The position numbers and the translations under genes are program-made. The notes below the pieces were generated by a model, which saw nothing but the letters and a program-made list of their open reading frames with translations, was not told where the DNA came from and searched no databases. A DNA stretch of 64,000 nucleotides, from the NCBI RefSeq assembly GCF_000427965.1, contig NZ_ATZA01000023.1, positions 1 to 64,000 of the forward strand, written 5' to 3'. Shown here piece by piece: positions 1-64,000 of this stretch; the stretch's first letter is position 1; each line of letters starts with the position of its first letter. Origin of the DNA: Olivibacter sitiensis DSM 17696. GTDB lineage: Bacteria > Bacteroidota > Bacteroidia > Sphingobacteriales > Sphingobacteriaceae.

Positions 1-101
1 GGCTTTTTTATCTAATGAAAATATTTACTGATAATCAGTAAGTTAAGTGAGTTTATTGCCTGTTTTTAAGTTTATCCGTTTGGTAGTGTTTATTTTTATA
101 T

Positions 102-776
102 ATGAACAGGGGTAAACTTGGAATCGAACACCATATTGTTGAATTGAAATCTTTTATTTTTGCGTTGGTATTTGGGTGTTTTTCCATGTCGCTATTTGCT
201 CAAAATGGATCGATAGAAAATGATCCTGCCGCTCGTCAGGGACATATCCATTTTATGGATCAAAAGTACGAGCAGGCCATTAAATATTTCAAGCAGGTCA
301 AAGCACCAAATGCATCGGTCAACTACATGCTTGGCTATTCACAATTTCAGCTGCAGGACTATAAATCTTCTATAGCCTCATTTACAAGTGCAATAGAGAG
401 CAAGCAACTCACAAAGAATTTGGCTTCTGCCTACTATTATCGGGCAAAGGCCAAAAATACCTTGGCACAGGGCGATCTTAAAATCAGTGATACCGAACGG
501 GAGAAATTATTGGCTTCTAGTATTGAAGACTATAGCAGTGCAATTGATTTGAATAACAATGAGACCAGTTATTATTTAAATAGAGGAATTGCCTATCGTG
601 ATTTAGGAATATTAAGAGGTACTGAAACGACGGCTGGATACGACAAGGAGTTGGCTTCGAGCTACTACCAAAAGGGAATTGATGACCTGCAGGTGGTACT
701 GAGCAAGAATAGTAAGCGCGAAGATATAGCGAAAGAAATCAAGAAAGTCTCAATCTATAAGGAGAGCTTGAAGTAA
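102..776 (+). CDS. TPR-repeat secreted protein
   Basis: Protein of 224 residues. The N-terminus has a hydrophobic stretch ending in SLFAQ around residue 34, a Sec signal peptide typical of this phylum, so the mature part is probably periplasmic. The rest is helical with several tetratricopeptide-like units (roughly residues 45-110 and 140-205, with patterns such as AIKYF, ALGYSQF-like and NRGIAYRDLG). TPR proteins act as scaffolds for protein contacts and no enzyme motif is visible. It stands alone, convergent with the gene pair that follows. The start is the first in-frame ATG; a later start would damage the signal peptide. The specific role is unknown. Confidence 0.8.
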   Translation: MNRGKLGIEHHIVELKSFIFALVFGCFSMSLFAQNGSIENDPAARQGHIHFMDQKYEQAIKYFKQVKAPNASVNYMLGYSQFQLQDYKSSIASFTSAIESKQLTKNLASAYYYRAKAKNTLAQGDLKISDTEREKLLASSIEDYSSAIDLNNNETSYYLNRGIAYRDLGILRGTETTAGYDKELASSYYQKGIDDLQVVLSKNSKREDIAKEIKKVSIYKESLK

Positions 777-834
777 ATAGGAGGGTAGTTTTTTAGGAAA
801 AACTAATTGTTCCCGTACGGAGAAAATTGATAAA

Positions 835-986
835 GAGGCTGTCTAAAAAAAGTATTAGATTTCGTCATTTCGAGCGAAGTCGAGAAATCTATCATATTGA
901 CAATGATATCTGTCCCTGCCTACCGCAGGCAGGCGTTACGCTTCGCTCCAGTCGAGATGACGAATTACACATTTTTAGACAGCTTG
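835..986. repeat. MITE-like element with terminal inverted repeats
   Basis: The ends are inverted repeats: GCTGTCTAAAAA at 838-849 faces TTTTTAGACAGC at 972-983. Inside are a second imperfect inverted pair (the sequence starting cgtcatttcgagcgaag near 864 against cttcgctccagtcgagatgacg, 940-961) and a central near-palindrome CCTGCCTACCGCAGGCAGG at 915-933. The whole element could fold into one long hairpin and encodes nothing convincing. The terminal GGCTGTCT resembles the ends of some Bacteroidota insertion sequences (inference). It abuts the stop codon of the minus-strand lipoprotein gene at 989. Confidence 0.65.
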
Positions 987-988
987 TT

Positions 989-1549
989 TTATTTGTTAAG
1001 GGAACCTGTTATTTTATATTTTTTTTCTCCCAACAGACGTACATGTTGCTCTTTGCTGATGCGGTACATGGAGTCAGGAAAATAATCTAGGTGCTCAGTG
1101 GAGCGGTATAGACTATTGCTATCGCGGTTTTCTATGTGAATATGTGTCAAACGACCTTTGTAGTGCTTAATTTTAATTAGTTTTGTCCTTATTTCTGGAT
1201 TCTTTGAGGTATAGCTAATTTGATTTGAAGTACTATCTACCCGGAACTCTCCAATCCAATCACTTTTGTTAATGTCCGAAGAAATGAAAAAGTCGAGCTC
1301 GTTTTGCCAATTGGCTATTTGCATTTTTCTCGCTTCTAGGGCTGTATCCTGGCTTACTTCTTTGAAAATATAGGGGTTCGATTTTTGCAGGCTATCGGCT
1401 TGATGCAAGAAGAAGCCTTTGATGTCGAAATAGGTCTTGTTTTCTGGGATAGCCTCATTGTCCTTATTGGGTAGGCAAGCAGTAGGGAAAAACCCTACTG
1501 CGCATAATAAAGTGCCCAATACCCAGCCCTTATGTTTTTGATCCATCAC
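989..1549 (-). CDS. Hypothetical lipoprotein
   Basis: Predicted lipoprotein of 186 residues: a hydrophobic N-terminus is followed by a lipobox-like PTAC near residue 25, after which the chain is polar. I do not recognise the family; the visible text is a small beta-rich domain with no obvious catalytic motif. It lies 12 bases downstream of gpmI on the same strand and probably shares its transcript, though a metabolic link is not implied. Its stop codon is two bases from the end of the MITE-like repeat, so the C-terminus may have been altered by that insertion. Two ATG codons are adjacent at the start; the first is used. Confidence 0.7.
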   Translation of the reverse strand: MMDQKHKGWVLGTLLCAVGFFPTACLPNKDNEAIPENKTYFDIKGFFLHQADSLQKSNPYIFKEVSQDTALEARKMQIANWQNELDFFISSDINKSDWIGEFRVDSTSNQISYTSKNPEIRTKLIKIKHYKGRLTHIHIENRDSNSLYRSTEHLDYFPDSMYRISKEQHVRLLGEKKYKITGSLNK

Positions 1550-1561
1550 TACTTGAGGTAC

Positions 1562-3085
1562 CTATTTTGATACTAAGACATTGCCTGTCATCTTATCGGG
1601 AATAGGCACGTGCATCATGGCTAATATCGTTGGAGCCACATCGCCCAACTTGCCATCGGCAATCTTGGTAAATTCGTTGTCAATAAGTATGCAAGGCACC
1701 AAATTAGTGGTATGTGCCGTATTGGGAGTTCCATCTTGGTTGACCATGAATTCCGAGTTGCCGTGATCTGCCAAGATAATGAATGAGTAGCCTTCCTGAA
1801 TACCTAATTCGACTACCTGTTTGGTACATTGGTCTACGGTTTCTACAGCTTTGACCACCGCATCAAAGACACCAGTATGGCCCACCATATCTGGATTGGC
1901 AAAATTGAGGCACACGAAATCTGGGTGGTTGGCTTTTACTTCATCGCAGATAGCGTCCGCTATTCCTTGGGCACTCATTTCGGGCTGCAGGTCATATGTC
2001 GCCACCTTTGGAGAAGGGATCAGCAAACGTTTCTCTCCTTCAAATTCCCTTTCCCGTCCTCCCGAGAAGAAAAAGGTAACATGTGGGTATTTTTCCGTTT
2101 CGGCTATCCGTATTTGCGTTTTTCCATTTTTCTCCAGTACTTCTCCCATAGTTTCCGTCACGTCGGCCTTTTCAAAAACAACCTTGACCTTTTTGAAGGT
2201 GTCGTCGTAATTGGTCATTGTGATATAATAAAGATCGAACGGTTTCATGTCGTATTCGGGGAAGGCCTTTTGCGTCAGTGCAATGGTTATCTCGCGGCCT
2301 CGGTCTGTACGGAAATTGAAGCAAATGACCACATCGCCCTCTTGAATGGTAGCTACTGCATGTCCGTTTTCCTGAATGACAATCGGTTTCACGAACTCGT
2401 CCGTTATGCCATCATCGTACGACTGCTTGATGGCCTTCAGAAGGTCATCTGTAGGGGCACCTATGCCGTTTACCAACAGGTCGTAAGCCCGCTTTACACG
2501 TTCCCAGCGATTGTCTCTGTCCATCGCATAATAACGACCAATGGCCGACGCCAATTTAATGGGCTTGTCTTGCAAATAAGTCTTTAGATTATCCACATAG
2601 CCATAGCCAGAATGGGGGTCGGTATCGCGGCCGTCTAGGAAGGCATGGATATAAGCCTTATCGATTCCGGCTTCCAGCGCCGCATCGCATAAGCCTATCA
2701 GATGCTTGGTGTGCGAGTGTACACCACCATCAGATAGTAGTCCTATAAAATGTACTTTTTTTCCATTTTCCCTGGCGTAGGTGAAGGCATCGTTCAAGAT
2801 GGGATTTTTTATGAGATCGCCATCGGTTACAGCCTTATGTATGCGGCCCAACTCCTGGTAAACAACGCGCCCTGCACCCAAATTCATATGTCCCACTTCC
2901 GAATTGCCCATCTGCCCATTGGGTAATCCCACAGCTTCTCCGGAGGCGTCAAGCTTGGAGTGTGGGTAAGTGTCCAATAAATGATCTATAAATGGTTTTT
3001 TTGCGGCATTTACCGCATTGGATTCGTCAGTCTTTCCATATCCCAGCCCATCGAGGATAATTAACATTGCTTTTTTATGGCTCAT
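1562..3085 (-). CDS. gpmI: 2,3-bisphosphoglycerate-independent phosphoglycerate mutase
   Basis: Interconverts 3- and 2-phosphoglycerate in glycolysis and gluconeogenesis using two metal ions and a phosphoserine intermediate in the cytoplasm. The 507 residues match the family length. Visible motifs are the metal-binding LDGLGYG (Asp12), MGNSEVGHMNLGAGR containing the catalytic Ser62, DGRDTDP in the transferase domain, and the C-terminal metal sites ADHGNSE and NTAHTTN. It is preceded by a clear Bacteroidota promoter at 3109-3139 and followed by a lipoprotein gene. Confidence 0.97.
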   Translation of the reverse strand: MSHKKAMLIILDGLGYGKTDESNAVNAAKKPFIDHLLDTYPHSKLDASGEAVGLPNGQMGNSEVGHMNLGAGRVVYQELGRIHKAVTDGDLIKNPILNDAFTYARENGKKVHFIGLLSDGGVHSHTKHLIGLCDAALEAGIDKAYIHAFLDGRDTDPHSGYGYVDNLKTYLQDKPIKLASAIGRYYAMDRDNRWERVKRAYDLLVNGIGAPTDDLLKAIKQSYDDGITDEFVKPIVIQENGHAVATIQEGDVVICFNFRTDRGREITIALTQKAFPEYDMKPFDLYYITMTNYDDTFKKVKVVFEKADVTETMGEVLEKNGKTQIRIAETEKYPHVTFFFSGGREREFEGEKRLLIPSPKVATYDLQPEMSAQGIADAICDEVKANHPDFVCLNFANPDMVGHTGVFDAVVKAVETVDQCTKQVVELGIQEGYSFIILADHGNSEFMVNQDGTPNTAHTTNLVPCILIDNEFTKIADGKLGDVAPTILAMMHVPIPDKMTGNVLVSK

Positions 3086-3108
3086 ATCTAAATTGCTCTA
3101 TATGCCTA

Positions 3109-3139
3109 CAAACCTAATATAAAAAAATGCTTTTATCAA
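3109..3139 (-). promoter_or_regulatory. Promoter of gpmI
   Basis: Read on the minus strand, TTG at 3139-3137 is followed after 20 bases by TAGGTTTG at 3116-3109, a match to the Bacteroidota -33/-7 consensus (TTG, 19-21 bases, TAnnTTTG). Transcription would start around 3103, about 18 bases before the gpmI ATG. Confidence 0.6.
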
Positions 3140-3379
3140 TTCCTGAACGAAGGAAGCGCTTGCTTTCCTGCTGCCTGTTTTATTAGCACGTTGTATGTTT
3201 TTATCTACAATAGCATGATCTGTTTATGCTTCTTGCTAGACTTCAGGAGCTGTACCGCTTCGTTTAAGGATTATTTCGTGGGATTCATCAAAAATGAGTT
3301 TATATGGCAGGATTTTTGATGACCGGTGACAAATGTTCTTTTAAGATGGATGTTCGGCAGTTGTATATAATGATTTTAG

Positions 3380-3778
3380 ATGTATTATAAAAAGGCTCTT
3401 TTTGCGTTTTTTTTGTCTTTTGCAAGTATGTTTTGGGTACAAGGTCAAACAGATCCCGTAATTAACGATGTATCTTCCAGCTTCGCCTTGGCTAACAGTA
3501 AAGAAATAGCCAAATATTTTGGAGCTTCTGTGAGCATTTCTATACTCAATGAGGAAAGTGTCTATTCTAAAACTCATGGGGAAATGTTGTTGAAGAACTT
3601 TCTCGATAAAAATCATCCTATTTCTTCGAAGGTGACACAGTTTGTTCCAAGTTCAGGCGGAGGCAAATATGCTATTTTGTCGCTGAAGTGCAGCAACTCA
3701 GACTACCGTGTGAGTGTGTCGCTAAAAATAAATGCCGATAAATATACAATAACGGAGCTGCGTATCGACGCGTTGTAA
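3380..3778 (+). CDS. DUF4783 family secreted protein
   Basis: A 132-residue protein with a signal peptide ending at VQGQ near residue 22. The mature domain (FALANSKEIAKYFGASVSIS..., GKYAILSLKCS) matches my recollection of DUF4783, a small NTF2-like family of Bacteroidota that commonly sits just upstream of nadC, as it does here. No catalytic residues are known. The gap of about 140 bases to nadC contains its own promoter-like box, so it may be a separate transcript. The link to NAD synthesis is by position only. Confidence 0.75.
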   Translation: MYYKKALFAFFLSFASMFWVQGQTDPVINDVSSSFALANSKEIAKYFGASVSISILNEESVYSKTHGEMLLKNFLDKNHPISSKVTQFVPSSGGGKYAILSLKCSNSDYRVSVSLKINADKYTITELRIDAL

Positions 3779-3889
3779 CAGGCTTTTTAACTGTTTATTA
3801 ATGTAGCAAAGTTTTCAACTATTTGCTCTTGCAGTTAGCTTGGGCGGGGTCATTATGCTATTTTTAATAGTCATATAGTTTTAAATTAT

Positions 3890-3897
3890 TATTTTTG
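3890..3897 (+). promoter_or_regulatory. Promoter -7 box before nadC
   Basis: TATTTTTG matches the Bacteroidota TAnnTTTG element 19 bases before the nadC ATG. No convincing TTG is found at the expected -33 distance, so this is only moderately supported. Confidence 0.4.
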
Positions 3898-3916
3898 GCC
3901 CATATTCTATTCCAAT

Positions 3917-4771
3917 ATGGAGAGTTCTACGGAAATTTTATTAAAAGCTTTTGTGCAAAATGCCTTGGCCGAAGATGTCGGTGATGGCGACCATACATCC
4001 TTGGCGACCATTCCCATCGGGCAAGAAGGAGAATCGAGACTACTTGCAAAGGAAGATGGTATATTGGCTGGTCTGGAAGTAGCTAAATATATATTTCATG
4101 AAGTGGATCCAGAATTGAAATTGGCCATCTTCAAGAATGACGGCGATCGGATAAAAAAAGGAGATGAAGTACTGCATGCTCGGGGTAGCGTACACAGCCT
4201 GCTCAAGGCAGAAAGGCTGGTATTGAATGTGATGCAGCGCATGAGCGGCATAGCAACGAAGGTGGATAGGATTGTCGATAAGTTAAAGGGAACGCGTACC
4301 AAGGTACTTGATACAAGGAAAACTACTCCCGGGATGCGGTTTTTGGAAAAGGAAGCCGTAAGAATTGGAGGAGGAACGAACCACCGGACAGGGCTGTATG
4401 ACATGATTTTAATCAAGGACAATCACGTTGACTATGCAGGAGGAATTGCGGCGGCCCTAAAGGCGGCCAATGACTACCTGGCGAAAGTAGGTAAAAACTT
4501 GAAGATAGAAATAGAGGTTAGAAACCTTGAAGAGTTGCAGGAAGTGTTGGATTATGGTCATGTAGATCGTATTATGTTGGACAATTTTGATATTTCGACC
4601 CTTAAAGAGGCGCTAAAACGTATCGGCGGGAGATTCGAAACAGAAGCATCGGGCGGAATTACCGAAGACGAGATATCAGATTATGCAGCCACGGGAATGG
4701 ACTATATTTCCGTAGGTGCTTTGACACATTCCGTAAAAAGTCTGGATTTGAGCCTGAAGGCGATAGTTTAA
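3917..4771 (+). CDS. nadC: Nicotinate-nucleotide pyrophosphorylase (carboxylating)
   Basis: Quinolinate phosphoribosyltransferase: converts quinolinate and PRPP to nicotinate mononucleotide, CO2 and pyrophosphate in de novo NAD synthesis. The length, 284 residues, is normal. Motifs include the N-terminal EDVGDGDHTS, TRKTTPGMR at about residues 133-141, the GGGTNHRTGLYD substrate loop, KDNH, and EASGGI near the C-terminus. It is followed after 35 bases by plsY on the same strand, probably in one operon. nadA and nadB are not in the window. Confidence 0.96.
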   Translation: MESSTEILLKAFVQNALAEDVGDGDHTSLATIPIGQEGESRLLAKEDGILAGLEVAKYIFHEVDPELKLAIFKNDGDRIKKGDEVLHARGSVHSLLKAERLVLNVMQRMSGIATKVDRIVDKLKGTRTKVLDTRKTTPGMRFLEKEAVRIGGGTNHRTGLYDMILIKDNHVDYAGGIAAALKAANDYLAKVGKNLKIEIEVRNLEELQEVLDYGHVDRIMLDNFDISTLKEALKRIGGRFETEASGGITEDEISDYAATGMDYISVGALTHSVKSLDLSLKAIV

Positions 4772-4806
4772 TGTGTTTTTTAGATAATGGCTAAAAGTTT
4801 GATTTT

Positions 4807-5451
4807 TTGATGATCCCTTTAGGAGCTTTGATTGCCGTAATGGTAGCGTATCTCTTTGGTTCCATACCAACTGCTGTATGGCTGGGCCAAGCATTCTATG
4901 GCGTAGACGTAAGGGAATATGGAAGTGGCAATGCGGGTGCTACCAATACGTTTAGGGTCTTAGGTCCCAAAGCCGGTACTGCCGTGATGCTGATAGATAT
5001 TCTCAAAGGCTGGACGGCCACTAATTTGGCTTATTTCATTGGTGTTTCAATTACGGGTCCGTCGGGATCTGTCCTGTTTATCAATTACCAGTTGGCATTG
5101 GGCGTGACGGCAGTGGTGGGGCACTTGTTCCCCATATTTGCCGGTTTTAGGGGCGGAAAGGGAGTAGCTACCCTATTTGGAATGGTACTCGCTGTTCACT
5201 TTCCCGCTGCGATGGTATGCGTGGGGGTATTTTTGCTGGTGCTTGTCACTACACACTATGTTTCACTAAGCTCCATTAGCGCGGGCTTTGCCTTTCCATT
5301 CAGTATAGCTTTCCTTTTCCATACAACGGTTAAATCGGTGTTGCTATACGGTATCTGTATCTGTGTGCTTATTTTGGTTACCCACCAGAAAAACATTGAA
5401 CGCTTACTTAAAGGGAAAGAATCCAAGGTTCGGTTTTTCGGAAAAAAATAG
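4807..5451 (+). CDS. plsY: Glycerol-3-phosphate acyltransferase PlsY
   Basis: Inner-membrane enzyme that transfers the acyl group from acyl-phosphate to glycerol-3-phosphate, the first step of phospholipid synthesis. The 214 residues contain about five membrane helices. The conserved PlsY motifs are visible: GSGNAGATNTFR at about residues 37-48 and GHLFPIFAGFRGGKGVAT near 104-121, followed by the C-terminal RLLKGKESK. The partner PlsX is not in the window. It lies just after nadC and before an M48 protease gene. Confidence 0.95.
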   Translation: MMIPLGALIAVMVAYLFGSIPTAVWLGQAFYGVDVREYGSGNAGATNTFRVLGPKAGTAVMLIDILKGWTATNLAYFIGVSITGPSGSVLFINYQLALGVTAVVGHLFPIFAGFRGGKGVATLFGMVLAVHFPAAMVCVGVFLLVLVTTHYVSLSSISAGFAFPFSIAFLFHTTVKSVLLYGICICVLILVTHQKNIERLLKGKESKVRFFGKK

Positions 5452-5550
5452 GGGCAGGTGCTCGGCATAGATATTGCTTAACGTATCATGCCAAATAAGG
5501 TTTTGCCTTAGGTTTTGGAGGAAATAATTGTTTACTTTTACTCAGAAAAA

Positions 5551-6357
5551 ATGAAACTAAATATTGCAAGGAAGTCAATTATATTAATAGGAATGGCCGT
5601 CTGTGTCTCTTGCTCTACTGTGCCCCTTACGGGACGGAAGCAATTGAGCTTGGTCAGCGAGAGTACCATGCAACAACAAGCGGCACTGGCTTATAAAGAC
5701 TTATTGGCCGATCCAAATACCAAAGTTGTCAAAGGCAATAGCAATGCACAGATGGTACAGCGAGTAGGTAACAAGATAGCGCAGGCAGTAGAAAATTATA
5801 TGAAGGCCAACGGGATGGCCGATCAAGTGAATTTCGCATGGGAATTTAACCTGATCGATGACAGCCAAGTGAATGCATGGTGCATGCCTGGAGGAAAAGT
5901 AGCGGTCTACACAGGTATATTGCCTGTCACTCAGAACGAAGCGGGGCTTGCCACGGTGATGGGGCACGAAGTGGCCCATGCTATTGCAGGGCATTCCAGG
6001 GAAAGAGCGTCCAATACCTTTGCCGCGCAGTTGGTAGGTGTAGGCGTTGGCGTAGCTACCTCTGGTAAGTCTCAGTTGACACAAGTAATGGTATCGCAGT
6101 TGTACGGAGTGGGAAGTCAGGTTGCTTTGTTGAAATATTCACGTGGACAAGAAAGTGAAGCGGATAGATTGGGCTTGATCTTTATGGCCATGGCAGGATA
6201 TAATCCACAGGAGTCCGTGGGCTTTTGGGAACGTATGGATAGTAGAGCAGGAGGTAATAGCCAACCAGAATTCTTGAGCACGCACCCTAGCAATGAACGC
6301 AGGATAGCCGACATCAACAAACATCTGCCAGAGGCCTTAGGTTATTATAATAAATAG
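5551..6357 (+). CDS. M48 family metalloprotease lipoprotein
   Basis: Zinc protease of 268 residues, predicted to be anchored in the periplasm by lipidation: after MKLNIARKS a hydrophobic segment ends in the lipobox CVSC. The catalytic site is HEVAHAIAGH (zinc ligands and glutamate near residues 138-142), with the third ligand in ESEADRLG near 202, as in the HtpX/BepA/LoiP group that clears misfolded outer-membrane proteins. The ATG at 5551 is preferred over an upstream in-frame start at 5515 because it places the lipoprotein signal at the N-terminus. A palindromic terminator follows. Confidence 0.9.
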   Translation: MKLNIARKSIILIGMAVCVSCSTVPLTGRKQLSLVSESTMQQQAALAYKDLLADPNTKVVKGNSNAQMVQRVGNKIAQAVENYMKANGMADQVNFAWEFNLIDDSQVNAWCMPGGKVAVYTGILPVTQNEAGLATVMGHEVAHAIAGHSRERASNTFAAQLVGVGVGVATSGKSQLTQVMVSQLYGVGSQVALLKYSRGQESEADRLGLIFMAMAGYNPQESVGFWERMDSRAGGNSQPEFLSTHPSNERRIADINKHLPEALGYYNK

Positions 6358-6373
6358 ACGGCCTTACGTGCTA

Positions 6374-6423
6374 ATAACCAACAAAGCCTCTAGAACCTAG
6401 GTTCTAGAGGCTTTGTTGGTTAT
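6374..6423. terminator. Bidirectional terminator, 50-bp perfect palindrome
   Basis: A perfect inverted repeat without spacer, 25 bases per arm, whose centre is CTAGAACCTAGGTTCTAG. It lies between two convergent genes (M48 protease and DUF1080 hydrolase). In each direction a GC-rich stem (GCCTCTAGAACC and its complement) is followed by TTTGTTGGTT, so it can serve as a terminator for both strands. Confidence 0.75.
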
Positions 6424-6448
6424 GTTGCGGCCTATGGCTTACCAAGTA

Positions 6449-7183
6449 CTAAAGTTTCCTAATTTTAATGTTCCTAAAAGCGACTTTGTTCCCATGGTCT
6501 TGCAAGGCTATTTTTCCACTGTCATATTTAGCAAAGTCTTTCCAGTCCTTAAATTTGCTGTTGGCAATCAATTCATCCCATGTGCTGCTACCTCGTTTTA
6601 CAGAGGCCGTCTTAACATCGTTCAGCCAAAGGGTTATTTCGCCATCTTTCTGATGAATGCGAGCAGTGTTCCATTCTCCAACAGCTTTGGGCTTGGATAC
6701 CTCGGCATTTCCAATAAGATCATAGAGCGAACCTGCCAAATGGTTAGGGATATGTCTATCGCCAGCCTCGATGTTATCAAGTACTTGCATCTCTATACCC
6801 GTGAGGTAAGTAGCATTGAACTCGGGTTTTTCCTGCACGTTGAAAATAATGCCACTATTTCCGCCTAGGCTTATTTTCCAATCGATACTAAGCTCGAAAT
6901 CACCATAAATATCATCGGTGACAATGTCGCCTCTTTCTGAGGCGGTAGGATCAAATGTCAGCGCACCGTCTTCCACTCGCCAGGCATTTCCCACCCCATC
7001 TTTCAAATAGGTGTGCCATCCTTTGGTGCTTTTGCCATCGAAGAGCAACTTCCAACCATCTTTCTTTTCGGAGTTGCTTAACGTGTTTGGAGCTTGGGCA
7101 AATGCCTGCATAACTACAGCAAGCGATAAAACTATTGCGCACAGCGTTCTTTTTGTCTTTTGTTTTCGTGACTTGGTCATCAT
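6449..7183 (-). CDS. DUF1080 (3-keto-disaccharide hydrolase) family protein
   Basis: Secreted protein of 244 residues with a signal peptide ending in QAFAQ. The mature domain is the concanavalin-like DUF1080 fold: GWKLLFDGKSTKGWHTY, DIYGDFELSIDWKI, GNSGIIFNVQE, WNTARI, and the C-terminal GKIALQDHG with FRNIKIR. DUF1080 proteins hydrolyse 3-keto-glycosides or bind sugars in the periplasm. It is isolated; no neighbouring oxidoreductase of a 3-keto pathway is seen, so its substrate is open. It ends at the shared palindromic terminator. Confidence 0.9.
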   Translation of the reverse strand: MMTKSRKQKTKRTLCAIVLSLAVVMQAFAQAPNTLSNSEKKDGWKLLFDGKSTKGWHTYLKDGVGNAWRVEDGALTFDPTASERGDIVTDDIYGDFELSIDWKISLGGNSGIIFNVQEKPEFNATYLTGIEMQVLDNIEAGDRHIPNHLAGSLYDLIGNAEVSKPKAVGEWNTARIHQKDGEITLWLNDVKTASVKRGSSTWDELIANSKFKDWKDFAKYDSGKIALQDHGNKVAFRNIKIRKL

Positions 7184-7299
7184 AGATAATAGGGGTTTTT
7201 AATTTTTTAACTGGTAGCTATTCTTTTTCTTACCTGTTCAAGAAAGGGGCAAAATAGTGACAATCGGCCTAATATGCAAGAGCAAAATCGTTTTTGTGG

Positions 7300-7331
7300 T
7301 TTGTATGTTTATCGGTTTTTATATATGTTTG
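7300..7331 (+). promoter_or_regulatory. Promoter of the TonB receptor gene
   Basis: TTTG at 7300-7303, a 20-base spacer and TATGTTTG at 7324-7331 match the Bacteroidota promoter consensus closely. The start point would be near 7338, about 20 bases before the TTG start codon. Confidence 0.6.
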
Positions 7332-7357
7332 ATGCTCATTATATTTAGGGAGCGGCT

Positions 7358-9712
7358 TTGATACGAACTATTTCCATCCAATATTTCCATGCCATATTTT
7401 CGTTGTTGTTTCTTTTGCCTAGTTTGTTGTATGCGCAACAAGTGCAAAGAGTTACGCTCAATGGAACCATTAGGGACGGGAAATCGGGCGAGACGTTGGT
7501 AGGAGCCAGTATACGTGTACAAGGCGCCACTAACCTTGGTACTGCTGCCAATAGCTATGGTTTTTTCTCTCTCAGCCTAAGTCCTGGACAGTACGATATC
7601 GTTTTTTCTTCCCTGGGTTATCAATCTACGACCCTATCTATAGATCTGCAGGAAGATAGAAGGCTCAATGTGGAATTGATGCCAAACAATGTATTGGACG
7701 AGGTGGAAATAGTGGCAGACAATGGAAGTAGAGAACGACTGGAAAGTCCGAAAATGGGCGTGCAAAAGTTGGAGATTCGAGAAATGAACAGGGTGCCGGT
7801 CATATTTGGCGAGCGTGATGTACTGAAGGTTATCCAGTTGTTGCCAGGGGTAATGTCGGGCGGGGAGGGCACGAGCGGCTTTTTCGTTCGAGGTGGCGCT
7901 GCCGATCAAAACCTAGTGCTATTGGATGAGGCCGTTGTCTATAATGCCAGTCATTTGCTTGGTTTTTTCTCCAGCTTCAATTCGGACGCTATAAAGGGCT
8001 TGGAGCTGTATAAAGGGGGGATGCCTGCACAGTACGGCGGACGACTGGCCTCCGTGTTGGACGTGAGCATGCTGGACGGTAACAACCAGCAATATGGTGC
8101 TGAGGGAGGTATAGGGCTTATCGCTTCGCGATTGAAGGTAGATGGCCCCATCGTAAAGGGTAAAGGTTCGTTCATGGTGAGCGGCAGGCGGACTTATGTA
8201 GATCAGTTTCTGCGTATTTCCCCAGACAGTACGGTAAATAGCAGTAAGCTCTATTTTTACGATTTGAATATGAAAGCCAACTACCAGCTCAATGCCAATA
8301 ATACCCTGTATCTTTCCGGTTATTTTGGCAAGGATCTACTTGGTTACTCCAATACCTTTGGTTTTGACTGGGGAAATGCGACGGGGACACTTCGCTGGAA
8401 TCACTTGTTTTCTGATAAGCTGTTTTCCAATACCTCATTGATATATAGTGACTTCAAGTACAACGTCAATGTGTTCAACGACAACAACGACTTCAGGATA
8501 GCAAGCAATATCAAGAATGCCAATCTGAAGCAAGATTTCCAATACTTCGCCAGTAATGCCAGTACCCTGCGTTTTGGGGTACATGTACTACGGCAGCAGA
8601 TCAGTCCAGCAGGGATAGAAGCTTCAAATACATCGGACATCAACTCACTCACGATAGATCGCAGGATAGGCCATGAGGTGGCTGCCTACCTATCTCATGA
8701 GTGGAAACCGAGAACCAATTTGAGCTTCTTGTATGGGCTGCGGATGAGCAGCTTTCTACAGTTTGGACCAGGTACTTTCTATACATTTGATTCAGAAGGC
8801 GACCCCACATCGAGTGAAGAATACAGGGCAGGAAAGTTGGTGCAGACCTATTTCAACATGGAGCCGAGGTTTTCCGTGAATTACATGATGGGAGAAAACA
8901 CGAGCCTGAAAGCATCGTATAACCGCAATACGCAGAATTTGCACCAGCTGTCCAATTCCATTTCTTCTTTGCCCACAGATGCATGGGTGATGAGTAGCAA
9001 TATCATCCGGCCACAGATAGCAGATCAGGTATCCGTGGGATATTACCGGAATTTTCTGGGAGATCGGTATGAGTTTTCGACAGAAGCATACTATAAGGAT
9101 ATGCAGCGTCAAATTGATTATCGCAATGGTGCCGATCTCCAGGCCAATGAATACGTAGAGTCGGAATTGATCTTCGGTAAAGGAAGGGCCTATGGTTTGG
9201 AATTTTATGTGAAGAAGAATAGGGGGAGGCTGAATGGCTGGCTGAGCTATACCCTTTCCCGGAGTGAACGCCGGTTTGACGGTATCAATGAGGGAAGGTG
9301 GTTTGCCGCAAGGCAGGATAGAACACATGATGTCGCCGTAGTAGCGATGTATAAGATATCGGATCGTTGGGATTTAAGTGGTAATTTCGTTTTTCAAACA
9401 GGCAATGCGGTCACCTTTCCCAGCGGGAAATATGACATGGGAGGAAAAACCTTGTTCTACTATACGGAAAGAAATGCTCACCGTATGCCCAATTACCATC
9501 GCATGGACTTAGGGGCTACGTGGACGGGCAAGGATAGGGCAGACAGGCGGTTTCGCTCTAGCTGGACTTTCGGCCTGTACAATGTATATAACAGGCAGAA
9601 TGCCTATATTATCGATTTTCGCGACAAGAAAGGCAGTCCAGGGCAGACGGAGGCATACCAGGTTTCCCTGTTTGGCATTATCCCTTCTGTTACATGGAAT
9701 TTCAGGTTTTAA
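7358..9712 (+). CDS. TonB-dependent receptor with carboxypeptidase-like domain
   Basis: Outer-membrane active transporter of 784 residues. A signal peptide (ends LLYAQ) is followed by a carboxypeptidase-regulatory-like beta domain (VTLNGTIRDGKSGETLVGASIRV, about residues 28-110), a plug domain (VFGERDVLKVIQLLPGV, GFFVRGGAADQNLVLLDEAVVYN, GGRLASVLDV) and a 22-strand barrel ending in the aromatic VTWNFRF. No in-frame ATG precedes the signal peptide, so a TTG start at 7358 is used, preceded by AGGGAG. The downstream DUF4249 lipoprotein is its usual companion. The substrate is unknown. Confidence 0.92.
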   Translation: MIRTISIQYFHAIFSLLFLLPSLLYAQQVQRVTLNGTIRDGKSGETLVGASIRVQGATNLGTAANSYGFFSLSLSPGQYDIVFSSLGYQSTTLSIDLQEDRRLNVELMPNNVLDEVEIVADNGSRERLESPKMGVQKLEIREMNRVPVIFGERDVLKVIQLLPGVMSGGEGTSGFFVRGGAADQNLVLLDEAVVYNASHLLGFFSSFNSDAIKGLELYKGGMPAQYGGRLASVLDVSMLDGNNQQYGAEGGIGLIASRLKVDGPIVKGKGSFMVSGRRTYVDQFLRISPDSTVNSSKLYFYDLNMKANYQLNANNTLYLSGYFGKDLLGYSNTFGFDWGNATGTLRWNHLFSDKLFSNTSLIYSDFKYNVNVFNDNNDFRIASNIKNANLKQDFQYFASNASTLRFGVHVLRQQISPAGIEASNTSDINSLTIDRRIGHEVAAYLSHEWKPRTNLSFLYGLRMSSFLQFGPGTFYTFDSEGDPTSSEEYRAGKLVQTYFNMEPRFSVNYMMGENTSLKASYNRNTQNLHQLSNSISSLPTDAWVMSSNIIRPQIADQVSVGYYRNFLGDRYEFSTEAYYKDMQRQIDYRNGADLQANEYVESELIFGKGRAYGLEFYVKKNRGRLNGWLSYTLSRSERRFDGINEGRWFAARQDRTHDVAVVAMYKISDRWDLSGNFVFQTGNAVTFPSGKYDMGGKTLFYYTERNAHRMPNYHRMDLGATWTGKDRADRRFRSSWTFGLYNVYNRQNAYIIDFRDKKGSPGQTEAYQVSLFGIIPSVTWNFRF

Positions 9713-9725
9713 ATTTTCTATTCGA

Positions 9726-10580
9726 ATGATGAAACTAAACGTCAAATGTAAAAGTCCGCTGCTCCTTATCGGACACTTGTTGTTCCTGATGAGCTTCAGT
9801 GCGTGCGAAAAGGTAATCGATATAGATTTGAACGAAGCAGAACCTGTTTTGGTGATTCAGGCAGAAATAGGTGGTGACCGAACCACCCAAGCGGTTGTAT
9901 TGCAACGATCGGTCGCTTTTTCATCTGCCGTTACATCCGAACCGGTGAGTGGGGCACTCATCACCGTAAAAGACGAAAGGGTAGCCGATAGTAGCGGAAA
10001 TCCAATAAACGGCAACTCGCTTGTTCGCAATGCTACATATACCTTTCGGGAGGTAACGCCAGGCGTATATTTACTGGACAATTACAGGGGCTATCCGGGG
10101 GTAAAGTATACCTTGAATATCTTATTGGACGACCATCAGTATGAGGCTTCCTCCGTGATGCCTCCATTGGTGAAAATAGATTCTATAGGGACCACTAAGA
10201 GCAGTATATTCGGCGAAGATCGAAATATGGTAGCCGTGAAGTACCTGGATCCGGAAGGGGTGCCCAATTACTATCGTTACCAGCTCGTTCACAACGGTGA
10301 ATGGATGAATACCATTTTGGTGCGCAGTGATAAGTTTAATGACGGGCGGATGGTGGAGCAAAGCCTGTTTGATCTGGATGTGGATTTCAACGTTGGAGAT
10401 CACCTTGAGGTGATACAACAAAGCGTATCAAAGGAAGTGTATGACTTTTTCAATGCCGTATTGTCCAATAATCCAGGTTCGGCGGCTCCTGCCAATCCGC
10501 CCAGCATGTTTGGACCTGGAACTATCGGGTATTTCAGTGCCTATAGTGCCGATCAGGCCGCTACTTTAATCAGCAATTGA
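9726..10580 (+). CDS. DUF4249 family lipoprotein
   Basis: A 284-residue lipoprotein; the lipobox is FSAC followed by EKVIDIDLNEAEP, the hallmark start of DUF4249. Family members accompany TonB-dependent receptors of the carboxypeptidase-like type in Bacteroidota and are thought to sit at the outer membrane as receptor partners. The gap to the receptor gene is 13 bases. The ATG at 9726 (a double ATG) is chosen because it begins the lipoprotein signal; the open frame extends upstream into the receptor gene without meaning. Confidence 0.85.
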   Translation: MMKLNVKCKSPLLLIGHLLFLMSFSACEKVIDIDLNEAEPVLVIQAEIGGDRTTQAVVLQRSVAFSSAVTSEPVSGALITVKDERVADSSGNPINGNSLVRNATYTFREVTPGVYLLDNYRGYPGVKYTLNILLDDHQYEASSVMPPLVKIDSIGTTKSSIFGEDRNMVAVKYLDPEGVPNYYRYQLVHNGEWMNTILVRSDKFNDGRMVEQSLFDLDVDFNVGDHLEVIQQSVSKEVYDFFNAVLSNNPGSAAPANPPSMFGPGTIGYFSAYSADQAATLISN

Positions 10581-10583
10581 TTT

Positions 10584-11198
10584 TTATAAAAGCCCAAAAC
10601 CAAAGCCTTTGCTTTTCCAATGGCCTATGGCCTTTGGTAGGGCATATAGCATGTTTTGTCTGGCCTTTATGTTGTCATGAAAGACAATGATGGAGCCGTT
10701 TTTTGCGTATTTTATCGCGTTTTCGTAGCAAGCTTCGGGACTAAGGCTTTGGTCGAAATCGTAGGTGATAACATCTGCTATGACTACTTCGTAGTGCGGT
10801 TTGAGTTGTCTCAGCTGGTTTTTGCTGATGCGGGCATAGGGGGGCCTGAACAAATGGCTATGTACAAGTGACTGGCATTGCGCTACATTTTCCAAGTATT
10901 CTTTCTCGGGCGTTTTTGAGCCGTTTAAGTGGTTATACGTGTGATTGCCAATGTGATGTCCGCCAGCCTTTATCTGTTCAAATAAATCAGGATGCTTGAC
11001 GATGTTTTCCCCAACACAAAAAAAGGTGGCCTTGATGTCTTCCTTTTTTAAAATTTTCAACACCTCGGGTGTAACATCCGGTATAGGGCCATCGTCAAAG
11101 GTGAGAAAAATGCGCGGCTGCGACCTGTCTTTATGCCAAGTAATATCGGGATAGTACCATCGTACCAAAGCAGGAGGACTTACAATGCGTAGCTTCAT
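10584..11198 (-). CDS. Polysaccharide deacetylase (NodB domain)
   Basis: Carbohydrate esterase family 4 protein of 204 residues. Motifs: FLTFDDGP (catalytic Asp and metal ligand, about residues 31-38), HHIGNHTYNH (metal-binding His pair), RPPYARI, and the C-terminal FHDN. Such enzymes remove N-acetyl groups from peptidoglycan, chitin-like or exopolysaccharide substrates. There is no obvious signal peptide, so the location is uncertain. It converges with the DUF4249 gene, three bases apart, and is divergent from the TolC gene. Confidence 0.9.
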   Translation of the reverse strand: MKLRIVSPPALVRWYYPDITWHKDRSQPRIFLTFDDGPIPDVTPEVLKILKKEDIKATFFCVGENIVKHPDLFEQIKAGGHHIGNHTYNHLNGSKTPEKEYLENVAQCQSLVHSHLFRPPYARISKNQLRQLKPHYEVVIADVITYDFDQSLSPEACYENAIKYAKNGSIIVFHDNIKARQNMLYALPKAIGHWKSKGFGFGLL

Positions 11199-11283
11199 AG
11201 TCGCTAAAAGTAGAAAATAAAAATTAAAAAATAAAAGCCACAGTCCGTAGGGGGACCTATAGGCATGGCTTAAAAAGTATTAG

Positions 11284-12666
11284 ATGAACAATATGTTTTT
11301 ACACTATACCAAGACGTTTGTCCTTTCAGTTTGCTTCTCTTTGTGCTTCGTTTATGTGAATGCGCAGGAGCCTAAGGTGGTGACCTTGCAGGAAGCCATC
11401 AAGCAGGCATTGGATAACAATTTGCAGGTAAAGCAGGCGGCTTTCCAGGAGTCTTTATCTGAACAGGATGTCTTGCAGGCGAAGATGAATATTCTTCCAT
11501 CCATTAGCTCAAGTATATCCAGTAGCAAAAATTGGGGGTTGTTATTTGATCAGACTGCTGGGGTGTTGGTGAATTCCACAGTGACGTCCGCCGGAGCCAG
11601 TGCTAGCGGTAATCTTGTGCTATTTAGCGGATTTCAGCGAGTCAATCAGATAAAAATGAATAAGTATCAGTTGTTGGCGGATGAAAGCAATGTCGAAAAA
11701 GTAAAGAACGATTTAGTTTTATCCGTGGCAACAAAGTATTTAGAAGCACTTACTAACCACGATTTGATGGTAGCTGCACAGCAACAAGTCAAATTGTCGA
11801 GTGAGCAGGTAGAAGTGCAGCAAGCTAACTATGATGTAGGGAACAATACCTTGGCCGATTTGTCTCAAGCAAAAAGTCAGTTGGCTACGGATGAACTGAG
11901 CCTTACTACAGCGCAAAATGGCTATGAGATATCTGTCCTTGACCTTAAACAGTTGATGGAAATGGATCCAAAAATCAGGATAGAACTTCAAAAACCTGCC
12001 TTGCCGAATGTGGAGAAGCTAACATCGAGCTATGACGCCGAATCCGTGTATGAAAGTGCAGTTGACGATTATCCAGATATAATATTGGCGAAGTTCAATT
12101 CCATGGTAGCCAAAAAGAATGTAGACGTCAATCGGGGAGGTTTTTACCCTCAATTATCAATAGGTGCGGGATATGGAACGAACTACTCTTCGCAGGCGCA
12201 AAGGGTTGTATCTAGAGACCCGCTGATTATGGAGCTGATACCGTTTGGTCAGCAACTTGATCAAAACAGGAATCGCAATGTTTTTGCGTCATTGAGCATT
12301 CCTGTTTTTGACAATTATAGAAGAACTATCAATTATAGAAAAGCAAAGATCTCTTATAACAACGCTTTAAATAACGAAAGGCTTGCCAAGAACAACTTGA
12401 ACAAGATCATTAATCAAGCTGTATTAGACTTGCGTGCAGCTGAGAAGAGATACTACTCAACAGAGCAGGCCTTTACATCGGCCAAGGATGCTTTTGAGGT
12501 GACCAAAGAACGCTATGATGTGGGCATGTCCAATGCGGTGGAACTGGCCACGCAGCAGACAGCGATGAACAAGGCTGAGTTCGACTTTATACAGGCAAAA
12601 TACGATTTTATCTTTCGCAGTAAGGTGATCGATTTTTATCTTGGCAGAACAATAGCATTTGATTGA
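11284..12666 (+). CDS. TolC family outer-membrane efflux protein
   Basis: A 460-residue protein with a signal peptide ending VNAQE. The architecture is that of TolC: two halves rich in long coiled-coil helices (VTLQEAIKQALDNN at the start, NLALLE-like second half with AKISYNNALNNERLAKNNL). It forms trimeric channels across the outer membrane and periplasm for export. The adaptor gene follows after about 140 bases, but no inner-membrane pump is encoded next to them. Confidence 0.93.
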   Translation: MNNMFLHYTKTFVLSVCFSLCFVYVNAQEPKVVTLQEAIKQALDNNLQVKQAAFQESLSEQDVLQAKMNILPSISSSISSSKNWGLLFDQTAGVLVNSTVTSAGASASGNLVLFSGFQRVNQIKMNKYQLLADESNVEKVKNDLVLSVATKYLEALTNHDLMVAAQQQVKLSSEQVEVQQANYDVGNNTLADLSQAKSQLATDELSLTTAQNGYEISVLDLKQLMEMDPKIRIELQKPALPNVEKLTSSYDAESVYESAVDDYPDIILAKFNSMVAKKNVDVNRGGFYPQLSIGAGYGTNYSSQAQRVVSRDPLIMELIPFGQQLDQNRNRNVFASLSIPVFDNYRRTINYRKAKISYNNALNNERLAKNNLNKIINQAVLDLRAAEKRYYSTEQAFTSAKDAFEVTKERYDVGMSNAVELATQQTAMNKAEFDFIQAKYDFIFRSKVIDFYLGRTIAFD

Positions 12667-12807
12667 TATAGATAGGAGATATGAGACGTTAGACATGAGA
12701 TGTCAGGCGCAAACTAAAGCAAATTGCTAATAAGAAGTCTTGATGCTTGATACTTTTGTCTCGATACTGATCAATAACAAACAACGAATAACGAACAAAA
12801 AATACAT

Positions 12808-14160
12808 ATGGCAAAGAATAAAAAGAGTGGTTGGAAATATTTTATCATCATATCGGTAGGTATTATCGTGCTCTTGGTGATAGCCAAGATGGCTGGCTGG
12901 ATAGGCGGGCCTAAGGTGACCCAAGTTGCTACCGAAAAAGCTGAGAAGCGGGTGGTGAACGAAACGGTTTCTGCCAGTGGCAAGGTGCAGCCCGAGATAG
13001 AGGTGAAATTGAGTTCCGAAGTTTCCGGTGAAATTGTGGAGCTCACCATAAAGGAAGGCGATGCCGTGAAGAAGGGGCAGTTGCTTTGCAAGATCCGTCC
13101 AGATATCTTACAATCGGGATACGACAGGGCTGTGGCCAGCCTCAACGCACAACGCGCCACGCTGGCTTCTACGGAACAGCAGTACAGGCAGGCGGAAGCG
13201 ACTTTCCAAAATGCCGAAGCTACGTTCAAGCGCATTGAGGAGCTGTACAAGCGCAAGGTAATTTCGGCATCCGAATATGACAAGGCACTCTCCGACTACG
13301 ATGGTGCCAGGGCGAACCTAGAGGCACAACGCCAAAATGTGCTGGGCTCACGGTATGGGATAGATCAGTCGCAAGCGGCCGTGAAAGAAGCCGGTGACAA
13401 CCTTGCCCGTACCAGTATCTATGCCCCGGTAGATGGCGTTATCTCCATCTTGAGCGTTGAATTGGGTGAGCGTGTAGTAGGAACGGCACAGATGGCAGGA
13501 ACCGAGATCATGCGTATTGCCAATATGTCTTCCATGGAAGTGAATGTAGACGTCAATGAAAGTGATATCAATAGGGTAGCGGTCAACAATACGGCAGACA
13601 TAGAAATAGATGCTTTTCGAGGCAGAAAATTCAAGGGGATAGTCACCGAGATAGGTAGCTCATCCAAGGAAAATGCCAGTGCAACTACAAGCAGTACCGA
13701 CCAAGTAACAAATTTTAACGTAAAGGTGCGCATACTGCCTGATTCGTATAAGGAACTGATGAAACCAGACCTTCCCAACCCATCACCGTTTAGGCCCGGA
13801 CTATCGGCCACCGTTGATATCAACACCAAAAGTGACAATGGTCTGTCGGTGCCTATACAAGCGGTAACTACTCGGGAGGACAAGCAAGCAAATCCTGTGG
13901 TAGATACCGAAAAGGATAAGGCTTCGAATGGTCAGGAAGAAAGTAGCCAAAAGAAGGTGAAAGAATATGTTTTTGTCTATGAGGGCGGAAAGGTAAAACA
14001 GGTGGAGGTAAAGACAGGTATTCAGGATGACACTTATATCCGTGTGCTTTCCGGTCTCAATGAAGGTCAAGAAGTAGTCACTTATCCTTTTAATGTGGTA
14101 AGTAGTACCTTGAAGGACGGGGATTTGGTAGAAAAGGTAGATAAGTCAAAGTTGTACTAA
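12808..14160 (+). CDS. HlyD/MacA-type periplasmic adaptor protein
   Basis: Membrane fusion protein of 450 residues that links an inner-membrane transporter to TolC. A single N-terminal membrane helix (residues 11-30) is followed by a lipoyl-like half (VKLSSEVSGEIVELTIKEGDAVKKGQLL), an alpha-hairpin (about 100-180, rich in Ala, Gln and Arg), the second lipoyl half (YAPVDGVISILSVELGERV) and beta-barrel/membrane-proximal domains. The similarity is greatest to the MacA type, whose partner is the ABC exporter MacB, but none is adjacent. The last four bases overlap the convergent WD40 gene. Confidence 0.92.
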   Translation: MAKNKKSGWKYFIIISVGIIVLLVIAKMAGWIGGPKVTQVATEKAEKRVVNETVSASGKVQPEIEVKLSSEVSGEIVELTIKEGDAVKKGQLLCKIRPDILQSGYDRAVASLNAQRATLASTEQQYRQAEATFQNAEATFKRIEELYKRKVISASEYDKALSDYDGARANLEAQRQNVLGSRYGIDQSQAAVKEAGDNLARTSIYAPVDGVISILSVELGERVVGTAQMAGTEIMRIANMSSMEVNVDVNESDINRVAVNNTADIEIDAFRGRKFKGIVTEIGSSSKENASATTSSTDQVTNFNVKVRILPDSYKELMKPDLPNPSPFRPGLSATVDINTKSDNGLSVPIQAVTTREDKQANPVVDTEKDKASNGQEESSQKKVKEYVFVYEGGKVKQVEVKTGIQDDTYIRVLSGLNEGQEVVTYPFNVVSSTLKDGDLVEKVDKSKLY

Positions 14161-15065
14161 TCTAGTTTCCATACCATAACTTGCTTGTCGTCGCTTACGG
14201 ATACCAGCTCATTTTTATGTTGACCCCATAGGATGGCATTAATGGACAGGCGGTGCACGTCATAGCCTTTCTCCAAGGTGATGTTTTTTGCTAGGGAAAA
14301 ATCTTCTGCACGCCATAGCTTGATGCTCTTGTCACGACTTGCCGTAGCAAGGTAGGGCAAGTTGGGATGATAGGCTATGCCATAGATGCTGAAGAGATGA
14401 GCGGCGATGCTTTTTTGTAAAGTATAGCTCTTGGTATCAAAAACATTAAGCTGTGCATCGCGTGCGCCAGATAGGAGACGTGCGCCGTCGGGAGAATATG
14501 TGAGGGCAGTAATGGGCATACGATGAAAATCCAGCTCTTGTAACAGCGTATAATCCATGGCGTCATAAATTCTGATTTTGCCATCTTTAGAGCCAAACGC
14601 CAATTGCTTTCCTTGCGGGTGTACCGCAATGCAGCGCACTGTCTGCGGGGAGACCCTGAAATTATACAGTAAGTGATGTTTTTTGATGTCCCAAACCGAT
14701 ATAGAACCATCTTCGGACGATATGACTAGTTCTTCCTTTTCGACCAGGTGTTGGATATCAAAGACAGGCTTTTCATGGTGTTGTAGCCGAGCAACCATTT
14801 TTTTGCTCACCACATCTACCAAGGTGACAAGGCCGCTTCGCTCGCCAATGGCTAGCAGATCGCTCCCGGCAATATGACGTAAAGCGTACACGGAGGACTG
14901 GACGGGCATCAGCACATGCCGGAAAGTCATGCTATCCATGTCCCATTCTACCACTCCCTTGTCGTTGCCTGCCGTGAACAGCATATGCGGCAGAGGCCCA
15001 TTTTCTACCGCAAATATGGGGTTTTGGTGTCCAGTCAATGTCGCTATTTTTTTGATGTCTATCAT
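14157..15065 (-). CDS. WD40 repeat protein
   Basis: About 302 residues forming a beta-propeller of roughly seven WD40 units, for example LTGHQNPIFAVENG, SEDGSISVWDIK, SKDGKIRIYDA, ARDAQLNVFDTKS, SRDKSIKLWRAED and SDDKQVMVWKLD. Such propellers are protein-docking platforms; no signal peptide is visible, so it is likely cytoplasmic. The start MIDIKKIATLTG at 15065 is preferred; an upstream in-frame ATG at 15101 would add residues encoded by a low-complexity intergenic repeat. The partner and role are unknown. Confidence 0.88.
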   Translation of the reverse strand: MIDIKKIATLTGHQNPIFAVENGPLPHMLFTAGNDKGVVEWDMDSMTFRHVLMPVQSSVYALRHIAGSDLLAIGERSGLVTLVDVVSKKMVARLQHHEKPVFDIQHLVEKEELVISSEDGSISVWDIKKHHLLYNFRVSPQTVRCIAVHPQGKQLAFGSKDGKIRIYDAMDYTLLQELDFHRMPITALTYSPDGARLLSGARDAQLNVFDTKSYTLQKSIAAHLFSIYGIAYHPNLPYLATASRDKSIKLWRAEDFSLAKNITLEKGYDVHRLSINAILWGQHKNELVSVSDDKQVMVWKLD

Positions 15066-15068
15066 AGG

Positions 15069-15112
15069 GTCAAGTATCAAGATTTTAGTGTCAAGTATCA
15101 AGACTGTTTTCC
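15069..15112. repeat. Low-complexity repeat (tcaagtatcaag type)
   Basis: The stretch contains two degenerate copies of GTCAAGTATCAAGA separated by TTTTAGT. The same kind of phrase, more degenerate, occurs in the TolC-adaptor gap (gatgcttgatacttttgtctcgatac, 12739-12764). It lies in the short gap between the WD40 gene and the following minus-strand gene. Confidence 0.45.
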
Positions 15113-15162
15113 AGGTCGTCAGGACGCCCCAACTTATATACCTTATTCCCCAGACCTTATGC

Positions 15163-15906
15163 CTACAGATTTTGAAAGCCGTTTTCTATAGCCTTTTCAT
15201 CAATACTAATGAATGAATAGTGCCTGGGCAAGAAAAAGGCCATTGCCTGCGTAATGGCACGGAATGTATCGAGGTTTGGGAACATCGCTGGCGTGAGGTT
15301 AAATACCAGGTCGTAAACCATATTGCCATTGCTCTTGCGGCCCATGAGCAGTACCTTCACCGTTTGTTTCAGACCGTTTGCCTTGAAAAACTCCCGGAGG
15401 GCATAGCGTAACGATTGCGGAAGGATATCGTTTGGCGGAAAGCCAATGGTCACTTCTTCCTCTTCGGCTATGCTCCCTTCCTCATCTTGATGAGTGTTGA
15501 ACATGCTTTGATAGGAATAAAACGATTTGCTGATGCTGTAGTTGATCAAATCGCCAAAACTGAGTATCCAATCCGGTTCGCCATAAGAAGCATTGATTAC
15601 TACGCCAAATCCATTTTCCAATAAAAACTCATCGATCATCTCCTCGATGCAATAGCTTTGAAAGTTCTCTCCCGGCCTTGGTATCTCCAGATTGAAATAA
15701 GGAAAACCATCTGGGCCAGTGACCACTTGAGGTTCGCTGGGCTTGAGACTAGCTTTGGCCAAGTGCTCCACAAATTTCGTCTGCCAGGCAGCATTCCTTT
15801 TGTTAGGCGCTACTTTGGACATTTCCAACAGCACGCTGGTATTTGCCAAATTGCCCAAAGGGGATTTTTCTATCGTATTTGCCTTTTCTTTGTTCTTACT
15901 AGCCAT
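15163..15906 (-). CDS. Conserved hypothetical protein
   Basis: A soluble acidic protein of 247 residues without signal peptide or membrane segment, and not one I recognise with confidence. Visible features are a basic N-terminal tail (MASKNKEKANTIEKS), an extended alpha/beta body (DGFPYFNLEIPRPGENFQSYCIEE, VINASYGEPDWILSFGDLINY), an acidic loop DEEGSIAEEEEV and a C-terminal helix-rich part. It lies between the WD40 gene and the his operon on the same strand, but low-complexity spacers on both sides argue for separate transcription. Confidence 0.75.
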   Translation of the reverse strand: MASKNKEKANTIEKSPLGNLANTSVLLEMSKVAPNKRNAAWQTKFVEHLAKASLKPSEPQVVTGPDGFPYFNLEIPRPGENFQSYCIEEMIDEFLLENGFGVVINASYGEPDWILSFGDLINYSISKSFYSYQSMFNTHQDEEGSIAEEEEVTIGFPPNDILPQSLRYALREFFKANGLKQTVKVLLMGRKSNGNMVYDLVFNLTPAMFPNLDTFRAITQAMAFFLPRHYSFISIDEKAIENGFQNL

Positions 15907-15927
15907 TTTAATATAGTATTAGTGACT

Positions 15928-15957
15928 TAGAGATATGAGATATGAGATATGAGATTC
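15928..15957. repeat. Low-complexity repeat (gatatga units)
   Basis: Three to four tandem copies of a nine-base unit GATATGAGA lie between hisIE and the next gene; a related phrase (gatagGAGATATGAGAcgttagacatgagat) occurs at 12670-12702 after the TolC gene. It is followed by cacaattcacaaactcataag, another simple-sequence phrase. No coding content is seen. Confidence 0.6.
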
Positions 15958-16010
15958 TGGCTCATTAAGCCAACAACCGACAACTCACAATTCACAAACT
16001 CATAAGTCCA

Positions 16011-16616
16011 TCAATCCTCTCGTCTAGGTTGCCCATGCCTTATTTCCAGATTCTTGGCTATTTGCTCTAGGGTATATCCTTTCTCTTTAAGAAGAAAGAG
16101 AAAATGAAATAACAGGTCGGACGATTCGTTTATAAACTCATTCTCTGATTCATAAAGAGCGGCAATGACGGTTTCTACGGCTTCTTCTCCTACTTTTTGG
16201 GCGATTTTGTGTACACCTTTATGATGCATCTTGTTGATATAGGATCCTTCTACGGGATGCTCATAGCGATCGTTGATGATGTTTTCCAGTTCAAAAACGA
16301 AATTCTGATTGTAAGGCGTGTTGAAGCAACTTCTGTTGCCCGTGTGGCAAGTGGGGCCTATGGGCTTCACCTTTATCAACAAGGTGTCCTGGTCGCAATC
16401 TTCCGCTATGCTCACTACTTGCAGAAAGTGACCACTGGATTCACCTTTGGTCCATAGCCTGTTTTTGCTTCGAGAGAAGAAAGTGACTTTGCCTTCTTGT
16501 GCGGTTTTCGTCAGCGCTTCCTCATTCATATAACCTAGCATTAGCACTTCGAGCGTCTGGGCGTCCTGAATGATGGCTGGCAATAGGCCGTCGCCTTTAT
16601 TGAAATCCAATGTCAT
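16011..16616 (-). CDS. hisIE: Bifunctional phosphoribosyl-AMP cyclohydrolase/phosphoribosyl-ATP diphosphatase
   Basis: Fusion enzyme of 201 residues for steps 2 and 3 of histidine synthesis. The N-terminal HisI half (about 1-108) carries [39 protein letters not shown] and the cysteine motif [12 protein letters not shown]. The C-terminal HisE half has [30 protein letters not shown] and [14 protein letters not shown]. It is the last gene of the his operon, separated from hisF by about 48 bases of T-rich simple sequence. Confidence 0.96.
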
Positions 16617-16621
16617 CTACA

Positions 16622-16663
16622 TTCAACTTTTTTACTTTTTACTTTTGAATTTTTACTTTTAAT
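16622..16663. repeat. Low-complexity repeat (cttttta units) in the hisF-hisIE gap
   Basis: Degenerate tandem ACTTTTTACTTTT units fill the space between hisF and hisIE. It may be another member of the simple-sequence spacers seen between genes in this region; on the transcribed strand it is A-rich and does not look like a terminator. Confidence 0.4.
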
Positions 16664-16664
16664 A

Positions 16665-17459
16665 CTAGCGTACGTCGATGCCGCTGCCCCGCAATAGGTT
16701 CTTGAGCTCCGGTATGTTGATTTCACCATAATGGAATACTGAGGCAGCAAGAGCAGCGTCTACATTGCTCTGTTGAAATACATCAACAAAATGTTGCGCT
16801 TTGCCGGCACCACCAGAGGCGATAACGGGGATGCGCAAGCTGTTGTTTATCCTGGTAAGGAATGGAATATCAAACCCGTTCTTAGTGCCATCGTGATCCA
16901 TGGAAGTAAGCAAAATTTCTCCCGCTCCGCGACTTTCGGCTTCCTTGATCCATTCTTCCGTGCGGATGTTGGTTTTTAGCCTTCCTCCATTTAGGAACAC
17001 GTAGGCGTCGCCATCCACAAAGCGCGTATCTACCGCAAGTACTACAAATTGGATACCGAAAGCCGAAGCCAGCTCATCAATGAGCTCGGGACGACGTACT
17101 GCGGCGGAATTGATGGAAATCTTGTCGGCACCCGAGTTGAGCAGTATTTCGGCATCTGCAATCTCCTTGATACCTCCACCTATGGTGAAAGGGATATTGA
17201 CCTGCCTTGCAACGTTCTTTACCATATCTATGGTAGTCTTGCGCTTCTCATGGGTGGCCGTGATATCCAGAAAAACCAGTTCATCAGCTTCTTGCTCAGA
17301 ATATTGCCATGCTAGTTCCACCGGATCGCCAGCATCGCGTAGATCTACGAAATTCACCCCTTTTACTGTCCTGCCATCCTTTACATCGAGGCAAGGGATG
17401 ATGCGCTTGGCTACGCCGCTGGACTTGGCTAAAAGGTGATTAGTTGGCGTAGGTTCCAT
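16665..17459 (-). CDS. hisF: Imidazole glycerol phosphate synthase cyclase subunit
   Basis: TIM-barrel enzyme that uses ammonia from HisH to convert PRFAR to imidazole glycerol phosphate and AICAR. Motifs: [21 protein letters not shown] near the N-terminus (catalytic Asp), [38 protein letters not shown] (second catalytic Asp) and VIASGGAGK. About 264 residues. The only plausible ATG in front of this core is at 17459, inside the end of hisA, giving a 31-base overlap and a short atypical N-terminal extension ([15 protein letters not shown]). Confidence 0.93.
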
Positions 17460-18178
17460 TCCTTGATGTCTTCTATGCTGATACGTTGCTCGTAAATAGC
17501 CTTGCCGATTACGCAAGATTCGATACGTAAGCTGTCTAGCTCTCTCACATCATCCATTGAGCTGATTCCTCCAGAGGCGATCAATTTAATGATAGGGGAG
17601 TGATCCAAGAGCTTCTTGTAAAGTTCCACACCAGCTCCACCAAGTTTGCCATCTTTGTTGATATCCGTACACAAAAAACGGAAAAAACCCAATTTAAGGC
17701 ATCTGTCTATATAATTGATCAGCTTAATAGGGGAACTTTCCATCCAACCCGAATATTTGATGACCTCATCCAGTACGTCGATGGCGATAACGATATGGTC
17801 CGAGCATTTGACACCATTGCAATAAAGGTGACTCAACTCTTCCAAAAAGGTGGGGTTGGTGATAGCCTGGGTGCCTACTATTACGCGATGCACACCTGCG
17901 TCTATAAGTTCTTTGACTTTTTCTATGCTCCTGACACCTCCACCGTACTGGACTTTCATGTCGGTCTTGTGAATAATGTCAAATAGATAGCTTTGGTTGC
18001 TAAAATCGCCCTTGGCACCGTTGAGGTCTATGATATGGATTAGCTCTGTGCCATTGCCTTGGTACTTGGCGATCATCTCTTCCAAGCTTGTGTCATAGAC
18101 GGTCACGTCTTCATACTTGCCTTCGCGAAGGCGGACCACTTTTTGATCCAAAATATCTACCGCTGGAATAATATACAT
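17429..18178 (-). CDS. hisA: Phosphoribosylformimino-5-aminoimidazole carboxamide ribotide isomerase
   Basis: Amadori-type isomerase acting on ProFAR in histidine synthesis, a TIM barrel related to HisF. The 249 residues include [21 protein letters not shown] with the catalytic Asp, [40 protein letters not shown] (second catalytic Asp) and [12 protein letters not shown]. The length is typical. The stop overlaps the hisF start, which suggests translational coupling of the two barrels. Confidence 0.95.
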
Positions 18179-18201
18179 TTTCTTTGCTTATATTATGTAT
18201 G

Positions 18202-18807
18202 TTATAGTTTTGAAAAGTTACTTAACAATTTTTCACCTTCTTTGCCCGATTTCTCAGGGTGAAATTGCACTCCTATAAAGTTGTCCTGCTGTATAGCAGC
18301 AGAAAAAGTTGTGCCATATTCCGTTTTGGCTATTGTGAAATTTTCATTATACTCTAGAAAGTACGAATGTACGAAATAAAAATAAGCATCAGGTGCAATC
18401 CCGTCGAATAGTGGATGCTGACGGCTGATGAGCGCTCTGTTCCATCCTATATGAGGTACTTTCAGTTCAATGCGGCCCGCGAAATGCAAGGTGTTGATGG
18501 GGATCAATCCAAGCAGATCCACGTTTCCCTCTTCGGAATGCTCGCTTAGCAACTGCATGCCTACGCAAATACCCAATACGGGTTTGGTCAACGCTTTGAT
18601 GGCAGGCACCAAACCACTATGCCGCAATTTGTCCATGGCTGCGCCAGCATGCCCCACACCAGGTATAATGATGTGGCTATGGCTGTCAAAGTCAGCTATG
18701 GTATTGACCATTCCGTAAGGCAAAGCAATGCGATCCAAAGCGGCGGTGAGGGAAAAGATGTTTCCTGCCCCGTAATTGACTATCCCAATAGATTTATTGT
18801 TGCTCAT
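18202..18807 (-). CDS. hisH: Imidazole glycerol phosphate synthase glutamine amidotransferase subunit
   Basis: Class I glutaminase that supplies ammonia to HisF. Length 201 residues. The nucleophile cysteine lies in VLGICVGMQLLSE, the oxyanion region in IPGVGHAGAAM, and the catalytic His and Glu in GVQFHPEKSG near the C-terminus. It sits between hisB and hisA on the same strand with gaps of about 20 bases, consistent with one transcript. Confidence 0.95.
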   Translation of the reverse strand: MSNNKSIGIVNYGAGNIFSLTAALDRIALPYGMVNTIADFDSHSHIIIPGVGHAGAAMDKLRHSGLVPAIKALTKPVLGICVGMQLLSEHSEEGNVDLLGLIPINTLHFAGRIELKVPHIGWNRALISRQHPLFDGIAPDAYFYFVHSYFLEYNENFTIAKTEYGTTFSAAIQQDNFIGVQFHPEKSGKEGEKLLSNFSKL

Positions 18808-18828
18808 GTTGCCAGCTTTATCATCTTG

Positions 18829-19980
18829 TTAAAGTACCCCCTTGGTACTGGGCAATTGCATATGTTCCACGTCGCGTTTTACGGCCATTTTGATTGCCTT
18901 GGCAAAGGCTTTGAAAATAGCTTCTATTTTGTGATGCTCGTTTTGTCCCTCCACCTTGATGTTGAGGTTGCTCTTTGAGGCGTCTGAAAAGGACTTGAAG
19001 AAATGATAGAACATCTCTGTGGGCATTTCGCCGATTTTTTCGCGATTAAATTCTGCATCCCATACCAACCATGCCCTGCCGCCAAAATCTATGGCCACCT
19101 GAGCCAGGCAGTCGTCCATGGGTAGGCAAAAGCCATAGCGTTCTATGCCTCTTTTATTGCCTAGGGCCCGTAAGAACGTTTCGCCCAACGCTAAAGCCGT
19201 ATCTTCAATGGTATGGTGCTCATCAATCTGTAGGTCGCCCTTAGTGTGGATGGTGAGGTCCAATTGGCCGTGACGGGCGATCTGTTCCAGCATATGGTCA
19301 AAAAATCCCAAACCGGTACGGATGTCAACTACTCCGGTACCATCGAGATTCACCTTGATATAGATGTCGGTCTCGTTGGTCGTCCGTTGGTGCTCGGCTA
19401 CACGATCTCCATATTTTAAAAACTCATAGATACGAGCAAAATCCGTAGTTTCCAACGCTATATCCTTCTCATCTATCTGTAGGTTTTCCAATGCTCCCAG
19501 CTGATCATTGGCCCTGAGCCAAATGGCCTTACAGCCCAAATTGTGCGCCAGTTTCACGTCGTTCACCCTGTCGCCTATCACAAAAGAATGCTGCAAATCG
19601 TACAGGTCTTCATTGAAATAGGCTCCCAGCATTCCTATACCGGGTTTTCTGGTTGGCGCGTTTTCGTGTGGGAATGTGCGGTCTATATGTTCATGGGCAA
19701 AATGCACACCTTCATTGGCAAAGGTCTTGATGACAAAATGATGGACGGGCCAGAAGTTTTCCTCTGGGTGCGATGCCGTACCCAATCCATCCTGATTGCT
19801 TACCAAAATAAGTTCGTAATCCAGCTCTTTGGCAATGCGTGGGAGGTATTGCAGTGCGCCCGGGTAAAACTCCAATTTCAGGAACGAGTCTATCTGCTCA
19901 TCTTCGGGTTCTTTAATCAAGGTACCGTCCCTATCTATAAAGAGAAGGCGTTTTTTTTGTTCTTTTACTGTCTCGGCCAT
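18829..19980 (-). CDS. hisB: Bifunctional histidinol-phosphatase/imidazoleglycerol-phosphate dehydratase
   Basis: Two-domain enzyme of 383 residues as in Escherichia coli HisB. The N-terminal HAD phosphatase carries [10 protein letters not shown] (nucleophile Asp), VSNQDG and [13 protein letters not shown] with the zinc-loop region [16 protein letters not shown]. The C-terminal dehydratase starts near residue 195 ([18 protein letters not shown]) and has the metal-binding [28 protein letters not shown] and [17 protein letters not shown]. It supplies both the dehydratase and the phosphatase step, so no separate hisN is needed. Confidence 0.96.
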
Positions 19981-20089
19981 TTTTTTGAAAGTGGATTCAA
20001 AGCTACTAAATTTATTTGTATTGAGGTGTAAGGTTGTAGGGGGTTAAGGTGTAAGATTTTAAGGTATGAAGCAGAGAGTCGTCGACTGT

Positions 20090-21211
20090 TTATTTCAATA
20101 AATTTTTAAGGCTTTCTGCATTTGGTAGTGCATCTTTAAACTGTTCGGGTATTTCGCTACTTGTTCTATAGGTAGCTACTCCCATTGCTTTACTAAAATC
20201 CCTGAAACTGTATTCTACAATTTTATTGTTTTTTTCTTTGCAAAGAATGATCCCTATAGATGGGTTTTCGTGTGGCTGCCTGATGGTATCGTCCAATGCC
20301 GATAAATAAAAGTTCATTTTGCCAAGATATTCGGGTTTAAATTTTCCTGTTTTTAGCTCAAAAGCAACCAAACATTGTATTTTTCTATTGAAAAACAATA
20401 AGTCAATAAAGTATTCTTGCTCTTCAACAATCAGACGATATTGATTGCCCATAAAGGCAAAATCGTTACCGATGGTCAGGATGAATTTTTTGATATTACG
20501 TACGATTTCATTTTCAATCAACCGCTCATCTTCTTCGTCGGGATTTTCAATATTGATAAAATCGAGAAGGTATTCATCCTTGAATGACTTTAATGCTTTT
20601 TCATTGTTGGTTGGAGATAATGCCGATTTGAAATTATTGGGCAATTTACCTTGTTGGCTGTATAAACCGGTTTTGAGTTGTTGTTCCAAATGACGATAGC
20701 TCCAGAATTCCGATGCTGTTTTGCATAAATAGAACCATGCTTCATATAGTGAGTTTGTTTTAGATGCAATTAGGTAATGATTCGAAAAACTAACGGAGAA
20801 AAATACATTCGCGAAGTTCTCCGAAATGAGTTGTTGCCCTTCTTTTTGTAATAAGTTCGGCAGTGTCAAATTTATTGCTTCATCTGGATTTATCAATTGG
20901 TTCGACACTGTCGAACCAATTGATAAATGGTTAAGCCAGAACTCTGAAAAGACCCTCATTTTCTTAATATTGCCACTTGAAAAACCCTTTAATCCTGGCA
21001 ATTCTTTTTGTAACTCGAATGAAATTTGGTCTATAACCTTACTTCCCCAAGCCATTTTTTTTATATTGGAGCTAATTTTTTTGCCAATATCAAAGTAAAG
21101 GACTATCAATTTCTTGTTTACCAAACGGGCAGCCTGATACCTACTTTGGAGAATGGCATTTTTAAGTTCCCTTATAAAGCTATCGTCGTATTGTTTCGTC
21201 ATTTTCATCAA
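20090..21211 (-). CDS. DUF1016 (YhcG-like) PD-(D/E)XK nuclease family protein
   Basis: A 373-residue protein inserted between hisC and hisB. The N-terminal DUF1016 part reads ELKNAILQSRYQAARLVNKKLIVLYFDIGKKI... and the C-terminal part is a PD-(D/E)XK nuclease-like fold with YFIDLLFFNRKIQCLVAFELKTGKFKPEYLGKMNFYLSALD (about residues 268-305; ELK and the upstream Asp are the likely active site). YhcG homologues occur near restriction and defence genes, and their function is not settled. Residues around NHLSIGSTVSNQLINP are encoded by a 41-bp perfect inverted repeat. Lateral insertion is inferred. Confidence 0.88.
   Translation of the reverse strand: MMKMTKQYDDSFIRELKNAILQSRYQAARLVNKKLIVLYFDIGKKISSNIKKMAWGSKVIDQISFELQKELPGLKGFSSGNIKKMRVFSEFWLNHLSIGSTVSNQLINPDEAINLTLPNLLQKEGQQLISENFANVFFSVSFSNHYLIASKTNSLYEAWFYLCKTASEFWSYRHLEQQLKTGLYSQQGKLPNNFKSALSPTNNEKALKSFKDEYLLDFINIENPDEEDERLIENEIVRNIKKFILTIGNDFAFMGNQYRLIVEEQEYFIDLLFFNRKIQCLVAFELKTGKFKPEYLGKMNFYLSALDDTIRQPHENPSIGIILCKEKNNKIVEYSFRDFSKAMGVATYRTSSEIPEQFKDALPNAESLKNLLK
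20888..20928. repeat. Perfect inverted repeat inside the DUF1016 gene
   Basis: Two 19-base arms (20888-20906 and 20910-20928) are perfect complements separated by three bases (ACT). The arm core is CAATTGGTTCGAC. The element is read through in frame and encodes about 13 residues of the protein. The mRNA would form a very stable hairpin in the middle of the coding region. Confidence 0.85.
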
Positions 21212-21252
21212 ATTAGATATCGTCTGGCATTTCTGTCTTAAACCTTTCCTCT

Positions 21253-22314
21253 CTACAGTCCTATTCCTTCCAATTGCTTCAACAATACCTCGTTCTCCTC
21301 AGGCGTACCCACGGTAATACGCAGGCAAGCATCGCAGAGCACCACTTTTGAGCGGTCACGGAGGATGATGCCTTTATTCACCAAGGTCTCATATACCTTT
21401 CGGGCACCATCCATTTTAACCAAGATAAAATTGGCGTCCGATGGGTACACTTGGCTCACAAAATCGAGCGACATTAATGCCGTAGCCAACTTTTCTCTTT
21501 CCTCCACGGTTTGTTTCACCCAAGAGTCTACCTGTTCCTTGTTGTCCAAGGCCTGTAGGACTATTTCCTGCGTGGCTTGATTGATGTTGTAGGGAGGTTT
21601 TATCTTGTTGAATACCTGGATAATGTCTTCACTGGCAAAGGCCATCCCAAGGCGTAAGGCAGCCAAGCCCCAAGCCTTTGAAAAAGTTTGCATGACCACC
21701 AGATTGGGATATTGATTGAGCTGAGAGATGAAGGAGGGCGTATCGGCAAAATCAATATAGGCTTCATCTACAATCACAAGGCCAGGGAAACGATCCAATA
21801 AGGTGATTACATCGGCCTGCTTTACGGCATTGCCAGTGGGGTTGTTTGGCGAGCAGATAAATAGGAGTTTGCTTTGGGCATTTGCTGCTGCCAAAATACC
21901 TTCTGTGTCCAATTGGTAGTCAGGCGTGAGGTTGACCTTTGTGAGCGCTACGTCGTTGATATGAGCCGATACCTCGTACATGCCATAAGTGGGGGGTACA
22001 ATGATGGCATTGTCTATTCCAGGCTGGCAAAATGCTCTATAGAGGATATCGATGGCCTCATCGCTGCCATTGCCCAAAAAGATGTGCTGTGATGCAACTT
22101 GCTTGATCTCGGCAATTTTGTTTTTCAGTTTCCACTGCAGCGGATCAGGGTACCTGTTGTAATTGGTGGCCAATGGCGAACCAAAGGCATTTTCGTTGGC
22201 ATCTAGTAGAATGCTTGCCTCTCCCTTGAACTCATCGCGGGCGGATGAGTATGGAACAAGTTTTTTTATGTTGTCCCGCAAGAGGGCGTTGAGGTCGAAA
22301 GTTGCTGTGTTCAT
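21253..22314 (-). CDS. hisC: Histidinol-phosphate aminotransferase
   Basis: PLP enzyme of 353 residues converting imidazole-acetol phosphate to histidinol phosphate. Motifs: LDANENAFGSP near the N-terminus, FLGNGSDEAIDILYRAF, FICSPNNPTGN, VIVDEAYIDF, and the PLP lysine in MQTFSKAWGLAALRLG. It starts eight bases after hisD. Downstream of it the operon is interrupted by the DUF1016 gene. Confidence 0.96.
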   Translation of the reverse strand: MNTATFDLNALLRDNIKKLVPYSSARDEFKGEASILLDANENAFGSPLATNYNRYPDPLQWKLKNKIAEIKQVASQHIFLGNGSDEAIDILYRAFCQPGIDNAIIVPPTYGMYEVSAHINDVALTKVNLTPDYQLDTEGILAAANAQSKLLFICSPNNPTGNAVKQADVITLLDRFPGLVIVDEAYIDFADTPSFISQLNQYPNLVVMQTFSKAWGLAALRLGMAFASEDIIQVFNKIKPPYNINQATQEIVLQALDNKEQVDSWVKQTVEEREKLATALMSLDFVSQVYPSDANFILVKMDGARKVYETLVNKGIILRDRSKVVLCDACLRITVGTPEENEVLLKQLEGIGL

Positions 22315-22322
22315 CGTTTTGC

Positions 22323-23627
22323 TTATTTCTTATCTTTTATGTCCTGAAGCCTGATGCTTACTGCATTTTTGTGCGCCTGCAATCCTTCTATCTCTGCCAA
22401 TACCTCTACGGTGGAGCCAATTTGTTGTATCCCTTTGGAGTCTATGTGCTGAAACGTGATTTTCTTGACGAAAGAATCGACAGATACGCCCGAATAGGCC
22501 CTAGCAAAAGCACTAGTCGGTAGGGTATGGTTAGTACCCGAGGCATAGTCGCCCGCGCTCTCTGGGGTAAGGTGTCCAAGGAATACGGAGCCGGCATTGG
22601 CGACCTTTGGAACAATTTCCTCCCAGTTGTCGCTTTGGATAATCAAATGTTCAGGTGCATATTCGTTGCTGAAGTGTATGGCGTCTGCTAGGGTGTCGCA
22701 CGATACCGAGTAGGAGTTTTCAAGTGCCTTTTGGGCAAAAGAAGCTCGGGCTAGGACGGACAATTGCGTTCTTAGCTCCAGGTTGACGGCCGCTATCAGG
22801 TCTTCATCCGTGCTGACCAATATGGACTGGCTGTCTACCCCGTGCTCGGCCTGTGCCAATAGATCGGCCGCTACGTAGCGGGCATTGGCAGAGGCATCGG
22901 CAATGACCAGCACTTCCGATGGGCCAGCGGGCATGTCAATGGCCAACCCCATGCGCGACTGAAGGAGCGTTTTTGCCTTTGTGACATACTGATTGCCTGG
23001 GCCAAATACCTTATTCACTTGAGGGATGCTTTCCGTGCCATATGCCATGGCGGCGATGGCCTGTGCACCGCCTGCCAGATAGATGCGGTCTATCTGCAAA
23101 AGCTTTGCTACATATGCTAGATACGCATTTACCTTGCCATCTTTTTGCGGCGGCGAGCAGACAACGATTTCCTTGCATCCCGCTATGCGGGCAGGAATAC
23201 CTAACATGAGGAAAGTACTGGGCAGTACGGCCGTGCCACCGGGGACATATAGGCCTACCTTCTCAATAGGTCGTGGCTCACGCCAGCAGTTGACCCCCGG
23301 CATGGTCTCTATTTTTTTCTCCTTACGCAGTTGAGCGGCATGGAAACGATGGATATTGTTGAAGGCGATTTCCAGTGCGCGTTGCTCCAGCCTGTTCAAG
23401 GTGGCGGCTAAGGCATCTATCTCATCCTGTTCTATGTAAAGCTGTTCCAGCACTACGCCGTCAAACTGCTGCGCATAGTCCCGCAAGGCGGCATCTCCTT
23501 TTGCCATTACCTCGTCTATAATGACGTTTACTCTATGGCCAATCTCTTCCGATGCGTCCACATTGCGCAAAGTAAGCTCTTTTATCTCACTTGGCAACAA
23601 GTTGTTGAATGAATAACTCTTTAACAT
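22323..23627 (-). CDS. hisD: Histidinol dehydrogenase
   Basis: Zinc and NAD enzyme of 434 residues that oxidises histidinol to histidine, the last two steps of the pathway. Visible motifs: GVNCWREPRPIEKVGLYVPGGTA, AGGAQAIAAMAYGTESIPQVNKVFGPGN, DMPAGPSEVLVIAD, LLAQAEHG, the zinc and catalytic region EYAPEHLIIQ, and SAGDYASGTNHTLPT. The length is normal. It lies 19 bases after hisG. Confidence 0.97.
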   Translation of the reverse strand: MLKSYSFNNLLPSEIKELTLRNVDASEEIGHRVNVIIDEVMAKGDAALRDYAQQFDGVVLEQLYIEQDEIDALAATLNRLEQRALEIAFNNIHRFHAAQLRKEKKIETMPGVNCWREPRPIEKVGLYVPGGTAVLPSTFLMLGIPARIAGCKEIVVCSPPQKDGKVNAYLAYVAKLLQIDRIYLAGGAQAIAAMAYGTESIPQVNKVFGPGNQYVTKAKTLLQSRMGLAIDMPAGPSEVLVIADASANARYVAADLLAQAEHGVDSQSILVSTDEDLIAAVNLELRTQLSVLARASFAQKALENSYSVSCDTLADAIHFSNEYAPEHLIIQSDNWEEIVPKVANAGSVFLGHLTPESAGDYASGTNHTLPTSAFARAYSGVSVDSFVKKITFQHIDSKGIQQIGSTVEVLAEIEGLQAHKNAVSIRLQDIKDKK

Positions 23628-23646
23628 AACGCTCGCAAATTAAAGC

Positions 23647-24498
23647 TTACAGAATGATTTTTTCTATGGGCATCACCAGTATCCCTTGTGCGCCTATCGC
23701 TTTTAGTTTATTTATCTTATTCCAGAAATCGGCCTCGGGTATCACCGTGTGTACGGCCACCCAGTTTTCTTCTGCTAGGGGCACCACCGTAGGACTTTTG
23801 ACGCCCGGTAGCAAGGCCAGTATCTCGTCCAGGTTTTTCCGGTCGGTGTTAAGAACAACGTACTTCGTTTCCTGTGCTTTCAAGACCGATTGGATGCGTT
23901 GCAATAGTTCTATCACGATGGGATTTTTGGCAATGCCGTTCATGCCGATGAGTATGGCTTCAGACTTGGCCACATCGGCAAAAGGTATCAACCCATTGCT
24001 TTTTAAGGTGCTGCCAGTAGAAACGATATCGCAAATCGCATCGCTAAGGCCAAGTCCCGGTGCTATCTCTACCGAACCGGAGATGGTGCGTATATCGGCA
24101 TTGACCTTGTTCTTGTCGAGAAATTTCTGGAGGATGACGGGGTAGGAGGTGGCGATGGACTTGCCTTCGAGGTCTTGGAGGATGGTAGCCTTGCTATCGG
24201 CGGGAACGGCAATCTTTAAGGTACATTTGCCAAATCCCAATCGCTGCAGGTAGGTGACCGATACCTCGGTTTCGTCTATCACGTTTTCGCCCACGATACC
24301 TAGGTCGGCAATGCCATCCTGTACGTATTCTGGTATGTCATCGTCTCGGAGGAACAATATCTCCAGTGGAAAATTGGAGGCCGTGGTCATGAGGGAACTC
24401 TTGTAGTTGTCGAAATTGAGCCCGCATTTTTTCAGTAGTTCGACTGATTTTTCGTTTAGTCTGCCCGATTTTTGAATCGCTATCTTTAATGTTTCCAT
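23647..24498 (-). CDS. hisG: ATP phosphoribosyltransferase (long form)
   Basis: First and committed enzyme of histidine synthesis, joining ATP and PRPP. With 283 residues it is the long form with a C-terminal regulatory domain (about 210-283, KTVVPLAEENWVAVHTVI-like text), so it should be directly feedback-inhibited by histidine and needs no HisZ. Catalytic part: KIAIQKSGRLNEKSVELL, LRDDDIPEYVQDGIADLGIVGENV and DAICDIVSTGSTLKSNGL, the PRPP loop. It heads the operon, 152 bases after the leader peptide stop. Confidence 0.96.
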   Translation of the reverse strand: METLKIAIQKSGRLNEKSVELLKKCGLNFDNYKSSLMTTASNFPLEILFLRDDDIPEYVQDGIADLGIVGENVIDETEVSVTYLQRLGFGKCTLKIAVPADSKATILQDLEGKSIATSYPVILQKFLDKNKVNADIRTISGSVEIAPGLGLSDAICDIVSTGSTLKSNGLIPFADVAKSEAILIGMNGIAKNPIVIELLQRIQSVLKAQETKYVVLNTDRKNLDEILALLPGVKSPTVVPLAEENWVAVHTVIPEADFWNKINKLKAIGAQGILVMPIEKIIL

Positions 24499-24720
24499 TG
24501 TTGTTTTTGCTGGTTTTCTGATTCCAAATACCTGATATTACTTGTTTGATAAGTAGGGACCAGAATCAAAAAAGCCTATGCTTGATGATAAAAATTAACA
24601 AAATTAAAATTAAAACGTTGGGGGGTATTCTGCTTCACGTAGAAACATACTTATATCATATCGCCACAATGGCGATGATGGATATGGGTATGATGTGTGA
24701 AGACTTGGATCATTGCATGG
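24499..24720 (-). promoter_or_regulatory. Histidine operon leader (putative attenuator)
   Basis: The region between the promoter and hisG on the minus strand. It contains the 20-codon leader, a hairpin of 7-base arms with a 3-base loop (24660-24676, ATCGCCA against TGGCGAT) directly over the last His codons, and alternative pairings downstream: 24627-24632 can pair with 24561-24566, while 24563-24568 can pair with 24519-24524, so the two are mutually exclusive. A weak candidate terminator (AAGC stem, T6 run) lies at 24568-24583. The exact fold was not computed. Confidence 0.7.
24651..24713 (-). CDS. hisL: Histidine operon leader peptide
   Basis: A 20-codon ORF, MIQVFTHHTHIHHRHCGDMI, with histidine at positions 7, 8, 10, 12, 13 and 15: six His in nine residues, which is not expected by chance. 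It lies upstream of hisG on the same strand and begins eight bases after the -7 promoter box. By analogy with proteobacterial hisL, ribosome stalling at the His codons when charged tRNA-His is scarce would change the fold of the RNA downstream and allow transcription into hisG. Too short to be a functional protein; its role is as a sensor. Confidence 0.88.
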   Translation of the reverse strand: MIQVFTHHTHIHHRHCGDMI

Positions 24721-24752
24721 CAAATGTAAACAATGATACCACTTGTGCAAAA
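24721..24752 (-). promoter_or_regulatory. Promoter of the his operon
   Basis: On the minus strand TTTTG (24752-24748), exactly 19 bases, then TACATTTG (24728-24721): an excellent Bacteroidota promoter. The start point would fall about 5-8 bases downstream, at or only a few bases before the leader-peptide ATG at 24713, so the leader message would have almost no 5' UTR. Confidence 0.75.
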
Positions 24753-24828
24753 TTTTTTTTGAAAATCTTGTCTTATGCTCCAGCTCTTGAGGCAATAGGG
24801 ATTTCAGGTCAAGCGTAGGCGCTGCGAT

Positions 24829-25554
24829 TTAAAACATCAGTTCCTTGACGGCAGGCAGGTAGTTCCTGCCTATATTGATCTCGACGTCATTGGGCAATGC
24901 CACAAAGAGTTTGCTTATATCGCGATAGAGCTCTTGGATATAGTCGATGTTGACAATATAGGACCGGTGTACGCGCATGAAAAGTTTGGGGTCTAACTTG
25001 TGTTCAAGCTGCCCGATCCCGTTGGTGCTCAGATATGATTCTTTATTGATGGTGAATATCCATGTATAATCTCTATCTGCCTTTAGGTGCGTGACCTGAT
25101 TGACGGGAACACTGACCAATCGATTTGACTTTTCCACCAAAATGCGGGACGGATACACATGTGCCGCCTTCCCTGTGCTGTTTGCTTCGAAGAAAGGCCT
25201 ATTTCTTTGCTCAAATTTATGTAGGGCGTCTTGTATCCGCTGGAACGTGAGGGGTTTGAGCAAGTAGTCTATGGCATGGTACTCAAATGCTTGGGCGGCA
25301 TGTTCTGGGCTATTGGAGGTAAAGATCACGGACGGGGTATGTTCAACTGTTTTCAATACTTCAAATCCGCTCTTGCCAGGCAACATGATGTCCATAAATA
25401 CCACATCAGGCTGTAATGCATCTATGTATTTAATGGCCTCCAGACCATTGGCACATTCCCATATAGCAGTGTAGGATAGAGACCTCATCGCTTCACGTAA
25501 TTCTTTTCTTGCTAGATCATCCTTGTCAACTAACAATAATGTAGGCTTTCTCAT
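24829..25554 (-). CDS. LytTR family response regulator
   Basis: A 241-residue regulator: a receiver domain (about 1-120) with DKDD at the acidic pocket and the phospho-acceptor Asp55 in VVFMDIMLPGKSG, then a LytTR DNA-binding domain (about 140-241; VNQVTHLKADRDYTWIF, MRVHRSYIVNIDYIQ). The family usually pairs with LytS-type histidine kinases. No kinase is adjacent, so it is an orphan here; the TPR kinase at 61.1-63.2 kb is a candidate partner only by type. It lies just upstream of the his promoter on the same strand. Confidence 0.93.
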   Translation of the reverse strand: MRKPTLLLVDKDDLARKELREAMRSLSYTAIWECANGLEAIKYIDALQPDVVFMDIMLPGKSGFEVLKTVEHTPSVIFTSNSPEHAAQAFEYHAIDYLLKPLTFQRIQDALHKFEQRNRPFFEANSTGKAAHVYPSRILVEKSNRLVSVPVNQVTHLKADRDYTWIFTINKESYLSTNGIGQLEHKLDPKLFMRVHRSYIVNIDYIQELYRDISKLFVALPNDVEINIGRNYLPAVKELMF

Positions 25555-25837
25555 GGTTTCGTCGGCTTTACTTTCCTACAAAGTTAGGGCTAAGGTGCCT
25601 TGTTTATAACTGACATTTGTCAGGAATTGAATCATCTATTGCTTCCTGCGTATTGACTAGTTACCCCCATCGATCTAAAGGGAGTGTTTGTTGGCAAAAT
25701 ATTGCGGTTGGTCGAAATATTTAGGGAAAAGATATTCGAAAAATTAGTTTTGACGCAATTTGAACCAAGGACCAGAACAGTGTCTTGGTAGAATTGGTTG
25801 CGAAACCGATGAGTGAAGTTTATAAGTTGCGATTATT

Positions 25838-26638
25838 ATGAATAGAATAATTTGGTGTTTTTTAGGGTTGTTTTTATTGTTTTGGGCGTGTAGTGACCGA
25901 GAGATTTCCCAAGATTTGGATCCGGACGATGTGGGAAACGACTGGGATATAGTGATTGGGTCCTCAAAAGATCGGCCTGGCATAGGCAATGCGGAGGGGC
26001 AGCCTCTGGGAGAGACTTTTTCTTTGCCAGATGGGATTGAGTTGGTAACACGGCCATTTAAGTCTTTCGACCCAGATCTAGGCTTATTATATGGTAGCCT
26101 CAATACCTTTTATGCCGATCTTAGTTTCGTGAACAGGGGGGATACTACTATACAGTTGGAAATACCCAGCGGACTTATTTGCCTGTTCAGGCATGAAGGA
26201 AAAACGCAGAATGGCATACTGACCTCGGCTGTGCGCATCGCTATCCCGCCTACCTACGGTGGGGTAAGCCCCATGGCCGATACTACTACTATTTACTTGG
26301 GGTTGGGATGCCTCAACTATTCCATGGCCTTTCCTTGGGAGGAAAACCAAGAAACGGATACGCGCGACTATCCTATAGGGAAAAACATGTATATGCCCAG
26401 TGTCATTACGTCGGATGTCAATATTCGTAAACTGTTGGATTTGTTGAAAGACTATCCTAAGCTTCGGCTTACGCGGCATTATAACCCGCAAGATACGTTT
26501 GAGCCCGATTACGAATTGCCCGAATGGCAGAAGATATACGTTTTAATACAAGATGCGTTGTGGGACATTACGGACGGTCATGGTTTGACGCGAAAAGACT
26601 ATAGAACGCTTTTGGAGGCCTTAAAGAATTACAAATAA
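25838..26638 (+). CDS. Hypothetical lipoprotein
   Basis: A 266-residue predicted lipoprotein (hydrophobic N-terminus, lipobox FWAC followed by SDREISQD). I do not recognise the family. The body is beta-rich with extended segments such as LNTFYADLSFVNRGDTTIQLEIPSGLIC, resembling an Ig-like or adhesin-type sandwich, and a helical C-terminus (YVLIQDALWDITDGHGLTRKDYRTLLEAL). It is followed after 13 bases by the PhnD-like gene, so the two probably form an operon and may work together at the cell envelope. Confidence 0.75.
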   Translation: MNRIIWCFLGLFLLFWACSDREISQDLDPDDVGNDWDIVIGSSKDRPGIGNAEGQPLGETFSLPDGIELVTRPFKSFDPDLGLLYGSLNTFYADLSFVNRGDTTIQLEIPSGLICLFRHEGKTQNGILTSAVRIAIPPTYGGVSPMADTTTIYLGLGCLNYSMAFPWEENQETDTRDYPIGKNMYMPSVITSDVNIRKLLDLLKDYPKLRLTRHYNPQDTFEPDYELPEWQKIYVLIQDALWDITDGHGLTRKDYRTLLEALKNYK

Positions 26639-26651
26639 ATTGACATTAAAG

Positions 26652-27224
26652 ATGAAATCAGTATTGATCCCAATGCTCCTTTGTATGGGGCTTTCGGCAA
26701 CGGCGCAGTTGCGCTTTGGCACTTATCGATATGAGGATGACGACAGGGTGGGGAATGTACTTCCGGCCGCCAATGCGTTAGCGGCAGCAACTTATAATAC
26801 CGCCACGGTAATAAGCTACCCGAGCGTGCAGGCATTAGTTGAAGCCATTCAGCAGGATGAAGTAGATGTCGCTTTTATCAACACCTTTGGATACCTGTTG
26901 CTAGCTTCGGATTCGGTGAGGCAGCAGATGGAGCCACTAGCAGTTTGGAAGGCGTCCAAATCTCTTGAAATACCTTTAGGGCCTGTGTTGGTTAATCGGA
27001 AACTACCGGAACCTATGCGACTAAAGCTTGCTTCTGTACTATTTGGCCTACACCGAAGCCATAAGCAGGCGTTTTATGCTGCCAGGAACGGGTGGATGGA
27101 AGCAAAGCATGTGAAAGCATTTGTTCCCGTACCAGAAGACTACCATGAACGATTTTTGCACCTATTTGGAAATGCGATGGAGCGCAAGCACATCTTGGGT
27201 GAGTTGTTGGATGATTGCTCATAA
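26652..27224 (+). CDS. PhnD/SsuA-like substrate-binding protein
   Basis: A 190-residue secreted protein with a signal peptide ending SATAQ. The mature text (LRFGTYRYEDDDRVGNVLPAANAL..., ALVEAIQQDEVDVAFINTFGYLLL, GPVLVNRKLPEP) follows the periplasmic-binding-protein pattern of the PhnD group, which presents phosphonate or phosphite to ABC transporters. It is shorter than usual family members (about 280-300) and no ABC transporter genes are nearby, so it may have another binding role. The ATG at 26652 is preferred over a TTG at 26640. Confidence 0.7.
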   Translation: MKSVLIPMLLCMGLSATAQLRFGTYRYEDDDRVGNVLPAANALAAATYNTATVISYPSVQALVEAIQQDEVDVAFINTFGYLLLASDSVRQQMEPLAVWKASKSLEIPLGPVLVNRKLPEPMRLKLASVLFGLHRSHKQAFYAARNGWMEAKHVKAFVPVPEDYHERFLHLFGNAMERKHILGELLDDCS

Positions 27225-27268
27225 AATTGTCAGCCAGGTATCTGCCCACACTATCCGTCATAGGGCCC

Positions 27269-27754
27269 CTATTCCTCCCATTGAATGTTGCTTTGATCAT
27301 CCAAATAGGCTCCTTGGGTAGGGTGGGTGGGCTTGGCTTTTTCACAGGTGATCCATACCCCATCTCGTACATACCCTACTTGCAGCACTTCACCTGCATA
27401 GTACTTCCGGTCTGCCGTGAGGAAGTCTTCGGAAGAGCTGTTGCCTCTATCAAGGCGCATTTGTAGGGTGATCACCACGAGCAGTACCCTGCCTTCCGCA
27501 TGGGGGAGGGGAATGTTTAGTTTTTTGGGCTTGCTTGTTTCTTCCTTGTTCGTTCGGGTGGGGATTGATAGGGCAGCGGAGATGTGCGCTTGAACATCGC
27601 AGGTGCGCTCATCTATTTCACAACAGGTGAAGCGGACAAGTAGTTGAGTGGCCCTTTCCGGTACATGGATATCTTTTCGTGGGATGATCTCCCGACCGCA
27701 GGAAACCGAGCTTGAGATGTAATTATTGTGCGGGTTTAAGAGTTTCCTTCCCAA
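27269..27754 (-). CDS. Hypothetical protein, possibly truncated
   Basis: An open frame of 161 residues that reads like real protein in its second half (RVLLVVITLQMRL, YYAGEVLQVGYVRDGVWITCE). The beta-strand layout recalls the C-terminal part of DUF6266 proteins common in Sphingobacteriaceae, but the characteristic N-terminal half is absent, so this may be a truncated or diverged relative. This assignment is tentative. It is a single minus-strand gene between the PhnD-like gene and the hibernation factor. Confidence 0.45.
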   Translation of the reverse strand: MGRKLLNPHNNYISSSVSCGREIIPRKDIHVPERATQLLVRFTCCEIDERTCDVQAHISAALSIPTRTNKEETSKPKKLNIPLPHAEGRVLLVVITLQMRLDRGNSSSEDFLTADRKYYAGEVLQVGYVRDGVWITCEKAKPTHPTQGAYLDDQSNIQWEE

Positions 27755-27801
27755 CTATTATATGCAAAATATTATTGGGAAGGAAAATAAGTCCATGAAA
27801 T

Positions 27802-28119
27802 CTATGAATGGCTTTTCAACTTATCGGTGCGTGTCTTGACCAGTTGAAATGCCTTTTCGGTGGCTTGCTTCAGGGCCAGGCCGATATCGTCTGCCGTTGC
27901 TACAACAGCCTCTGGATTTTGACCTTTTATGCGTACCTCGATGGTGCAGCGCTTGTCGTTACTCCCTTGCTTTTCGCTGTTCTCATCGGCCAAAAAGACC
28001 TCTATACGAGTAATAAACTCGTCAAAGCGGGATAAAGAATCATGGAGGCTCTCGGTGATCTTGGTGATAAAACTTTCACTTGCCTGGATATTCTTGTCTG
28101 AATTAACTTGTATCGTCAT
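27802..28119 (-). CDS. Ribosome hibernation/HPF-RaiA family protein
   Basis: A 105-residue protein of the HPF/RaiA (YfiA) fold: MTIQVNSDKNIQASESFITKITESLHDSLSRFDEFITRIEVFLADEN, followed by RCTIEVRIKGQNPEAVVATADDIGLALKQATEKAFQLVKTR. These proteins bind the small ribosomal subunit and silence ribosomes in slow growth. It is the short type without the C-terminal dimerisation domain. Monocistronic. Confidence 0.88.
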   Translation of the reverse strand: MTIQVNSDKNIQASESFITKITESLHDSLSRFDEFITRIEVFLADENSEKQGSNDKRCTIEVRIKGQNPEAVVATADDIGLALKQATEKAFQLVKTRTDKLKSHS

Positions 28120-28287
28120 AATTAGTTTTTTTTTGCGATAATACGAATAAGATGGGATTATAAGGAATCTTAAGGCAATTAACGGGTCATTTTACCCTGA
28201 TAAATGAGCACTATCATATAATTAGGTGATACAATAGAGATTTGCGATCTCCGCAATAGTGAATTTTGAAAACATGATTTTAGTATC

Positions 28288-28316
28288 TTGCTAGAGGTAC
28301 CCAAAAAATAAATTTG
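28288..28316 (+). promoter_or_regulatory. Promoter of the YceI gene
   Basis: TTG at 28288-28290, 18 bases and TAAATTTG at 28309-28316 match the Bacteroidota promoter pattern. The palindrome at 28319-28342 covers the expected start point. Confidence 0.55.
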
Positions 28317-28318
28317 AC

Positions 28319-28342
28319 ATTTAAATGTTTGAACATTTAAAT
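28319..28342. promoter_or_regulatory. Operator-like palindrome before YceI
   Basis: Perfect inverted repeat ATTTAAATGTT-TG-AACATTTAAAT (11-base arms, 2-base spacer), starting three bases after the -7 box. Its size and placement fit a dimeric repressor binding site, such as for a MarR-type protein; the regulator is not identified. Confidence 0.6.
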
Positions 28343-28384
28343 CGATTTTACGTTATTCGCATCAAAATAATTTAATGATTTAAT

Positions 28385-29062
28385 ATGAAAAAAATTAGCG
28401 TACTAGCATTGGCAGGTTTTGCATTTCTGATGGCGGCTTGTGGAGGCAATAGCTCAAACACTTCCGTCAGTGAGGAACAAGAGGTGGCCGAAAAGCATGG
28501 GGATGCTTATGTAGTGGATTTGAATGCATCAAAAGTGGATTGGAAGGCATTTCACAAGGGTGGATTTGCACCACGTTGGGGTACCCTTTCTATCCAATCA
28601 GGTGAGGTTTCGGTAGAAGATGGTGCTATCACTGCAGGTGATTTCGTAATAAACATGCAGTCACTGAAGGTCGATTCGGCATCGGTGACAGAAGAAGGCA
28701 AAAAAGCGTCGGATTTGGAAGCACACTTGAAGAATCCAGATTTTTTCGATGTTGAAAAATTTCCTAAAGCAGAATTTAAGATTACCAAGATTACCGATCT
28801 GGACGAAACAACGGCAAAGGGAGCAATTGAAGGCGCAAACAAGACGATTAACGGTAATTTGACCTTGCTTGATAGCACATTGAATATCTCTTTCCCCGCG
28901 AAAATCTCCGTGACGGACGACAAGGCTTCTGTAGAAGCTAAATTTACAGTAAACCGTGCCGATTGGGGTATTAAGTTCGGTACTTCTGATGCTGATCCAG
29001 CTGAATGGATGATCAGTAAAGATATTGAAATAAGTATATCTGTGGAAGCAGGTAAAGAATAA
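28385..29062 (+). CDS. YceI family lipoprotein
   Basis: Lipid-binding-type lipocalin of 225 residues. The lipobox is MAAC followed by GGNSSNTS; the YceI domain starts at YVVDLNASKVDWKAFHKGG and includes GEVSVEDGAITAGDFVINMQSL, LKNPDFFDVEKFPKAEFKIT, NGNLTLLDSTLNISFPAKI and FTVNRADWGIKFG. YceI proteins bind isoprenoid-like or amphiphilic molecules in the periplasm. It is monocistronic, with an operator-like palindrome at the promoter and a strong terminator behind it. Confidence 0.95.
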   Translation: MKKISVLALAGFAFLMAACGGNSSNTSVSEEQEVAEKHGDAYVVDLNASKVDWKAFHKGGFAPRWGTLSIQSGEVSVEDGAITAGDFVINMQSLKVDSASVTEEGKKASDLEAHLKNPDFFDVEKFPKAEFKITKITDLDETTAKGAIEGANKTINGNLTLLDSTLNISFPAKISVTDDKASVEAKFTVNRADWGIKFGTSDADPAEWMISKDIEISISVEAGKE

Positions 29063-29082
29063 GTTGATATAATTTCAACTTT

Positions 29083-29131
29083 AAAAATCGTCCTCTATGT
29101 TTTGCTATGCAAACTAGAGGACGATTTTTTT
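29083..29131 (+). terminator. Rho-independent terminator after YceI
   Basis: A 15-base stem (AAAAATCGTCCTCTA, 29083-29097, against TAGAGGACGATTTTT, 29115-29129) with a loop that can pair further, ending in a T-run. Placed 20 bases after the YceI stop. Confidence 0.9.
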
Positions 29132-29331
29132 GCCCAGTAAAATGGGGTTTGTTTTTTCCTAATGCTCTAAAAAAGATGGGCTTTGAGCCCATTACTTTCT
29201 CTGATCCCCCAACCCGGTGACCGATAATGCATTCCGTCAGAATACGCGCAATCAGTAGGTGAATTGGCGAGCTTCTTGAATTGTCAAGCCCACCACATGT
29301 GATTTTTTAGTGATAGTTCCGTTAAACTATA

Positions 29332-30447
29332 TCACAATGTAGTCATACGACCCTCGTTCAAGATAGGGCTGCCTGAAACTAATTCCGGTGCGAAAATGCT
29401 CGGATAGGGTTTGATTTGCCGAATGGAAACACCTCCTAATCCACCGCTTAAACTCTTTGTCGAGCCATTCTCATAGGTAAAGGTACCTTCCAGCTTATCC
29501 CAATTCAGGGTTGCTACGGGCGTGCTAGGCGACTTTGCCGTAACGCCCCATACCGTAGCGCCCACTACTTTGGCCGTAAATTCCAGCACGCCGGCATCGA
29601 CTTCCATCACAATTTTATATACTGTAGGAATAAATGCCCCCAAGGCCTGAAGGTACGCCCATTCTAGGTGTTCAATAGTGAAATCTCCTGTTGGGAAATA
29701 CAGGTTTTCTTCGGCCAGATTGAGCGACATATCCTTGTTGCCCAGCTTCATTTCATACATGCTGCCGAACGCTTCATCAAAATGAAACCACATCCAGTCT
29801 TCCCATCCACCGATCTCCGCCGCGGAAGAATCAACCGCAATATACCTTTCGCGAATACCCTTTCCCGTAAAGTTTATTTCACGTCCTTCGATGAAGAGCT
29901 TGCCTTCTACGATACCCGACCAATTGTATCCATAGGCAATGCTATGCGGTGTGAGGTACGATGGTTTTTCCTTTCCGTACCAAGTGGGAAAACCTGCTCC
30001 GTGGTGTACAAATTCGACTTTGATGCCTTTTTCCTCGTCTTCAATGCTGTAATGCCAGGTCTTGTCGTCCTTACAGATCACCTGGAAACTGCCTAAGTTA
30101 ACTTTTACTTGGTTAACAGCCCTCTCTACCTGTAGGGAACCACCCGGCAAACTATGGCGGGTGGTTATACCAACGGGCGGAAAATCGGCAATTTTATAAA
30201 TAGTTCCTGGCATCGGGACGACTTTCCCGGTTTCCCAACTGATTTCCAGGTTCCACATATCGACGTTTTCAAGAGCCAAGATAAGGGGGGATGTACCGAA
30301 CCAATACATTTTTCCATCATCCCCATAGGCAACTACGGAACATAGCCAATCCAAAAATCCGGCTTCTCTTACGTCTTCGGGTATCCCATGTGCTTCGATA
30401 TCCAAAGTCACCTCGGGGTTATCTACTTGCTTTTTGAGCTTGTTCAT
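29332..30447 (-). CDS. Lipocalin-like AttH/CrtC-type protein (tentative)
   Basis: A cytosolic-looking protein of 371 residues without signal peptide. The text (VVAYGDDGKMYWFGTSPL, HHGAGFPTWYGKEKPSYLTPHSIAYGYNWSG, GKGIRERYIA, WMWFHFDEAFGSMYEM) follows the double-lipocalin pattern of AttH/CrtC-like proteins, which include carotenoid 1,2-hydratases and Diels-Alderase-like enzymes. This assignment is from general resemblance and is not certain. It is transcribed away from the adjacent AraC gene, which may regulate it. Confidence 0.6.
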   Translation of the reverse strand: MNKLKKQVDNPEVTLDIEAHGIPEDVREAGFLDWLCSVVAYGDDGKMYWFGTSPLILALENVDMWNLEISWETGKVVPMPGTIYKIADFPPVGITTRHSLPGGSLQVERAVNQVKVNLGSFQVICKDDKTWHYSIEDEEKGIKVEFVHHGAGFPTWYGKEKPSYLTPHSIAYGYNWSGIVEGKLFIEGREINFTGKGIRERYIAVDSSAAEIGGWEDWMWFHFDEAFGSMYEMKLGNKDMSLNLAEENLYFPTGDFTIEHLEWAYLQALGAFIPTVYKIVMEVDAGVLEFTAKVVGATVWGVTAKSPSTPVATLNWDKLEGTFTYENGSTKSLSGGLGGVSIRQIKPYPSIFAPELVSGSPILNEGRMTTL

Positions 30448-30673
30448 AATAAATCTGATTTTTGTTATCTGCTGGGTTGCATAAATACTTAAAAAACTAA
30501 TTGTTCCACGGAAATATCGGATTGGAATTTTTGCTGTGCCAGCTTATATCGGTAAAAGTAAAGATGTGCATGGACGTAAAAAAGGTCAGTATTAGATAAT
30601 ATTGTTCTCTTTTAGCTATTTTGTTTTTAAATCGAGCAAAATGTCTTTTTTTGTGTGTCGAAAAGAAAAAGAC

Positions 30674-31534
30674 ATGAGGAACATTGCCATCCATAATATC
30701 TACGAATCGCTCAAAAAAAGAGCGGACGTAGACCAAATTGAGCAGGAAATCTATATATATGAAACAACCGAAATAAACCACGACGGGCATAGCCACCCGC
30801 TTAAAACGGACTGCACGATTTGCTGTATTTGCCTGAAAGGGGAGATGAGAGGAAAAATTGATCTAAAAGAGTATCATGTTAAAAGCCCTGCACTGACTAT
30901 TTCGGTGCCAGGCCAGGTACTTGAACATGAGAGTTGCAGCGATGATTTTAATGGGATATTGATTTTCATGACACAACGGTTTACGGAAAAATTCAATCTT
31001 TTGTTGGGGCATTCCATCTCTATGAGTATAAAGAACCATCCTTATATGGCATTGGGCAATGAGGAACTGCAATCGATACTGGCTTATTGCCATATGGTAA
31101 GAAAGGTAATCAGAACCGATGATAACCCCAATCGGTTACAAATCATAACCCATCTCACCATCGCTTATTTTTACGGTATAGGGTATTTCCTTCACAAATC
31201 CATTAAGGACGAAGGTCTATCCAAGGACAGGGACATTGCTGAAAAATTTCTACAAAAGGTACGCCAGAACTACAAAACTGAGCGTAAAGTGGAATATTAC
31301 GCAGTACAGCTTCAGCTTAGTGCCAATTATTTATCGCATGTAGTAAAGGATGCGACGGGCAAGACCGCGGGAGAATGGATTGACGATTACATAGCATTGG
31401 AAGCAAAGGCACTGCTAAAGTCTACCAATATGACCATACAGCAAATTGCCGATGAATTGAACTTCCCCTCCCAGTCCTTCTTCGGTAAATTTTTTAAAAG
31501 GGTGGTGGGTGTAGCTCCCAAGTATTACAAATAG
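30674..31534 (+). CDS. AraC family transcriptional regulator
   Basis: A 286-residue regulator. The N-terminal part is a cupin-like sensing domain (HPLKTDCTICCICLKGEMRGKIDLKEYHVKSPALTISVPGQ) and the C-terminal part carries two helix-turn-helix motifs (VEYYAVQLQLSANYLSHVVKDATGKTAGEWI; MTIQQIADELNFPSQSFFGKFFKRVVGVAPKYY). The ATG at 30674 (MRNIAIHNIYES) is preferred over the upstream open frame. It is divergent from the AttH/CrtC-like gene and precedes a DUF4421 gene. Confidence 0.9.
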   Translation: MRNIAIHNIYESLKKRADVDQIEQEIYIYETTEINHDGHSHPLKTDCTICCICLKGEMRGKIDLKEYHVKSPALTISVPGQVLEHESCSDDFNGILIFMTQRFTEKFNLLLGHSISMSIKNHPYMALGNEELQSILAYCHMVRKVIRTDDNPNRLQIITHLTIAYFYGIGYFLHKSIKDEGLSKDRDIAEKFLQKVRQNYKTERKVEYYAVQLQLSANYLSHVVKDATGKTAGEWIDDYIALEAKALLKSTNMTIQQIADELNFPSQSFFGKFFKRVVGVAPKYYK

Positions 31535-31563
31535 CGTTATAGCTTAATCCGTAAGATTTAAAA

Positions 31564-32535
31564 ATGAAAAGGAATATCCAGGGAAATATTATCGCTGTTT
31601 CTATGGCCAATCTAAGGGCTAAAATAATGTCGGTTTTTTTTGTTTTTATAAACATCATGTTATCGATTGTACCTATCGCTGCCCAACAACCGGACTCGGC
31701 CTATATCAGGTCCTATCCTCAAATAATTTGGGCTACGGGATATGTATCGACCAATACCCTTCAGGTGGAAAATGATAATAATACCTTCAGCCCCAATTAC
31801 CCCATCAACGCCGGCATCGGATTGGGCATCAGAAATACGATGGTCAATTTTCTATTGGGGCATAGCATCGTTCCTTTGAAGGGAGACAAATATGGAAAAA
31901 CAAAAGCCGTCGATTTGCAGGTACACAGCTATGGGCGACATCATCTCATCGACCTGTACTATCAGAAATATCGCGGTTTTTTTAGCGAAGATGAAAATAC
32001 ACTCCGTTTGTATCCAGGATTGTCCGTACAGCAAATAGGGATGGAGGACACCTATATTTTCAATGGAAACCAGTTTTCAGCAAAAGCGGCGTTTGAACAA
32101 AGTGAAAAGCAGGTGCTTTCTGCCGGGAGCTTTCTGTTGGGGGGTGGTGCTTATTGGCATAGAATGGTGCCCGATAGTACCCAGGAACTGCTGGACGCTG
32201 AGCCATTTAACAATGTGCAATTGGGAATAAATACCGGCTATGCCTATTCTTGGGTGATAGATCAACACTGGTTTGTAACTGGTATGGCTACTGCGGGAGC
32301 TAATTTTGGAAATGAAACAGAATTGGCGAAAAAGGGACGATTAAAATTATATCCTACCGTTATGGCACGAGCCTCCTCCGTATACCACAAAGATGATTGG
32401 TCTATAGCTTTTTCCATGCTGATCCACAACAAAGCGGTCTATGCCCCTGTCAACGATTTGTTCACCCTCACGTCATTGAACATGCAACTGTCCTTTGTAA
32501 AGCAACTAAACTATATTTTCAAAAAGCAAGAGTAA
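31564..32535 (+). CDS. DUF4421 family outer-membrane-like protein
   Basis: A secreted protein of 323 residues with a signal anchor ending IAAQQ near residue 40. The mature chain alternates like a beta-barrel and contains the DUF4421 signature (RLYPGLSVQQIGMEDTYIFNGNQFSAKAAFEQSEKQVLSAGSFLLGGGAYWH). Members are Bacteroidota proteins of unknown function, probably in the outer membrane. It lies 29 bases after the AraC gene and may be cotranscribed with it. Confidence 0.8.
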   Translation: MKRNIQGNIIAVSMANLRAKIMSVFFVFINIMLSIVPIAAQQPDSAYIRSYPQIIWATGYVSTNTLQVENDNNTFSPNYPINAGIGLGIRNTMVNFLLGHSIVPLKGDKYGKTKAVDLQVHSYGRHHLIDLYYQKYRGFFSEDENTLRLYPGLSVQQIGMEDTYIFNGNQFSAKAAFEQSEKQVLSAGSFLLGGGAYWHRMVPDSTQELLDAEPFNNVQLGINTGYAYSWVIDQHWFVTGMATAGANFGNETELAKKGRLKLYPTVMARASSVYHKDDWSIAFSMLIHNKAVYAPVNDLFTLTSLNMQLSFVKQLNYIFKKQE

Positions 32536-32556
32536 GAAATGGTATGATGGGCTATC

Positions 32557-32643
32557 TTAGCTTACCAACATTCCACCGTCCACGATGATTTCAGCCCGAA
32601 TCTCCGAAAAGGATTGGTGAGATAATTGAAATTCATCCGCATG
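32557..32643 (-). pseudogene. SDR dehydrogenase, C-terminal remnant
   Basis: Read on the minus strand the segment encodes FSEIRAEIIVDGGMLVS and a stop, the typical end of a short-chain dehydrogenase (VDGG motif). It begins right after the stop codon of the preceding gene and in the same frame; the rest of the enzyme is absent. Evidently a fragment left by a deletion or rearrangement. Confidence 0.55.
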
Positions 32644-33564
32644 TTATTCATCATCATCTGCCGTGTCTAAGGCCGTCATACCGCCCATCATTATGCCCAG
32701 CAATTTCATTGCATAGTTGATATCGGTGAGGGCATACAAAGGTTCTGTTTTCTTCGGCACGAGCATACTGTCGTCTATAGTGGCTTTTTTAACGGATGTC
32801 ATCTCATAGACCATAGTCGGTTCCGTTCCTTTGTCCAGGTAAATATCGATCCGCATGATCCCATGGTCTTCTGGCAGGTAATAGGGATGTGAAAAGTTGA
32901 TACCTTTTGGAAGGTCTTTGCTGGTATAGACCACCAGCTTATGCACCTGCACGCTTGGTATGCCCATCGCCGAGCCGGCGTCTGCTTGCAGGGACTTAGG
33001 CGTATAAGTCGAAATGGCACATGCATATCCGGCAACCGTGGCTGTTTGCGGTGAGTGCTCGACATTGAATTTTTCCGTAGTGATGCGCTTGTCGTCCGTA
33101 AATAGTGCTTCATATCCTTGAGAGGGCTTGTAAGAAGCCGTTACTGCTTCGTCGGGTTGGATCAACGAAGCAGTATAGAGAAGTGCCTCGTCCGTCAGCT
33201 CATTATGATAGTGCTGGATCTCATAGCCCAGCCCCCTCGTTCTCGCAAATGCAACTTTATCCTTGACATGGATGGTCGCCTGCGGAGGTGTCATGGCCAA
33301 AGCAAATCCCATCATGGGATTTTTCTCCATCATGTCCTGCAACCTGGAAAGATCCTTGGCAGGAATGGATTTATATAGCGTTGCCATTTGCTCCTTTACA
33401 TCTCCTCTTTCGTAATCGATCTTTTCCGTGATTGGGCTCATGTCCACACCTGCAAAGGTAACCCGGGTGGTCAAGGTTCCCTCGAAAGCGGATTGCGCAA
33501 ACAATGCTTCAAGACAACCAAGACCAAACAATACGAATACTAAAATTTTTCTAAGTGATTTCAT
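32644..33564 (-). CDS. Secreted DUF4412-like protein
   Basis: A 306-residue protein with a signal peptide ending ALFAQ. The body resembles the GLPGLI/DUF4412 type of Bacteroidota secreted proteins: SAFEGTLTTRVTFAGVD, VAGYACAISTYTPKS, KLVVYTSKDLPKGINFSHPYYL, IDIYLDKGTEPTMVYEMTSVKKATIDDSMLVP. The function is unknown; the family is thought to be a periplasmic or outer-membrane-associated lipocalin-like fold. Its stop is followed directly by an SDR remnant. Confidence 0.7.
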   Translation of the reverse strand: MKSLRKILVFVLFGLGCLEALFAQSAFEGTLTTRVTFAGVDMSPITEKIDYERGDVKEQMATLYKSIPAKDLSRLQDMMEKNPMMGFALAMTPPQATIHVKDKVAFARTRGLGYEIQHYHNELTDEALLYTASLIQPDEAVTASYKPSQGYEALFTDDKRITTEKFNVEHSPQTATVAGYACAISTYTPKSLQADAGSAMGIPSVQVHKLVVYTSKDLPKGINFSHPYYLPEDHGIMRIDIYLDKGTEPTMVYEMTSVKKATIDDSMLVPKKTEPLYALTDINYAMKLLGIMMGGMTALDTADDDE

Positions 33565-33781
33565 CGTTTATAAAATTGAACTTTAAATAACCTCATTCTC
33601 CTTCTTTAAGCAAGAGCAGTGGCACTTCCACCTTATCGCTTAGTCAATCGCCTATACTCCGGCGGAACAGCCCATCAAAGAAAGCATATTTTTGGGATAC
33701 CGTAATCATTTACGGATTTAACGGGACAAACATAAGTTCTTGTTTTTACGAAATTATTTATAAATCGTTAATTTTAAATGA
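33565..33781. other. Intergenic region, no gene seen
   Basis: AT-rich spacer upstream of the minus-strand DUF4412-like gene. CAAACATA at 33727-33734 is a possible -7 box for that gene but lacks a matching -33 element. Nothing else recognisable. Confidence 0.4.
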
Positions 33782-33955
33782 ACCCTGGGAGCTTATTCGG
33801 CTTTCTTTGACGTTGCATTGGCAATTACTTCGCCAATAGCTGGAATTATTGCTAATTCATTCGGTTATCAAAATGTATTTGCATTGGGGGCATTGGGGGC
33901 AATCGCTTCAATAGTTATTGCGGTGTTAAGTATAAGGCGAACCAACAAGAACTAA
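33782..33955 (+). pseudogene. MFS transporter, C-terminal remnant
   Basis: The frame encodes about 57 residues beginning GAYSAFFDVALAITSPIAG and ending IAVLSIRRTNKN, the last two membrane helices of a major facilitator superfamily transporter, ending in a normal stop. It starts straight after an in-frame TGA and has no start codon or upstream part. It marks the edge of the accessory zone and lies upstream of the epimerase gene. Confidence 0.75.
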
Positions 33956-34100
33956 CAAAGCCCGTGCTGCCAAGTTGTATTGGCATCAGGTGGAGTTCAA
34001 TGCTTCGCCTGTACTTTTTGGCTACTACAATCCGCCTTTTGGCTACATCGGTTTGCTAAGTTGTGCGGAGTTTTGCATTGTCGAATTAAAAGAACAAAAA

Positions 34101-34973
34101 ATGAAAGTATTTGTAACAGGTGCATCCGGATTTGTCGGCTCTGCCGTAGTGAAAGAATTATTAAGCGCAGGACATCAGGTAATTGGTTTGGCACGTTCGG
34201 AGCAATCTGCAAAAATTGTCAGCGAAGCAGGTGCAGAAGTATTGATGGGAAGCCTTGAAGATCTGGATACTTTGAAGCAAGGTGCATCAGAGGCTGACGG
34301 TGTCATCCACGCTGCGTTTTCTCATGATTTTACTGATTACCTGAAAGCCAGTGAATTGGATAAGACCGCTATCAATACAATGTGCCAAGCAATGCTTGGC
34401 ACAGCCAAACCGATTGTAGTCACTGCGGGTATATTGGGATTGGAGCCGATAGAAGGAGCGATCACGGAAGAGAGCAGTACAGCAAATTCACCACGGCTTT
34501 CTGAAGCAACGGCTTTGGCATTGGCGGAAAAAGGCGTCCATGCATCTGTCGTTCGTTTTCCACCGTCTGTCCATGATAAAGGTGATAAAGGCTTTGTGCC
34601 ATTTCTAATTCAACTAGCACGTAATAAAGGCGTTGCCGCTTATCTCGAGGGCAATATTCGCTGGTCATCTGTACATCGTCTGGATGCGGCCAGAGCTTTT
34701 CGTTTAGCGGTAGAAAAATCTGCTAAGGGCGCTGTGTATAATGTGATTGGCGATAATGGCATAGCATTAAGGGATATGGCTTTGTTGATTGGTGAAAAGC
34801 TCAATGTACCCATAAAATCATTGAAAGATGAAGAAATTGACAGCCATTTTGATTGGATGGGCCGCTTTATACGGTTTGACAGTTATGCAACTAATCAAAA
34901 AACAAAAGAACTGTTGGATTGGGAACCGACGCATATCGGCTTATTGGAAGATATGGAAGAAAACTATTTTTAA
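34101..34973 (+). CDS. NAD-dependent epimerase/dehydratase family protein (SDR)
   Basis: An extended or atypical short-chain dehydrogenase of 290 residues. The N-terminal nucleotide-binding site is VFVTGASGFVGSAVVKELL, and the later VVRFPPSVHDKG and WSSVHRLDAARAFRLA match the substrate-domain blocks seen in putative sugar epimerases or quinone reductases of this group. The substrate is unknown. The ATG at 34101 is chosen over an upstream open frame that lacks the fold. It follows an MFS stub, a common acquired pairing. Confidence 0.88.
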   Translation: MKVFVTGASGFVGSAVVKELLSAGHQVIGLARSEQSAKIVSEAGAEVLMGSLEDLDTLKQGASEADGVIHAAFSHDFTDYLKASELDKTAINTMCQAMLGTAKPIVVTAGILGLEPIEGAITEESSTANSPRLSEATALALAEKGVHASVVRFPPSVHDKGDKGFVPFLIQLARNKGVAAYLEGNIRWSSVHRLDAARAFRLAVEKSAKGAVYNVIGDNGIALRDMALLIGEKLNVPIKSLKDEEIDSHFDWMGRFIRFDSYATNQKTKELLDWEPTHIGLLEDMEENYF

Positions 34974-34985
34974 TCCCGAAACAAA

Positions 34986-35906
34986 ATGAAGTACCTATTC
35001 ATCCTATTAATATCCCTTACAATGACAATATTTTCTCGAGCACAATCCAATGTTTCTGCTTCAAAAAATGATGAAGCGGCAGTTGAAAAACTAGCAACAC
35101 GATTTGCCGATGCGTGGAATAGGCACGATGCAAAAATATTCGCAGCTTTTTTTACAGAAGATGCCGACTTTACCAACGTACGTGGTCAACGTTTTATAGG
35201 GCGCACCGAGATAGAAACCCATCACGAACCAGCATTTGCTTCCCGATTTAAGGAATCGCATGTAACCATTACCAAAACCGAAATCCGGTTTATAAAAAAG
35301 GACGTAGCTACCGTGGATGCCTGGTGGGAAATGAACGGCGTAAAACTCCCGGATGGCAAAGAAGCACCTAATGAAGCAGGTCTGATGAACTTCGTAGCCA
35401 CCGAGATGAATGGGGAATGGCTAATCAGCGTCATACACAATATGGGTTTGCATACAGATAATAAGATTTCTAACTTGATCGCTAAAAATTCAAATACTAT
35501 GGATTTCCTTTCAACAAGGATTATAACGGGCGACGTAAAAAAAATGGTAGATTTTTACCAACATATCACAGGAATAAAGGCCACTCAGTTCACTCCCGAT
35601 TTTGCCGAATTCAAAACCGACGCAGCCGCATTGGCAATAGGAAGTACGGGTACTATGCAATTTTTTGGTGGTGATGAAGTGGCCAAAGCGGCACAAAACC
35701 AAACTGTCATCATAGAATTCAGGGTAAAAGATGTGGATGAAACTTATACCAAACTCAAAGATTTTCTACAAAGCAATCTTGTACAGCAGCCTACTACTAT
35801 GCCCTGGGGGAACAGGTCATTGCTATTCCGTGACCCAGATGGAAATCTTATTAATTTTTTTACACCAGTAACGCCTGAAGCTATCAAACGATTTGATGGA
35901 GAATAA
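34986..35906 (+). CDS. NTF2-like (SgcJ/EcaC)-VOC fusion protein
   Basis: A secreted 306-residue fusion. The signal peptide ends IFSRAQS. The N-terminal domain (about 30-150) is a SnoaL/NTF2-like fold of the SgcJ/EcaC type (ATRFADAWNRHDAKIFAAFFTEDADFTN, WEMNGVKLPDG, EWLISVIHN), and the C-terminal domain (about 170-298) is a vicinal-oxygen-chelate/glyoxalase-like fold (IITGDVKKMVDFYQHITG, LLFRDPDGNLINFF). Both bind small molecules, but no substrate is evident. It starts 12 bases after the epimerase gene. Confidence 0.83.
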   Translation: MKYLFILLISLTMTIFSRAQSNVSASKNDEAAVEKLATRFADAWNRHDAKIFAAFFTEDADFTNVRGQRFIGRTEIETHHEPAFASRFKESHVTITKTEIRFIKKDVATVDAWWEMNGVKLPDGKEAPNEAGLMNFVATEMNGEWLISVIHNMGLHTDNKISNLIAKNSNTMDFLSTRIITGDVKKMVDFYQHITGIKATQFTPDFAEFKTDAAALAIGSTGTMQFFGGDEVAKAAQNQTVIIEFRVKDVDETYTKLKDFLQSNLVQQPTTMPWGNRSLLFRDPDGNLINFFTPVTPEAIKRFDGE

Positions 35907-36079
35907 CGTAAGAAAAGGTTAATAGTCATCTGTTGGGTATTCTTGAACCATTAAGGAGTTAAGATTATTAAGAAAAAATAGTAGCAACCACTTTTAGAAT
36001 TTCGCTTAATGTCCCTTCATTCCTTAATGGTTTAAAAAGAATATAATGGAGAATTAGTTAACAGTTTTAAATTTATGCT

Positions 36080-37003
36080 ATGGCAGCAAATACAAAACCA
36101 ACACGGATAAAAACAATCACTGAATTTCACCGTTCAAGGGGACTGCCACCACCCGAGCATCCGTTGATCAGCGTGGTAGATTTTAGTAAGGTTGAACGCC
36201 CAACTAATATGAATGATGTCAATTGGATATTTGATTTCTACCAGATTTCACTGAAAAGCGGAATAGACTTCAAAATGAAATACGGGCAACAAGCGTATGA
36301 TTTTGACGAAGGGGTTATGTTTTTTATATCCCCCAATCAAGTCTTTAGGATCGAAACTGAATTAGAAGTTACAACAAAGCGCTCTGGATGGATGCTGCTC
36401 ATACATCCGGATTTTCTGTGGAATACATCACTTGCCAAAACCATTAAACAGTACGAATTCTTTGATTATGCGGTGAATGAGGCTTTGTTTCTTTCAGAAA
36501 AAGAGAAACAACTGGCCAATGGAATCGTTCAAAATATTCAGCAGGAATATCATTCCAATATTGATGATCTGAGCCAGCAGATTATCATTTCCCAGATTGA
36601 AACATTACTCAGTTATAGCGAAAGGTTCTATCGTCGTCAGTTTTTAACACGTAAGATAACAAACCACAATATCCTGGACGGTTTGGAAGATTTATTAACA
36701 GATTATTTTAGCAGTGACAACCTCATTTCCAAAGGTCTTCCTACCGTGCAGTTTCTCGCTAAAGAACTAAACATTTCTCCTAAGTATCTAAGTACCTTAC
36801 TAAAGGTGTTGACGGGGCAAACAACACAGCAACACATCCATCAAAAACTGATAGAGAAAGCCAAAGAAAAACTTTCCACAACCAATTTATCGGTTGGGGA
36901 AATTGCCTATCAATTGGGCTTCGAACATCCACAATCGTTCAATAAATTGTTTAGGAACAAAACCAAACAATCGCCTTTGGAATTCAGGCAATCGTTCAGT
37001 TGA
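36080..37003 (+). CDS. AraC family transcriptional regulator
   Basis: A 307-residue regulator with an N-terminal sensing domain (FKMKYGQQAYDFDEGVMFFISPNQVFRIETE) and a C-terminal double helix-turn-helix (VQFLAKELNISPKYLSTLLKVLTGQTTQQHI; LSVGEIAYQLGFEHPQSFNKLFRNKTKQSPLEFR). It is likely to regulate the neighbouring epimerase and fusion genes (inference). A C-terminal remnant of another AraC-type gene lies at about 39.0 kb. Confidence 0.88.
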   Translation: MAANTKPTRIKTITEFHRSRGLPPPEHPLISVVDFSKVERPTNMNDVNWIFDFYQISLKSGIDFKMKYGQQAYDFDEGVMFFISPNQVFRIETELEVTTKRSGWMLLIHPDFLWNTSLAKTIKQYEFFDYAVNEALFLSEKEKQLANGIVQNIQQEYHSNIDDLSQQIIISQIETLLSYSERFYRRQFLTRKITNHNILDGLEDLLTDYFSSDNLISKGLPTVQFLAKELNISPKYLSTLLKVLTGQTTQQHIHQKLIEKAKEKLSTTNLSVGEIAYQLGFEHPQSFNKLFRNKTKQSPLEFRQSFS

Positions 37004-37020
37004 AAAAGTAGCAAAAAGGG

Positions 37021-37165
37021 ACTATTGAGGCCGGGCCCGGCGTTCGGGCGGGTTGTTTACATGGAAACTTCCGTACGAAGCCGAAAGCTCAAATTTAGCA
37101 CAATTTTCAAACGAAGATCGTCTGTCGCTTGACTTAAAACCGCTGTTACGGGTAGTGTCATTTGT
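37021..37165. repeat. Recombination-site-like repeat, copy 1
   Basis: The core at 37089-37122 (starting TCAAATTTAGCA, ending ACGAAGATCGTC) matches the core at 38934-38968 with about 30 identical positions of 35, in the same orientation, and both lie in longer stretches with short inverted repeats. Copy 1 is at the 3' end of the NTF2-like minus-strand gene. Confidence 0.6.
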
Positions 37166-37175
37166 CCACTTCTAA

Positions 37176-37556
37176 TCAAGGTAATTGCATAAAACTTGCT
37201 CCAATAACTTTCAATGTGTCGTCAAAGCGTTTCCAAACTCTAAAATATCTGAATTTTCCTTCTATTGGCGTTCCCATCACTTTTCCCTTCGCTATCATGG
37301 TAACAATTGAAAGAGCAGTGTCGCCCGTTATTTTGATGTCGTCAATTTCTGTTGAGGCGTCTTCAATAACCATTGTTTTCGCTTTATGTGAGTTCAGGTC
37401 CATTTCTTTAGTTAAAATTTGTCCTGTCGGTGCCACTGCAACCAAATCATCGTGCAATAGCTGGTCAAGAATGTCCACATCGCTCACAAGTTGAGCCGAA
37501 AAAAGTTTGTTTTCTGCTTCGGCGACATTTTCTCTGGTAATTTCTGTTTTGTCCAT
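37176..37556 (-). CDS. NTF2-like (DUF4440/SnoaL) family protein
   Basis: A 126-residue cytosolic protein of the nuclear transport factor 2-like fold: AEAENKLFSAQLVSDVDILDQLLHDDLVAVAPTGQILTKEM, IKITGDTALSIVTMIAKGKVMGTPIEGKFRYFRVWKRFDDTLKVIGASFM. The family has many small-molecule or scaffold roles; none can be named here. It is one of three minus-strand genes lying between two copies of a recombination-site-like repeat. Confidence 0.8.
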   Translation of the reverse strand: MDKTEITRENVAEAENKLFSAQLVSDVDILDQLLHDDLVAVAPTGQILTKEMDLNSHKAKTMVIEDASTEIDDIKITGDTALSIVTMIAKGKVMGTPIEGKFRYFRVWKRFDDTLKVIGASFMQLP

Positions 37557-37664
37557 ATTCTTATTTATTGTCGTTTCGTTTGTTGGATTGCCTGCCCGTA
37601 ATTATTTTTTCTAACATTTATTTAAAAAGACGATAGAAGTCCGTCAGTAAACCATACTCCGTCT

Positions 37665-38381
37665 CTATTTTTTCATTGCTTCAATTTTCAGCTCTTTTGG
37701 CATTTTTTCAATAGCGTAACGAAGAGCTGTTCGTGGCATTATTTCTCTTTTTGATATGATGTAGTCAAATACTTTTTCCTGGTTACTTTCGCTCGCTGCT
37801 TTTAACATCCAGCCATAACCCTTTTGGACTAAATCATCTTTGTCTAAAAGTAATATATCGGCAATTTCAAATATTTCTTTCAGGAATAATCCTTTTCTTG
37901 CAGGGATGATAAGTGTTACGGCAGATGCTCGCTTTGTCCAACGATTTGACGATGTTGCCCACTTCTTTAATTCGCTGATATATTCGGGATACATCATTAT
38001 AAATGTTCCGATAGTATGGTTGCACAGCGTGTCACAGTCAACCCAATTGTTGACATAATTATTCACCCAATGCTCAAAAACCCCGAAGTCCGTTGGCTCA
38101 TATTGTTTCTCTAATGATTCTGTGAATTGACAAGCTATAATTGCTTCTTCAAGATATCTGGATTTCCATAATTTTTCACAAATTGCGAAAACATCTTCTT
38201 TTGAAAATGATTTTGCCTGTTTCCAAAATTCTTTTGCAATTTTATTTGCTTCTGCAGTTTTTACGCCATATACTAACGCTTCGTCTCCCTTTTTGAAAAA
38301 ACGGCTTGAAGACTTCCGTGTTGCAAGGTCTGCATTATTTAGCAAAGCTGTTCTAAGCTCTTTTATAAATTTCTCTTTCAT
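37665..38381 (-). CDS. AlkD-like DNA alkylation repair protein
   Basis: A HEAT-repeat-like DNA glycosylase relative of about 238 residues. Patterns of the AlkD family are visible: KFIKELRTALLNNADL, VYGVKTAEANKIAKEFWKQAK, KLWKSRYLEEAIIACQFTE, VNNWVDCDTLCNHTIGTF, ASSNRWTKRASAVTLII and QKGYGWMLKAASE (the WDxxD-like block). The ATG at 38381 is preferred to a TTG at 38399 that overlaps the end of the DUF3788 gene. Such proteins remove bulky or cationic alkyl lesions. Confidence 0.85.
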   Translation of the reverse strand: MKEKFIKELRTALLNNADLATRKSSSRFFKKGDEALVYGVKTAEANKIAKEFWKQAKSFSKEDVFAICEKLWKSRYLEEAIIACQFTESLEKQYEPTDFGVFEHWVNNYVNNWVDCDTLCNHTIGTFIMMYPEYISELKKWATSSNRWTKRASAVTLIIPARKGLFLKEIFEIADILLLDKDDLVQKGYGWMLKAASESNQEKVFDYIISKREIMPRTALRYAIEKMPKELKIEAMKK

Positions 38382-38395
38382 CCCGCTTATTTTTA

Positions 38396-38824
38396 TCAAA
38401 GGTTCTTTTTATGATTGAGCAGAATAATAAAGTCTTGCAGCGTTTTTTCATCTTTTATATCTACGGTTAACGGAATGAGTTTTCCAACAGGTTCTCTATT
38501 AGCGAATGAAGTTTTAATTGCTTCGTCAAAGTTTAAATTTAGTACAGTCGGTCGGTTTTTTTCTGTAAAGTAAAAACTTGCTTTAATGAAATTTTCCCAA
38601 GCCGAAATCCAGACCAAGGTCTTTTTTTTGTAAGTAGCTTTTCCTAACCACGCTTTTCCGTCTTTATAGTATTTCCATTCAAAGGCGATATCTGCCATAG
38701 AAAAAGTTTGGTTGATTTTTTTCATAACCCCAAAAATGTTTTTATCAAGAACACGCTTAAATAAAATATCATCAGGTTTATGTTCCGGATTTCTGAGAAG
38801 TTGTTTAGGTGTTTCTTCTTTCAT
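38396..38824 (-). CDS. DUF3788 family protein
   Basis: A 142-residue cytosolic protein. The signature FEWKYYKDGKAWLGKATYKKKTLVWISAWENFIKASFYF identifies DUF3788, small proteins of unknown function. It lies directly upstream of the AlkD-like gene in the same direction with a 14-base gap and may be cotranscribed. A repeat bounds its 5' side. Confidence 0.78.
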   Translation of the reverse strand: MKEETPKQLLRNPEHKPDDILFKRVLDKNIFGVMKKINQTFSMADIAFEWKYYKDGKAWLGKATYKKKTLVWISAWENFIKASFYFTEKNRPTVLNLNFDEAIKTSFANREPVGKLIPLTVDIKDEKTLQDFIILLNHKKNL

Positions 38825-38871
38825 TTTGTTGGATTATGATTTTTATGGTCGCTCTTTTGGGATTGCCTATA

Positions 38872-39002
38872 ACGGTCGGCTACTTGGCGTAGTGGGGGCT
38901 TTTCAGCACTACACTTTATACGAAGCACGCTGTTCAAATTTAGCAATAATTTTCATACGAAGCACGTCACCCTGCCATTACACCAAACCCTTATTGGCAA
39001 CA
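38872..39002. repeat. Recombination-site-like repeat, copy 2
   Basis: The outer ends TTGCC-ATAA and TTAT-GGCAA form an imperfect palindrome, with inner complements (GTAGTG against CACTAC), enclosing the core at 38934-38968 shared with copy 1. The layout resembles integron attC sites, but the canonical 7-base motifs are not present. Confidence 0.6.
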
Positions 39003-39028
39003 CAGGCTTTTATTTGTTCGTCCGTCAG

Positions 39029-39115
39029 TTAAACGACAGTCTGAACTCCAAAGGCGACATTTCGGTTCTGCTTTTGAATAATCTACTGAACGCCTTTTGA
39101 TCGCTCTGAAAATCC
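39029..39115 (-). pseudogene. AraC regulator, C-terminal remnant
   Basis: The minus strand encodes FSRLFKSRTEMSPLEFRLSFN and a stop, the end of the second helix-turn-helix of an AraC-type protein, similar to but different from the end of the intact gene at 36.1-37.0 kb. No upstream part is present. Confidence 0.65.
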
Positions 39116-39237
39116 CAATGCCGTTAATATCAGTGCCAGCTGGGTAAGAGATAGAAATATGCGTTTAGTATGATCCACGAAGAAATAAAACAATTTATTG
39201 TTTTTTGAATTTTCATCTTTATAAGATCATCGTGTAG

Positions 39238-39403
39238 GACGAGGAAGCGTTACGGGCCAACCCCAATCCTTTTGCCGTTTGCGTGCTCATGGCCCTGCTG
39301 GCATTGAAGCGTAGGGGAGCGGACGACAATGAGCTAAAGGCCTGAAACACGACTTGTACAACCAGATGATGCGTAGGAAGATCGCAAAGGCCAAACGGTA
39401 GGG
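39238..39403 (+). pseudogene. Rpn/PDDEXK transposase-like protein, remnant
   Basis: The frame DEEALRANPNPFAVCVLMALLALKRRGADDNELKA reads like the middle of the Rpn family (recombination-promoting nuclease, formerly transposase/invertase), then a frame change leads to LKHDLYNQMMRRKIAKAKR and a stop. There is no start or catalytic domain, so it is a decayed fragment. Confidence 0.55.
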
Positions 39404-39467
39404 GATATGCCCTTTCCGTTCTTTTGTATACTTTTCTTATGCCAAACTCACATTAATAAAAATTTGA

Positions 39468-40364
39468 ATGAGGTTAAAAACTATTGATGCGTCATCATTA
39501 ACACCAGCCGAAATGCAAGGTTATTTGCACTATGCCATTGCACCCCGGCCGATATGTTTTGCATCCACTATTGATAAAAACGGCGAGGTTAATTTAAGTC
39601 CGTTTAGTTTTTTTAATGTGTTTAGTATCAATCCACCGATATGCGTTTTTTCGCCGACAAGCAGGGCGCGGGACAACACCGCTAAGCATACGCTTGAAAA
39701 CGTTTTGGAAATACCTGAATGTGTGATTAATATTGTGAACTATGATATGGTTCAACAGGCCTATTTAACTAGTAAAGATTATCCAAGAGAAGTAAATGAG
39801 TTTTCGAAAGCGGGGTTTACTGAATTGGCTTCGGAGACGGTAAAGCCACCCAGGGTAGCGGAATCGACCGTTCAATTGGAATGTGTAGTGAATGATGTGA
39901 TATCGTTAGGGAAAAACGGAGGAGCAGGTAATTTGGTTATTGCAGAGGTGAAACGGATTCATATCAATGAAGATATTTTGGATGCTAATGGCAGAATAGA
40001 CCCTCATAAAATAGATCTGGTGGCTCGTTTAGGCGGTGATTGGTATTGTAGGGTAAGCAGCGATAATTTATTTAAAATTTCCAAACCAATAGATTATGCC
40101 GGAATAGGTATCGGCGTAGATGCTTTTCCTAAAGAGGTTAAAAACTCCAACGTATTAACCGGGAATAACCTGGGGTTATTGGGGCTTGTTAAAACGCTAC
40201 CATCTGTTGAGGAGGTAGAAGCCTTTGGCAAAACCGATGAAATGAAAGAACTGCTTGATGGTGCCATTGACAGCCACACCCGCACCCTACGCCTGCATTT
40301 AAAAGCCAAACATTTGTTAGATAACGGCCGCGTAATGGATGCCTGGAAAGTGTTATTGATGTAG
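39468..40364 (+). CDS. Flavin reductase family protein
   Basis: An FMN-binding split-barrel protein of 298 residues: YLHYAIAPRPICFASTIDKNGEVNLSPFSFFNVFSINPPICVFSPT, CVINIVNY, and VVNDVISLGKNGGAGNLVIAEVKRIHI. Family members reduce or bind FMN and often partner monooxygenases; a C-terminal extension of about 90 residues is present. It follows a zone of remnants and precedes the tRNA-Arg cluster. The substrate is unknown. Confidence 0.85.
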   Translation: MRLKTIDASSLTPAEMQGYLHYAIAPRPICFASTIDKNGEVNLSPFSFFNVFSINPPICVFSPTSRARDNTAKHTLENVLEIPECVINIVNYDMVQQAYLTSKDYPREVNEFSKAGFTELASETVKPPRVAESTVQLECVVNDVISLGKNGGAGNLVIAEVKRIHINEDILDANGRIDPHKIDLVARLGGDWYCRVSSDNLFKISKPIDYAGIGIGVDAFPKEVKNSNVLTGNNLGLLGLVKTLPSVEEVEAFGKTDEMKELLDGAIDSHTRTLRLHLKAKHLLDNGRVMDAWKVLLM

Positions 40365-40513
40365 CTTCGGCCACCATTTTATCCATCAACAAGCAAATGG
40401 CTCGTTATCTTTCATAGCCTATATTTTATCAAACCAAATCTTTTAGATAAACAATGGATTACTCCAAAAAAAGAACAGGACAAACGAAAATTTATTTCAT
40501 TTATCCTGTTTAG

Positions 40514-40585
40514 TAGCCCCGACGGGAATCGAACCCATATCTAAAGTTTAGGAAACTTCTATTCTATCCGTTGAACTACAGGGCC
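40514..40585 (-). tRNA. tRNA-Arg (anticodon CCU)
   Basis: Minus-strand 72-base tRNA: the acceptor stem GGCCCTG pairs with CGGGGCT followed by A; the D arm is GTTC/GAAT, the anticodon stem GAAGT/ACTTT with loop TTCCTAA (CCU), and the T arm ATGGG TTCGATT CCCGT. No CCA is encoded. The first bases overlap the 3' end of the GIY-YIG ORF. Confidence 0.93.
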
Positions 40586-40834
40586 ATTTTCTGTCTGCAA
40601 AGATTTTAAAAATTCTTTACCTATACCAGATTTATAGTGTTTTTCTTTTTCTCTTGCTGCACTTCTATCTGCAATCTCTTCTATATGAACCAATTGCCAA
40701 GGAATATGTCCCTTGGTAGATTTTGTTTTTCCAGTATTGTGTTGCACCAAGCGCCTTTCGACATCACTAGAAAACCCAACATATATTCTTCCGTCTCTTT
40801 TACTCCTCAAGGCATATACATAATATATTCCCAT
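40559..40834 (-). CDS. GIY-YIG endonuclease domain protein embedded between tRNA copies
   Basis: A 91-residue protein of the URI-type GIY-YIG fold: the paired motif IYYVYAL and RIYVGFS, then VERRLVQHN and RSAAREKEKHYKSGIG. Its ATG lies in the remnant of a duplicated tRNA-Arg and its last residues (GPVVQRIE) and TAG are read from the first 27 bases of the intact tRNA-Arg. The gene thus lies between two tRNA copies and looks like a mobile or homing unit that restores the tRNA it interrupts (inference). It may also be a solo nuclease, since this fold also occurs in chromosomal UvrC-like proteins. Confidence 0.8.
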   Translation of the reverse strand: MGIYYVYALRSKRDGRIYVGFSSDVERRLVQHNTGKTKSTKGHIPWQLVHIEEIADRSAAREKEKHYKSGIGKEFLKSLQTENGPVVQRIE

Positions 40835-40897
40835 ATCTAAAGTTTAGGAAACTTCCCTGCCTGCCGGCAGGTATTCTATCCGTTGAACTACAGGGCC
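40830..40897 (-). pseudogene. Broken tRNA-Arg (CCU) duplicate
   Basis: From the 5' end (40897) this repeats the first 52 bases of the intact tRNA-Arg through the anticodon arm to ATATGGG, but with a 16-base insert (40856-40871, CCTGCCTGCCGGCAGG) at the base of the anticodon stem, and the T arm and 3' acceptor strand are missing. It is therefore not a functional tRNA. Confidence 0.9.
40856..40871. repeat. CCTGCC/GGCAGG palindromic repeat
   Basis: A 16-base palindromic insert CCTGCCTGCCGGCAGG in the broken tRNA copy. A related palindrome forms the centre of the MITE-like element at 915-933, so it may be a genome-wide short repeat. Confidence 0.7.
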
Positions 40898-41069
40898 GTC
40901 AAAAAGTGGCACAAATATAAGCATTATTATAACAGTAGATAACGCACAGAATGAAAAAACTTAGAGATTTAAGCTTTCTATCAAGAGAGTTTATTTTGTT
41001 TGTTTGTTATTATAATTTTTATCTATATGTCTATAGTGATTAATGATAGTGTTTTTGATACACTAGTCG

Positions 41070-41077
41070 TATATTTG
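41070..41077 (+). promoter_or_regulatory. Promoter -7 box before peroxiredoxin
   Basis: TATATTTG matches the TAnnTTTG element and lies 52 bases before the ATG. No clear -33 TTG is found at the usual distance, so activation by a regulator is possible. Confidence 0.4.
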
Positions 41078-41129
41078 TGGCAGTAAAAAACAAAAGAAAT
41101 ATTCATTTATCAAATTAAATAATACAGTT

Positions 41130-41768
41130 ATGAGTTTAGTAGGAAAAAAATTCCCAAATATTACGGTAGATGCGATGGATCATATGGGTGACGATTTGAA
41201 GATCAATATCTTTGAAGAGGCAACCAATAAAGGCAAAAAAGTATTGTTGTTTTGGTATCCAAAAGATTTCACGTTTGTATGTCCAACCGAATTGCATGCT
41301 TTTCAAGAAGCTTTGCCAGAATTTGAAAAACGCAATACAATTGTCATCGGCGCTTCTTGCGATACCAATGAAGTACATTTCGCTTGGTTGAATACGGCTA
41401 AGGACAATGGCGGTATCGAAGGTGTTACCTATCCTATATTGGCAGATACTACGCGCAACCTGTCTAACGTATTGGGTATTTTGGATGTTCAAAAGGCAGA
41501 GTACAGCGAAGAGTTCGATTCAGTGATCTTGGAAGGTTCCAACGTGGCTTATCGTGCTACCTACTTGGTAGACGAAGATGGTAAGATTTTCCATGAAAGC
41601 GTGAACGATATGCCCTTGGGTAGAAACGTAAAGGAATATTTGAGGCTGATTGACGCTTACGCACACGTACAAAAATTTGGCGAAGTATGTCCAGCAAACT
41701 GGGAAGAAGGCAAGGATGCCATGAATGCCGACCGTACTGGAGTTGCTAGTTATTTGGCTTCGCACTAA
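41130..41768 (+). CDS. Peroxiredoxin (AhpC/TSA family)
   Basis: A typical 2-Cys peroxiredoxin of 212 residues that reduces hydrogen peroxide and alkyl hydroperoxides. The peroxidatic cysteine (Cys51) is in DFTFVCPTELHAF, the resolving cysteine (Cys187) in EVCPANWEEG. It lies 18 bases before a thioredoxin-like gene that probably recycles it. Cytoplasmic, no signal peptide. Confidence 0.95.
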   Translation: MSLVGKKFPNITVDAMDHMGDDLKINIFEEATNKGKKVLLFWYPKDFTFVCPTELHAFQEALPEFEKRNTIVIGASCDTNEVHFAWLNTAKDNGGIEGVTYPILADTTRNLSNVLGILDVQKAEYSEEFDSVILEGSNVAYRATYLVDEDGKIFHESVNDMPLGRNVKEYLRLIDAYAHVQKFGEVCPANWEEGKDAMNADRTGVASYLASH

Positions 41769-41786
41769 AAGAGGAGATTTAAAATT

Positions 41787-42101
41787 ATGTTGAAAGAATT
41801 AGAAAAAGATAATCTGGCAGAGATCGTTGACAGCAACGATGTGGTATTGGTACAATATGCCGCGTCTTGGTGCGGAAACTGTAGGATTATGAAACCAAAA
41901 TTTAAAAAATTGGCTTCCGAGAACGAAAGTGTTCCATTTGTAATAGCTGATGCCGAAAATTTCCCCGAATCGAGGAAGCTGGCGGATGTGAGCAATCTGC
42001 CCACCTTTGCTGCTTTCAAAAACGGTAAATTGGTCAATCAAATACAAACAAATAAATTGGAGGCCCTAGCATCATTAGTAAATGAAGTTACCAGTAATTA
42101 A
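41787..42101 (+). CDS. Thioredoxin family protein
   Basis: A 104-residue thioredoxin-fold protein with the active site SWCGNC (Cys29 and Cys32) instead of the usual CGPC, followed by the cis-Pro region LPTFAAFKNG. It is likely to reduce the peroxiredoxin encoded immediately upstream. The end overlaps the next gene by 20 bases. Confidence 0.93.
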   Translation: MLKELEKDNLAEIVDSNDVVLVQYAASWCGNCRIMKPKFKKLASENESVPFVIADAENFPESRKLADVSNLPTFAAFKNGKLVNQIQTNKLEALASLVNEVTSN

Positions 42102-42342
42102 GCACCTCGTTCAATTCATAGAGGACAACGACGAAGATTATGTCTTGGAAACAATAGAGACCTTAGAAAATCTTACTGAATTGTCATCCCTTAAGGACGA
42201 GGAACTCGATGTCATTGGCGAGTTGATATCTAACATGTATGGCGCAGTAGAGGTGAATAAACTTATTCGTGAAGGTGCTAGCCAGAAGGATGCACTGAAT
42301 ACCTTTATGAAGCGCGTACTTGGATCCATTGACAAAGGTTAG
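42082..42342 (+). CDS. Small hypothetical protein of the peroxiredoxin operon (DUF6952-like)
   Basis: An 86-residue acidic, all-helical protein (LVQFIEDNDEDYVLETIETLENLTELSSLKDEELDVIGELISNMYGAVEV). I believe the family is DUF6952, always found with thioredoxin and peroxiredoxin genes in this phylum. It overlaps the thioredoxin gene by 20 bases, indicating translational coupling. The function is unknown. Confidence 0.72.
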   Translation: MKLPVIKHLVQFIEDNDEDYVLETIETLENLTELSSLKDEELDVIGELISNMYGAVEVNKLIREGASQKDALNTFMKRVLGSIDKG

Positions 42343-42370
42343 TTGATAGACAACAAAGACCTAATAAACA

Positions 42371-42402
42371 AAAGGGCAGTCTTTTCAAGGCTGTCCTTTT
42401 TT
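42371..42402 (+). terminator. Terminator after the peroxiredoxin operon
   Basis: AAAGGGCAG pairs with CTGTCCTTT across an 11-base loop and is followed by TTT; one G:T pair. It lies about 30 bases after the last gene of the operon. Confidence 0.8.
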
Positions 42403-42430
42403 GCTATTAAGGTGGTCGCATGAAACCGAG

Positions 42431-43165
42431 TTAACCGAAAAGCCTTTCCAGCAACAGGCTCTTTTTTGCGGTAGATACCTCCACTTCCATACTGTCGGTA
42501 AGCACTAAAGTTCCACCATCACCCTTTCGGTACTTGACTACATGGTCCAGGTTTACAATGACTGATCTATTTACCCGTATCAGCACATCGTTGCCCAGTA
42601 GTTGTTCATAGTCCTTTAGGGTCTTCGATACGACGATTTTTCGGTCGTCGGAAAGGTAGAACACGCTATAGTTACTCATAGCCTCCACGCGTATAATATC
42701 GTCTTTTTTGATTAGATGTATACCCTCCATGGTAGGAAGGGCTATGCGCTGGCGTTCTGGAAGGTGGGGAGTATTTCCTACTTTGGTTTTACTTTGAAGA
42801 CGTTGTTTTAGGCGTTCTATGGAACCACGCAATTCTTCTATATCTACGGGTTTGAGCAGGTAATCGAGCGCGTTTATGCGCAGGGCATGTAACGTATAGG
42901 CGTCATAGGCAGTTACGAATATCACTTCAAATTGAAATGTTCCCAATGCCTGAAGAAATTGAAAGCCGTTGAGGACGGGCATTTCCACATCCAAAAAGAG
43001 GACGTCTATGCTTAATTCGCGTAGCGGGTTGAGGGCTTCTATTGAGCTTGTATATATTGCCATCACTTCCAGTTGTGATTCAACCAAATTAAGCTTATGG
43101 AGCAGTAGCTTCGCCCCCCTTTCTTCATCGTCCAATATGACTGCCTTTATCATGGTGTTTGTCAC
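42431..43165 (-). CDS. LytTR family response regulator
   Basis: A 244-residue regulator with receiver domain (acidic pocket LDDEE, phospho-acceptor Asp59 in VLFLDVEMPVLNG) and C-terminal LytTR DNA-binding domain (EGIHLIKKDDIIRVEAMSNYSVFYLSDDRKIVVSKTLKDYEQLL, VNRSVIVNLDHVVKY). It is the third gene of a kinase operon, five bases after the NarL-type regulator. The first ATG is used; the ATG four codons later is possible. Confidence 0.92.
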   Translation of the reverse strand: MTNTMIKAVILDDEERGAKLLLHKLNLVESQLEVMAIYTSSIEALNPLRELSIDVLFLDVEMPVLNGFQFLQALGTFQFEVIFVTAYDAYTLHALRINALDYLLKPVDIEELRGSIERLKQRLQSKTKVGNTPHLPERQRIALPTMEGIHLIKKDDIIRVEAMSNYSVFYLSDDRKIVVSKTLKDYEQLLGNDVLIRVNRSVIVNLDHVVKYRKGDGGTLVLTDSMEVEVSTAKKSLLLERLFG

Positions 43166-43170
43166 TTTGC

Positions 43171-43812
43171 CTAAAGTCCAAAAAAAACTTTGTTTTCAAT
43201 TACATACCTTACCAATGAAGCGGTATTGTTTAACCTCAACTTAGCTAAGATATTCTTACGGTGAGTATCTACCGTTCGTACGCTGAGGAAGAGTTTGTCG
43301 GCTATTTCGGTATTTGTATAACCTTCCACCACGAGCTTTACGATATCTACCTCTCGGCTAGAGAGGTTGGGCAACTTGTTTTTGTCTGCGCGATTGCTTC
43401 CAGCCGAAATGTGTATTTTTTCCCTTATTTCCTTGGTGATGTAAAAGCGGTCTTCCAATACGGTGTCGAGGGCTTCGTAGAGCTCTTCCTCGTCAGCATT
43501 TTTAAAAAGATAACCTTTGGCTCCTGCATCAATCAATTTGTTTACGCTAAGCTCATCTGCCAGCATGGAAAGGATAATGATTTTGACATCGGGATGCCGT
43601 TTGCTCACTTGCAGTGTAGTCTGGTACCCATTCAAAATGGGCATATTTACATCCAATAGCAGTATATCTACAGACTCGTGTTCGAGCAGATCAAGTACCT
43701 CTTGGCCATTGTGGGCGGTAGCCACTACGCGGTAGTTGCTAGCTGTAGAAAGCAGAAGTTTTAATCCATTAATGAACATGGTATGATCATCTGCAATGAG
43801 TATACTTTTCAT
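43171..43812 (-). CDS. NarL/LuxR-type response regulator
   Basis: A 213-residue regulator: receiver with ADDH and phospho-acceptor Asp54 in ILLLDVNMPILNG, then a LuxR helix-turn-helix (LSSREVDIVKLVVEGYTNTEIADKLFLSVRTVDTHRKNILAKL). It is the likely partner of the HisKA_3 kinase encoded 11 bases upstream, since NarL-type regulators pair with such kinases. Confidence 0.95.
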   Translation of the reverse strand: MKSILIADDHTMFINGLKLLLSTASNYRVVATAHNGQEVLDLLEHESVDILLLDVNMPILNGYQTTLQVSKRHPDVKIIILSMLADELSVNKLIDAGAKGYLFKNADEEELYEALDTVLEDRFYITKEIREKIHISAGSNRADKNKLPNLSSREVDIVKLVVEGYTNTEIADKLFLSVRTVDTHRKNILAKLRLNNTASLVRYVIENKVFFGL

Positions 43813-43823
43813 AAATCACTCGT

Positions 43824-46800
43824 TTAGGTTTTAGAATTAGTTTTGTCAATGGCAGTTAACGGGATCGTTAATGTAGCAGCGAGTCCCTTTCCCAAGCTAC
43901 TATCGATGCTCAGTTCACTGTAAATAGCCTGCGCATGGGTTTGTATATTCGTAAGACCATATCCTTTTTTAACATTATCGATCTGAAAGCCGACGCCATT
44001 GTCCTCGTATAGAAATATTAGGCTATCATTTCTATATACCAATGAAATGTAAATGTGCGTAGCAGAAGCATGCTTAATGGTATTGTTGATCAATTCCTGA
44101 CATATTCTGTAAAGTGCATATTGTACCGTTTTCTTCAGCTGCGCAGAATGCGTATCGGTATTTACTTCCATTTCTATACCCGTAAGTCTTTCTATGTTGG
44201 AGGCCAAGTCCTTGATAGCTGCCGCCAGTCCATTTTCTTCCAGGGTTTTTGGGCTAAGGTTGAAGAGGATATTGCGTAGCTCTGCTATTGCCTGATCAAG
44301 TAATTGAGTGGTTTGCTTGTGTGTCTCTCGGTGCGCTTCCGGAACGGCCTTAGCTGCAGCCTGGATATAGAGCTTTAGTGAAGATAGGCGTGCACCGAAA
44401 TCATCATGCAGATCGCTTGCTATCCGTTTTCGCTCTTCTTCCTGGGAGTTTATCATGATCCGTAGCTGCTGCAACTGCTGGTTTTTGATCCATTTTCCGT
44501 AGCAATAGATTGCCAAGACAGCCAATGTCGAAAGGATAATCACGCAAATAGCTATAAACCAAGTTGTTTTCCAATAGGGGGGCGCAATACTGATATGCAT
44601 TAGAGTTGCTTCGGTATTTTCTGCACTTTTCACGCTGAAAACGTATTCTCCATAAGGCATTTGGGCGTATCGCACTTCGGAAGCGCCGGTGATTTCCACA
44701 GGGAACTCGTCATAGCCAAGCATTTGATAGCTTAGCTTTCTATGAGTTGCATTTTGGAACTCCACGGGCACAATTTGGAAAGTAATGGTGTTTTCATTAT
44801 GCTCCAGGTTTAGCCTGGGATTGAGAATGGGATTGATGCCGTGTGAAAAAAACTTGTCGTTAATGCTTATTCGCGTTATTAATGTACGAAACGGCAGGTC
44901 CAGAGGGTTTATGTCTTTGGGATTGAAGAGATTAATGCCGTTGTTGCCAGCTATGATGATCTTTCCATCCGATAGGCACTGCATCGTGCCAACATTTGCG
45001 GTAGGTCCTTGTAGCCCTTCGGCTTCGCCATAGTTGCGGAAGGTGTTTTCCTTCGGTTTGTAACAATAGATGCCATTGTTGCTGCTTATCCATAGTTGAC
45101 CGTCATTGTCTTTTGCTATACCTGTACAGTAAGATGATAGTAAAGGCGTTTCGGCTAGTTGCTGTAATTTGATATCATAAGTTAGGAGGCCGGAGGTTGT
45201 GGACAAATAAAGCATGTTGTCCATTAGTACCGAACCATTGATGTTATAGGGCGTACGGGCAATCTCTTTGATCAGCTTGTATTGCGCACCTTGTTGTCTG
45301 AAAAGATATAAATTGGTGTAATACGCTTGAACTAAGATGTCTTTGCTGGGAAGTTGGATGAGCTGGCTCACGTTGGGCCATTCCATCTTGTCATTGATAT
45401 GGTCATATAATAGCAAATGTAGGGTAGTGTCATTTTTGTTTAGAACTTCGGCAATGCCACTTTCCGTACACGCAAAGAGCTTGTTGCTGCTTTTGTCTTT
45501 TAAGAACTGATTGATCGACAGGCTTCCCATGCTGCTAATAGAGCTGCTTATGGCAACCGGGGTGAAGCTTTTAGACAGAAGGGAATAAATGAGGAACGAA
45601 TTTCCCTTTAGTTCAATAATCAATTTCTGATCGCCAAATGGTACAATGCTTTTTACGCCTTCCTTGGCCAATACATGATGCAGTACAGTTTTCATGTCTT
45701 CATCATAAATAAGGATACCTGAGTTGTTAGTCCCACACCAAATATCGCCGTTTTTTGCTTGGTATATGGCAGTGACATCATTTTCCGTATTTAATTTGAG
45801 GGCATCTTCCTTGGAGAGTAGATGCGGAAAAATGATTTGATTGAGGTTCGTGTAATCCAGTCCGTTATTCTGTAAGGCAACGAAAAGATTTTGCTTGCTA
45901 TCTATATAGATCTGTTTTATATGATTTCCTGCTAAGCTATTGGGGTTGTTATAAAGGTGTTTATATTGCGCAATGTAAGCTTGTTTTTTTTTGTCGAAAA
46001 GGAGAAGTCCTTCTCCATCTGTTCCAACAAGTAGCCAATCACTATCCGGGTACGGATATACACACGTGGCCACTAAATTATCTGCCTTAGCATGGGCTGA
46101 ATAGGTGCTGTATTCTCTGGATATCGGGTTGAGGGCAATGAGTCCCAGCTCTCCAGCAAGCCATACAAGGCTGTCGGATTCGATATATACATGGTTTATG
46201 GTGGCGGGCGGACCTACGGCTTTTTCTGCATTCATAAAAAACGGCATTACCTTTCTTTCCTGATAGCCGTTCATGTAGTTGACGAATATGCCTTTAGGTG
46301 CCTTTGTAACGTACCATTTGAGCGTTTTATAAAAACGTTGGTTGACAAACGTATTTCCATTGGAAAAGGCGGTGATGAACTGCAGGTGGTTGTTTCGCTC
46401 GTCAAAAACATAATTGTTTCCCGCTAGGTGAACCCAGAGTTTTTCAAGATGATCAATGTAAAAAGGGAAAGCATAGTAATATGTTTTTTGCTGGTCCGTT
46501 CCGAAGAATTGAAAATATTTGAAGGAGTTGTACCTATAATTATATTTAGACAAACCTTTTTGTGTACCTATCCAAAGATCGGAGTTTCTGTCTTCGATAA
46601 TATGGATGATGTTGTTGCCCTGAAGATTGAGGCTATCTATAGGGCTACTGTGAAAGTTGACACAGTTTGCGCCGTCAAACCTGTTCAAACCATTGAAGGT
46701 CCCTATCCAAAGAAAACCGTATTTATCTTCGTGCAGCGAGCGGACATTGGGGTCCGATAATCCATTGCTTTGATTTAGGTGCTTGAAATATAAATTGGGG

Positions 46801-46886
46801 AGCGACTGGGCGTAGACAGCGCATGTCATGAAATGGACGACATATATTATCGCTGAAAACCGGAATATGGTCTGCCAATTGTCCAT
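43824..46886 (-). CDS. Two-component propeller sensor histidine kinase
   Basis: A 1020-residue membrane sensor. A signal peptide (CAVYAQ) is followed by a long periplasmic beta-propeller (motifs such as NVRSLHEDKYGFLWIGTFNGLNRFDG, IIEDRNSDLWIGTQKGLSKY, GDIWCGTNNSGILIYDED), then a Y_Y_Y-like domain (about 680-750), a membrane helix near 760-785 and a cytoplasmic HisKA_3 domain with the phosphorylated His827 in SDLHDDFGARLSSLK, plus an ATPase domain (NTIKHASATHIY, DNGVGF). Propeller sensors of this phylum often respond to polysaccharides; the signal here is unknown. Confidence 0.94.
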   Translation of the reverse strand: MDNWQTIFRFSAIIYVVHFMTCAVYAQSLPNLYFKHLNQSNGLSDPNVRSLHEDKYGFLWIGTFNGLNRFDGANCVNFHSSPIDSLNLQGNNIIHIIEDRNSDLWIGTQKGLSKYNYRYNSFKYFQFFGTDQQKTYYYAFPFYIDHLEKLWVHLAGNNYVFDERNNHLQFITAFSNGNTFVNQRFYKTLKWYVTKAPKGIFVNYMNGYQERKVMPFFMNAEKAVGPPATINHVYIESDSLVWLAGELGLIALNPISREYSTYSAHAKADNLVATCVYPYPDSDWLLVGTDGEGLLLFDKKKQAYIAQYKHLYNNPNSLAGNHIKQIYIDSKQNLFVALQNNGLDYTNLNQIIFPHLLSKEDALKLNTENDVTAIYQAKNGDIWCGTNNSGILIYDEDMKTVLHHVLAKEGVKSIVPFGDQKLIIELKGNSFLIYSLLSKSFTPVAISSSISSMGSLSINQFLKDKSSNKLFACTESGIAEVLNKNDTTLHLLLYDHINDKMEWPNVSQLIQLPSKDILVQAYYTNLYLFRQQGAQYKLIKEIARTPYNINGSVLMDNMLYLSTTSGLLTYDIKLQQLAETPLLSSYCTGIAKDNDGQLWISSNNGIYCYKPKENTFRNYGEAEGLQGPTANVGTMQCLSDGKIIIAGNNGINLFNPKDINPLDLPFRTLITRISINDKFFSHGINPILNPRLNLEHNENTITFQIVPVEFQNATHRKLSYQMLGYDEFPVEITGASEVRYAQMPYGEYVFSVKSAENTEATLMHISIAPPYWKTTWFIAICVIILSTLAVLAIYCYGKWIKNQQLQQLRIMINSQEEERKRIASDLHDDFGARLSSLKLYIQAAAKAVPEAHRETHKQTTQLLDQAIAELRNILFNLSPKTLEENGLAAAIKDLASNIERLTGIEMEVNTDTHSAQLKKTVQYALYRICQELINNTIKHASATHIYISLVYRNDSLIFLYEDNGVGFQIDNVKKGYGLTNIQTHAQAIYSELSIDSSLGKGLAATLTIPLTAIDKTNSKT

Positions 46887-47319
46887 TATACTTAAGCTGT
46901 TTGTTTATCAAATACAAAAATATTCAGTATTAATTATTTACACATACCCTAAAAAGCGTATTTTTAAGCTAGCACCAAGTCCATAAAATTACGCCTTTTG
47001 GTGTATTGCACGCTCTTTCCTTCGATTTTATTTTTGGAAGATGATGATAACCGTTAAATATCCAATTTGTAGGAATAGCACTTATATCCCGATCCAGTTC
47101 ACTCATTAAAAGAGGTTGTTCAATAGCCGAAAGGCCTAGCCGAATCAATTTCATGATTTGAAAGCCGAATATATCATAGTTTAGGCTGTTAAGAGTACGG
47201 CTTAAGGTGCAAAATTTACAGATGACGATATTATTGACCTTATGTGATACTTACATATTCTAATCGAGAGAGACTGATTGGAATAATATAACAATTGTGT
47301 ACTTAAAATCTTACTGTTT
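46887..47319. other. Intergenic region between kinase and collagen-like gene
   Basis: About 430 bases. TATTTTTG read on the minus strand (46922-46915) is a possible -7 box for the sensor kinase. No gene, repeat or convincing terminator is seen in the rest, although the two flanking genes diverge. Confidence 0.4.
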
Positions 47320-48867
47320 ATGAAAGCTTTCAATACTTTCAAAAGTTGTTTATTCGCTCTTTTCATTGTAGCTTCTTTAACGCACTGTACCAAGGAAGGT
47401 GCAGTAGGTCCCCGCGGGGAAGCGGGAGAGGCAGGGGCAGATGGTTCCATTATCTACAGTGGCACGGACGTACCCGAAAATAGTTTAGGTAGCATTGGGG
47501 ATTATTATTACCGAACAACTACCAGCGATTTCTATGGCCCAAAGGCAGAAACCGGTTGGGGTACGCCTACCAGTCTGAAAGGAGCTACCGGAGCCACCGG
47601 TGTAGCAGGACCAACGGGTGCGACCGGAGCCGCGGGCTCACAAATCTATAGCGGAACAACGGCGCCAGGAACGGCGCTTGGTCGTGTGGGCGATTTCTAT
47701 TTCAACCGCAACAACGGTGATTTTTACGGTCCAAAGACCGATGCCGGTTGGGGAACGGCCGTAAGTTTGAGAGGAGCAACGGGGCCTGCCGGTGCCGACG
47801 GATCGACGATCATCAGTGGGGCAGGGGAGCCAACGGCAGCCATAGGCAAAATTGGCGATTACTACTTTAGGTCGCTTACTGGAGATTTCTACGGCCCCAA
47901 AACTGCATCTGGATGGGGTGCACCGACCAGCCTGAAAGGAGCCACTGGCGAAACAGGGGCTACTGGGGCCACAGGTGCCGCTGGTTCGCAGATCTTAAGT
48001 GGTACCTCGGCCCCTGCCGCAGCGTTGGGCCGTGTGGGCGACTTCTATTTCGATAGGAGCAATGCCGATTTCTATGGCCCTAAAACTGCCTCTGGATGGG
48101 GGACACCAACTAGCCTGAAGGGTTCTACGGGCCCTGCTGGGGCGGATGGATCGACCATCATCAGTGGTGCTGCTGTACCTACGGCAGCCATAGGCAATAT
48201 TGGTGATTATTACTTCAGGTCGCTCACGGGCGATTTTTATGGTCCCAAAACGGCATCCGGATGGGGTACGCCAACAAGCTTGCGAGGTGCAACGGGCGCT
48301 ACCGGTGCAACTGGCGCCGCTGGCTCGCAGATCTTAAGTGGTACCTCGGCTCCTGCCACCGCATTGGGCCGCGTGGGCGATTTCTATTTCGATAGGAGCA
48401 ATGCCGATTTCTATGGACCCAAGACATCCTCTGGCTGGGGTACGCCCGTCAACCTGAGAGGCCCGCAAGGTCCTCCCGGCACGGCCAATGTGATTTATAG
48501 CGATTGGATTACGGTAGGAGCTTCTGGAGATACTCCTGTTTATAATCATACGATCTCTGCTCCGGCATTGACTCAAGAAATATTGGACAGAGGACAAATA
48601 TCGGTTTACATGCGTGCAGATAATCATGGTACTTGGGAGGTGTTCCAATTGCGTGAGGGATGGTTTTCTACAAGTGAATATGGGATAGGTTATAGAGCAC
48701 GGGTTGCAGCAATTGCATTAACCACATCTGGCGGTGTAAGATTGAATGATTACCAATACCGCTATGTCCTTATCCCTGGGGGGATCCCCGGAGGGGGGGA
48801 TGCATCAGCCAATCTAAAACTGGACGATTACGAAACGCTGAAGGTACAGTTGAAACTACGCGACTAG
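47320..48867 (+). CDS. Collagen-like repeat lipoprotein
   Basis: A 515-residue predicted lipoprotein (lipobox LTHC, Cys23). After a short GXY stretch the chain consists of six units of about 55-64 residues starting GS(Q/T/I)I-SG, each with a globular part (GD(F/Y)YF...DFYGPK...GWG) and a collagen-like GATGATG linker. Units alternate between two types. Unit spacings at DNA level are 192, 165, 183, 165 and 174 bases, differing by whole GXY triplets. A C-terminal domain (about 385-515) follows. Probably a surface fibril or scaffold; function unknown. Confidence 0.88.
   Translation: MKAFNTFKSCLFALFIVASLTHCTKEGAVGPRGEAGEAGADGSIIYSGTDVPENSLGSIGDYYYRTTTSDFYGPKAETGWGTPTSLKGATGATGVAGPTGATGAAGSQIYSGTTAPGTALGRVGDFYFNRNNGDFYGPKTDAGWGTAVSLRGATGPAGADGSTIISGAGEPTAAIGKIGDYYFRSLTGDFYGPKTASGWGAPTSLKGATGETGATGATGAAGSQILSGTSAPAAALGRVGDFYFDRSNADFYGPKTASGWGTPTSLKGSTGPAGADGSTIISGAAVPTAAIGNIGDYYFRSLTGDFYGPKTASGWGTPTSLRGATGATGATGAAGSQILSGTSAPATALGRVGDFYFDRSNADFYGPKTSSGWGTPVNLRGPQGPPGTANVIYSDWITVGASGDTPVYNHTISAPALTQEILDRGQISVYMRADNHGTWEVFQLREGWFSTSEYGIGYRARVAAIALTTSGGVRLNDYQYRYVLIPGGIPGGGDASANLKLDDYETLKVQLKLRD
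47443..48480 (+). repeat. Alternating tandem repeats in the collagen-like gene
   Basis: Six in-frame units start at 47443, 47635, 47800, 47983, 48148 and 48322. Units 1, 3 and 5 are one type (GDYYF/GDYYY, with RSLTGDFYGPKTASGWG in 3 and 5) and units 2, 4 and 6 the other (ALGRVGDFYF). Parts of units 3-6 are nearly identical at the DNA level, suggesting recent duplication or gene conversion. Confidence 0.9.
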
Positions 48868-48898
48868 CGAAAAACGGCGAAATATGTAAAGCGGTGTC

Positions 48899-50620
48899 AT
48901 GAAAAGCAATGGTAGAAAAATGGTCATAAGGTGCGCGGCAGCTTTCCTCTGTCTATGGGCTGGGATGGCCAATGCCCAAGATTTCAGTAATATAGGCAAC
49001 CAAAAGCCATTCGGTTTTAATGGTGGTCTGGAAATGCGCGGTATCTTCTACAACGCCAGCGGCATCGCCAATAGGCGAGAGCCCTTTACCTACCTGTTCA
49101 GTGGTAGTCCCACGGCCAGTATTTACAGCTGGAGCATCCCGTTCAGCTTTACCCTGAGCCGGGACGACCGCTCGTTCCGGCAACCCTTCAACCAGTTCGG
49201 CTTGAGTCCCACCTATAAGTGGCTCACCATACACGCTGGTTACCGCAACGTGACTTTTTCGCCTTACACCCTGGCCGGACACACGATGCTGGGCGGCGGC
49301 TTTGAGCTCAACCCAGGTAAGTTCCGTCTAGGCTTTATGTACGGGCGGCTCAATAGGGCTACCGTCATCGATACCACCACGCAATCGCTCGCACCTTTTT
49401 CCTTTAGCAGAAAAGGCCTTGCCGCCAAGGTGGGGTATGGCACGGCCAGCACCTACCTCGACTTGCATCTGTTGCATGCCAAAGACAATAGCGATTCGCA
49501 GCCCGATTTTCCGTTGGCAGATGAGGTCAATGTTTTGCCTGCGGCCAACTCGGTGGTGGGCTATGGTGCTAAAGTATCTCTATTTTCCAAGATTTTTCTA
49601 GAGAGCGATGGCGCCTTGAGCGTCTATACCAACGATATCAACTCACCCATCACCTTCGACTCGATTGCCGATGGGACATTGAGGCGATTGGGAGGCTTGA
49701 TGGACGTCAATGGCACCACGGAATGGTTCTATGCGTTCAGTGCGGGTGTGGGTTACAAGGCCAAATATTATGGACTGAAAGCCAACTATAGGCGCGTTCA
49801 GCCTGATTTTAAAAGCATGGGGGCCTATTTTTTTGCCAATGACGTGGAAAACGTCACGCTTAGTCCGCAATTTGCCCTGCCCAATGGCAAGGTCCGCGTC
49901 AATGCCAGTGTGGGGATTCAAAAAGATAACGTGAACCTGCAAAAGGAAGCCACCAACAGGCGCATCATTGCCTCGGGTACCGTAGGTGCCGAATTTACGG
50001 AGCGGCTAGGAGTAGATCTGATGTACAGCAATTTTTCCAACAACCAACGCCCCAATACGCTGCGCTTTGCCGATTCGCTCAAGATAGTCCAGACCACCCA
50101 GACGCTCAGCGTGATGCCCCGGTATACGATTGTGGGCGAACGCGCGATGCATATGGTCATGCTATCGGTAAACATCAGTAGTATGAATGATTATAACGGT
50201 TATTTTGGCGATACGGCTCCCAGCAGGGATATCAGCACGGGGCAGTACCTAGTCAATTATTCTATTTCCCTGCCCCAGAAAAGAATTTCCCTCTTCTCCA
50301 GCCTCAGCCATACCGCATTGAATAGTGCTGATAACAAGACGAGTTATAATGGCGTCTCCCTGGGAGGCAATTACAGCCTGGAAAGCCAGAAAATGAAGAT
50401 GGGGCTAAACAGCAGCTTGATGCAGGGCGATGCCAATGGAAACAAGAGTTTAATCATCAACGGGTCGGCCAATATGAGCTATGTGATCAATAAACTACAG
50501 TCCATCAGGTTTTCATTTTTCTTGACCAGGAACAATCCCGGCAGCGTGGTGACGGGCCTTAGTCCCGCCTTTACGGAGTCGAGGGGTGAGCTGGCTTATC
50601 AATTCAACTTTGGGTTATGA
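48899..50620 (+). CDS. Outer-membrane beta-barrel-like protein
   Basis: A 573-residue protein with a signal peptide ending MANAQ. The mature chain has repeated amphipathic strands with aromatic ends (FGLSPTYKWLTIHAGYRNVTFSPYTL, GAKVSLFSKIFLESDGALSVY, GVGYKAKYYGLKANYRRVQPDF) and ends in YQFNFGL, an outer-membrane barrel C-terminus. It overlaps the next gene by four bases (ATGA), so the two are translationally coupled. It may be a pore or anchor for the giant protein; function unknown. Confidence 0.85.
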   Translation: MKSNGRKMVIRCAAAFLCLWAGMANAQDFSNIGNQKPFGFNGGLEMRGIFYNASGIANRREPFTYLFSGSPTASIYSWSIPFSFTLSRDDRSFRQPFNQFGLSPTYKWLTIHAGYRNVTFSPYTLAGHTMLGGGFELNPGKFRLGFMYGRLNRATVIDTTTQSLAPFSFSRKGLAAKVGYGTASTYLDLHLLHAKDNSDSQPDFPLADEVNVLPAANSVVGYGAKVSLFSKIFLESDGALSVYTNDINSPITFDSIADGTLRRLGGLMDVNGTTEWFYAFSAGVGYKAKYYGLKANYRRVQPDFKSMGAYFFANDVENVTLSPQFALPNGKVRVNASVGIQKDNVNLQKEATNRRIIASGTVGAEFTERLGVDLMYSNFSNNQRPNTLRFADSLKIVQTTQTLSVMPRYTIVGERAMHMVMLSVNISSMNDYNGYFGDTAPSRDISTGQYLVNYSISLPQKRISLFSSLSHTALNSADNKTSYNGVSLGGNYSLESQKMKMGLNSSLMQGDANGNKSLIINGSANMSYVINKLQSIRFSFFLTRNNPGSVVTGLSPAFTESRGELAYQFNFGL

Positions 50621-53600
50621 AAAGACTATTTCGCTTTTTACCATTCCTGATATTATTCCTCATACAGGAAATTGTCTCCGCACAGATTAACGTCAATATA
50701 CGCGTATTGCCTCCCTATCAGAGCCGCATCAGCGAATATGCCTCAAGACCAGATTTAATGTTGTTGACACTGACCAATACGGGGACGGTGACGAGGCAAG
50801 TGCAGCTTACGGGCTCTATCACGGGCGACAATGGGATGGCGGCATGGGTGAAGCCCGGCTACCGCAGTCCGCAACCCATTGAGTTGGCCCCAGGTCAGGC
50901 GATAAACCTGAATGGTAATGATATTGCCTTCCTGTTTGACCACAACCAGCTGGAATATACCGGTGTGAGCCGCATAGACTTCACCCGGGGTGTAGGCCTT
51001 GTGGAAGGAACCTATCAACTATGTATTAGGGCGCTCGACTATAATACGCATGCCCCCCTCAGTCCAGAAGAGCCTATTGGCTGTACGCAGCTCATCATCA
51101 GCAATGTGGAGCCGCCCACTATCATCATGCCCTTCAACGAGCAGGAAGTGAGGAACAGGGGCATACAGGCCTTTCCCATCACCTGGAGCACACCCCCCGG
51201 CGCTTCGCCGTTGACCCAATACAAGGTGAAAATGGTGGAAATGATCGCCCCCCGAAATCCCAATGATGCCATGCAGTCGGCTACCACGCCGCCTTTCTTT
51301 GAGGAGACGGTACCTTTCAATACGCTGTTGTATGGCCCAGCACATCCGCAGCTTACACCTGGTAGGCAATATGCCCTCATGGTGCAGGCCATCGATCCGT
51401 ATAATACCATCAGCTTTCGCAATCAGGGCATGAGCGAGGTGATTACTTTTACCTATGGAGAAATGCCACAAATCGTTATGACCGATTCGCTGGCCGTACC
51501 GGAAGTGGCATTGGTACCTAGTTGCAACTGTGCCATTACCGAGCTGCCCATGGGCAACAACGAGAACCGGCGCGTGCGCGTGAACAGCGAGATTCAGGTG
51601 AACCATTTCAAGATGAAAGTGACCAGCCTGACTTCCAAGAAAGGAAGAGCAGGACTGAGCGGCACAGGTACTATATTGCTGCCCATCAACGGACGGGACG
51701 TTCCTTTCGTGCGCCTAAAGGTGGCTTTCGACGACCTGTTGGTGACGCTGAACCGCGCCATGCAGCTGCAGATGATAGGTGGCGAGGTGACCGGAGCAAT
51801 CGCGGGCGATGCACCCCCAATGGATTTGGTTGCAGACAGTGCCGGACTCAAGGTGCTGGCCATGAGCCAGGGGCAGATCGATACACTGGAACGCTATTTT
51901 TCTGCCAATAAGCGCAAGAAGCTTTCTAGCTTGGAAAACAGCGCTTCCAGTAGTGGGCTAGACCTGCCCATTAACATGGATTTGGGCGACAATCCCATTG
52001 CCATGACGGCAGCCTATTTCAGTCCCACGCAGAGCTGGTTTGATGCCGTGGCGATCGTATCGGTACCGGACAGCAATACCACATTGCGTGTCGCTTTCAC
52101 GGGCGGCGGTATTTGTATGGAACCACAGGATATATGCGGGGAAGCTGAGCTGCACTTGGCCAAGGACATCCCATTGACCAATAGCGGGCAGACCCTCCTG
52201 GGTGGGGCCAATGGCTCGCAGGTATTCTTTGGCAGCGATGGCCTGGAGCAGCGCGTGGTCTTGCGCACGGGTACTGGCGATGGCCCGCCATTGCCTATTT
52301 TTGGCCCTATGACAGCCCTGTCGCAACCCATAAGCCATATAGGCCAGATGCCTGATTGCGGGTGTAAGACCGACGTCCCACAAGGACAGGCCGCTAATGG
52401 CAATGTCATAGTGGGCAGCGATATTGGTGTGAACTATTTTAGTATGAAAGTGCTAAGCGTCAACTCGTCCGGGGAGGGACTCAGCGGCACGGGCACCATT
52501 CCCTTGCCTATCATAGGAGCAGCTGTCTCCCAGCTCAAGCTGAGGGTGGTGTTCAGGGACTTGGTAGTCAATGCTGATATGCAGATGATGTCGGGGGAAA
52601 TCAGTGGGGTGATAGCCGGGGACGCAATGGGCCTGATACCCATCGCGGACAACCCCGAGATAGGTGCTATGCCGCTCAACTCCGATCAAATAAATCAGAT
52701 AGACCAATATTTCAACAATAACGCAAACCATTTGCTCTCGGCAATGGGCAACTCGGTATCGTCCGCGGGCTTTGAACTGCCACTGGGTATAGACAAGGGG
52801 CCACTGACCATCGGTATCACCAAGGTATTCTTCAATGCCAGCCAAAGCTGGATGGAAGCCGTTGCGGTGATGCGCACGCCCGATGGCGGGGCCGGTTCCA
52901 AAGTGGCATTTTCTGGCAGTGGTATTTGTATCAAGGCAAGCGACCTTTGTGGAGACGCCACCTTGTCGCTCAGTGAGGATTATGTCGTAGGCAGTACGGG
53001 GCTTTCGCTCAAGGGTGGGGCGGACGGTACGCACATCGTATTCAATAACGGCGGCTTCAAGCAACTGGGCGTCGTGGCCGAGTACCGCTTTCCGGAAGGA
53101 ACCATCATGAATGCCGCTACCCACGAAGAGGCAGTAATCAGCCTGTCGGCAACGACCGAAGAGGGCTGGCACGACTGGATAGCCAAAGTGACCTTTCCGG
53201 ACTTTTATGTGGCGGGTATGCAAAGCATCAGGTTTTCACAGGGAGACCGTGGGATATCCTATGACCATTCCGATCTGAAAAATCCCGATGGCATCCCCCC
53301 GCAGTTTGCTTCTTCGGACCCGAATGAAGTACCTATCAACACCGAGGCAAAAACCTGGCAGGGCTTGTATATCCCGCAAATCACGGTTTATCTGCCGGAG
53401 ATCATAAAAAACACGGGAAGTGGGGCGGGTATTTCCATTCTCGGCTCATCCATCATCATAGATAACAATGGCGTCACGGGCACCATCAAAAACAGTGGTA
53501 CGATACTGGACATTGGTGACGGTTCCATGGATGGATGGTATGCCTCCATCGACAACATAAACCTGGAGTTTTTCAAATCGGCTTTCAAAACGAGCAAGAT

Positions 53601-56600
53601 GACGGGCAAGATGGTGCTACCGGCATCTACCGACTATAGCAACACAAGCAACCAGCTCGACTATACCGCCACGTTGACCACCCCGCAGAATGGCGAGGGG
53701 TTGAGCTATAATTTTACGATAACCCCCAAGGACAACCTGGCATTTAATGCCCTGTTCATGAAAGTCAATCTCAATAGCAATTCCGAAATAGTGGCGAGCG
53801 GATCCTCGAGCGAATCGTTGACCGCAAAAGCGACCTTGTTCGGCAAGTTGAGTATTTCAAATACATCGGACATGAAAGTGCCGGGCATAGGTCGGGTCGA
53901 GCTGCCCGGTGTCACGTTTGAGCATCTCGAATTCATGACCTACGCACCTTTCATCAATAAGGAACAGTTTGTGGTCAAGCTCAGTTCCGATGCCAAGAAA
54001 GTGGCGGGGTTTGATTTTAACCTTGCCGTGGGAGACGGTAAGTCTAAGATGATCGAGCTGGTTTCTGCCGGGAATAGTGCGGAAGTGGGGATGATCTTTT
54101 CGGGCAATATCGATCTGGCGGGAGGACCCATATCGTGTAAGGCTGACGCTAGCTTCATGCTATCTTCCGGAATCAAAAAGGAAAACGGCCGTATCAGCTG
54201 GAGCGGTGTCGGGGGCAGGCTCCGGGATCTGTCCTTTGCCGGGGGAGCCGACCTGGGGGCTTTTAAGATCAAGGGAATAGTAAAATATTTTAACAAGAGC
54301 AGTGGCAATAACGTGGACGAGGGCTTTGTAGGTGCGTTGCAGACCAATATTGCGTCCCTGCTCACGGTGAATATGCGCGCCCGCTTTGGCACCAGGAGCG
54401 ATGCACAGGGCAATTTCAACTATTTCGATTTCAACGCCATGGTGGATTTCGGCCAGACGGGCATCACCTTTGCGCCCCCCGTACCTTTGGCGCTGTACGG
54501 ATTTGGCGGCGGTATCTATTACAATATGGGGCTGGACGATAAGTCCGTTCCCGCTGCGGCCAATGTTCCTACCGTCACGAAAACGGCCGATATGGATGTC
54601 GTTCCGGAGACCTATGCCAGTGAGCTGGATCCCAAAGAAGACGACAATATCGAACAACTGTTGGAGAATCCCGCGGGGCTCCGGCTGACTCCCAAACGAG
54701 GTGAATTTGGCTTACAGGCCACCATCCTTTTCGGGTTGACCAGTAGGAATACCCTGGATGCGGATGCCACGTTCTCCATGGGCTTCAAATCCGGAGGAGG
54801 TGTTGATTTTGTGCGCATCAACGGCAATGCCCGTATCCTGACGGACGTCAGCAAGCCCTTGCCCGAGCGGAACGGCGTATCCACCGGTGCGGGATGGCTA
54901 TCCATCGATTACAATTTTCCGGAAAAAACCTTTCATGCCGAAATCGGTGCTGCCTTAGGTCTCCCTAACGTGGAAAACCATGAGCTTATCTATGCTACGG
55001 GCGGGCTCGTCTTTCACTCCGAACCCGGGGGCTGGTACATCTACGCCGGCAGGCCGGAAGAATATGGCGAACCTAATCGAGTAGAGCTATTCAAAAGTAT
55101 ATTCAAAGGCACTTCCTATTTTGAGGTGGGCAGTATGGTAGATCCCATGCCGGACATTCCACAGAAGGTCAAAGACATCGTGGGATATGGCAATGCGCAG
55201 ACAGGCAAATTGAAAAAACCGCCCGAAGTGGCCAACAGGGGTGATTACAAGCCGGGAAGTGGCAGGGGGCTCATCTTCGGGTCACATACCGAATTCGGCT
55301 TTGATGGTTCTTTCCTGATGTTTTTTGGTACACTGAAAGCATATACCGGTTTCGACCTTTCCATCAAGCAGGGCATCACTTGTGACAATGTGATTGGCGC
55401 GGGCGGTCCGGGCGGTTGGTATGCGCAGGGCCAAGCTTACCTCGGGGCCCAGGCCAAGATAGGCATCCAGATCAATCTCTTTCTCATCAAAGGCAAGTTC
55501 ACCATATTTGATGCAGGGGCGGGAGCGGTGATACGCGCGGGTCTTCCCAACCCGGTGTGGATAGAGGGTGCCATAGGCGCTTACTTTAAGCTGTTCGATG
55601 GCGCTATTTCCAGCAATTTCAATTTCAGGGTGGCGCTGGGCGATAAATGTGAAAATGCCAATGCGGACGCCCTGGGCGGCCTGGAGATCATATCGGAGCT
55701 GCGGCCGGCCAACCAGACCAGCACGCCTGTACCGCTGACCGTATCGCCTATCGCCACTTTCAACCTCCAGATGGGCGGTGATTTTGGCAACGGAAGACGC
55801 CGGAGCGGCGAATTGGAATTTGACGACTATGAAAACGTGGATGACCACGGAAATCCGCGCAAGCGCTTTTTCCTGTTCGACAGATCCTGTATCATGGCTA
55901 CACTAGATGGACAGGACGTCACGCAACAATTGAGACCTGTGGACAACCAAGGATTTACTTTCTCCTTTGGCGGATCCGATTATCTGGAGAAAGATACCGA
56001 GTACACGTTCAAGATAGAAGCTAAGATGAAAGAACGCCGTTATTTGTCGCCCACTTCTTATACCTATGAGATCGTCAAGCAAAGCAACGGGCAGGATGCC
56101 ATGCAGGATATGGTCACCACGTTCAAGACCAATATGGGCTTCACGGAAATCCCGAGCTCGGAATATGCCCTCACCGGGCCACTGCATAGCCACAACGCCG
56201 TGCCTGTGCAGGAATATGGCGACATCATGTTTATCGAGATGAAGCGCCAGATCAGGAATTCGGATCCGTCGACTTTCTTTGAATATCCAGCAGGAACGAC
56301 ATACCACGCACGTCTTTTCAAGGATGGACAACGGCAGGGGCAGGATATCGCCGTGCGTTTTGAGCGGGCACGCAATCGACTGGACGATGGCACCAACACG
56401 GTGTACAACTCGCTGGGCAATGTCATTCACAGCGATGCGGATGCACATACGCTCATTGCCTGGGACAGGCAGGAACTTGTCAAAAGTGCCAGCTATACCG
56501 TTCTGTTGATCGCCAAGACACCGGGAGAAAGCTCGGGAAGTGACGCAGAGACTACGCTTAGCAAACGCGAGGCGACCGTATCTGCCACCAATGTAGGCAA

Positions 56601-57609
56601 TATTCAGATGTCCAACACGTTCCTGCTACGCTCCGCAAGGTTTGAGGGCGATATCAATGAACTATCCCCACGGGAGAAGATTGCCGGTGGCTATGCTTTC
56701 AGAACCAGCAGGTATGCCACTTATCAGGAAAAGCTCAATAACTTAAAGACGACCAATCTGTATCACCGGGAGGCCAATAATATCGTCAGTCCCTCGCGGA
56801 TGAAGGGACAGAACCTGCAGGCTTTCCGGGGGTGGATACCCCAGGCTTCCGACGGCAGTTACAACATCCGCTTCGGCATGCTCTCCAATTTTCCCGTAGA
56901 CGAGACCCTTTCGGGGGAATTGTTTAGCAAGGCTGATAGAGCGTCCTTTACGTCGGATGAAATCTTCCAGCCCGTCTATGAAGAGGGGCAGTTACAGCGA
57001 AATATCCGGACACCGCGCTTATATAATGTAGATAGACCTACAGGCTATGGTGACAACCTCAAGGAGTATATTGCCGAGCAGACGAGTATACCCCTGCAGC
57101 AGATCAAAGTTGAGTACGTAAGCCCTGGTCAACCGGGTAGTCGCGGAGGCATGCGATGTCATGTGCAAGGAGGCTCCGAGGGTTCGTTTACCAATAAGAT
57201 CACGGCAATAGGAGCCCAGATACCGACGGAATTGCCCCAGGCAAACCAGGCTACCGTCACCGAAAGCGGGATGATCATGATCACGGTTACTTTCACGGTA
57301 GACCAGCCGGTGATGTTCGTATCTCACCATGGGGAGATACTGGATTGTGAGTACCCGGCCACGCCAAGTTTCACGAACCCCATCCAAGCTGGTATAGACC
57401 GGCTGACGCAATGGGCGGTCAACTGGGGCGATGCAGGTGGTCCGGGTATTGGCGGAGGGGCTCCCGTCGTTCCCGGTGGCGGGATTCCGAGGTTTAACAG
57501 CGTGTCCGCCTGGCAAGCGGTAGGAGGCATTACGGATGCCGCCATTGGGGCAAACAACGTAAACAAGCAGCAGATTCAGAGCCAGGTAGGAAGCGCCTTG
57601 AGGTTTTAA
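50617..57609 (+). CDS. Giant TANFOR-like surface protein
   Basis: A 2330-residue secreted protein with a signal peptide ending VSAQI. The N-terminus (about 23-290: VNIRVLPPYQSRISEYASRPDLMLLTLTNTG, YQLCIRALDY, PPTIIMPFNEQEV, FPITWSTPPGASPLTQYKVKMVEM) matches my memory of the TANFOR domain followed by a fibronectin-like one. A roughly 260-residue module occurs twice (303-565 and 580-815). The long remainder is beta-rich with glycine-rich strands, some resembling barrel or solenoid pieces (about 1350-1720), and no catalytic motif. It has no type IX C-terminal sorting domain that I can see. Function unknown. Confidence 0.85.
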   Translation: MKRLFRFLPFLILFLIQEIVSAQINVNIRVLPPYQSRISEYASRPDLMLLTLTNTGTVTRQVQLTGSITGDNGMAAWVKPGYRSPQPIELAPGQAINLNGNDIAFLFDHNQLEYTGVSRIDFTRGVGLVEGTYQLCIRALDYNTHAPLSPEEPIGCTQLIISNVEPPTIIMPFNEQEVRNRGIQAFPITWSTPPGASPLTQYKVKMVEMIAPRNPNDAMQSATTPPFFEETVPFNTLLYGPAHPQLTPGRQYALMVQAIDPYNTISFRNQGMSEVITFTYGEMPQIVMTDSLAVPEVALVPSCNCAITELPMGNNENRRVRVNSEIQVNHFKMKVTSLTSKKGRAGLSGTGTILLPINGRDVPFVRLKVAFDDLLVTLNRAMQLQMIGGEVTGAIAGDAPPMDLVADSAGLKVLAMSQGQIDTLERYFSANKRKKLSSLENSASSSGLDLPINMDLGDNPIAMTAAYFSPTQSWFDAVAIVSVPDSNTTLRVAFTGGGICMEPQDICGEAELHLAKDIPLTNSGQTLLGGANGSQVFFGSDGLEQRVVLRTGTGDGPPLPIFGPMTALSQPISHIGQMPDCGCKTDVPQGQAANGNVIVGSDIGVNYFSMKVLSVNSSGEGLSGTGTIPLPIIGAAVSQLKLRVVFRDLVVNADMQMMSGEISGVIAGDAMGLIPIADNPEIGAMPLNSDQINQIDQYFNNNANHLLSAMGNSVSSAGFELPLGIDKGPLTIGITKVFFNASQSWMEAVAVMRTPDGGAGSKVAFSGSGICIKASDLCGDATLSLSEDYVVGSTGLSLKGGADGTHIVFNNGGFKQLGVVAEYRFPEGTIMNAATHEEAVISLSATTEEGWHDWIAKVTFPDFYVAGMQSIRFSQGDRGISYDHSDLKNPDGIPPQFASSDPNEVPINTEAKTWQGLYIPQITVYLPEIIKNTGSGAGISILGSSIIIDNNGVTGTIKNSGTILDIGDGSMDGWYASIDNINLEFFKSAFKTSKMTGKMVLPASTDYSNTSNQLDYTATLTTPQNGEGLSYNFTITPKDNLAFNALFMKVNLNSNSEIVASGSSSESLTAKATLFGKLSISNTSDMKVPGIGRVELPGVTFEHLEFMTYAPFINKEQFVVKLSSDAKKVAGFDFNLAVGDGKSKMIELVSAGNSAEVGMIFSGNIDLAGGPISCKADASFMLSSGIKKENGRISWSGVGGRLRDLSFAGGADLGAFKIKGIVKYFNKSSGNNVDEGFVGALQTNIASLLTVNMRARFGTRSDAQGNFNYFDFNAMVDFGQTGITFAPPVPLALYGFGGGIYYNMGLDDKSVPAAANVPTVTKTADMDVVPETYASELDPKEDDNIEQLLENPAGLRLTPKRGEFGLQATILFGLTSRNTLDADATFSMGFKSGGGVDFVRINGNARILTDVSKPLPERNGVSTGAGWLSIDYNFPEKTFHAEIGAALGLPNVENHELIYATGGLVFHSEPGGWYIYAGRPEEYGEPNRVELFKSIFKGTSYFEVGSMVDPMPDIPQKVKDIVGYGNAQTGKLKKPPEVANRGDYKPGSGRGLIFGSHTEFGFDGSFLMFFGTLKAYTGFDLSIKQGITCDNVIGAGGPGGWYAQGQAYLGAQAKIGIQINLFLIKGKFTIFDAGAGAVIRAGLPNPVWIEGAIGAYFKLFDGAISSNFNFRVALGDKCENANADALGGLEIISELRPANQTSTPVPLTVSPIATFNLQMGGDFGNGRRRSGELEFDDYENVDDHGNPRKRFFLFDRSCIMATLDGQDVTQQLRPVDNQGFTFSFGGSDYLEKDTEYTFKIEAKMKERRYLSPTSYTYEIVKQSNGQDAMQDMVTTFKTNMGFTEIPSSEYALTGPLHSHNAVPVQEYGDIMFIEMKRQIRNSDPSTFFEYPAGTTYHARLFKDGQRQGQDIAVRFERARNRLDDGTNTVYNSLGNVIHSDADAHTLIAWDRQELVKSASYTVLLIAKTPGESSGSDAETTLSKREATVSATNVGNIQMSNTFLLRSARFEGDINELSPREKIAGGYAFRTSRYATYQEKLNNLKTTNLYHREANNIVSPSRMKGQNLQAFRGWIPQASDGSYNIRFGMLSNFPVDETLSGELFSKADRASFTSDEIFQPVYEEGQLQRNIRTPRLYNVDRPTGYGDNLKEYIAEQTSIPLQQIKVEYVSPGQPGSRGGMRCHVQGGSEGSFTNKITAIGAQIPTELPQANQATVTESGMIMITVTFTVDQPVMFVSHHGEILDCEYPATPSFTNPIQAGIDRLTQWAVNWGDAGGPGIGGGAPVVPGGGIPRFNSVSAWQAVGGITDAAIGANNVNKQQIQSQVGSALRF

Positions 57610-57622
57610 AAAATGCAACAAC

Positions 57623-59713
57623 ATGGAAAAGGATAAAATAAGGAGAATGCTTGCCATGCACAGGGCCATGCGTCGTGCCGGGATAGTCACGGCTTTGCTG
57701 TGCCTATGTACGGTATTCGCTTATGCTCAGGAAGAATCCCTGGGCATCAGGGGAACCATAGTGGGAAAGGGAAAACCTTACAGGGACAGGATTTCCCTGC
57801 GCTGGAATATCAGCAATTACCAGGTGTTCAAGCAGCTCACTGCCGACGGCGTGCTCATCGACAGGATCGTCCTGGAAAAGGACAATAATGCGGAAAGCAA
57901 GGATTGGGTACGGGTCAGCCCCGACACGATAAGGGCCATTCCCCTGGAGCAGTTCGATACCCCGGACTTCGGAACGGATACCGCCAAGATGGTAGTGGCC
58001 CAGGGGCTGTACGGCAAAAGTGAATTTCCGACCGATATCCCGTTTTTGGAACAGATAAAGATGCAGGATGAAGACAGGCAAAACAGGCACCTGATGGTGT
58101 CGCTGTACGCAGCTATCAGTCCCGGTGCGGCACTGTCTGCCGGTCTGGCGTTTGAGGATGACATTGCTCCAGATACGGCCAAAAAGTACGTGTACCGCAT
58201 CTGTCCCGTCCGTCCCATCGGGGAATCCGGCCGGATAGACACCGGCTTTATATATGTGGTAGGCCATGACCTGCTGGCAACAGAGAAATACCGGGGCTTG
58301 CGTACAGAGGCAGGCGAGGGAAATATCGTGTTGCAATGGCCCAAGGAGGACAGCCCTTTTACGGGGTACTACATCGAACGTTCATTGGACAAAGAGAACT
58401 TCAACCGTGTAAACGAAAATATCTACCTGCCGGACAGTGATCCGGACACTACCAGGGCGAGCAAATATTATCACTACTACGATAGCGTGGCCAACTATAC
58501 CACCTACTACTACCGGTTGGTAGGCGTCAATGTGTTCGGCGAGCACATCGCCTTTGCAGATACCGTATCGGGTATGGCCGTGGACTATACGGCCCCGGCT
58601 GCGCCCCACCTGCAAATGGTGAAGGAGGAACGGGAAGTGACCCTCTCCTGGAACAAAGGGGCAGAAAGTGACCTGGCTGGATACTACGTGCTGAAAGGAA
58701 AAACCGTATCCGCATCTGACAGCCTGCTGGCCGATGAGATGCTACCGCCCAGCAGTACGGAATACAGGTTTACCTTGCCGGATGATTTCAATTCCTCCTA
58801 CTACCGCCTGATGGTGACCGACAGCGCGGGCAATGTCAATTATAGCAATGCGGTTTACGTATTCGTGCCGGACACGGTGCCACCGTCGGCTCCCGTGGGG
58901 CTTGCCGGTGGCATTGACACAATGGGTATCGTCACGCTGCATTGGCCGCTCAACAGCTCGAACAAGGCGCTGAGGGGATACAAGGTATATACCGCCAACC
59001 AAGCGGACCATCCGTTTATCCCGATAACGGATATCGTACCCGATACGACCTACACGTTTGATGCGGGGCTAAAAACGCTGAGCAAGCATCTGTATATCAC
59101 GATTGCCGCCATTGACGCCAGTTTTAACCATTCAGTGCTGAGCGAACCCATCATCATTACCAGGCCAGATACCATTGCGCCGCCGCACCCCGTCATTCTG
59201 GATTACCGCACCGGAAAGGAAGGCGTCCGTATCACCTGGTCGCAGGTAATGAGCGAGGATCTCTCGCATTATCAGCTCTTTCGCCGGGAGGCCAGTGAAA
59301 ATAGCTGGCAAATGCTGCTGGAAACAAGGGATACAAGCCATACGGATAGTACCGTGCGGTCTCGGAGGGCCTACGAGTATGCCCTTAGAGCGGTTGATTC
59401 CGTGGGGCTGCATTCGGATTATTCTTTTCCCCTGCACGTAAGGACGGGCAATTATGCCATCGACGGAAAGATTTCGGTAAGCGCAAAGTACGATGCCGAA
59501 CAGAAGCAGGTACATCTCGCCTGGGAAAAACCGGATAGGGAGGTCCGTTTTTTTGTCCTGTATAAGAACAAGGGGAGCGGACTGGTGATGTACGACTCGG
59601 TGGCTGCCACGCAATTCGCTTTCAGCGATTCTTCCCCCCGTCCGGCAAATGGCAACTATGGATTGAAGATAGTGTATGTAGACGGCAGCGAATCGGAAAT
59701 ATTAGTCTTTTAA
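57623..59713 (+). CDS. Fibronectin type III-repeat protein
   Basis: A 696-residue secreted protein (signal peptide ending FAYAQ). The chain contains about five fibronectin type III-like domains, for example GNIVLQWPKEDSPFTGYYIERS, APAAPHLQMVKEEREVTLSWNKGAESDLAGYYVLKG, VPPSAPVGLAGGIDTMGIVTLHWP, and TWSQVMSEDLSHYQLFRREA. It lies 13 bases after the TANFOR-like gene and completes the cluster. It is probably an extracellular adhesin or assembly partner; no enzyme motif is visible. Confidence 0.85.
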   Translation: MEKDKIRRMLAMHRAMRRAGIVTALLCLCTVFAYAQEESLGIRGTIVGKGKPYRDRISLRWNISNYQVFKQLTADGVLIDRIVLEKDNNAESKDWVRVSPDTIRAIPLEQFDTPDFGTDTAKMVVAQGLYGKSEFPTDIPFLEQIKMQDEDRQNRHLMVSLYAAISPGAALSAGLAFEDDIAPDTAKKYVYRICPVRPIGESGRIDTGFIYVVGHDLLATEKYRGLRTEAGEGNIVLQWPKEDSPFTGYYIERSLDKENFNRVNENIYLPDSDPDTTRASKYYHYYDSVANYTTYYYRLVGVNVFGEHIAFADTVSGMAVDYTAPAAPHLQMVKEEREVTLSWNKGAESDLAGYYVLKGKTVSASDSLLADEMLPPSSTEYRFTLPDDFNSSYYRLMVTDSAGNVNYSNAVYVFVPDTVPPSAPVGLAGGIDTMGIVTLHWPLNSSNKALRGYKVYTANQADHPFIPITDIVPDTTYTFDAGLKTLSKHLYITIAAIDASFNHSVLSEPIIITRPDTIAPPHPVILDYRTGKEGVRITWSQVMSEDLSHYQLFRREASENSWQMLLETRDTSHTDSTVRSRRAYEYALRAVDSVGLHSDYSFPLHVRTGNYAIDGKISVSAKYDAEQKQVHLAWEKPDREVRFFVLYKNKGSGLVMYDSVAATQFAFSDSSPRPANGNYGLKIVYVDGSESEILVF

Positions 59714-60029
59714 ACACGGGTGGCTTGGCTGCCGTCATCGCGCTGTTTTTGGATGACGGTGAGCGCACCGGCCTGCAAGAAAGACAATGTGGATGAGGAT
59801 CAGGACAATGGTGCATTCGGCAATTACGTTACTGTTTGCGTCAATAGAAATTAAAAACGGTACATCCACCGTCGTCTCAGATTGAGAGGAGTCGAAGCTT
59901 GGTGAATTTATGTTCGATTGGAACTGCTTTTTAATGGAAAATTAATGCATTATTAGGACGTAAAAAAATTAATATTAGTTATTTTAGCCGTTCTCAAAAA
60001 CCGATTATTTTATACGGATCGAAAAATAT
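59714..60029. other. Intergenic region with decayed lipoprotein trace
   Basis: About 316 bases. A short hydrophobic frame (AAVIALFL) in one frame, followed in another by APACKKDNVDEDQDNGAFGN and a stop at 59854, resembles the frameshifted start of a lipoprotein. CCGTCATC (59732-59739) and GATGACGG (59752-59759) form a small hairpin. No intact gene or promoter was identified. Confidence 0.35.
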
Positions 60030-61151
60030 ATGCATGTTTCGAAACCTGTCTTTTCCTGTTTTTTTGGATGTTTTCTGTTACTATCCCGGCAATTGCCAGC
60101 TCAGGAAACGGATCATTTAAATAGTCTCTCCATAAAAGCCAACTACGGCATCGACGTAGGCAACGGTAGTACCAATAGGTTTAAGAACTACATATACGGT
60201 TTACATGTGAGCTATGACAAGAACGTGGAATACAGTACGCATAGATGGATCAACTATTTTAATGTGAAGAATGTGTCTTTTGGTTTGCTATGGCACAATA
60301 TGAACCATGTGTTCGAGATCATTGACGGGAAGACCTATCCTGCTGGCCAAGCGATCGGTGTGCTGGCAGAATTGGATATTCAGCTGATAAGGATAGGTAA
60401 ATCTCGCATATATATTACGCCTGGCTTAGGAGGTACCTTTATTACCGAGAACATATTCACACAGCCTCAAACCTCTACCATAGGCAGTCACTTCAATTTC
60501 TCGATTACCGGCGAGTTATCTGCGGAAATGCCACTGAGCTCTAAAACAAGTTTGGCCGCGGGAGTGAATATAGCGCACTATTCCAATGGGGCAATCGTCG
60601 TACCCAATGAGGGTTTTAATGGCTTGGTAGGTTCCCTTGGGATAAAAACAAAGTTGGACAAGCCTCAAAACATAAAGTCCGAGCCAGAAAACTACCACCA
60701 TTTGGAAAGAAACAGTATAGAGTTTTGGCTAGGTACGGGAGTAAGGGGACAATATCGGGAGAAAACCGCGAAGTTTTGGCGTAGCGGGGCCTATGCGGGG
60801 TATAATTTTTTTGTCAATCGCGCGCTTAGCCTCAAATCTGGGATGCATATGGTTTATTACCACTCTGTATTTGACCCAACTGATTTTGACAAAACGTTCC
60901 AAAATTATGGTTCTTCTTATGACAGGGTACGGCTTGGCGTAGCAGTGGGTGCGGATTTTACGATGGGTAGGCTGGTGGTGACAGGGATGTATGGTAAGTA
61001 CTTGCATTACAATAGCTACCATAATATAAAATGGTATTGGACCTACGGCTTACGCTATTACCTGACGCCCCATTTTGGTCTACAAACTACTCACAACCTA
61101 CATATGGTGTACGCCGATTATATCAATTGGGGCCTGATCTTTAGGATATGA
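60030..61151 (+). CDS. PagL-like lipid A 3-O-deacylase
   Basis: A 373-residue outer-membrane protein with a signal peptide ending LPAQE. The acyloxyacyl hydrolase/PagL signature is HYSNG (His183 and Ser185 as the likely catalytic pair), preceded by a long strand-rich region (GIDVGNGSTNRFKNYIYGLHVSYDKN). PagL-type enzymes remove the 3-O-linked acyl chain of lipid A. It is longer than proteobacterial PagL, with an added C-terminal barrel-like part. Its end overlaps the convergent kinase gene by 11 bases. Confidence 0.85.
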   Translation: MHVSKPVFSCFFGCFLLLSRQLPAQETDHLNSLSIKANYGIDVGNGSTNRFKNYIYGLHVSYDKNVEYSTHRWINYFNVKNVSFGLLWHNMNHVFEIIDGKTYPAGQAIGVLAELDIQLIRIGKSRIYITPGLGGTFITENIFTQPQTSTIGSHFNFSITGELSAEMPLSSKTSLAAGVNIAHYSNGAIVVPNEGFNGLVGSLGIKTKLDKPQNIKSEPENYHHLERNSIEFWLGTGVRGQYREKTAKFWRSGAYAGYNFFVNRALSLKSGMHMVYYHSVFDPTDFDKTFQNYGSSYDRVRLGVAVGADFTMGRLVVTGMYGKYLHYNSYHNIKWYWTYGLRYYLTPHFGLQTTHNLHMVYADYINWGLIFRI

Positions 61152-63192
61152 GGTTCACGTCTTGGATACCATCTTCTTGACCAACAAGTACCAAGGGAAG
61201 GGTAATTACAGCTTTTGTACCATTCTCTCCATATTCATAGAGATCAAACAGCTCAAAGGAGGCTCTGTTGTCTTTTTGCCGAGCATTTATAATGGCAATG
61301 CGCTCTTTGATACCGGCGATGCCGATGGACTGCTGCTTGAGCAAAGAAGGCTTGGCAAAGAGGGAAGCCCTGCTCAGGCCTATTCCATTGTCCGTTATGG
61401 TGATAATGAGTTTTTCTTGGTTGTTATCAACAGTAATTTGTAGCTCGCCATCATAGTCCGTGAGATGGCGGATGCCATGGTGGATGGCATTCTCCAGCAA
61501 TGGCTGGATGAGCATGGGCGGTACAAGCAGGGTACGGGCCGCCTGTTCTGCTCGATATGTGAAGCTATACGAAAACCGGTGATTGAAACGAATGGCCTCC
61601 AGTTCAACGTAACGCTGCAAGGCACTCCATTCCCTGTCCAGTGTCACCATGCTTTGGGTAGAATTTTCCAATATCAGTCGACTTAATGTAGCGAATTTTT
61701 GGACCAATATGCTGGCCGTCTTCGGGTCATTGTCCAGTATATAAGATTCGATGGAATTGAGCACATTGAAGATAAAGTGGGGGTTCATCTGCGAGCGTAT
61801 GGCCTTTAGCTCACTTTCCGAAATGCGCTGTTCCATCAACAGGGATTCGGCCCGTTGAAGTAGCTCTTTTTCCTTCAGCTCGTTCTTCAGCCGTATAGAA
61901 CGTATGCGTGCCCGTTGGATGAAATAGATGGCAAGGAGTATGATAAAGGCTACCAAAATGAGTCCATATAGCCATATTTGTTTCAATTGCAGTTTGCTCA
62001 GTTCTTGCTCTTTGAGGTAATCCTGCTCTTTTAGGTCAAAGTCGTACTGCATCTCCAGTCGGGTGATTTGCTGCCGGTTTTGCTCGTTGTCTATACTGTC
62101 TCGGAACAGTATATACTGTTTGTAGTAAAACAGCGCGCTATCGGCATTTCCCGTCCTCTCAAAATAAGCACTCAGGTTATGGGCGGCATCCCGTTGCGCA
62201 TCTATGATGTCGAGCAGCTTGCCTTCCTGATAAGCCATTAGACCATACTTGTACGCCAAAGGCAGCTTGCCCGTTTTGAAATAGATATCGCCGAGATTGA
62301 GCAAATTCAATGTTCTGCTTTTTCTGTTGCCTATACTATCGTTGAGGCTTAGCGCGGTAGTCAACAGCGAGATGGACTTGGCATTGTTCCCCAGTTTGCC
62401 ATGAGCTTCCCCCATATTGCCGTAAATACGCGCTACCATCAGTTTGTCGTTAATCTCATTGCTTGCCACTAGGGCAGTATCCATATAGGCTAAGCCCTCT
62501 TCCAATTTGTTTTGGTCAATAAGTAAGGTGGCGGTGTTGAAGACACTATAGGCCTCGATTTTCCTGTCATTCCTCTTTTGAGATAGCTGTCTGGCAGCCG
62601 TGTAATATTCCAAGGCCTTGTTAAAATTCTTGAGTTCACTATAGATGACGGCCATATTCACATAGATGTACAAACCATTTGGATGTCCAATCTCGTTGAA
62701 TATATGCGCTGCTTCTTGCATATTGCTCAATGCCTTGGGATAGACGTTCAGGTGCTTGTAGATAACACCTATATTGCTGAAGGCTGATGCTTCATTCTCT
62801 CTGTCGCCCAAAGCCTGAAAGCCTTTCAGAGCTTGGTTGTAGTAGGATAGCGCTTCCTCATACGCTGCAAGCTGCATCAAGTTTATTCCTTTTGTCATGT
62901 AGGCGCCATAAAGGTTTCGTTTCTCTTTTAAGGAGCTTCCAAAATCGATCACTTCCTGTGCGTAGGCCAGCCCTTGTTTGGGATCTGTGTTGTGTATGTT
63001 GAAACTTAGTGCATTGAGCAATTCAGCTTTGCGGTCATCATTTTGGGGATGTTCTTTGATCAGTTGCAGCAAGGAATCCTGTACGGCTATTTGCGCGCTT
63101 ATTGGTAGTGTAAATAACAATATCAATAGTCCGATGAGACTAAACAACGTAAATTGATTTGGCAGATGCCTATGGGTTAAGTTTTTTTTCAT
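61141..63192 (-). CDS. TPR-containing LytS-type sensor histidine kinase
   Basis: A sensor of about 683 residues. A signal sequence (LPISAQIAV) is followed by some eight TPR units in the periplasm (about 45-380), a membrane helix near 410-430 (LYGLILVAFIILLAIYFI), and a His_kinase domain with the phosphorylated histidine in QMNPHFIFNVLNSIESYIL (His472) and an ATPase domain (LLENAIHHGI, ITDNGIGLS). LytS-type kinases pair with LytTR regulators; no such gene is adjacent. The ATG at 63192 is preferred over one four codons upstream. Confidence 0.92.
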   Translation of the reverse strand: MKKNLTHRHLPNQFTLFSLIGLLILLFTLPISAQIAVQDSLLQLIKEHPQNDDRKAELLNALSFNIHNTDPKQGLAYAQEVIDFGSSLKEKRNLYGAYMTKGINLMQLAAYEEALSYYNQALKGFQALGDRENEASAFSNIGVIYKHLNVYPKALSNMQEAAHIFNEIGHPNGLYIYVNMAVIYSELKNFNKALEYYTAARQLSQKRNDRKIEAYSVFNTATLLIDQNKLEEGLAYMDTALVASNEINDKLMVARIYGNMGEAHGKLGNNAKSISLLTTALSLNDSIGNRKSRTLNLLNLGDIYFKTGKLPLAYKYGLMAYQEGKLLDIIDAQRDAAHNLSAYFERTGNADSALFYYKQYILFRDSIDNEQNRQQITRLEMQYDFDLKEQDYLKEQELSKLQLKQIWLYGLILVAFIILLAIYFIQRARIRSIRLKNELKEKELLQRAESLLMEQRISESELKAIRSQMNPHFIFNVLNSIESYILDNDPKTASILVQKFATLSRLILENSTQSMVTLDREWSALQRYVELEAIRFNHRFSYSFTYRAEQAARTLLVPPMLIQPLLENAIHHGIRHLTDYDGELQITVDNNQEKLIITITDNGIGLSRASLFAKPSLLKQQSIGIAGIKERIAIINARQKDNRASFELFDLYEYGENGTKAVITLPLVLVGQEDGIQDVNLIS

Positions 63193-63278
63193 CAAACGTC
63201 GCAAAAAAGCAAAGCATCGTTCCTTTTCGGCCAGAGCCGAAAAAATAATTGACCGAAGGTAAAAATACGAAATATTTA

Positions 63279-63311
63279 TTGTAGAATTAGTAGCGAAAGA
63301 TGTTATTTTTG
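63279..63311 (+). promoter_or_regulatory. Promoter of the MG2-like gene
   Basis: TTG at 63279-63281, 22 bases and TATTTTTG at 63304-63311 approximate the Bacteroidota promoter; the spacing is slightly long. The expected start is about 25 bases before the ATG at 63343. Confidence 0.45.
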
Positions 63312-63342
63312 GCTGTATATCTACTGCAAATTTGTCTTTAAA

Positions 63343-64000
63343 ATGGCCACATCGAAACTTCGTATCCCTTTTGTACCAAAAGCTATCGTTCTTGGTATCC
63401 TATTATTTGCCAAGCCATTGTTTGCCCAAGACTCCTTTACGCATTTTATGGACAAAATGGGGGAGTACAGCAGTGAACGACCTCAAGAAAAAATCCATTT
63501 GCATTTGGATAAGCCTTATTATCTGGCGGGAGACGATCTTTGGTTCAAGGCCTATGTGACGGCTGGACAGTTCAATTTTCTTTCCAATCTCAGTAAAGTG
63601 ATATATGTCGAATTGATAGACGGCAGAGAACAATTGGTGCAGTCGCTTAGACTGCCTTTGGTCAATGGACTTTCTCTTGGCGATTTCAAGTTGGCAGATA
63701 CCTTGGCGGAAGGCAATTATCGCATTCGTGCCTATACGAATTGGATGCGCAATTTTGACACCGATTTTTTCTTCGATCAAACTTTGCAGATAGGCAATAC
63801 GCTTAGGGACAACTATAGTACAAAAAGCGATTTCATTTTTGGGAAAAACGAGAAACAACAAGCGGAGTTGACTGTACAAATTCAACTTACCGCCAGTGGA
63901 AAAACCGCAGCAATCCCCAACCAGAAGATGACTTATGAGCTATACGAGCGAGGAAAACTTTTGCAAAAGGGAAGGATTGACCTAGATGGAGAAGGGAATG
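63343..64000 (+). CDS. Large secreted MG2/carboxypeptidase-like protein, 5' end
   Basis: The frame is open from the ATG at 63343 to the window end (219 codons, incomplete). A signal peptide ends at LFAQD; then HLHLDKPYYLAGDDLWFKAYV introduces a macroglobulin-like domain known from big Bacteroidota proteins (about 800-1000 residues) that also carry a plug domain and act at the envelope. RIRAYTNWMRNFDTDFFF is another typical block. The rest lies beyond the window. Confidence 0.8.
   Translation, partial: MATSKLRIPFVPKAIVLGILLFAKPLFAQDSFTHFMDKMGEYSSERPQEKIHLHLDKPYYLAGDDLWFKAYVTAGQFNFLSNLSKVIYVELIDGREQLVQSLRLPLVNGLSLGDFKLADTLAEGNYRIRAYTNWMRNFDTDFFFDQTLQIGNTLRDNYSTKSDFIFGKNEKQQAELTVQIQLTASGKTAAIPNQKMTYELYERGKLLQKGRIDLDGEGN

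What the first reader, a model, noticed from the sequence alone, without database searches (positions are those of the whole stretch)
24499..24752. Histidine attenuator in a Bacteroidota his operon
A 20-codon leader ORF (24713-24651, minus strand) contains six His in nine residues, just upstream of hisG and just after an excellent promoter. A 7-bp hairpin with a 3-base loop sits over the last His codons, and downstream segments offer mutually exclusive pairings. Attenuation by leader peptides is well described in Proteobacteria; for this phylum the layout, in front of the whole operon, is much less documented.
Basis: partly seen in the sequence, partly recalled or inferred. Interest (0 to 1): 0.9.

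Follow-up and report, generated by a model that had tools for sequence, protein, structure and literature searches.

The report
Histidine leader-peptide switch without terminator
A tiny histidine-rich gene in front of the histidine-making genes probably lets the cell sense when histidine runs out; it is kept throughout this bacterial family, where the usual stop-transcription hairpin was not found and control may act on the start of protein synthesis instead.

Summary
In detail: 24713-24651 (minus) encodes MIQVFTHHTHIHHRHCGDMI, six His in nine residues, just before hisG. It is not chance. A His-rich ORF precedes hisG in 110 of 111 loci, nearly all of the window's own family, and in 60 of 90 loci outside it, against 1 of 450 shuffles.

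The output differs from the textbook. Outside the family 45 of 66 leader-bearing loci have a strong intrinsic terminator. In 45 dereplicated family loci none was found downstream of the leader, nor in the window, although the same genome's trp operon has one. Instead there is a hairpin over the last His codons (P2), a covarying hairpin GUUUC-UACGU-GAAAC (P3), and in most genera a long-range helix (P1) joining the leader's start to the hisG start region. hisG close to the leader starts with UUG/GUG in 107 of 108 loci; further away it is AUG in 14 of 15.

I infer a translation-level attenuator, a new variant of a known kind. The window keeps the leader, P2 and P3, but hisG lies 152 nt away with AUG and P1 is not supported there (p 0.16), so its own output is unproven.

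The parts
24748..24755 (-). AAATTTTG: either the congeners' -7 element with its first base changed (RNA start about 30 nt before the leader ATG) or, by its TTTTG, the -33 element of the next item
   Evidence: position matches the -7 elements of four congeners; reading open
24721..24728 (-). TACATTTG, full match to the Bacteroidota -7 consensus TANNTTTG; if used, RNA would start at about 24716-24715, 2-3 nt before the leader ATG
   Evidence: spacing rule of 4-5 nt from PMC6847099
24651..24713 (-). leader ORF MIQVFTHHTHIHHRHCGDMI, six His codons in nine
   Evidence: conserved in the family
24660..24676 (-). hairpin P2: last His codons paired with the end of the ORF (7 bp, 3-nt loop)
   Evidence: in relatives one pair is GC in 20 and AU in 17 of 39 sequences
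24631..24647 (-). hairpin P3: UGUUUC-UACGU-GAAGCA, just after the leader stop; loop sequence conserved
   Evidence: 97.4% of cells paired, two pairs with changes on both sides; in 41 genomes the 13 pattern matches with at most one mismatch all lie before hisG
24620..24625 (-). C run after P3 (C-rich patch at the same place in many relatives)
   Evidence: meaning unknown
24509..24581 (-). predicted hairpin upstream of the hisG start; possible output structure, unproven
   Evidence: minimum-energy fold; not better than shuffles
23647..24498 (-). hisG (ATP phosphoribosyltransferase, long form), ATG start
   Evidence: PF01634 and PF08029
22323..23627 (-). hisD
   Evidence: PF00815
21253..22314 (-). 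hisC-type aminotransferase
   Evidence: PF00155
18829..19980 (-). hisB (HAD-like plus IGPD)
   Evidence: PF00475, PF13242
18202..18807 (-). hisH (glutamine amidotransferase)
   Evidence: PF00117
17429..18178 (-). hisA
   Evidence: PF00977
16665..17516 (-). hisF
   Evidence: PF00977
16011..16616 (-). hisIE
   Evidence: PF01502, PF01503

Best explanation
The element is a leader-peptide attenuator of the his operon. Ribosomes translate the His-rich ORF; when charged histidyl-tRNA is scarce they stall on its His codons, and this raises expression of hisG and the genes behind it. In this family the output is not an intrinsic terminator. In most genera an outer helix P1 pairs the leader's 5' UTR and start codon with a segment ending about 11 nt before the hisG start codon, which is itself a weak UUG or GUG. 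With histidine present the ribosome clears the leader, P1 closes and both starts are sealed. Under starvation the stalled ribosome, and any queued behind it at the leader start, keeps P1 open and hisG is translated. Shown: leader, P2 and P3 conservation, no terminator found, P1 co-variation, start-codon shift. Inferred: the direction of control, the stall, the queue, translation as the step controlled. In the window's own species hisG is 152 nt from the leader stop with AUG and P1 is not supported, so sensing is expected to be the same but the output structure is unknown.
For: Leader: 110 of 111 loci (at least 3 His in 10; 99 distinct upstream regions), 39 of 40 loci taken by genome handle (at least 4; 28 of them new), 60 of 90 outside the family versus 1 of 450 shuffles. 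No terminator found downstream of the leader in 45 dereplicated family loci with hisG within 100 nt; the five hits at -6 kcal/mol or better are P2 itself; window best -1.7. Outside, 45 of 90 at -8 or better versus 1 of 90 shuffled, all 45 among the 66 with a leader (at least 3 His) and none among the 24 without. The same genome's trpE leader, MIIEVYMHSWWWPTQK, has a textbook terminator. P3: 97.4% of cells paired, closing pairs CG/GC and GU/GC/UA. P1: own pairs -10.1 versus swapped -7.6 kcal/mol in 51 dereplicated loci, p 2.5e-6, mock region no effect, p 0.17; own better than the median swap in 15 of 18 genera, p 0.008. hisG start: 107 of 108 UUG/GUG when within 90 nt of the leader stop, AUG in 14 of 15 when further; AUG in 38 of 38 leader-bearing loci within 90 nt in other families. 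hisD in the same loci has an in-frame ATG available in 91 of 102, hisG in 2 of 121 (one record twice). Initiation in this phylum is tuned by mRNA structure near the start (PMC6847099, passages).
Against: In an equilibrium model one ribosome stalled on His codons does not open the hisG start; only a ribosome at the leader start does. Own P1 partners reach the best tenth of swaps in only 17 of 51 loci; they are no better than the median swap in g3, g15 and g22 and hardly better in g2 and g16. In the window's genus P1-like pairing is weak (p 0.16, 0.26, 0.10, 0.10, 0.04). In six Parapedobacter loci P1-like pairing (p 0.02-0.17 each) is seen although hisG starts 117-296 nt after P3, so sealing hisG cannot be its only role. 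Unguided RNAalifold recovers P3 only. The changes to AUG represent about three events, with one near-type exception (L023). In other families 6 of 28 leader-bearing loci further than 90 nt and 8 of 24 without a leader also have a non-AUG or unassigned start. No expression data.
Confidence: 0.52

Rival explanations
1. Rho-dependent (or another non-intrinsic) transcription termination in the C- and U-rich, G-poor stretch after P3, prevented when ribosomes stall in the leader.
For: The stretch from 15 nt after the leader stop to hisG is G-poor (A 0.35, C 0.18, G 0.08, U 0.39) with a C-rich patch after P3 (that tally includes some loci where the script took P2 for P3). P1-like pairing in Parapedobacter where hisG is far away would fit a transcript-level output. 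Family f36 also lacks a terminator and has a G-poor pyrimidine tract.
Against: G-poor DNA is common before Bacteroidota start codons (recalled), and a stretch of about 60 nt is short for Rho (recalled). It does not explain the UUG/GUG start codons. A ribosome stalled upstream would leave the stretch exposed unless structure hides it.
Confidence: 0.25
2. Classical transcription attenuation with an intrinsic terminator, as the first reader proposed (E. coli hisL type).
For: Leader layout is the same, and other Bacteroidota families have leader plus terminator.
Against: No terminator in the window (best -1.7 kcal/mol) nor downstream of the leader in 45 family loci; no Rfam His leader match.
Confidence: 0.1
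3. P3 is the binding site of a protein (for example HisG or another regulator) and the leader ORF serves mainly to expose or hide it.
For: P3 keeps its loop sequence and flanks, not only its pairs, and close matches lie only before hisG in 41 genomes.
Against: No candidate protein; the His codons are the most constant feature. Frequent G-U pairs (15 of 39 at one pair) argue for RNA rather than a DNA operator.
Confidence: 0.1
4. A chance His-rich ORF without function.
For: None beyond the small size of the ORF.
Against: Conserved in position and content across the family and much of the phylum.
Confidence: 0.01

Closest known systems
E. coli/Salmonella his operon attenuator (hisL; Rfam RF00514 His_leader)
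   Same: Short ORF with a run of His codons directly before hisG; one leader for the whole operon (E. coli details recalled)
   Different: No intrinsic terminator found in this family, no Rfam match, different helices (P1, P3), UUG/GUG start of hisG in most relatives
Structured 5' element before hisG in Flavobacteriaceae (F. psychrophilum transcriptome study, PMC9723704)
   Same: Same phylum; leader-peptide attenuation suspected before amino-acid operons, element before hisG without Rfam hit (passages)
   Different: Many other-family loci here have strong terminators; this family has none found. The passages read give no mechanism for hisG
Histidine RNA attenuators of Firmicutes (PMC9413887)
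   Same: His-rich leader ORF before the his operon; that paper also notes attenuators in which a structure hiding the ribosome-binding site replaces the terminator (passages)
   Different: Different phylum; described with terminator and antiterminator hairpins
ermC-type translational attenuation (recalled; named in a PMC2965389 passage)
   Same: Stalling in a leader ORF would open the start of the next gene
   Different: There the signal is not amino-acid specific and a Shine-Dalgarno sequence is hidden; here His codons, and the helix also covers the leader's own start
Bacteroid-trp motif (Rfam RF01692; PMC2864571 Table 1, passage)
   Same: Listed there as a cis-regulatory RNA of Bacteroidetes
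   Different: A trp motif by name; it matched neither the window nor the own-genome trp leader L277 at gathering threshold

Membership tests
Ribosome-mediated transcription attenuator of his (hisL type) | Short leader ORF rich in His codons directly before the first his gene | tested here: met
Ribosome-mediated transcription attenuator of his (hisL type) | Intrinsic terminator between leader and first gene | tested here: not met
   window best -1.7 kcal/mol; 0 of 45 dereplicated family members downstream of the leader; the same scan finds 45 of 90 outside the family
Ribosome-mediated transcription attenuator of his (hisL type) | Mutually exclusive antiterminator pairing | tested here: inconclusive
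   window alternatives no better than shuffles
Rfam RF00514 His_leader | Match to the covariance model | tested here: not met
T-box riboswitch | Match to the T-box model | tested here: not met
   only a tRNA in the window at gathering threshold; no T-box among hits at E up to 10 in 24400-24800
Translational attenuator (start-site sequestering) | RNA pairing over the start region of the regulated gene, opened by ribosomes in the leader | tested here: inconclusive
   pairing supported for the family by partner swaps; not supported in the window (p 0.16); opening by a single stalled ribosome not reproduced at equilibrium
Translational attenuator (start-site sequestering) | Change of translation of hisG with histidine supply | not testable with these tools
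   needs reporter or ribosome profiling

The most novel reading that the evidence does not exclude
One bacterial family replaced the terminator of a his attenuator by a translation-level switch: a long-range helix seals the start codons of both the leader peptide and hisG, hisG drifted to a weak UUG/GUG start, and a sequence-specific hairpin (UACGU loop) at the leader stop takes part as a ligand or timing element. In the window's genus and some Parapedobacter hisG then moved away and returned to AUG while leader, P2 and P3 stayed, a second rewiring of the output.
Probability: 0.4. Interest if true: 0.7.

Novelty: new variant of a known kind. Interest (0 to 1): 0.5.

Why it matters
It gives a phylum-wide series in which one amino-acid sensor (a His-codon leader) is kept while its output changes: terminator in many families, none found in two. 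The same genome keeps a terminator-type trp attenuator, so the two designs can be compared in one cell. Bacteroidota ribosomes mostly ignore Shine-Dalgarno sequences (abstract in the listing), so a switch that works by structure and start-codon strength would show how translation is regulated without them. The predictions (codon swaps, helix repair mutants, UUG to AUG) are simple to test.

Tried and rejected
A DNA operator reading of P3: disfavoured because the dyad contains frequent G-U pairs and a conserved asymmetric centre. P3 as an intrinsic terminator: few members have a T run right after it. P3 shared with other operons: in 41 genomes the 12 matches without and the 1 with one mismatch lie before hisG; of 14 with two mismatches 13 lie elsewhere, against 32 hits of the reversed control (the pattern is that of the window's clade). 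The hairpin before hisG as an inserted repeat: the search of its own genome shows only short weak matches besides itself. A local hairpin before hisG as a feature of the genus: only one of five genomes folds better than shuffles (G037, p 0.003). Sequestor/antisequestor in genus g5: the two helices can form together, so not exclusive. An Ile/Leu/Val leader before ilvD in the same genome: none found. hisC as a start-codon baseline: too few usable alignments, 14. From I first read congener G037 as near-leaderless; one search shows a 34-nt stretch between its -7 element and the leader ATG, and that reading was dropped. MAFFT misaligns P1 and partly P2 across genera, so P1 was tested by swapping partners, not by column counts; no covariance model was built.

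Rows dropped or repeated: the 151 family loci are 127 distinct upstream regions. One search used 97 of 111 loci (promoter recognised, hisG within 100 nt), dereplicated to 45; alignment A1 used 39 of those 45 (left out L069, L076, L084, L085, L101, L108: no clear P3 or odd layout); one search used 137 of 151, then 121 with hisG within 90 nt (102 distinct), dereplicated to 51; one search removed identical upstream regions, leaving 124 family and 90 other loci; the one family locus without a leader there is L058, which has 20 nt upstream. The shuffles keep base composition only.

Full report
What is there. On the minus strand, 24713-24651 is a 20-codon ORF, MIQVFTHHTHIHHRHCGDMI, with six His in nine residues. 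The next genes are hisG, hisD, hisC, a YhcG-type nuclease gene, hisB, hisH, hisA, hisF and hisIE. The last His codons pair with the end of the ORF: AUCGCCA-UUG-UGGCGAU, 7 bp with a 3-nt loop (P2, 24676-24660). Just after the stop lies a second hairpin, UGUUUC-UACGU-GAAGCA (P3, 24647-24631), then a run of six C.

Promoter. TACATTTG (24728-24721) with TTTTG 19 nt before it fits the Bacteroidota consensus TTTG/TANNTTTG as quoted in PMC6847099 (passages). With the usual 4-5 nt to the start site the RNA would begin 2-3 nt before the leader ATG. But all four congeners have their -7 element 32-38 nt before the leader ATG, and there the window has AAATTTTG (24755-24748), one base off. The true 5' end is open.

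Not chance. Among 111 loci (own locus, 80 named ones, 30; 99 distinct upstream regions) 110 have a short ORF with at least 3 His in 10 residues before hisG; the one without has only 20 nt of upstream DNA. Of 40 family loci taken by genome handle (28 of them new) 39 have at least 4 His in 10. Outside the family 60 of 90 do, against 1 of 450 shuffled regions. The loci with the most distant hisG (27-34% identity) lack it, but for a 3-His ORF in L225. Named loci include Parapedobacter, Pedobacter, Mucilaginibacter and Olivibacter. Two congeners, G015 and G052, have the contig lengths of Olivibacter sp. XZL3 and O. jilunii, so the window is probably from Olivibacter.

Two kinds of output. Of the 66 loci outside the family with a leader (at least 3 His), 45 have a strong intrinsic terminator before hisG (-8 kcal/mol or better with a U run); the 16 of family f36 and 5 others have none; none of the 24 loci without a leader has one (1 of 90 shuffled). 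One class (L161) reads AAACCCGTTTGAG...CAAGCGGGTTTTTTATT with CTCAAGCG in the leader as a ready antiterminator partner, the textbook arrangement. In the window's family the same scan finds nothing downstream of the leader in 45 dereplicated loci with hisG within 100 nt; the five hits at -6 kcal/mol or better are P2 followed by a U-rich stretch, and the window's best is -1.7. The machinery is available: trpE in the same genome has a leader with three Trp codons in a row and a terminator ending in eight T.

What the family has instead. P2 covaries (one pair GC in 20, AU in 17 of 39 sequences). P3 pairs in 97.4% of cells, with two pairs changed on both sides; G-U pairs are frequent, and the loop is mostly UACGU (UACGC in most Mucilaginibacter). 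A pattern for the window's form of P3 over 41 genomes has 13 matches with at most one mismatch, all before hisG. P1 is a long-range helix between the 5' UTR with the leader's start and a segment before hisG. Its sequence differs between genera, but partners match: own pairs average -10.1 kcal/mol against -7.6 for partners swapped between species (51 dereplicated loci, p 2.5e-6; own in the best tenth of swaps in 17), while a mock region shows no effect (p 0.17). With one locus per genus, own beats the median swap in 15 of 18 (p 0.008). The 3' strand ends a median 11 nt before the hisG start; the 5' strand ends a median 2 nt inside the leader's start codon.

Start codons. In the family, hisG within 90 nt of the leader stop starts with UUG (71) or GUG (36) and once with AUG, of 108; further away it is AUG in 14 of 15, the other being L253, whose leader is doubtful. 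In other families leader-bearing loci within 90 nt have AUG in 38 of 38; further away 22 of 28, and without a leader 16 of 24. Of 121 close family loci only 2 (the same record) have any in-frame ATG near the start, whereas hisD in the first 111 loci has one in 91 of 102 usable alignments. The moves to AUG fall in about three groups (the window's genus, some Parapedobacter, genus g5), so this is a few events, not 14. I take the weak start as a sign that initiation at hisG is what is controlled.

Mechanism. Stalling on His codons under starvation is inferred from the layout. P1 would form once a ribosome has left the leader, sealing both starts; stalled and queued ribosomes would keep it open. 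A simple equilibrium calculation supports only part of this: a ribosome at the leader start opens the hisG region (mean gain 0.05 in unpaired probability, up in 22 and down in 5 of 45), a single one on the His codons does not. Kinetics and queueing, or crowding by the ribosome, must do the rest. F. johnsoniae work shows that structure near the start tunes initiation in this phylum (PMC6847099, passages).

The window is a derived case. hisG begins 152 nt after the leader stop with AUG. If its RNA starts like that of its congeners, about one in six shuffles pairs as well as its best P1-like duplex (p 0.16; congeners 0.26, 0.10, 0.10, 0.04; an earlier variant of the test for three of them gave 0.18, 0.46, 0.01); if it starts at the better promoter, P1 cannot form. 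The hairpin predicted before hisG is no better than shuffles, nor is the best alternative duplex. So sensing is well supported here, the output is not.

Against the model. Six Parapedobacter loci show P1-like pairing over the leader start (p 0.02-0.17 each) although hisG starts 117-296 nt after P3, against 45 nt in L015, so P1 may serve the leader's own start, or a transcript-level output such as Rho. Own P1 partners are no better than the median swap in three of 18 genera and hardly better in two. RNAalifold without guidance finds only P3.

What is known. Rfam has no match in the region: at gathering threshold only a tRNA in the whole window, and only sub-threshold hits to unrelated families at E up to 10. 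Passages read: PMC9723704 reports leader-peptide clues before amino-acid operons in F. psychrophilum and a structured element before hisG; PMC7366714 mentions short ORFs in long 5' UTRs of Bacteroides thetaiotaomicron reminiscent of leader peptides; PMC9413887 describes his attenuators in Firmicutes and mentions attenuators that hide a ribosome-binding site; PMC2965389 stated in 2010 that leader peptides had been shown only in Proteobacteria and Actinobacteria, ermC apart; PMC8305728 on Bacteroidota his genes mentions attenuation only for E. coli and Salmonella in the passages found. A 2004 comparative study of attenuators (PubMed 15135544) is not held; from recall its abstract names Bacteroidetes/Chlorobi among groups with candidates. 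Searches with attenuation or leader-peptide terms together with Bacteroidetes, Sphingobacteri, Flavobacteri or Pedobacter listed no paper on his leaders of this family. They cover open-licence papers only.

Noticed in passing
window 20090-21211 (-): A YhcG/DUF1016 PDDEXK nuclease gene sits inside the his operon between hisC and hisB; the same stretch of four congeners shows no relative of it.
   Followed up: partly
L277 (own genome, contig C1 near 224334): trpE is preceded by a textbook trp attenuator: MIIEVYMHSWWWPTQK and a terminator AACCCGACGCTGTCAACGTCGGGTTTTTTTT; no Rfam match at gathering threshold.
   Followed up: partly
L144, L147, L213 and 13 other loci of family f36: His leader ORF starting mostly with GTG only a few nt after a -7-like element, no terminator, G-poor pyrimidine tract before hisG: a second terminator-less type.
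   Followed up: partly
L247-L250 (genus g5): A third layout in the family: leader ending HHGHHHHCA, CGCAGCGAGTTTTAG able to pair with TAAAACTGCGG, and a hairpin before an AUG-started hisG.
   Followed up: partly
L002, L004, L008, L011, L016, L026 (Parapedobacter): hisG starts 117-296 nt after P3 (45 nt in the sister type L015); a TTGAA remains where L015 starts hisG, as if the old start were retained.
   Followed up: partly
window 24740-24708 (-): If the upstream promoter is used, GGTATCATTG and CAATGATCC could form a hairpin over the leader's own ATG (p 0.07 against shuffles).
   Followed up: partly
L101 (genus g22): The His leader reads on through the P3 position and ends 26 nt before hisG.
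   Followed up: no
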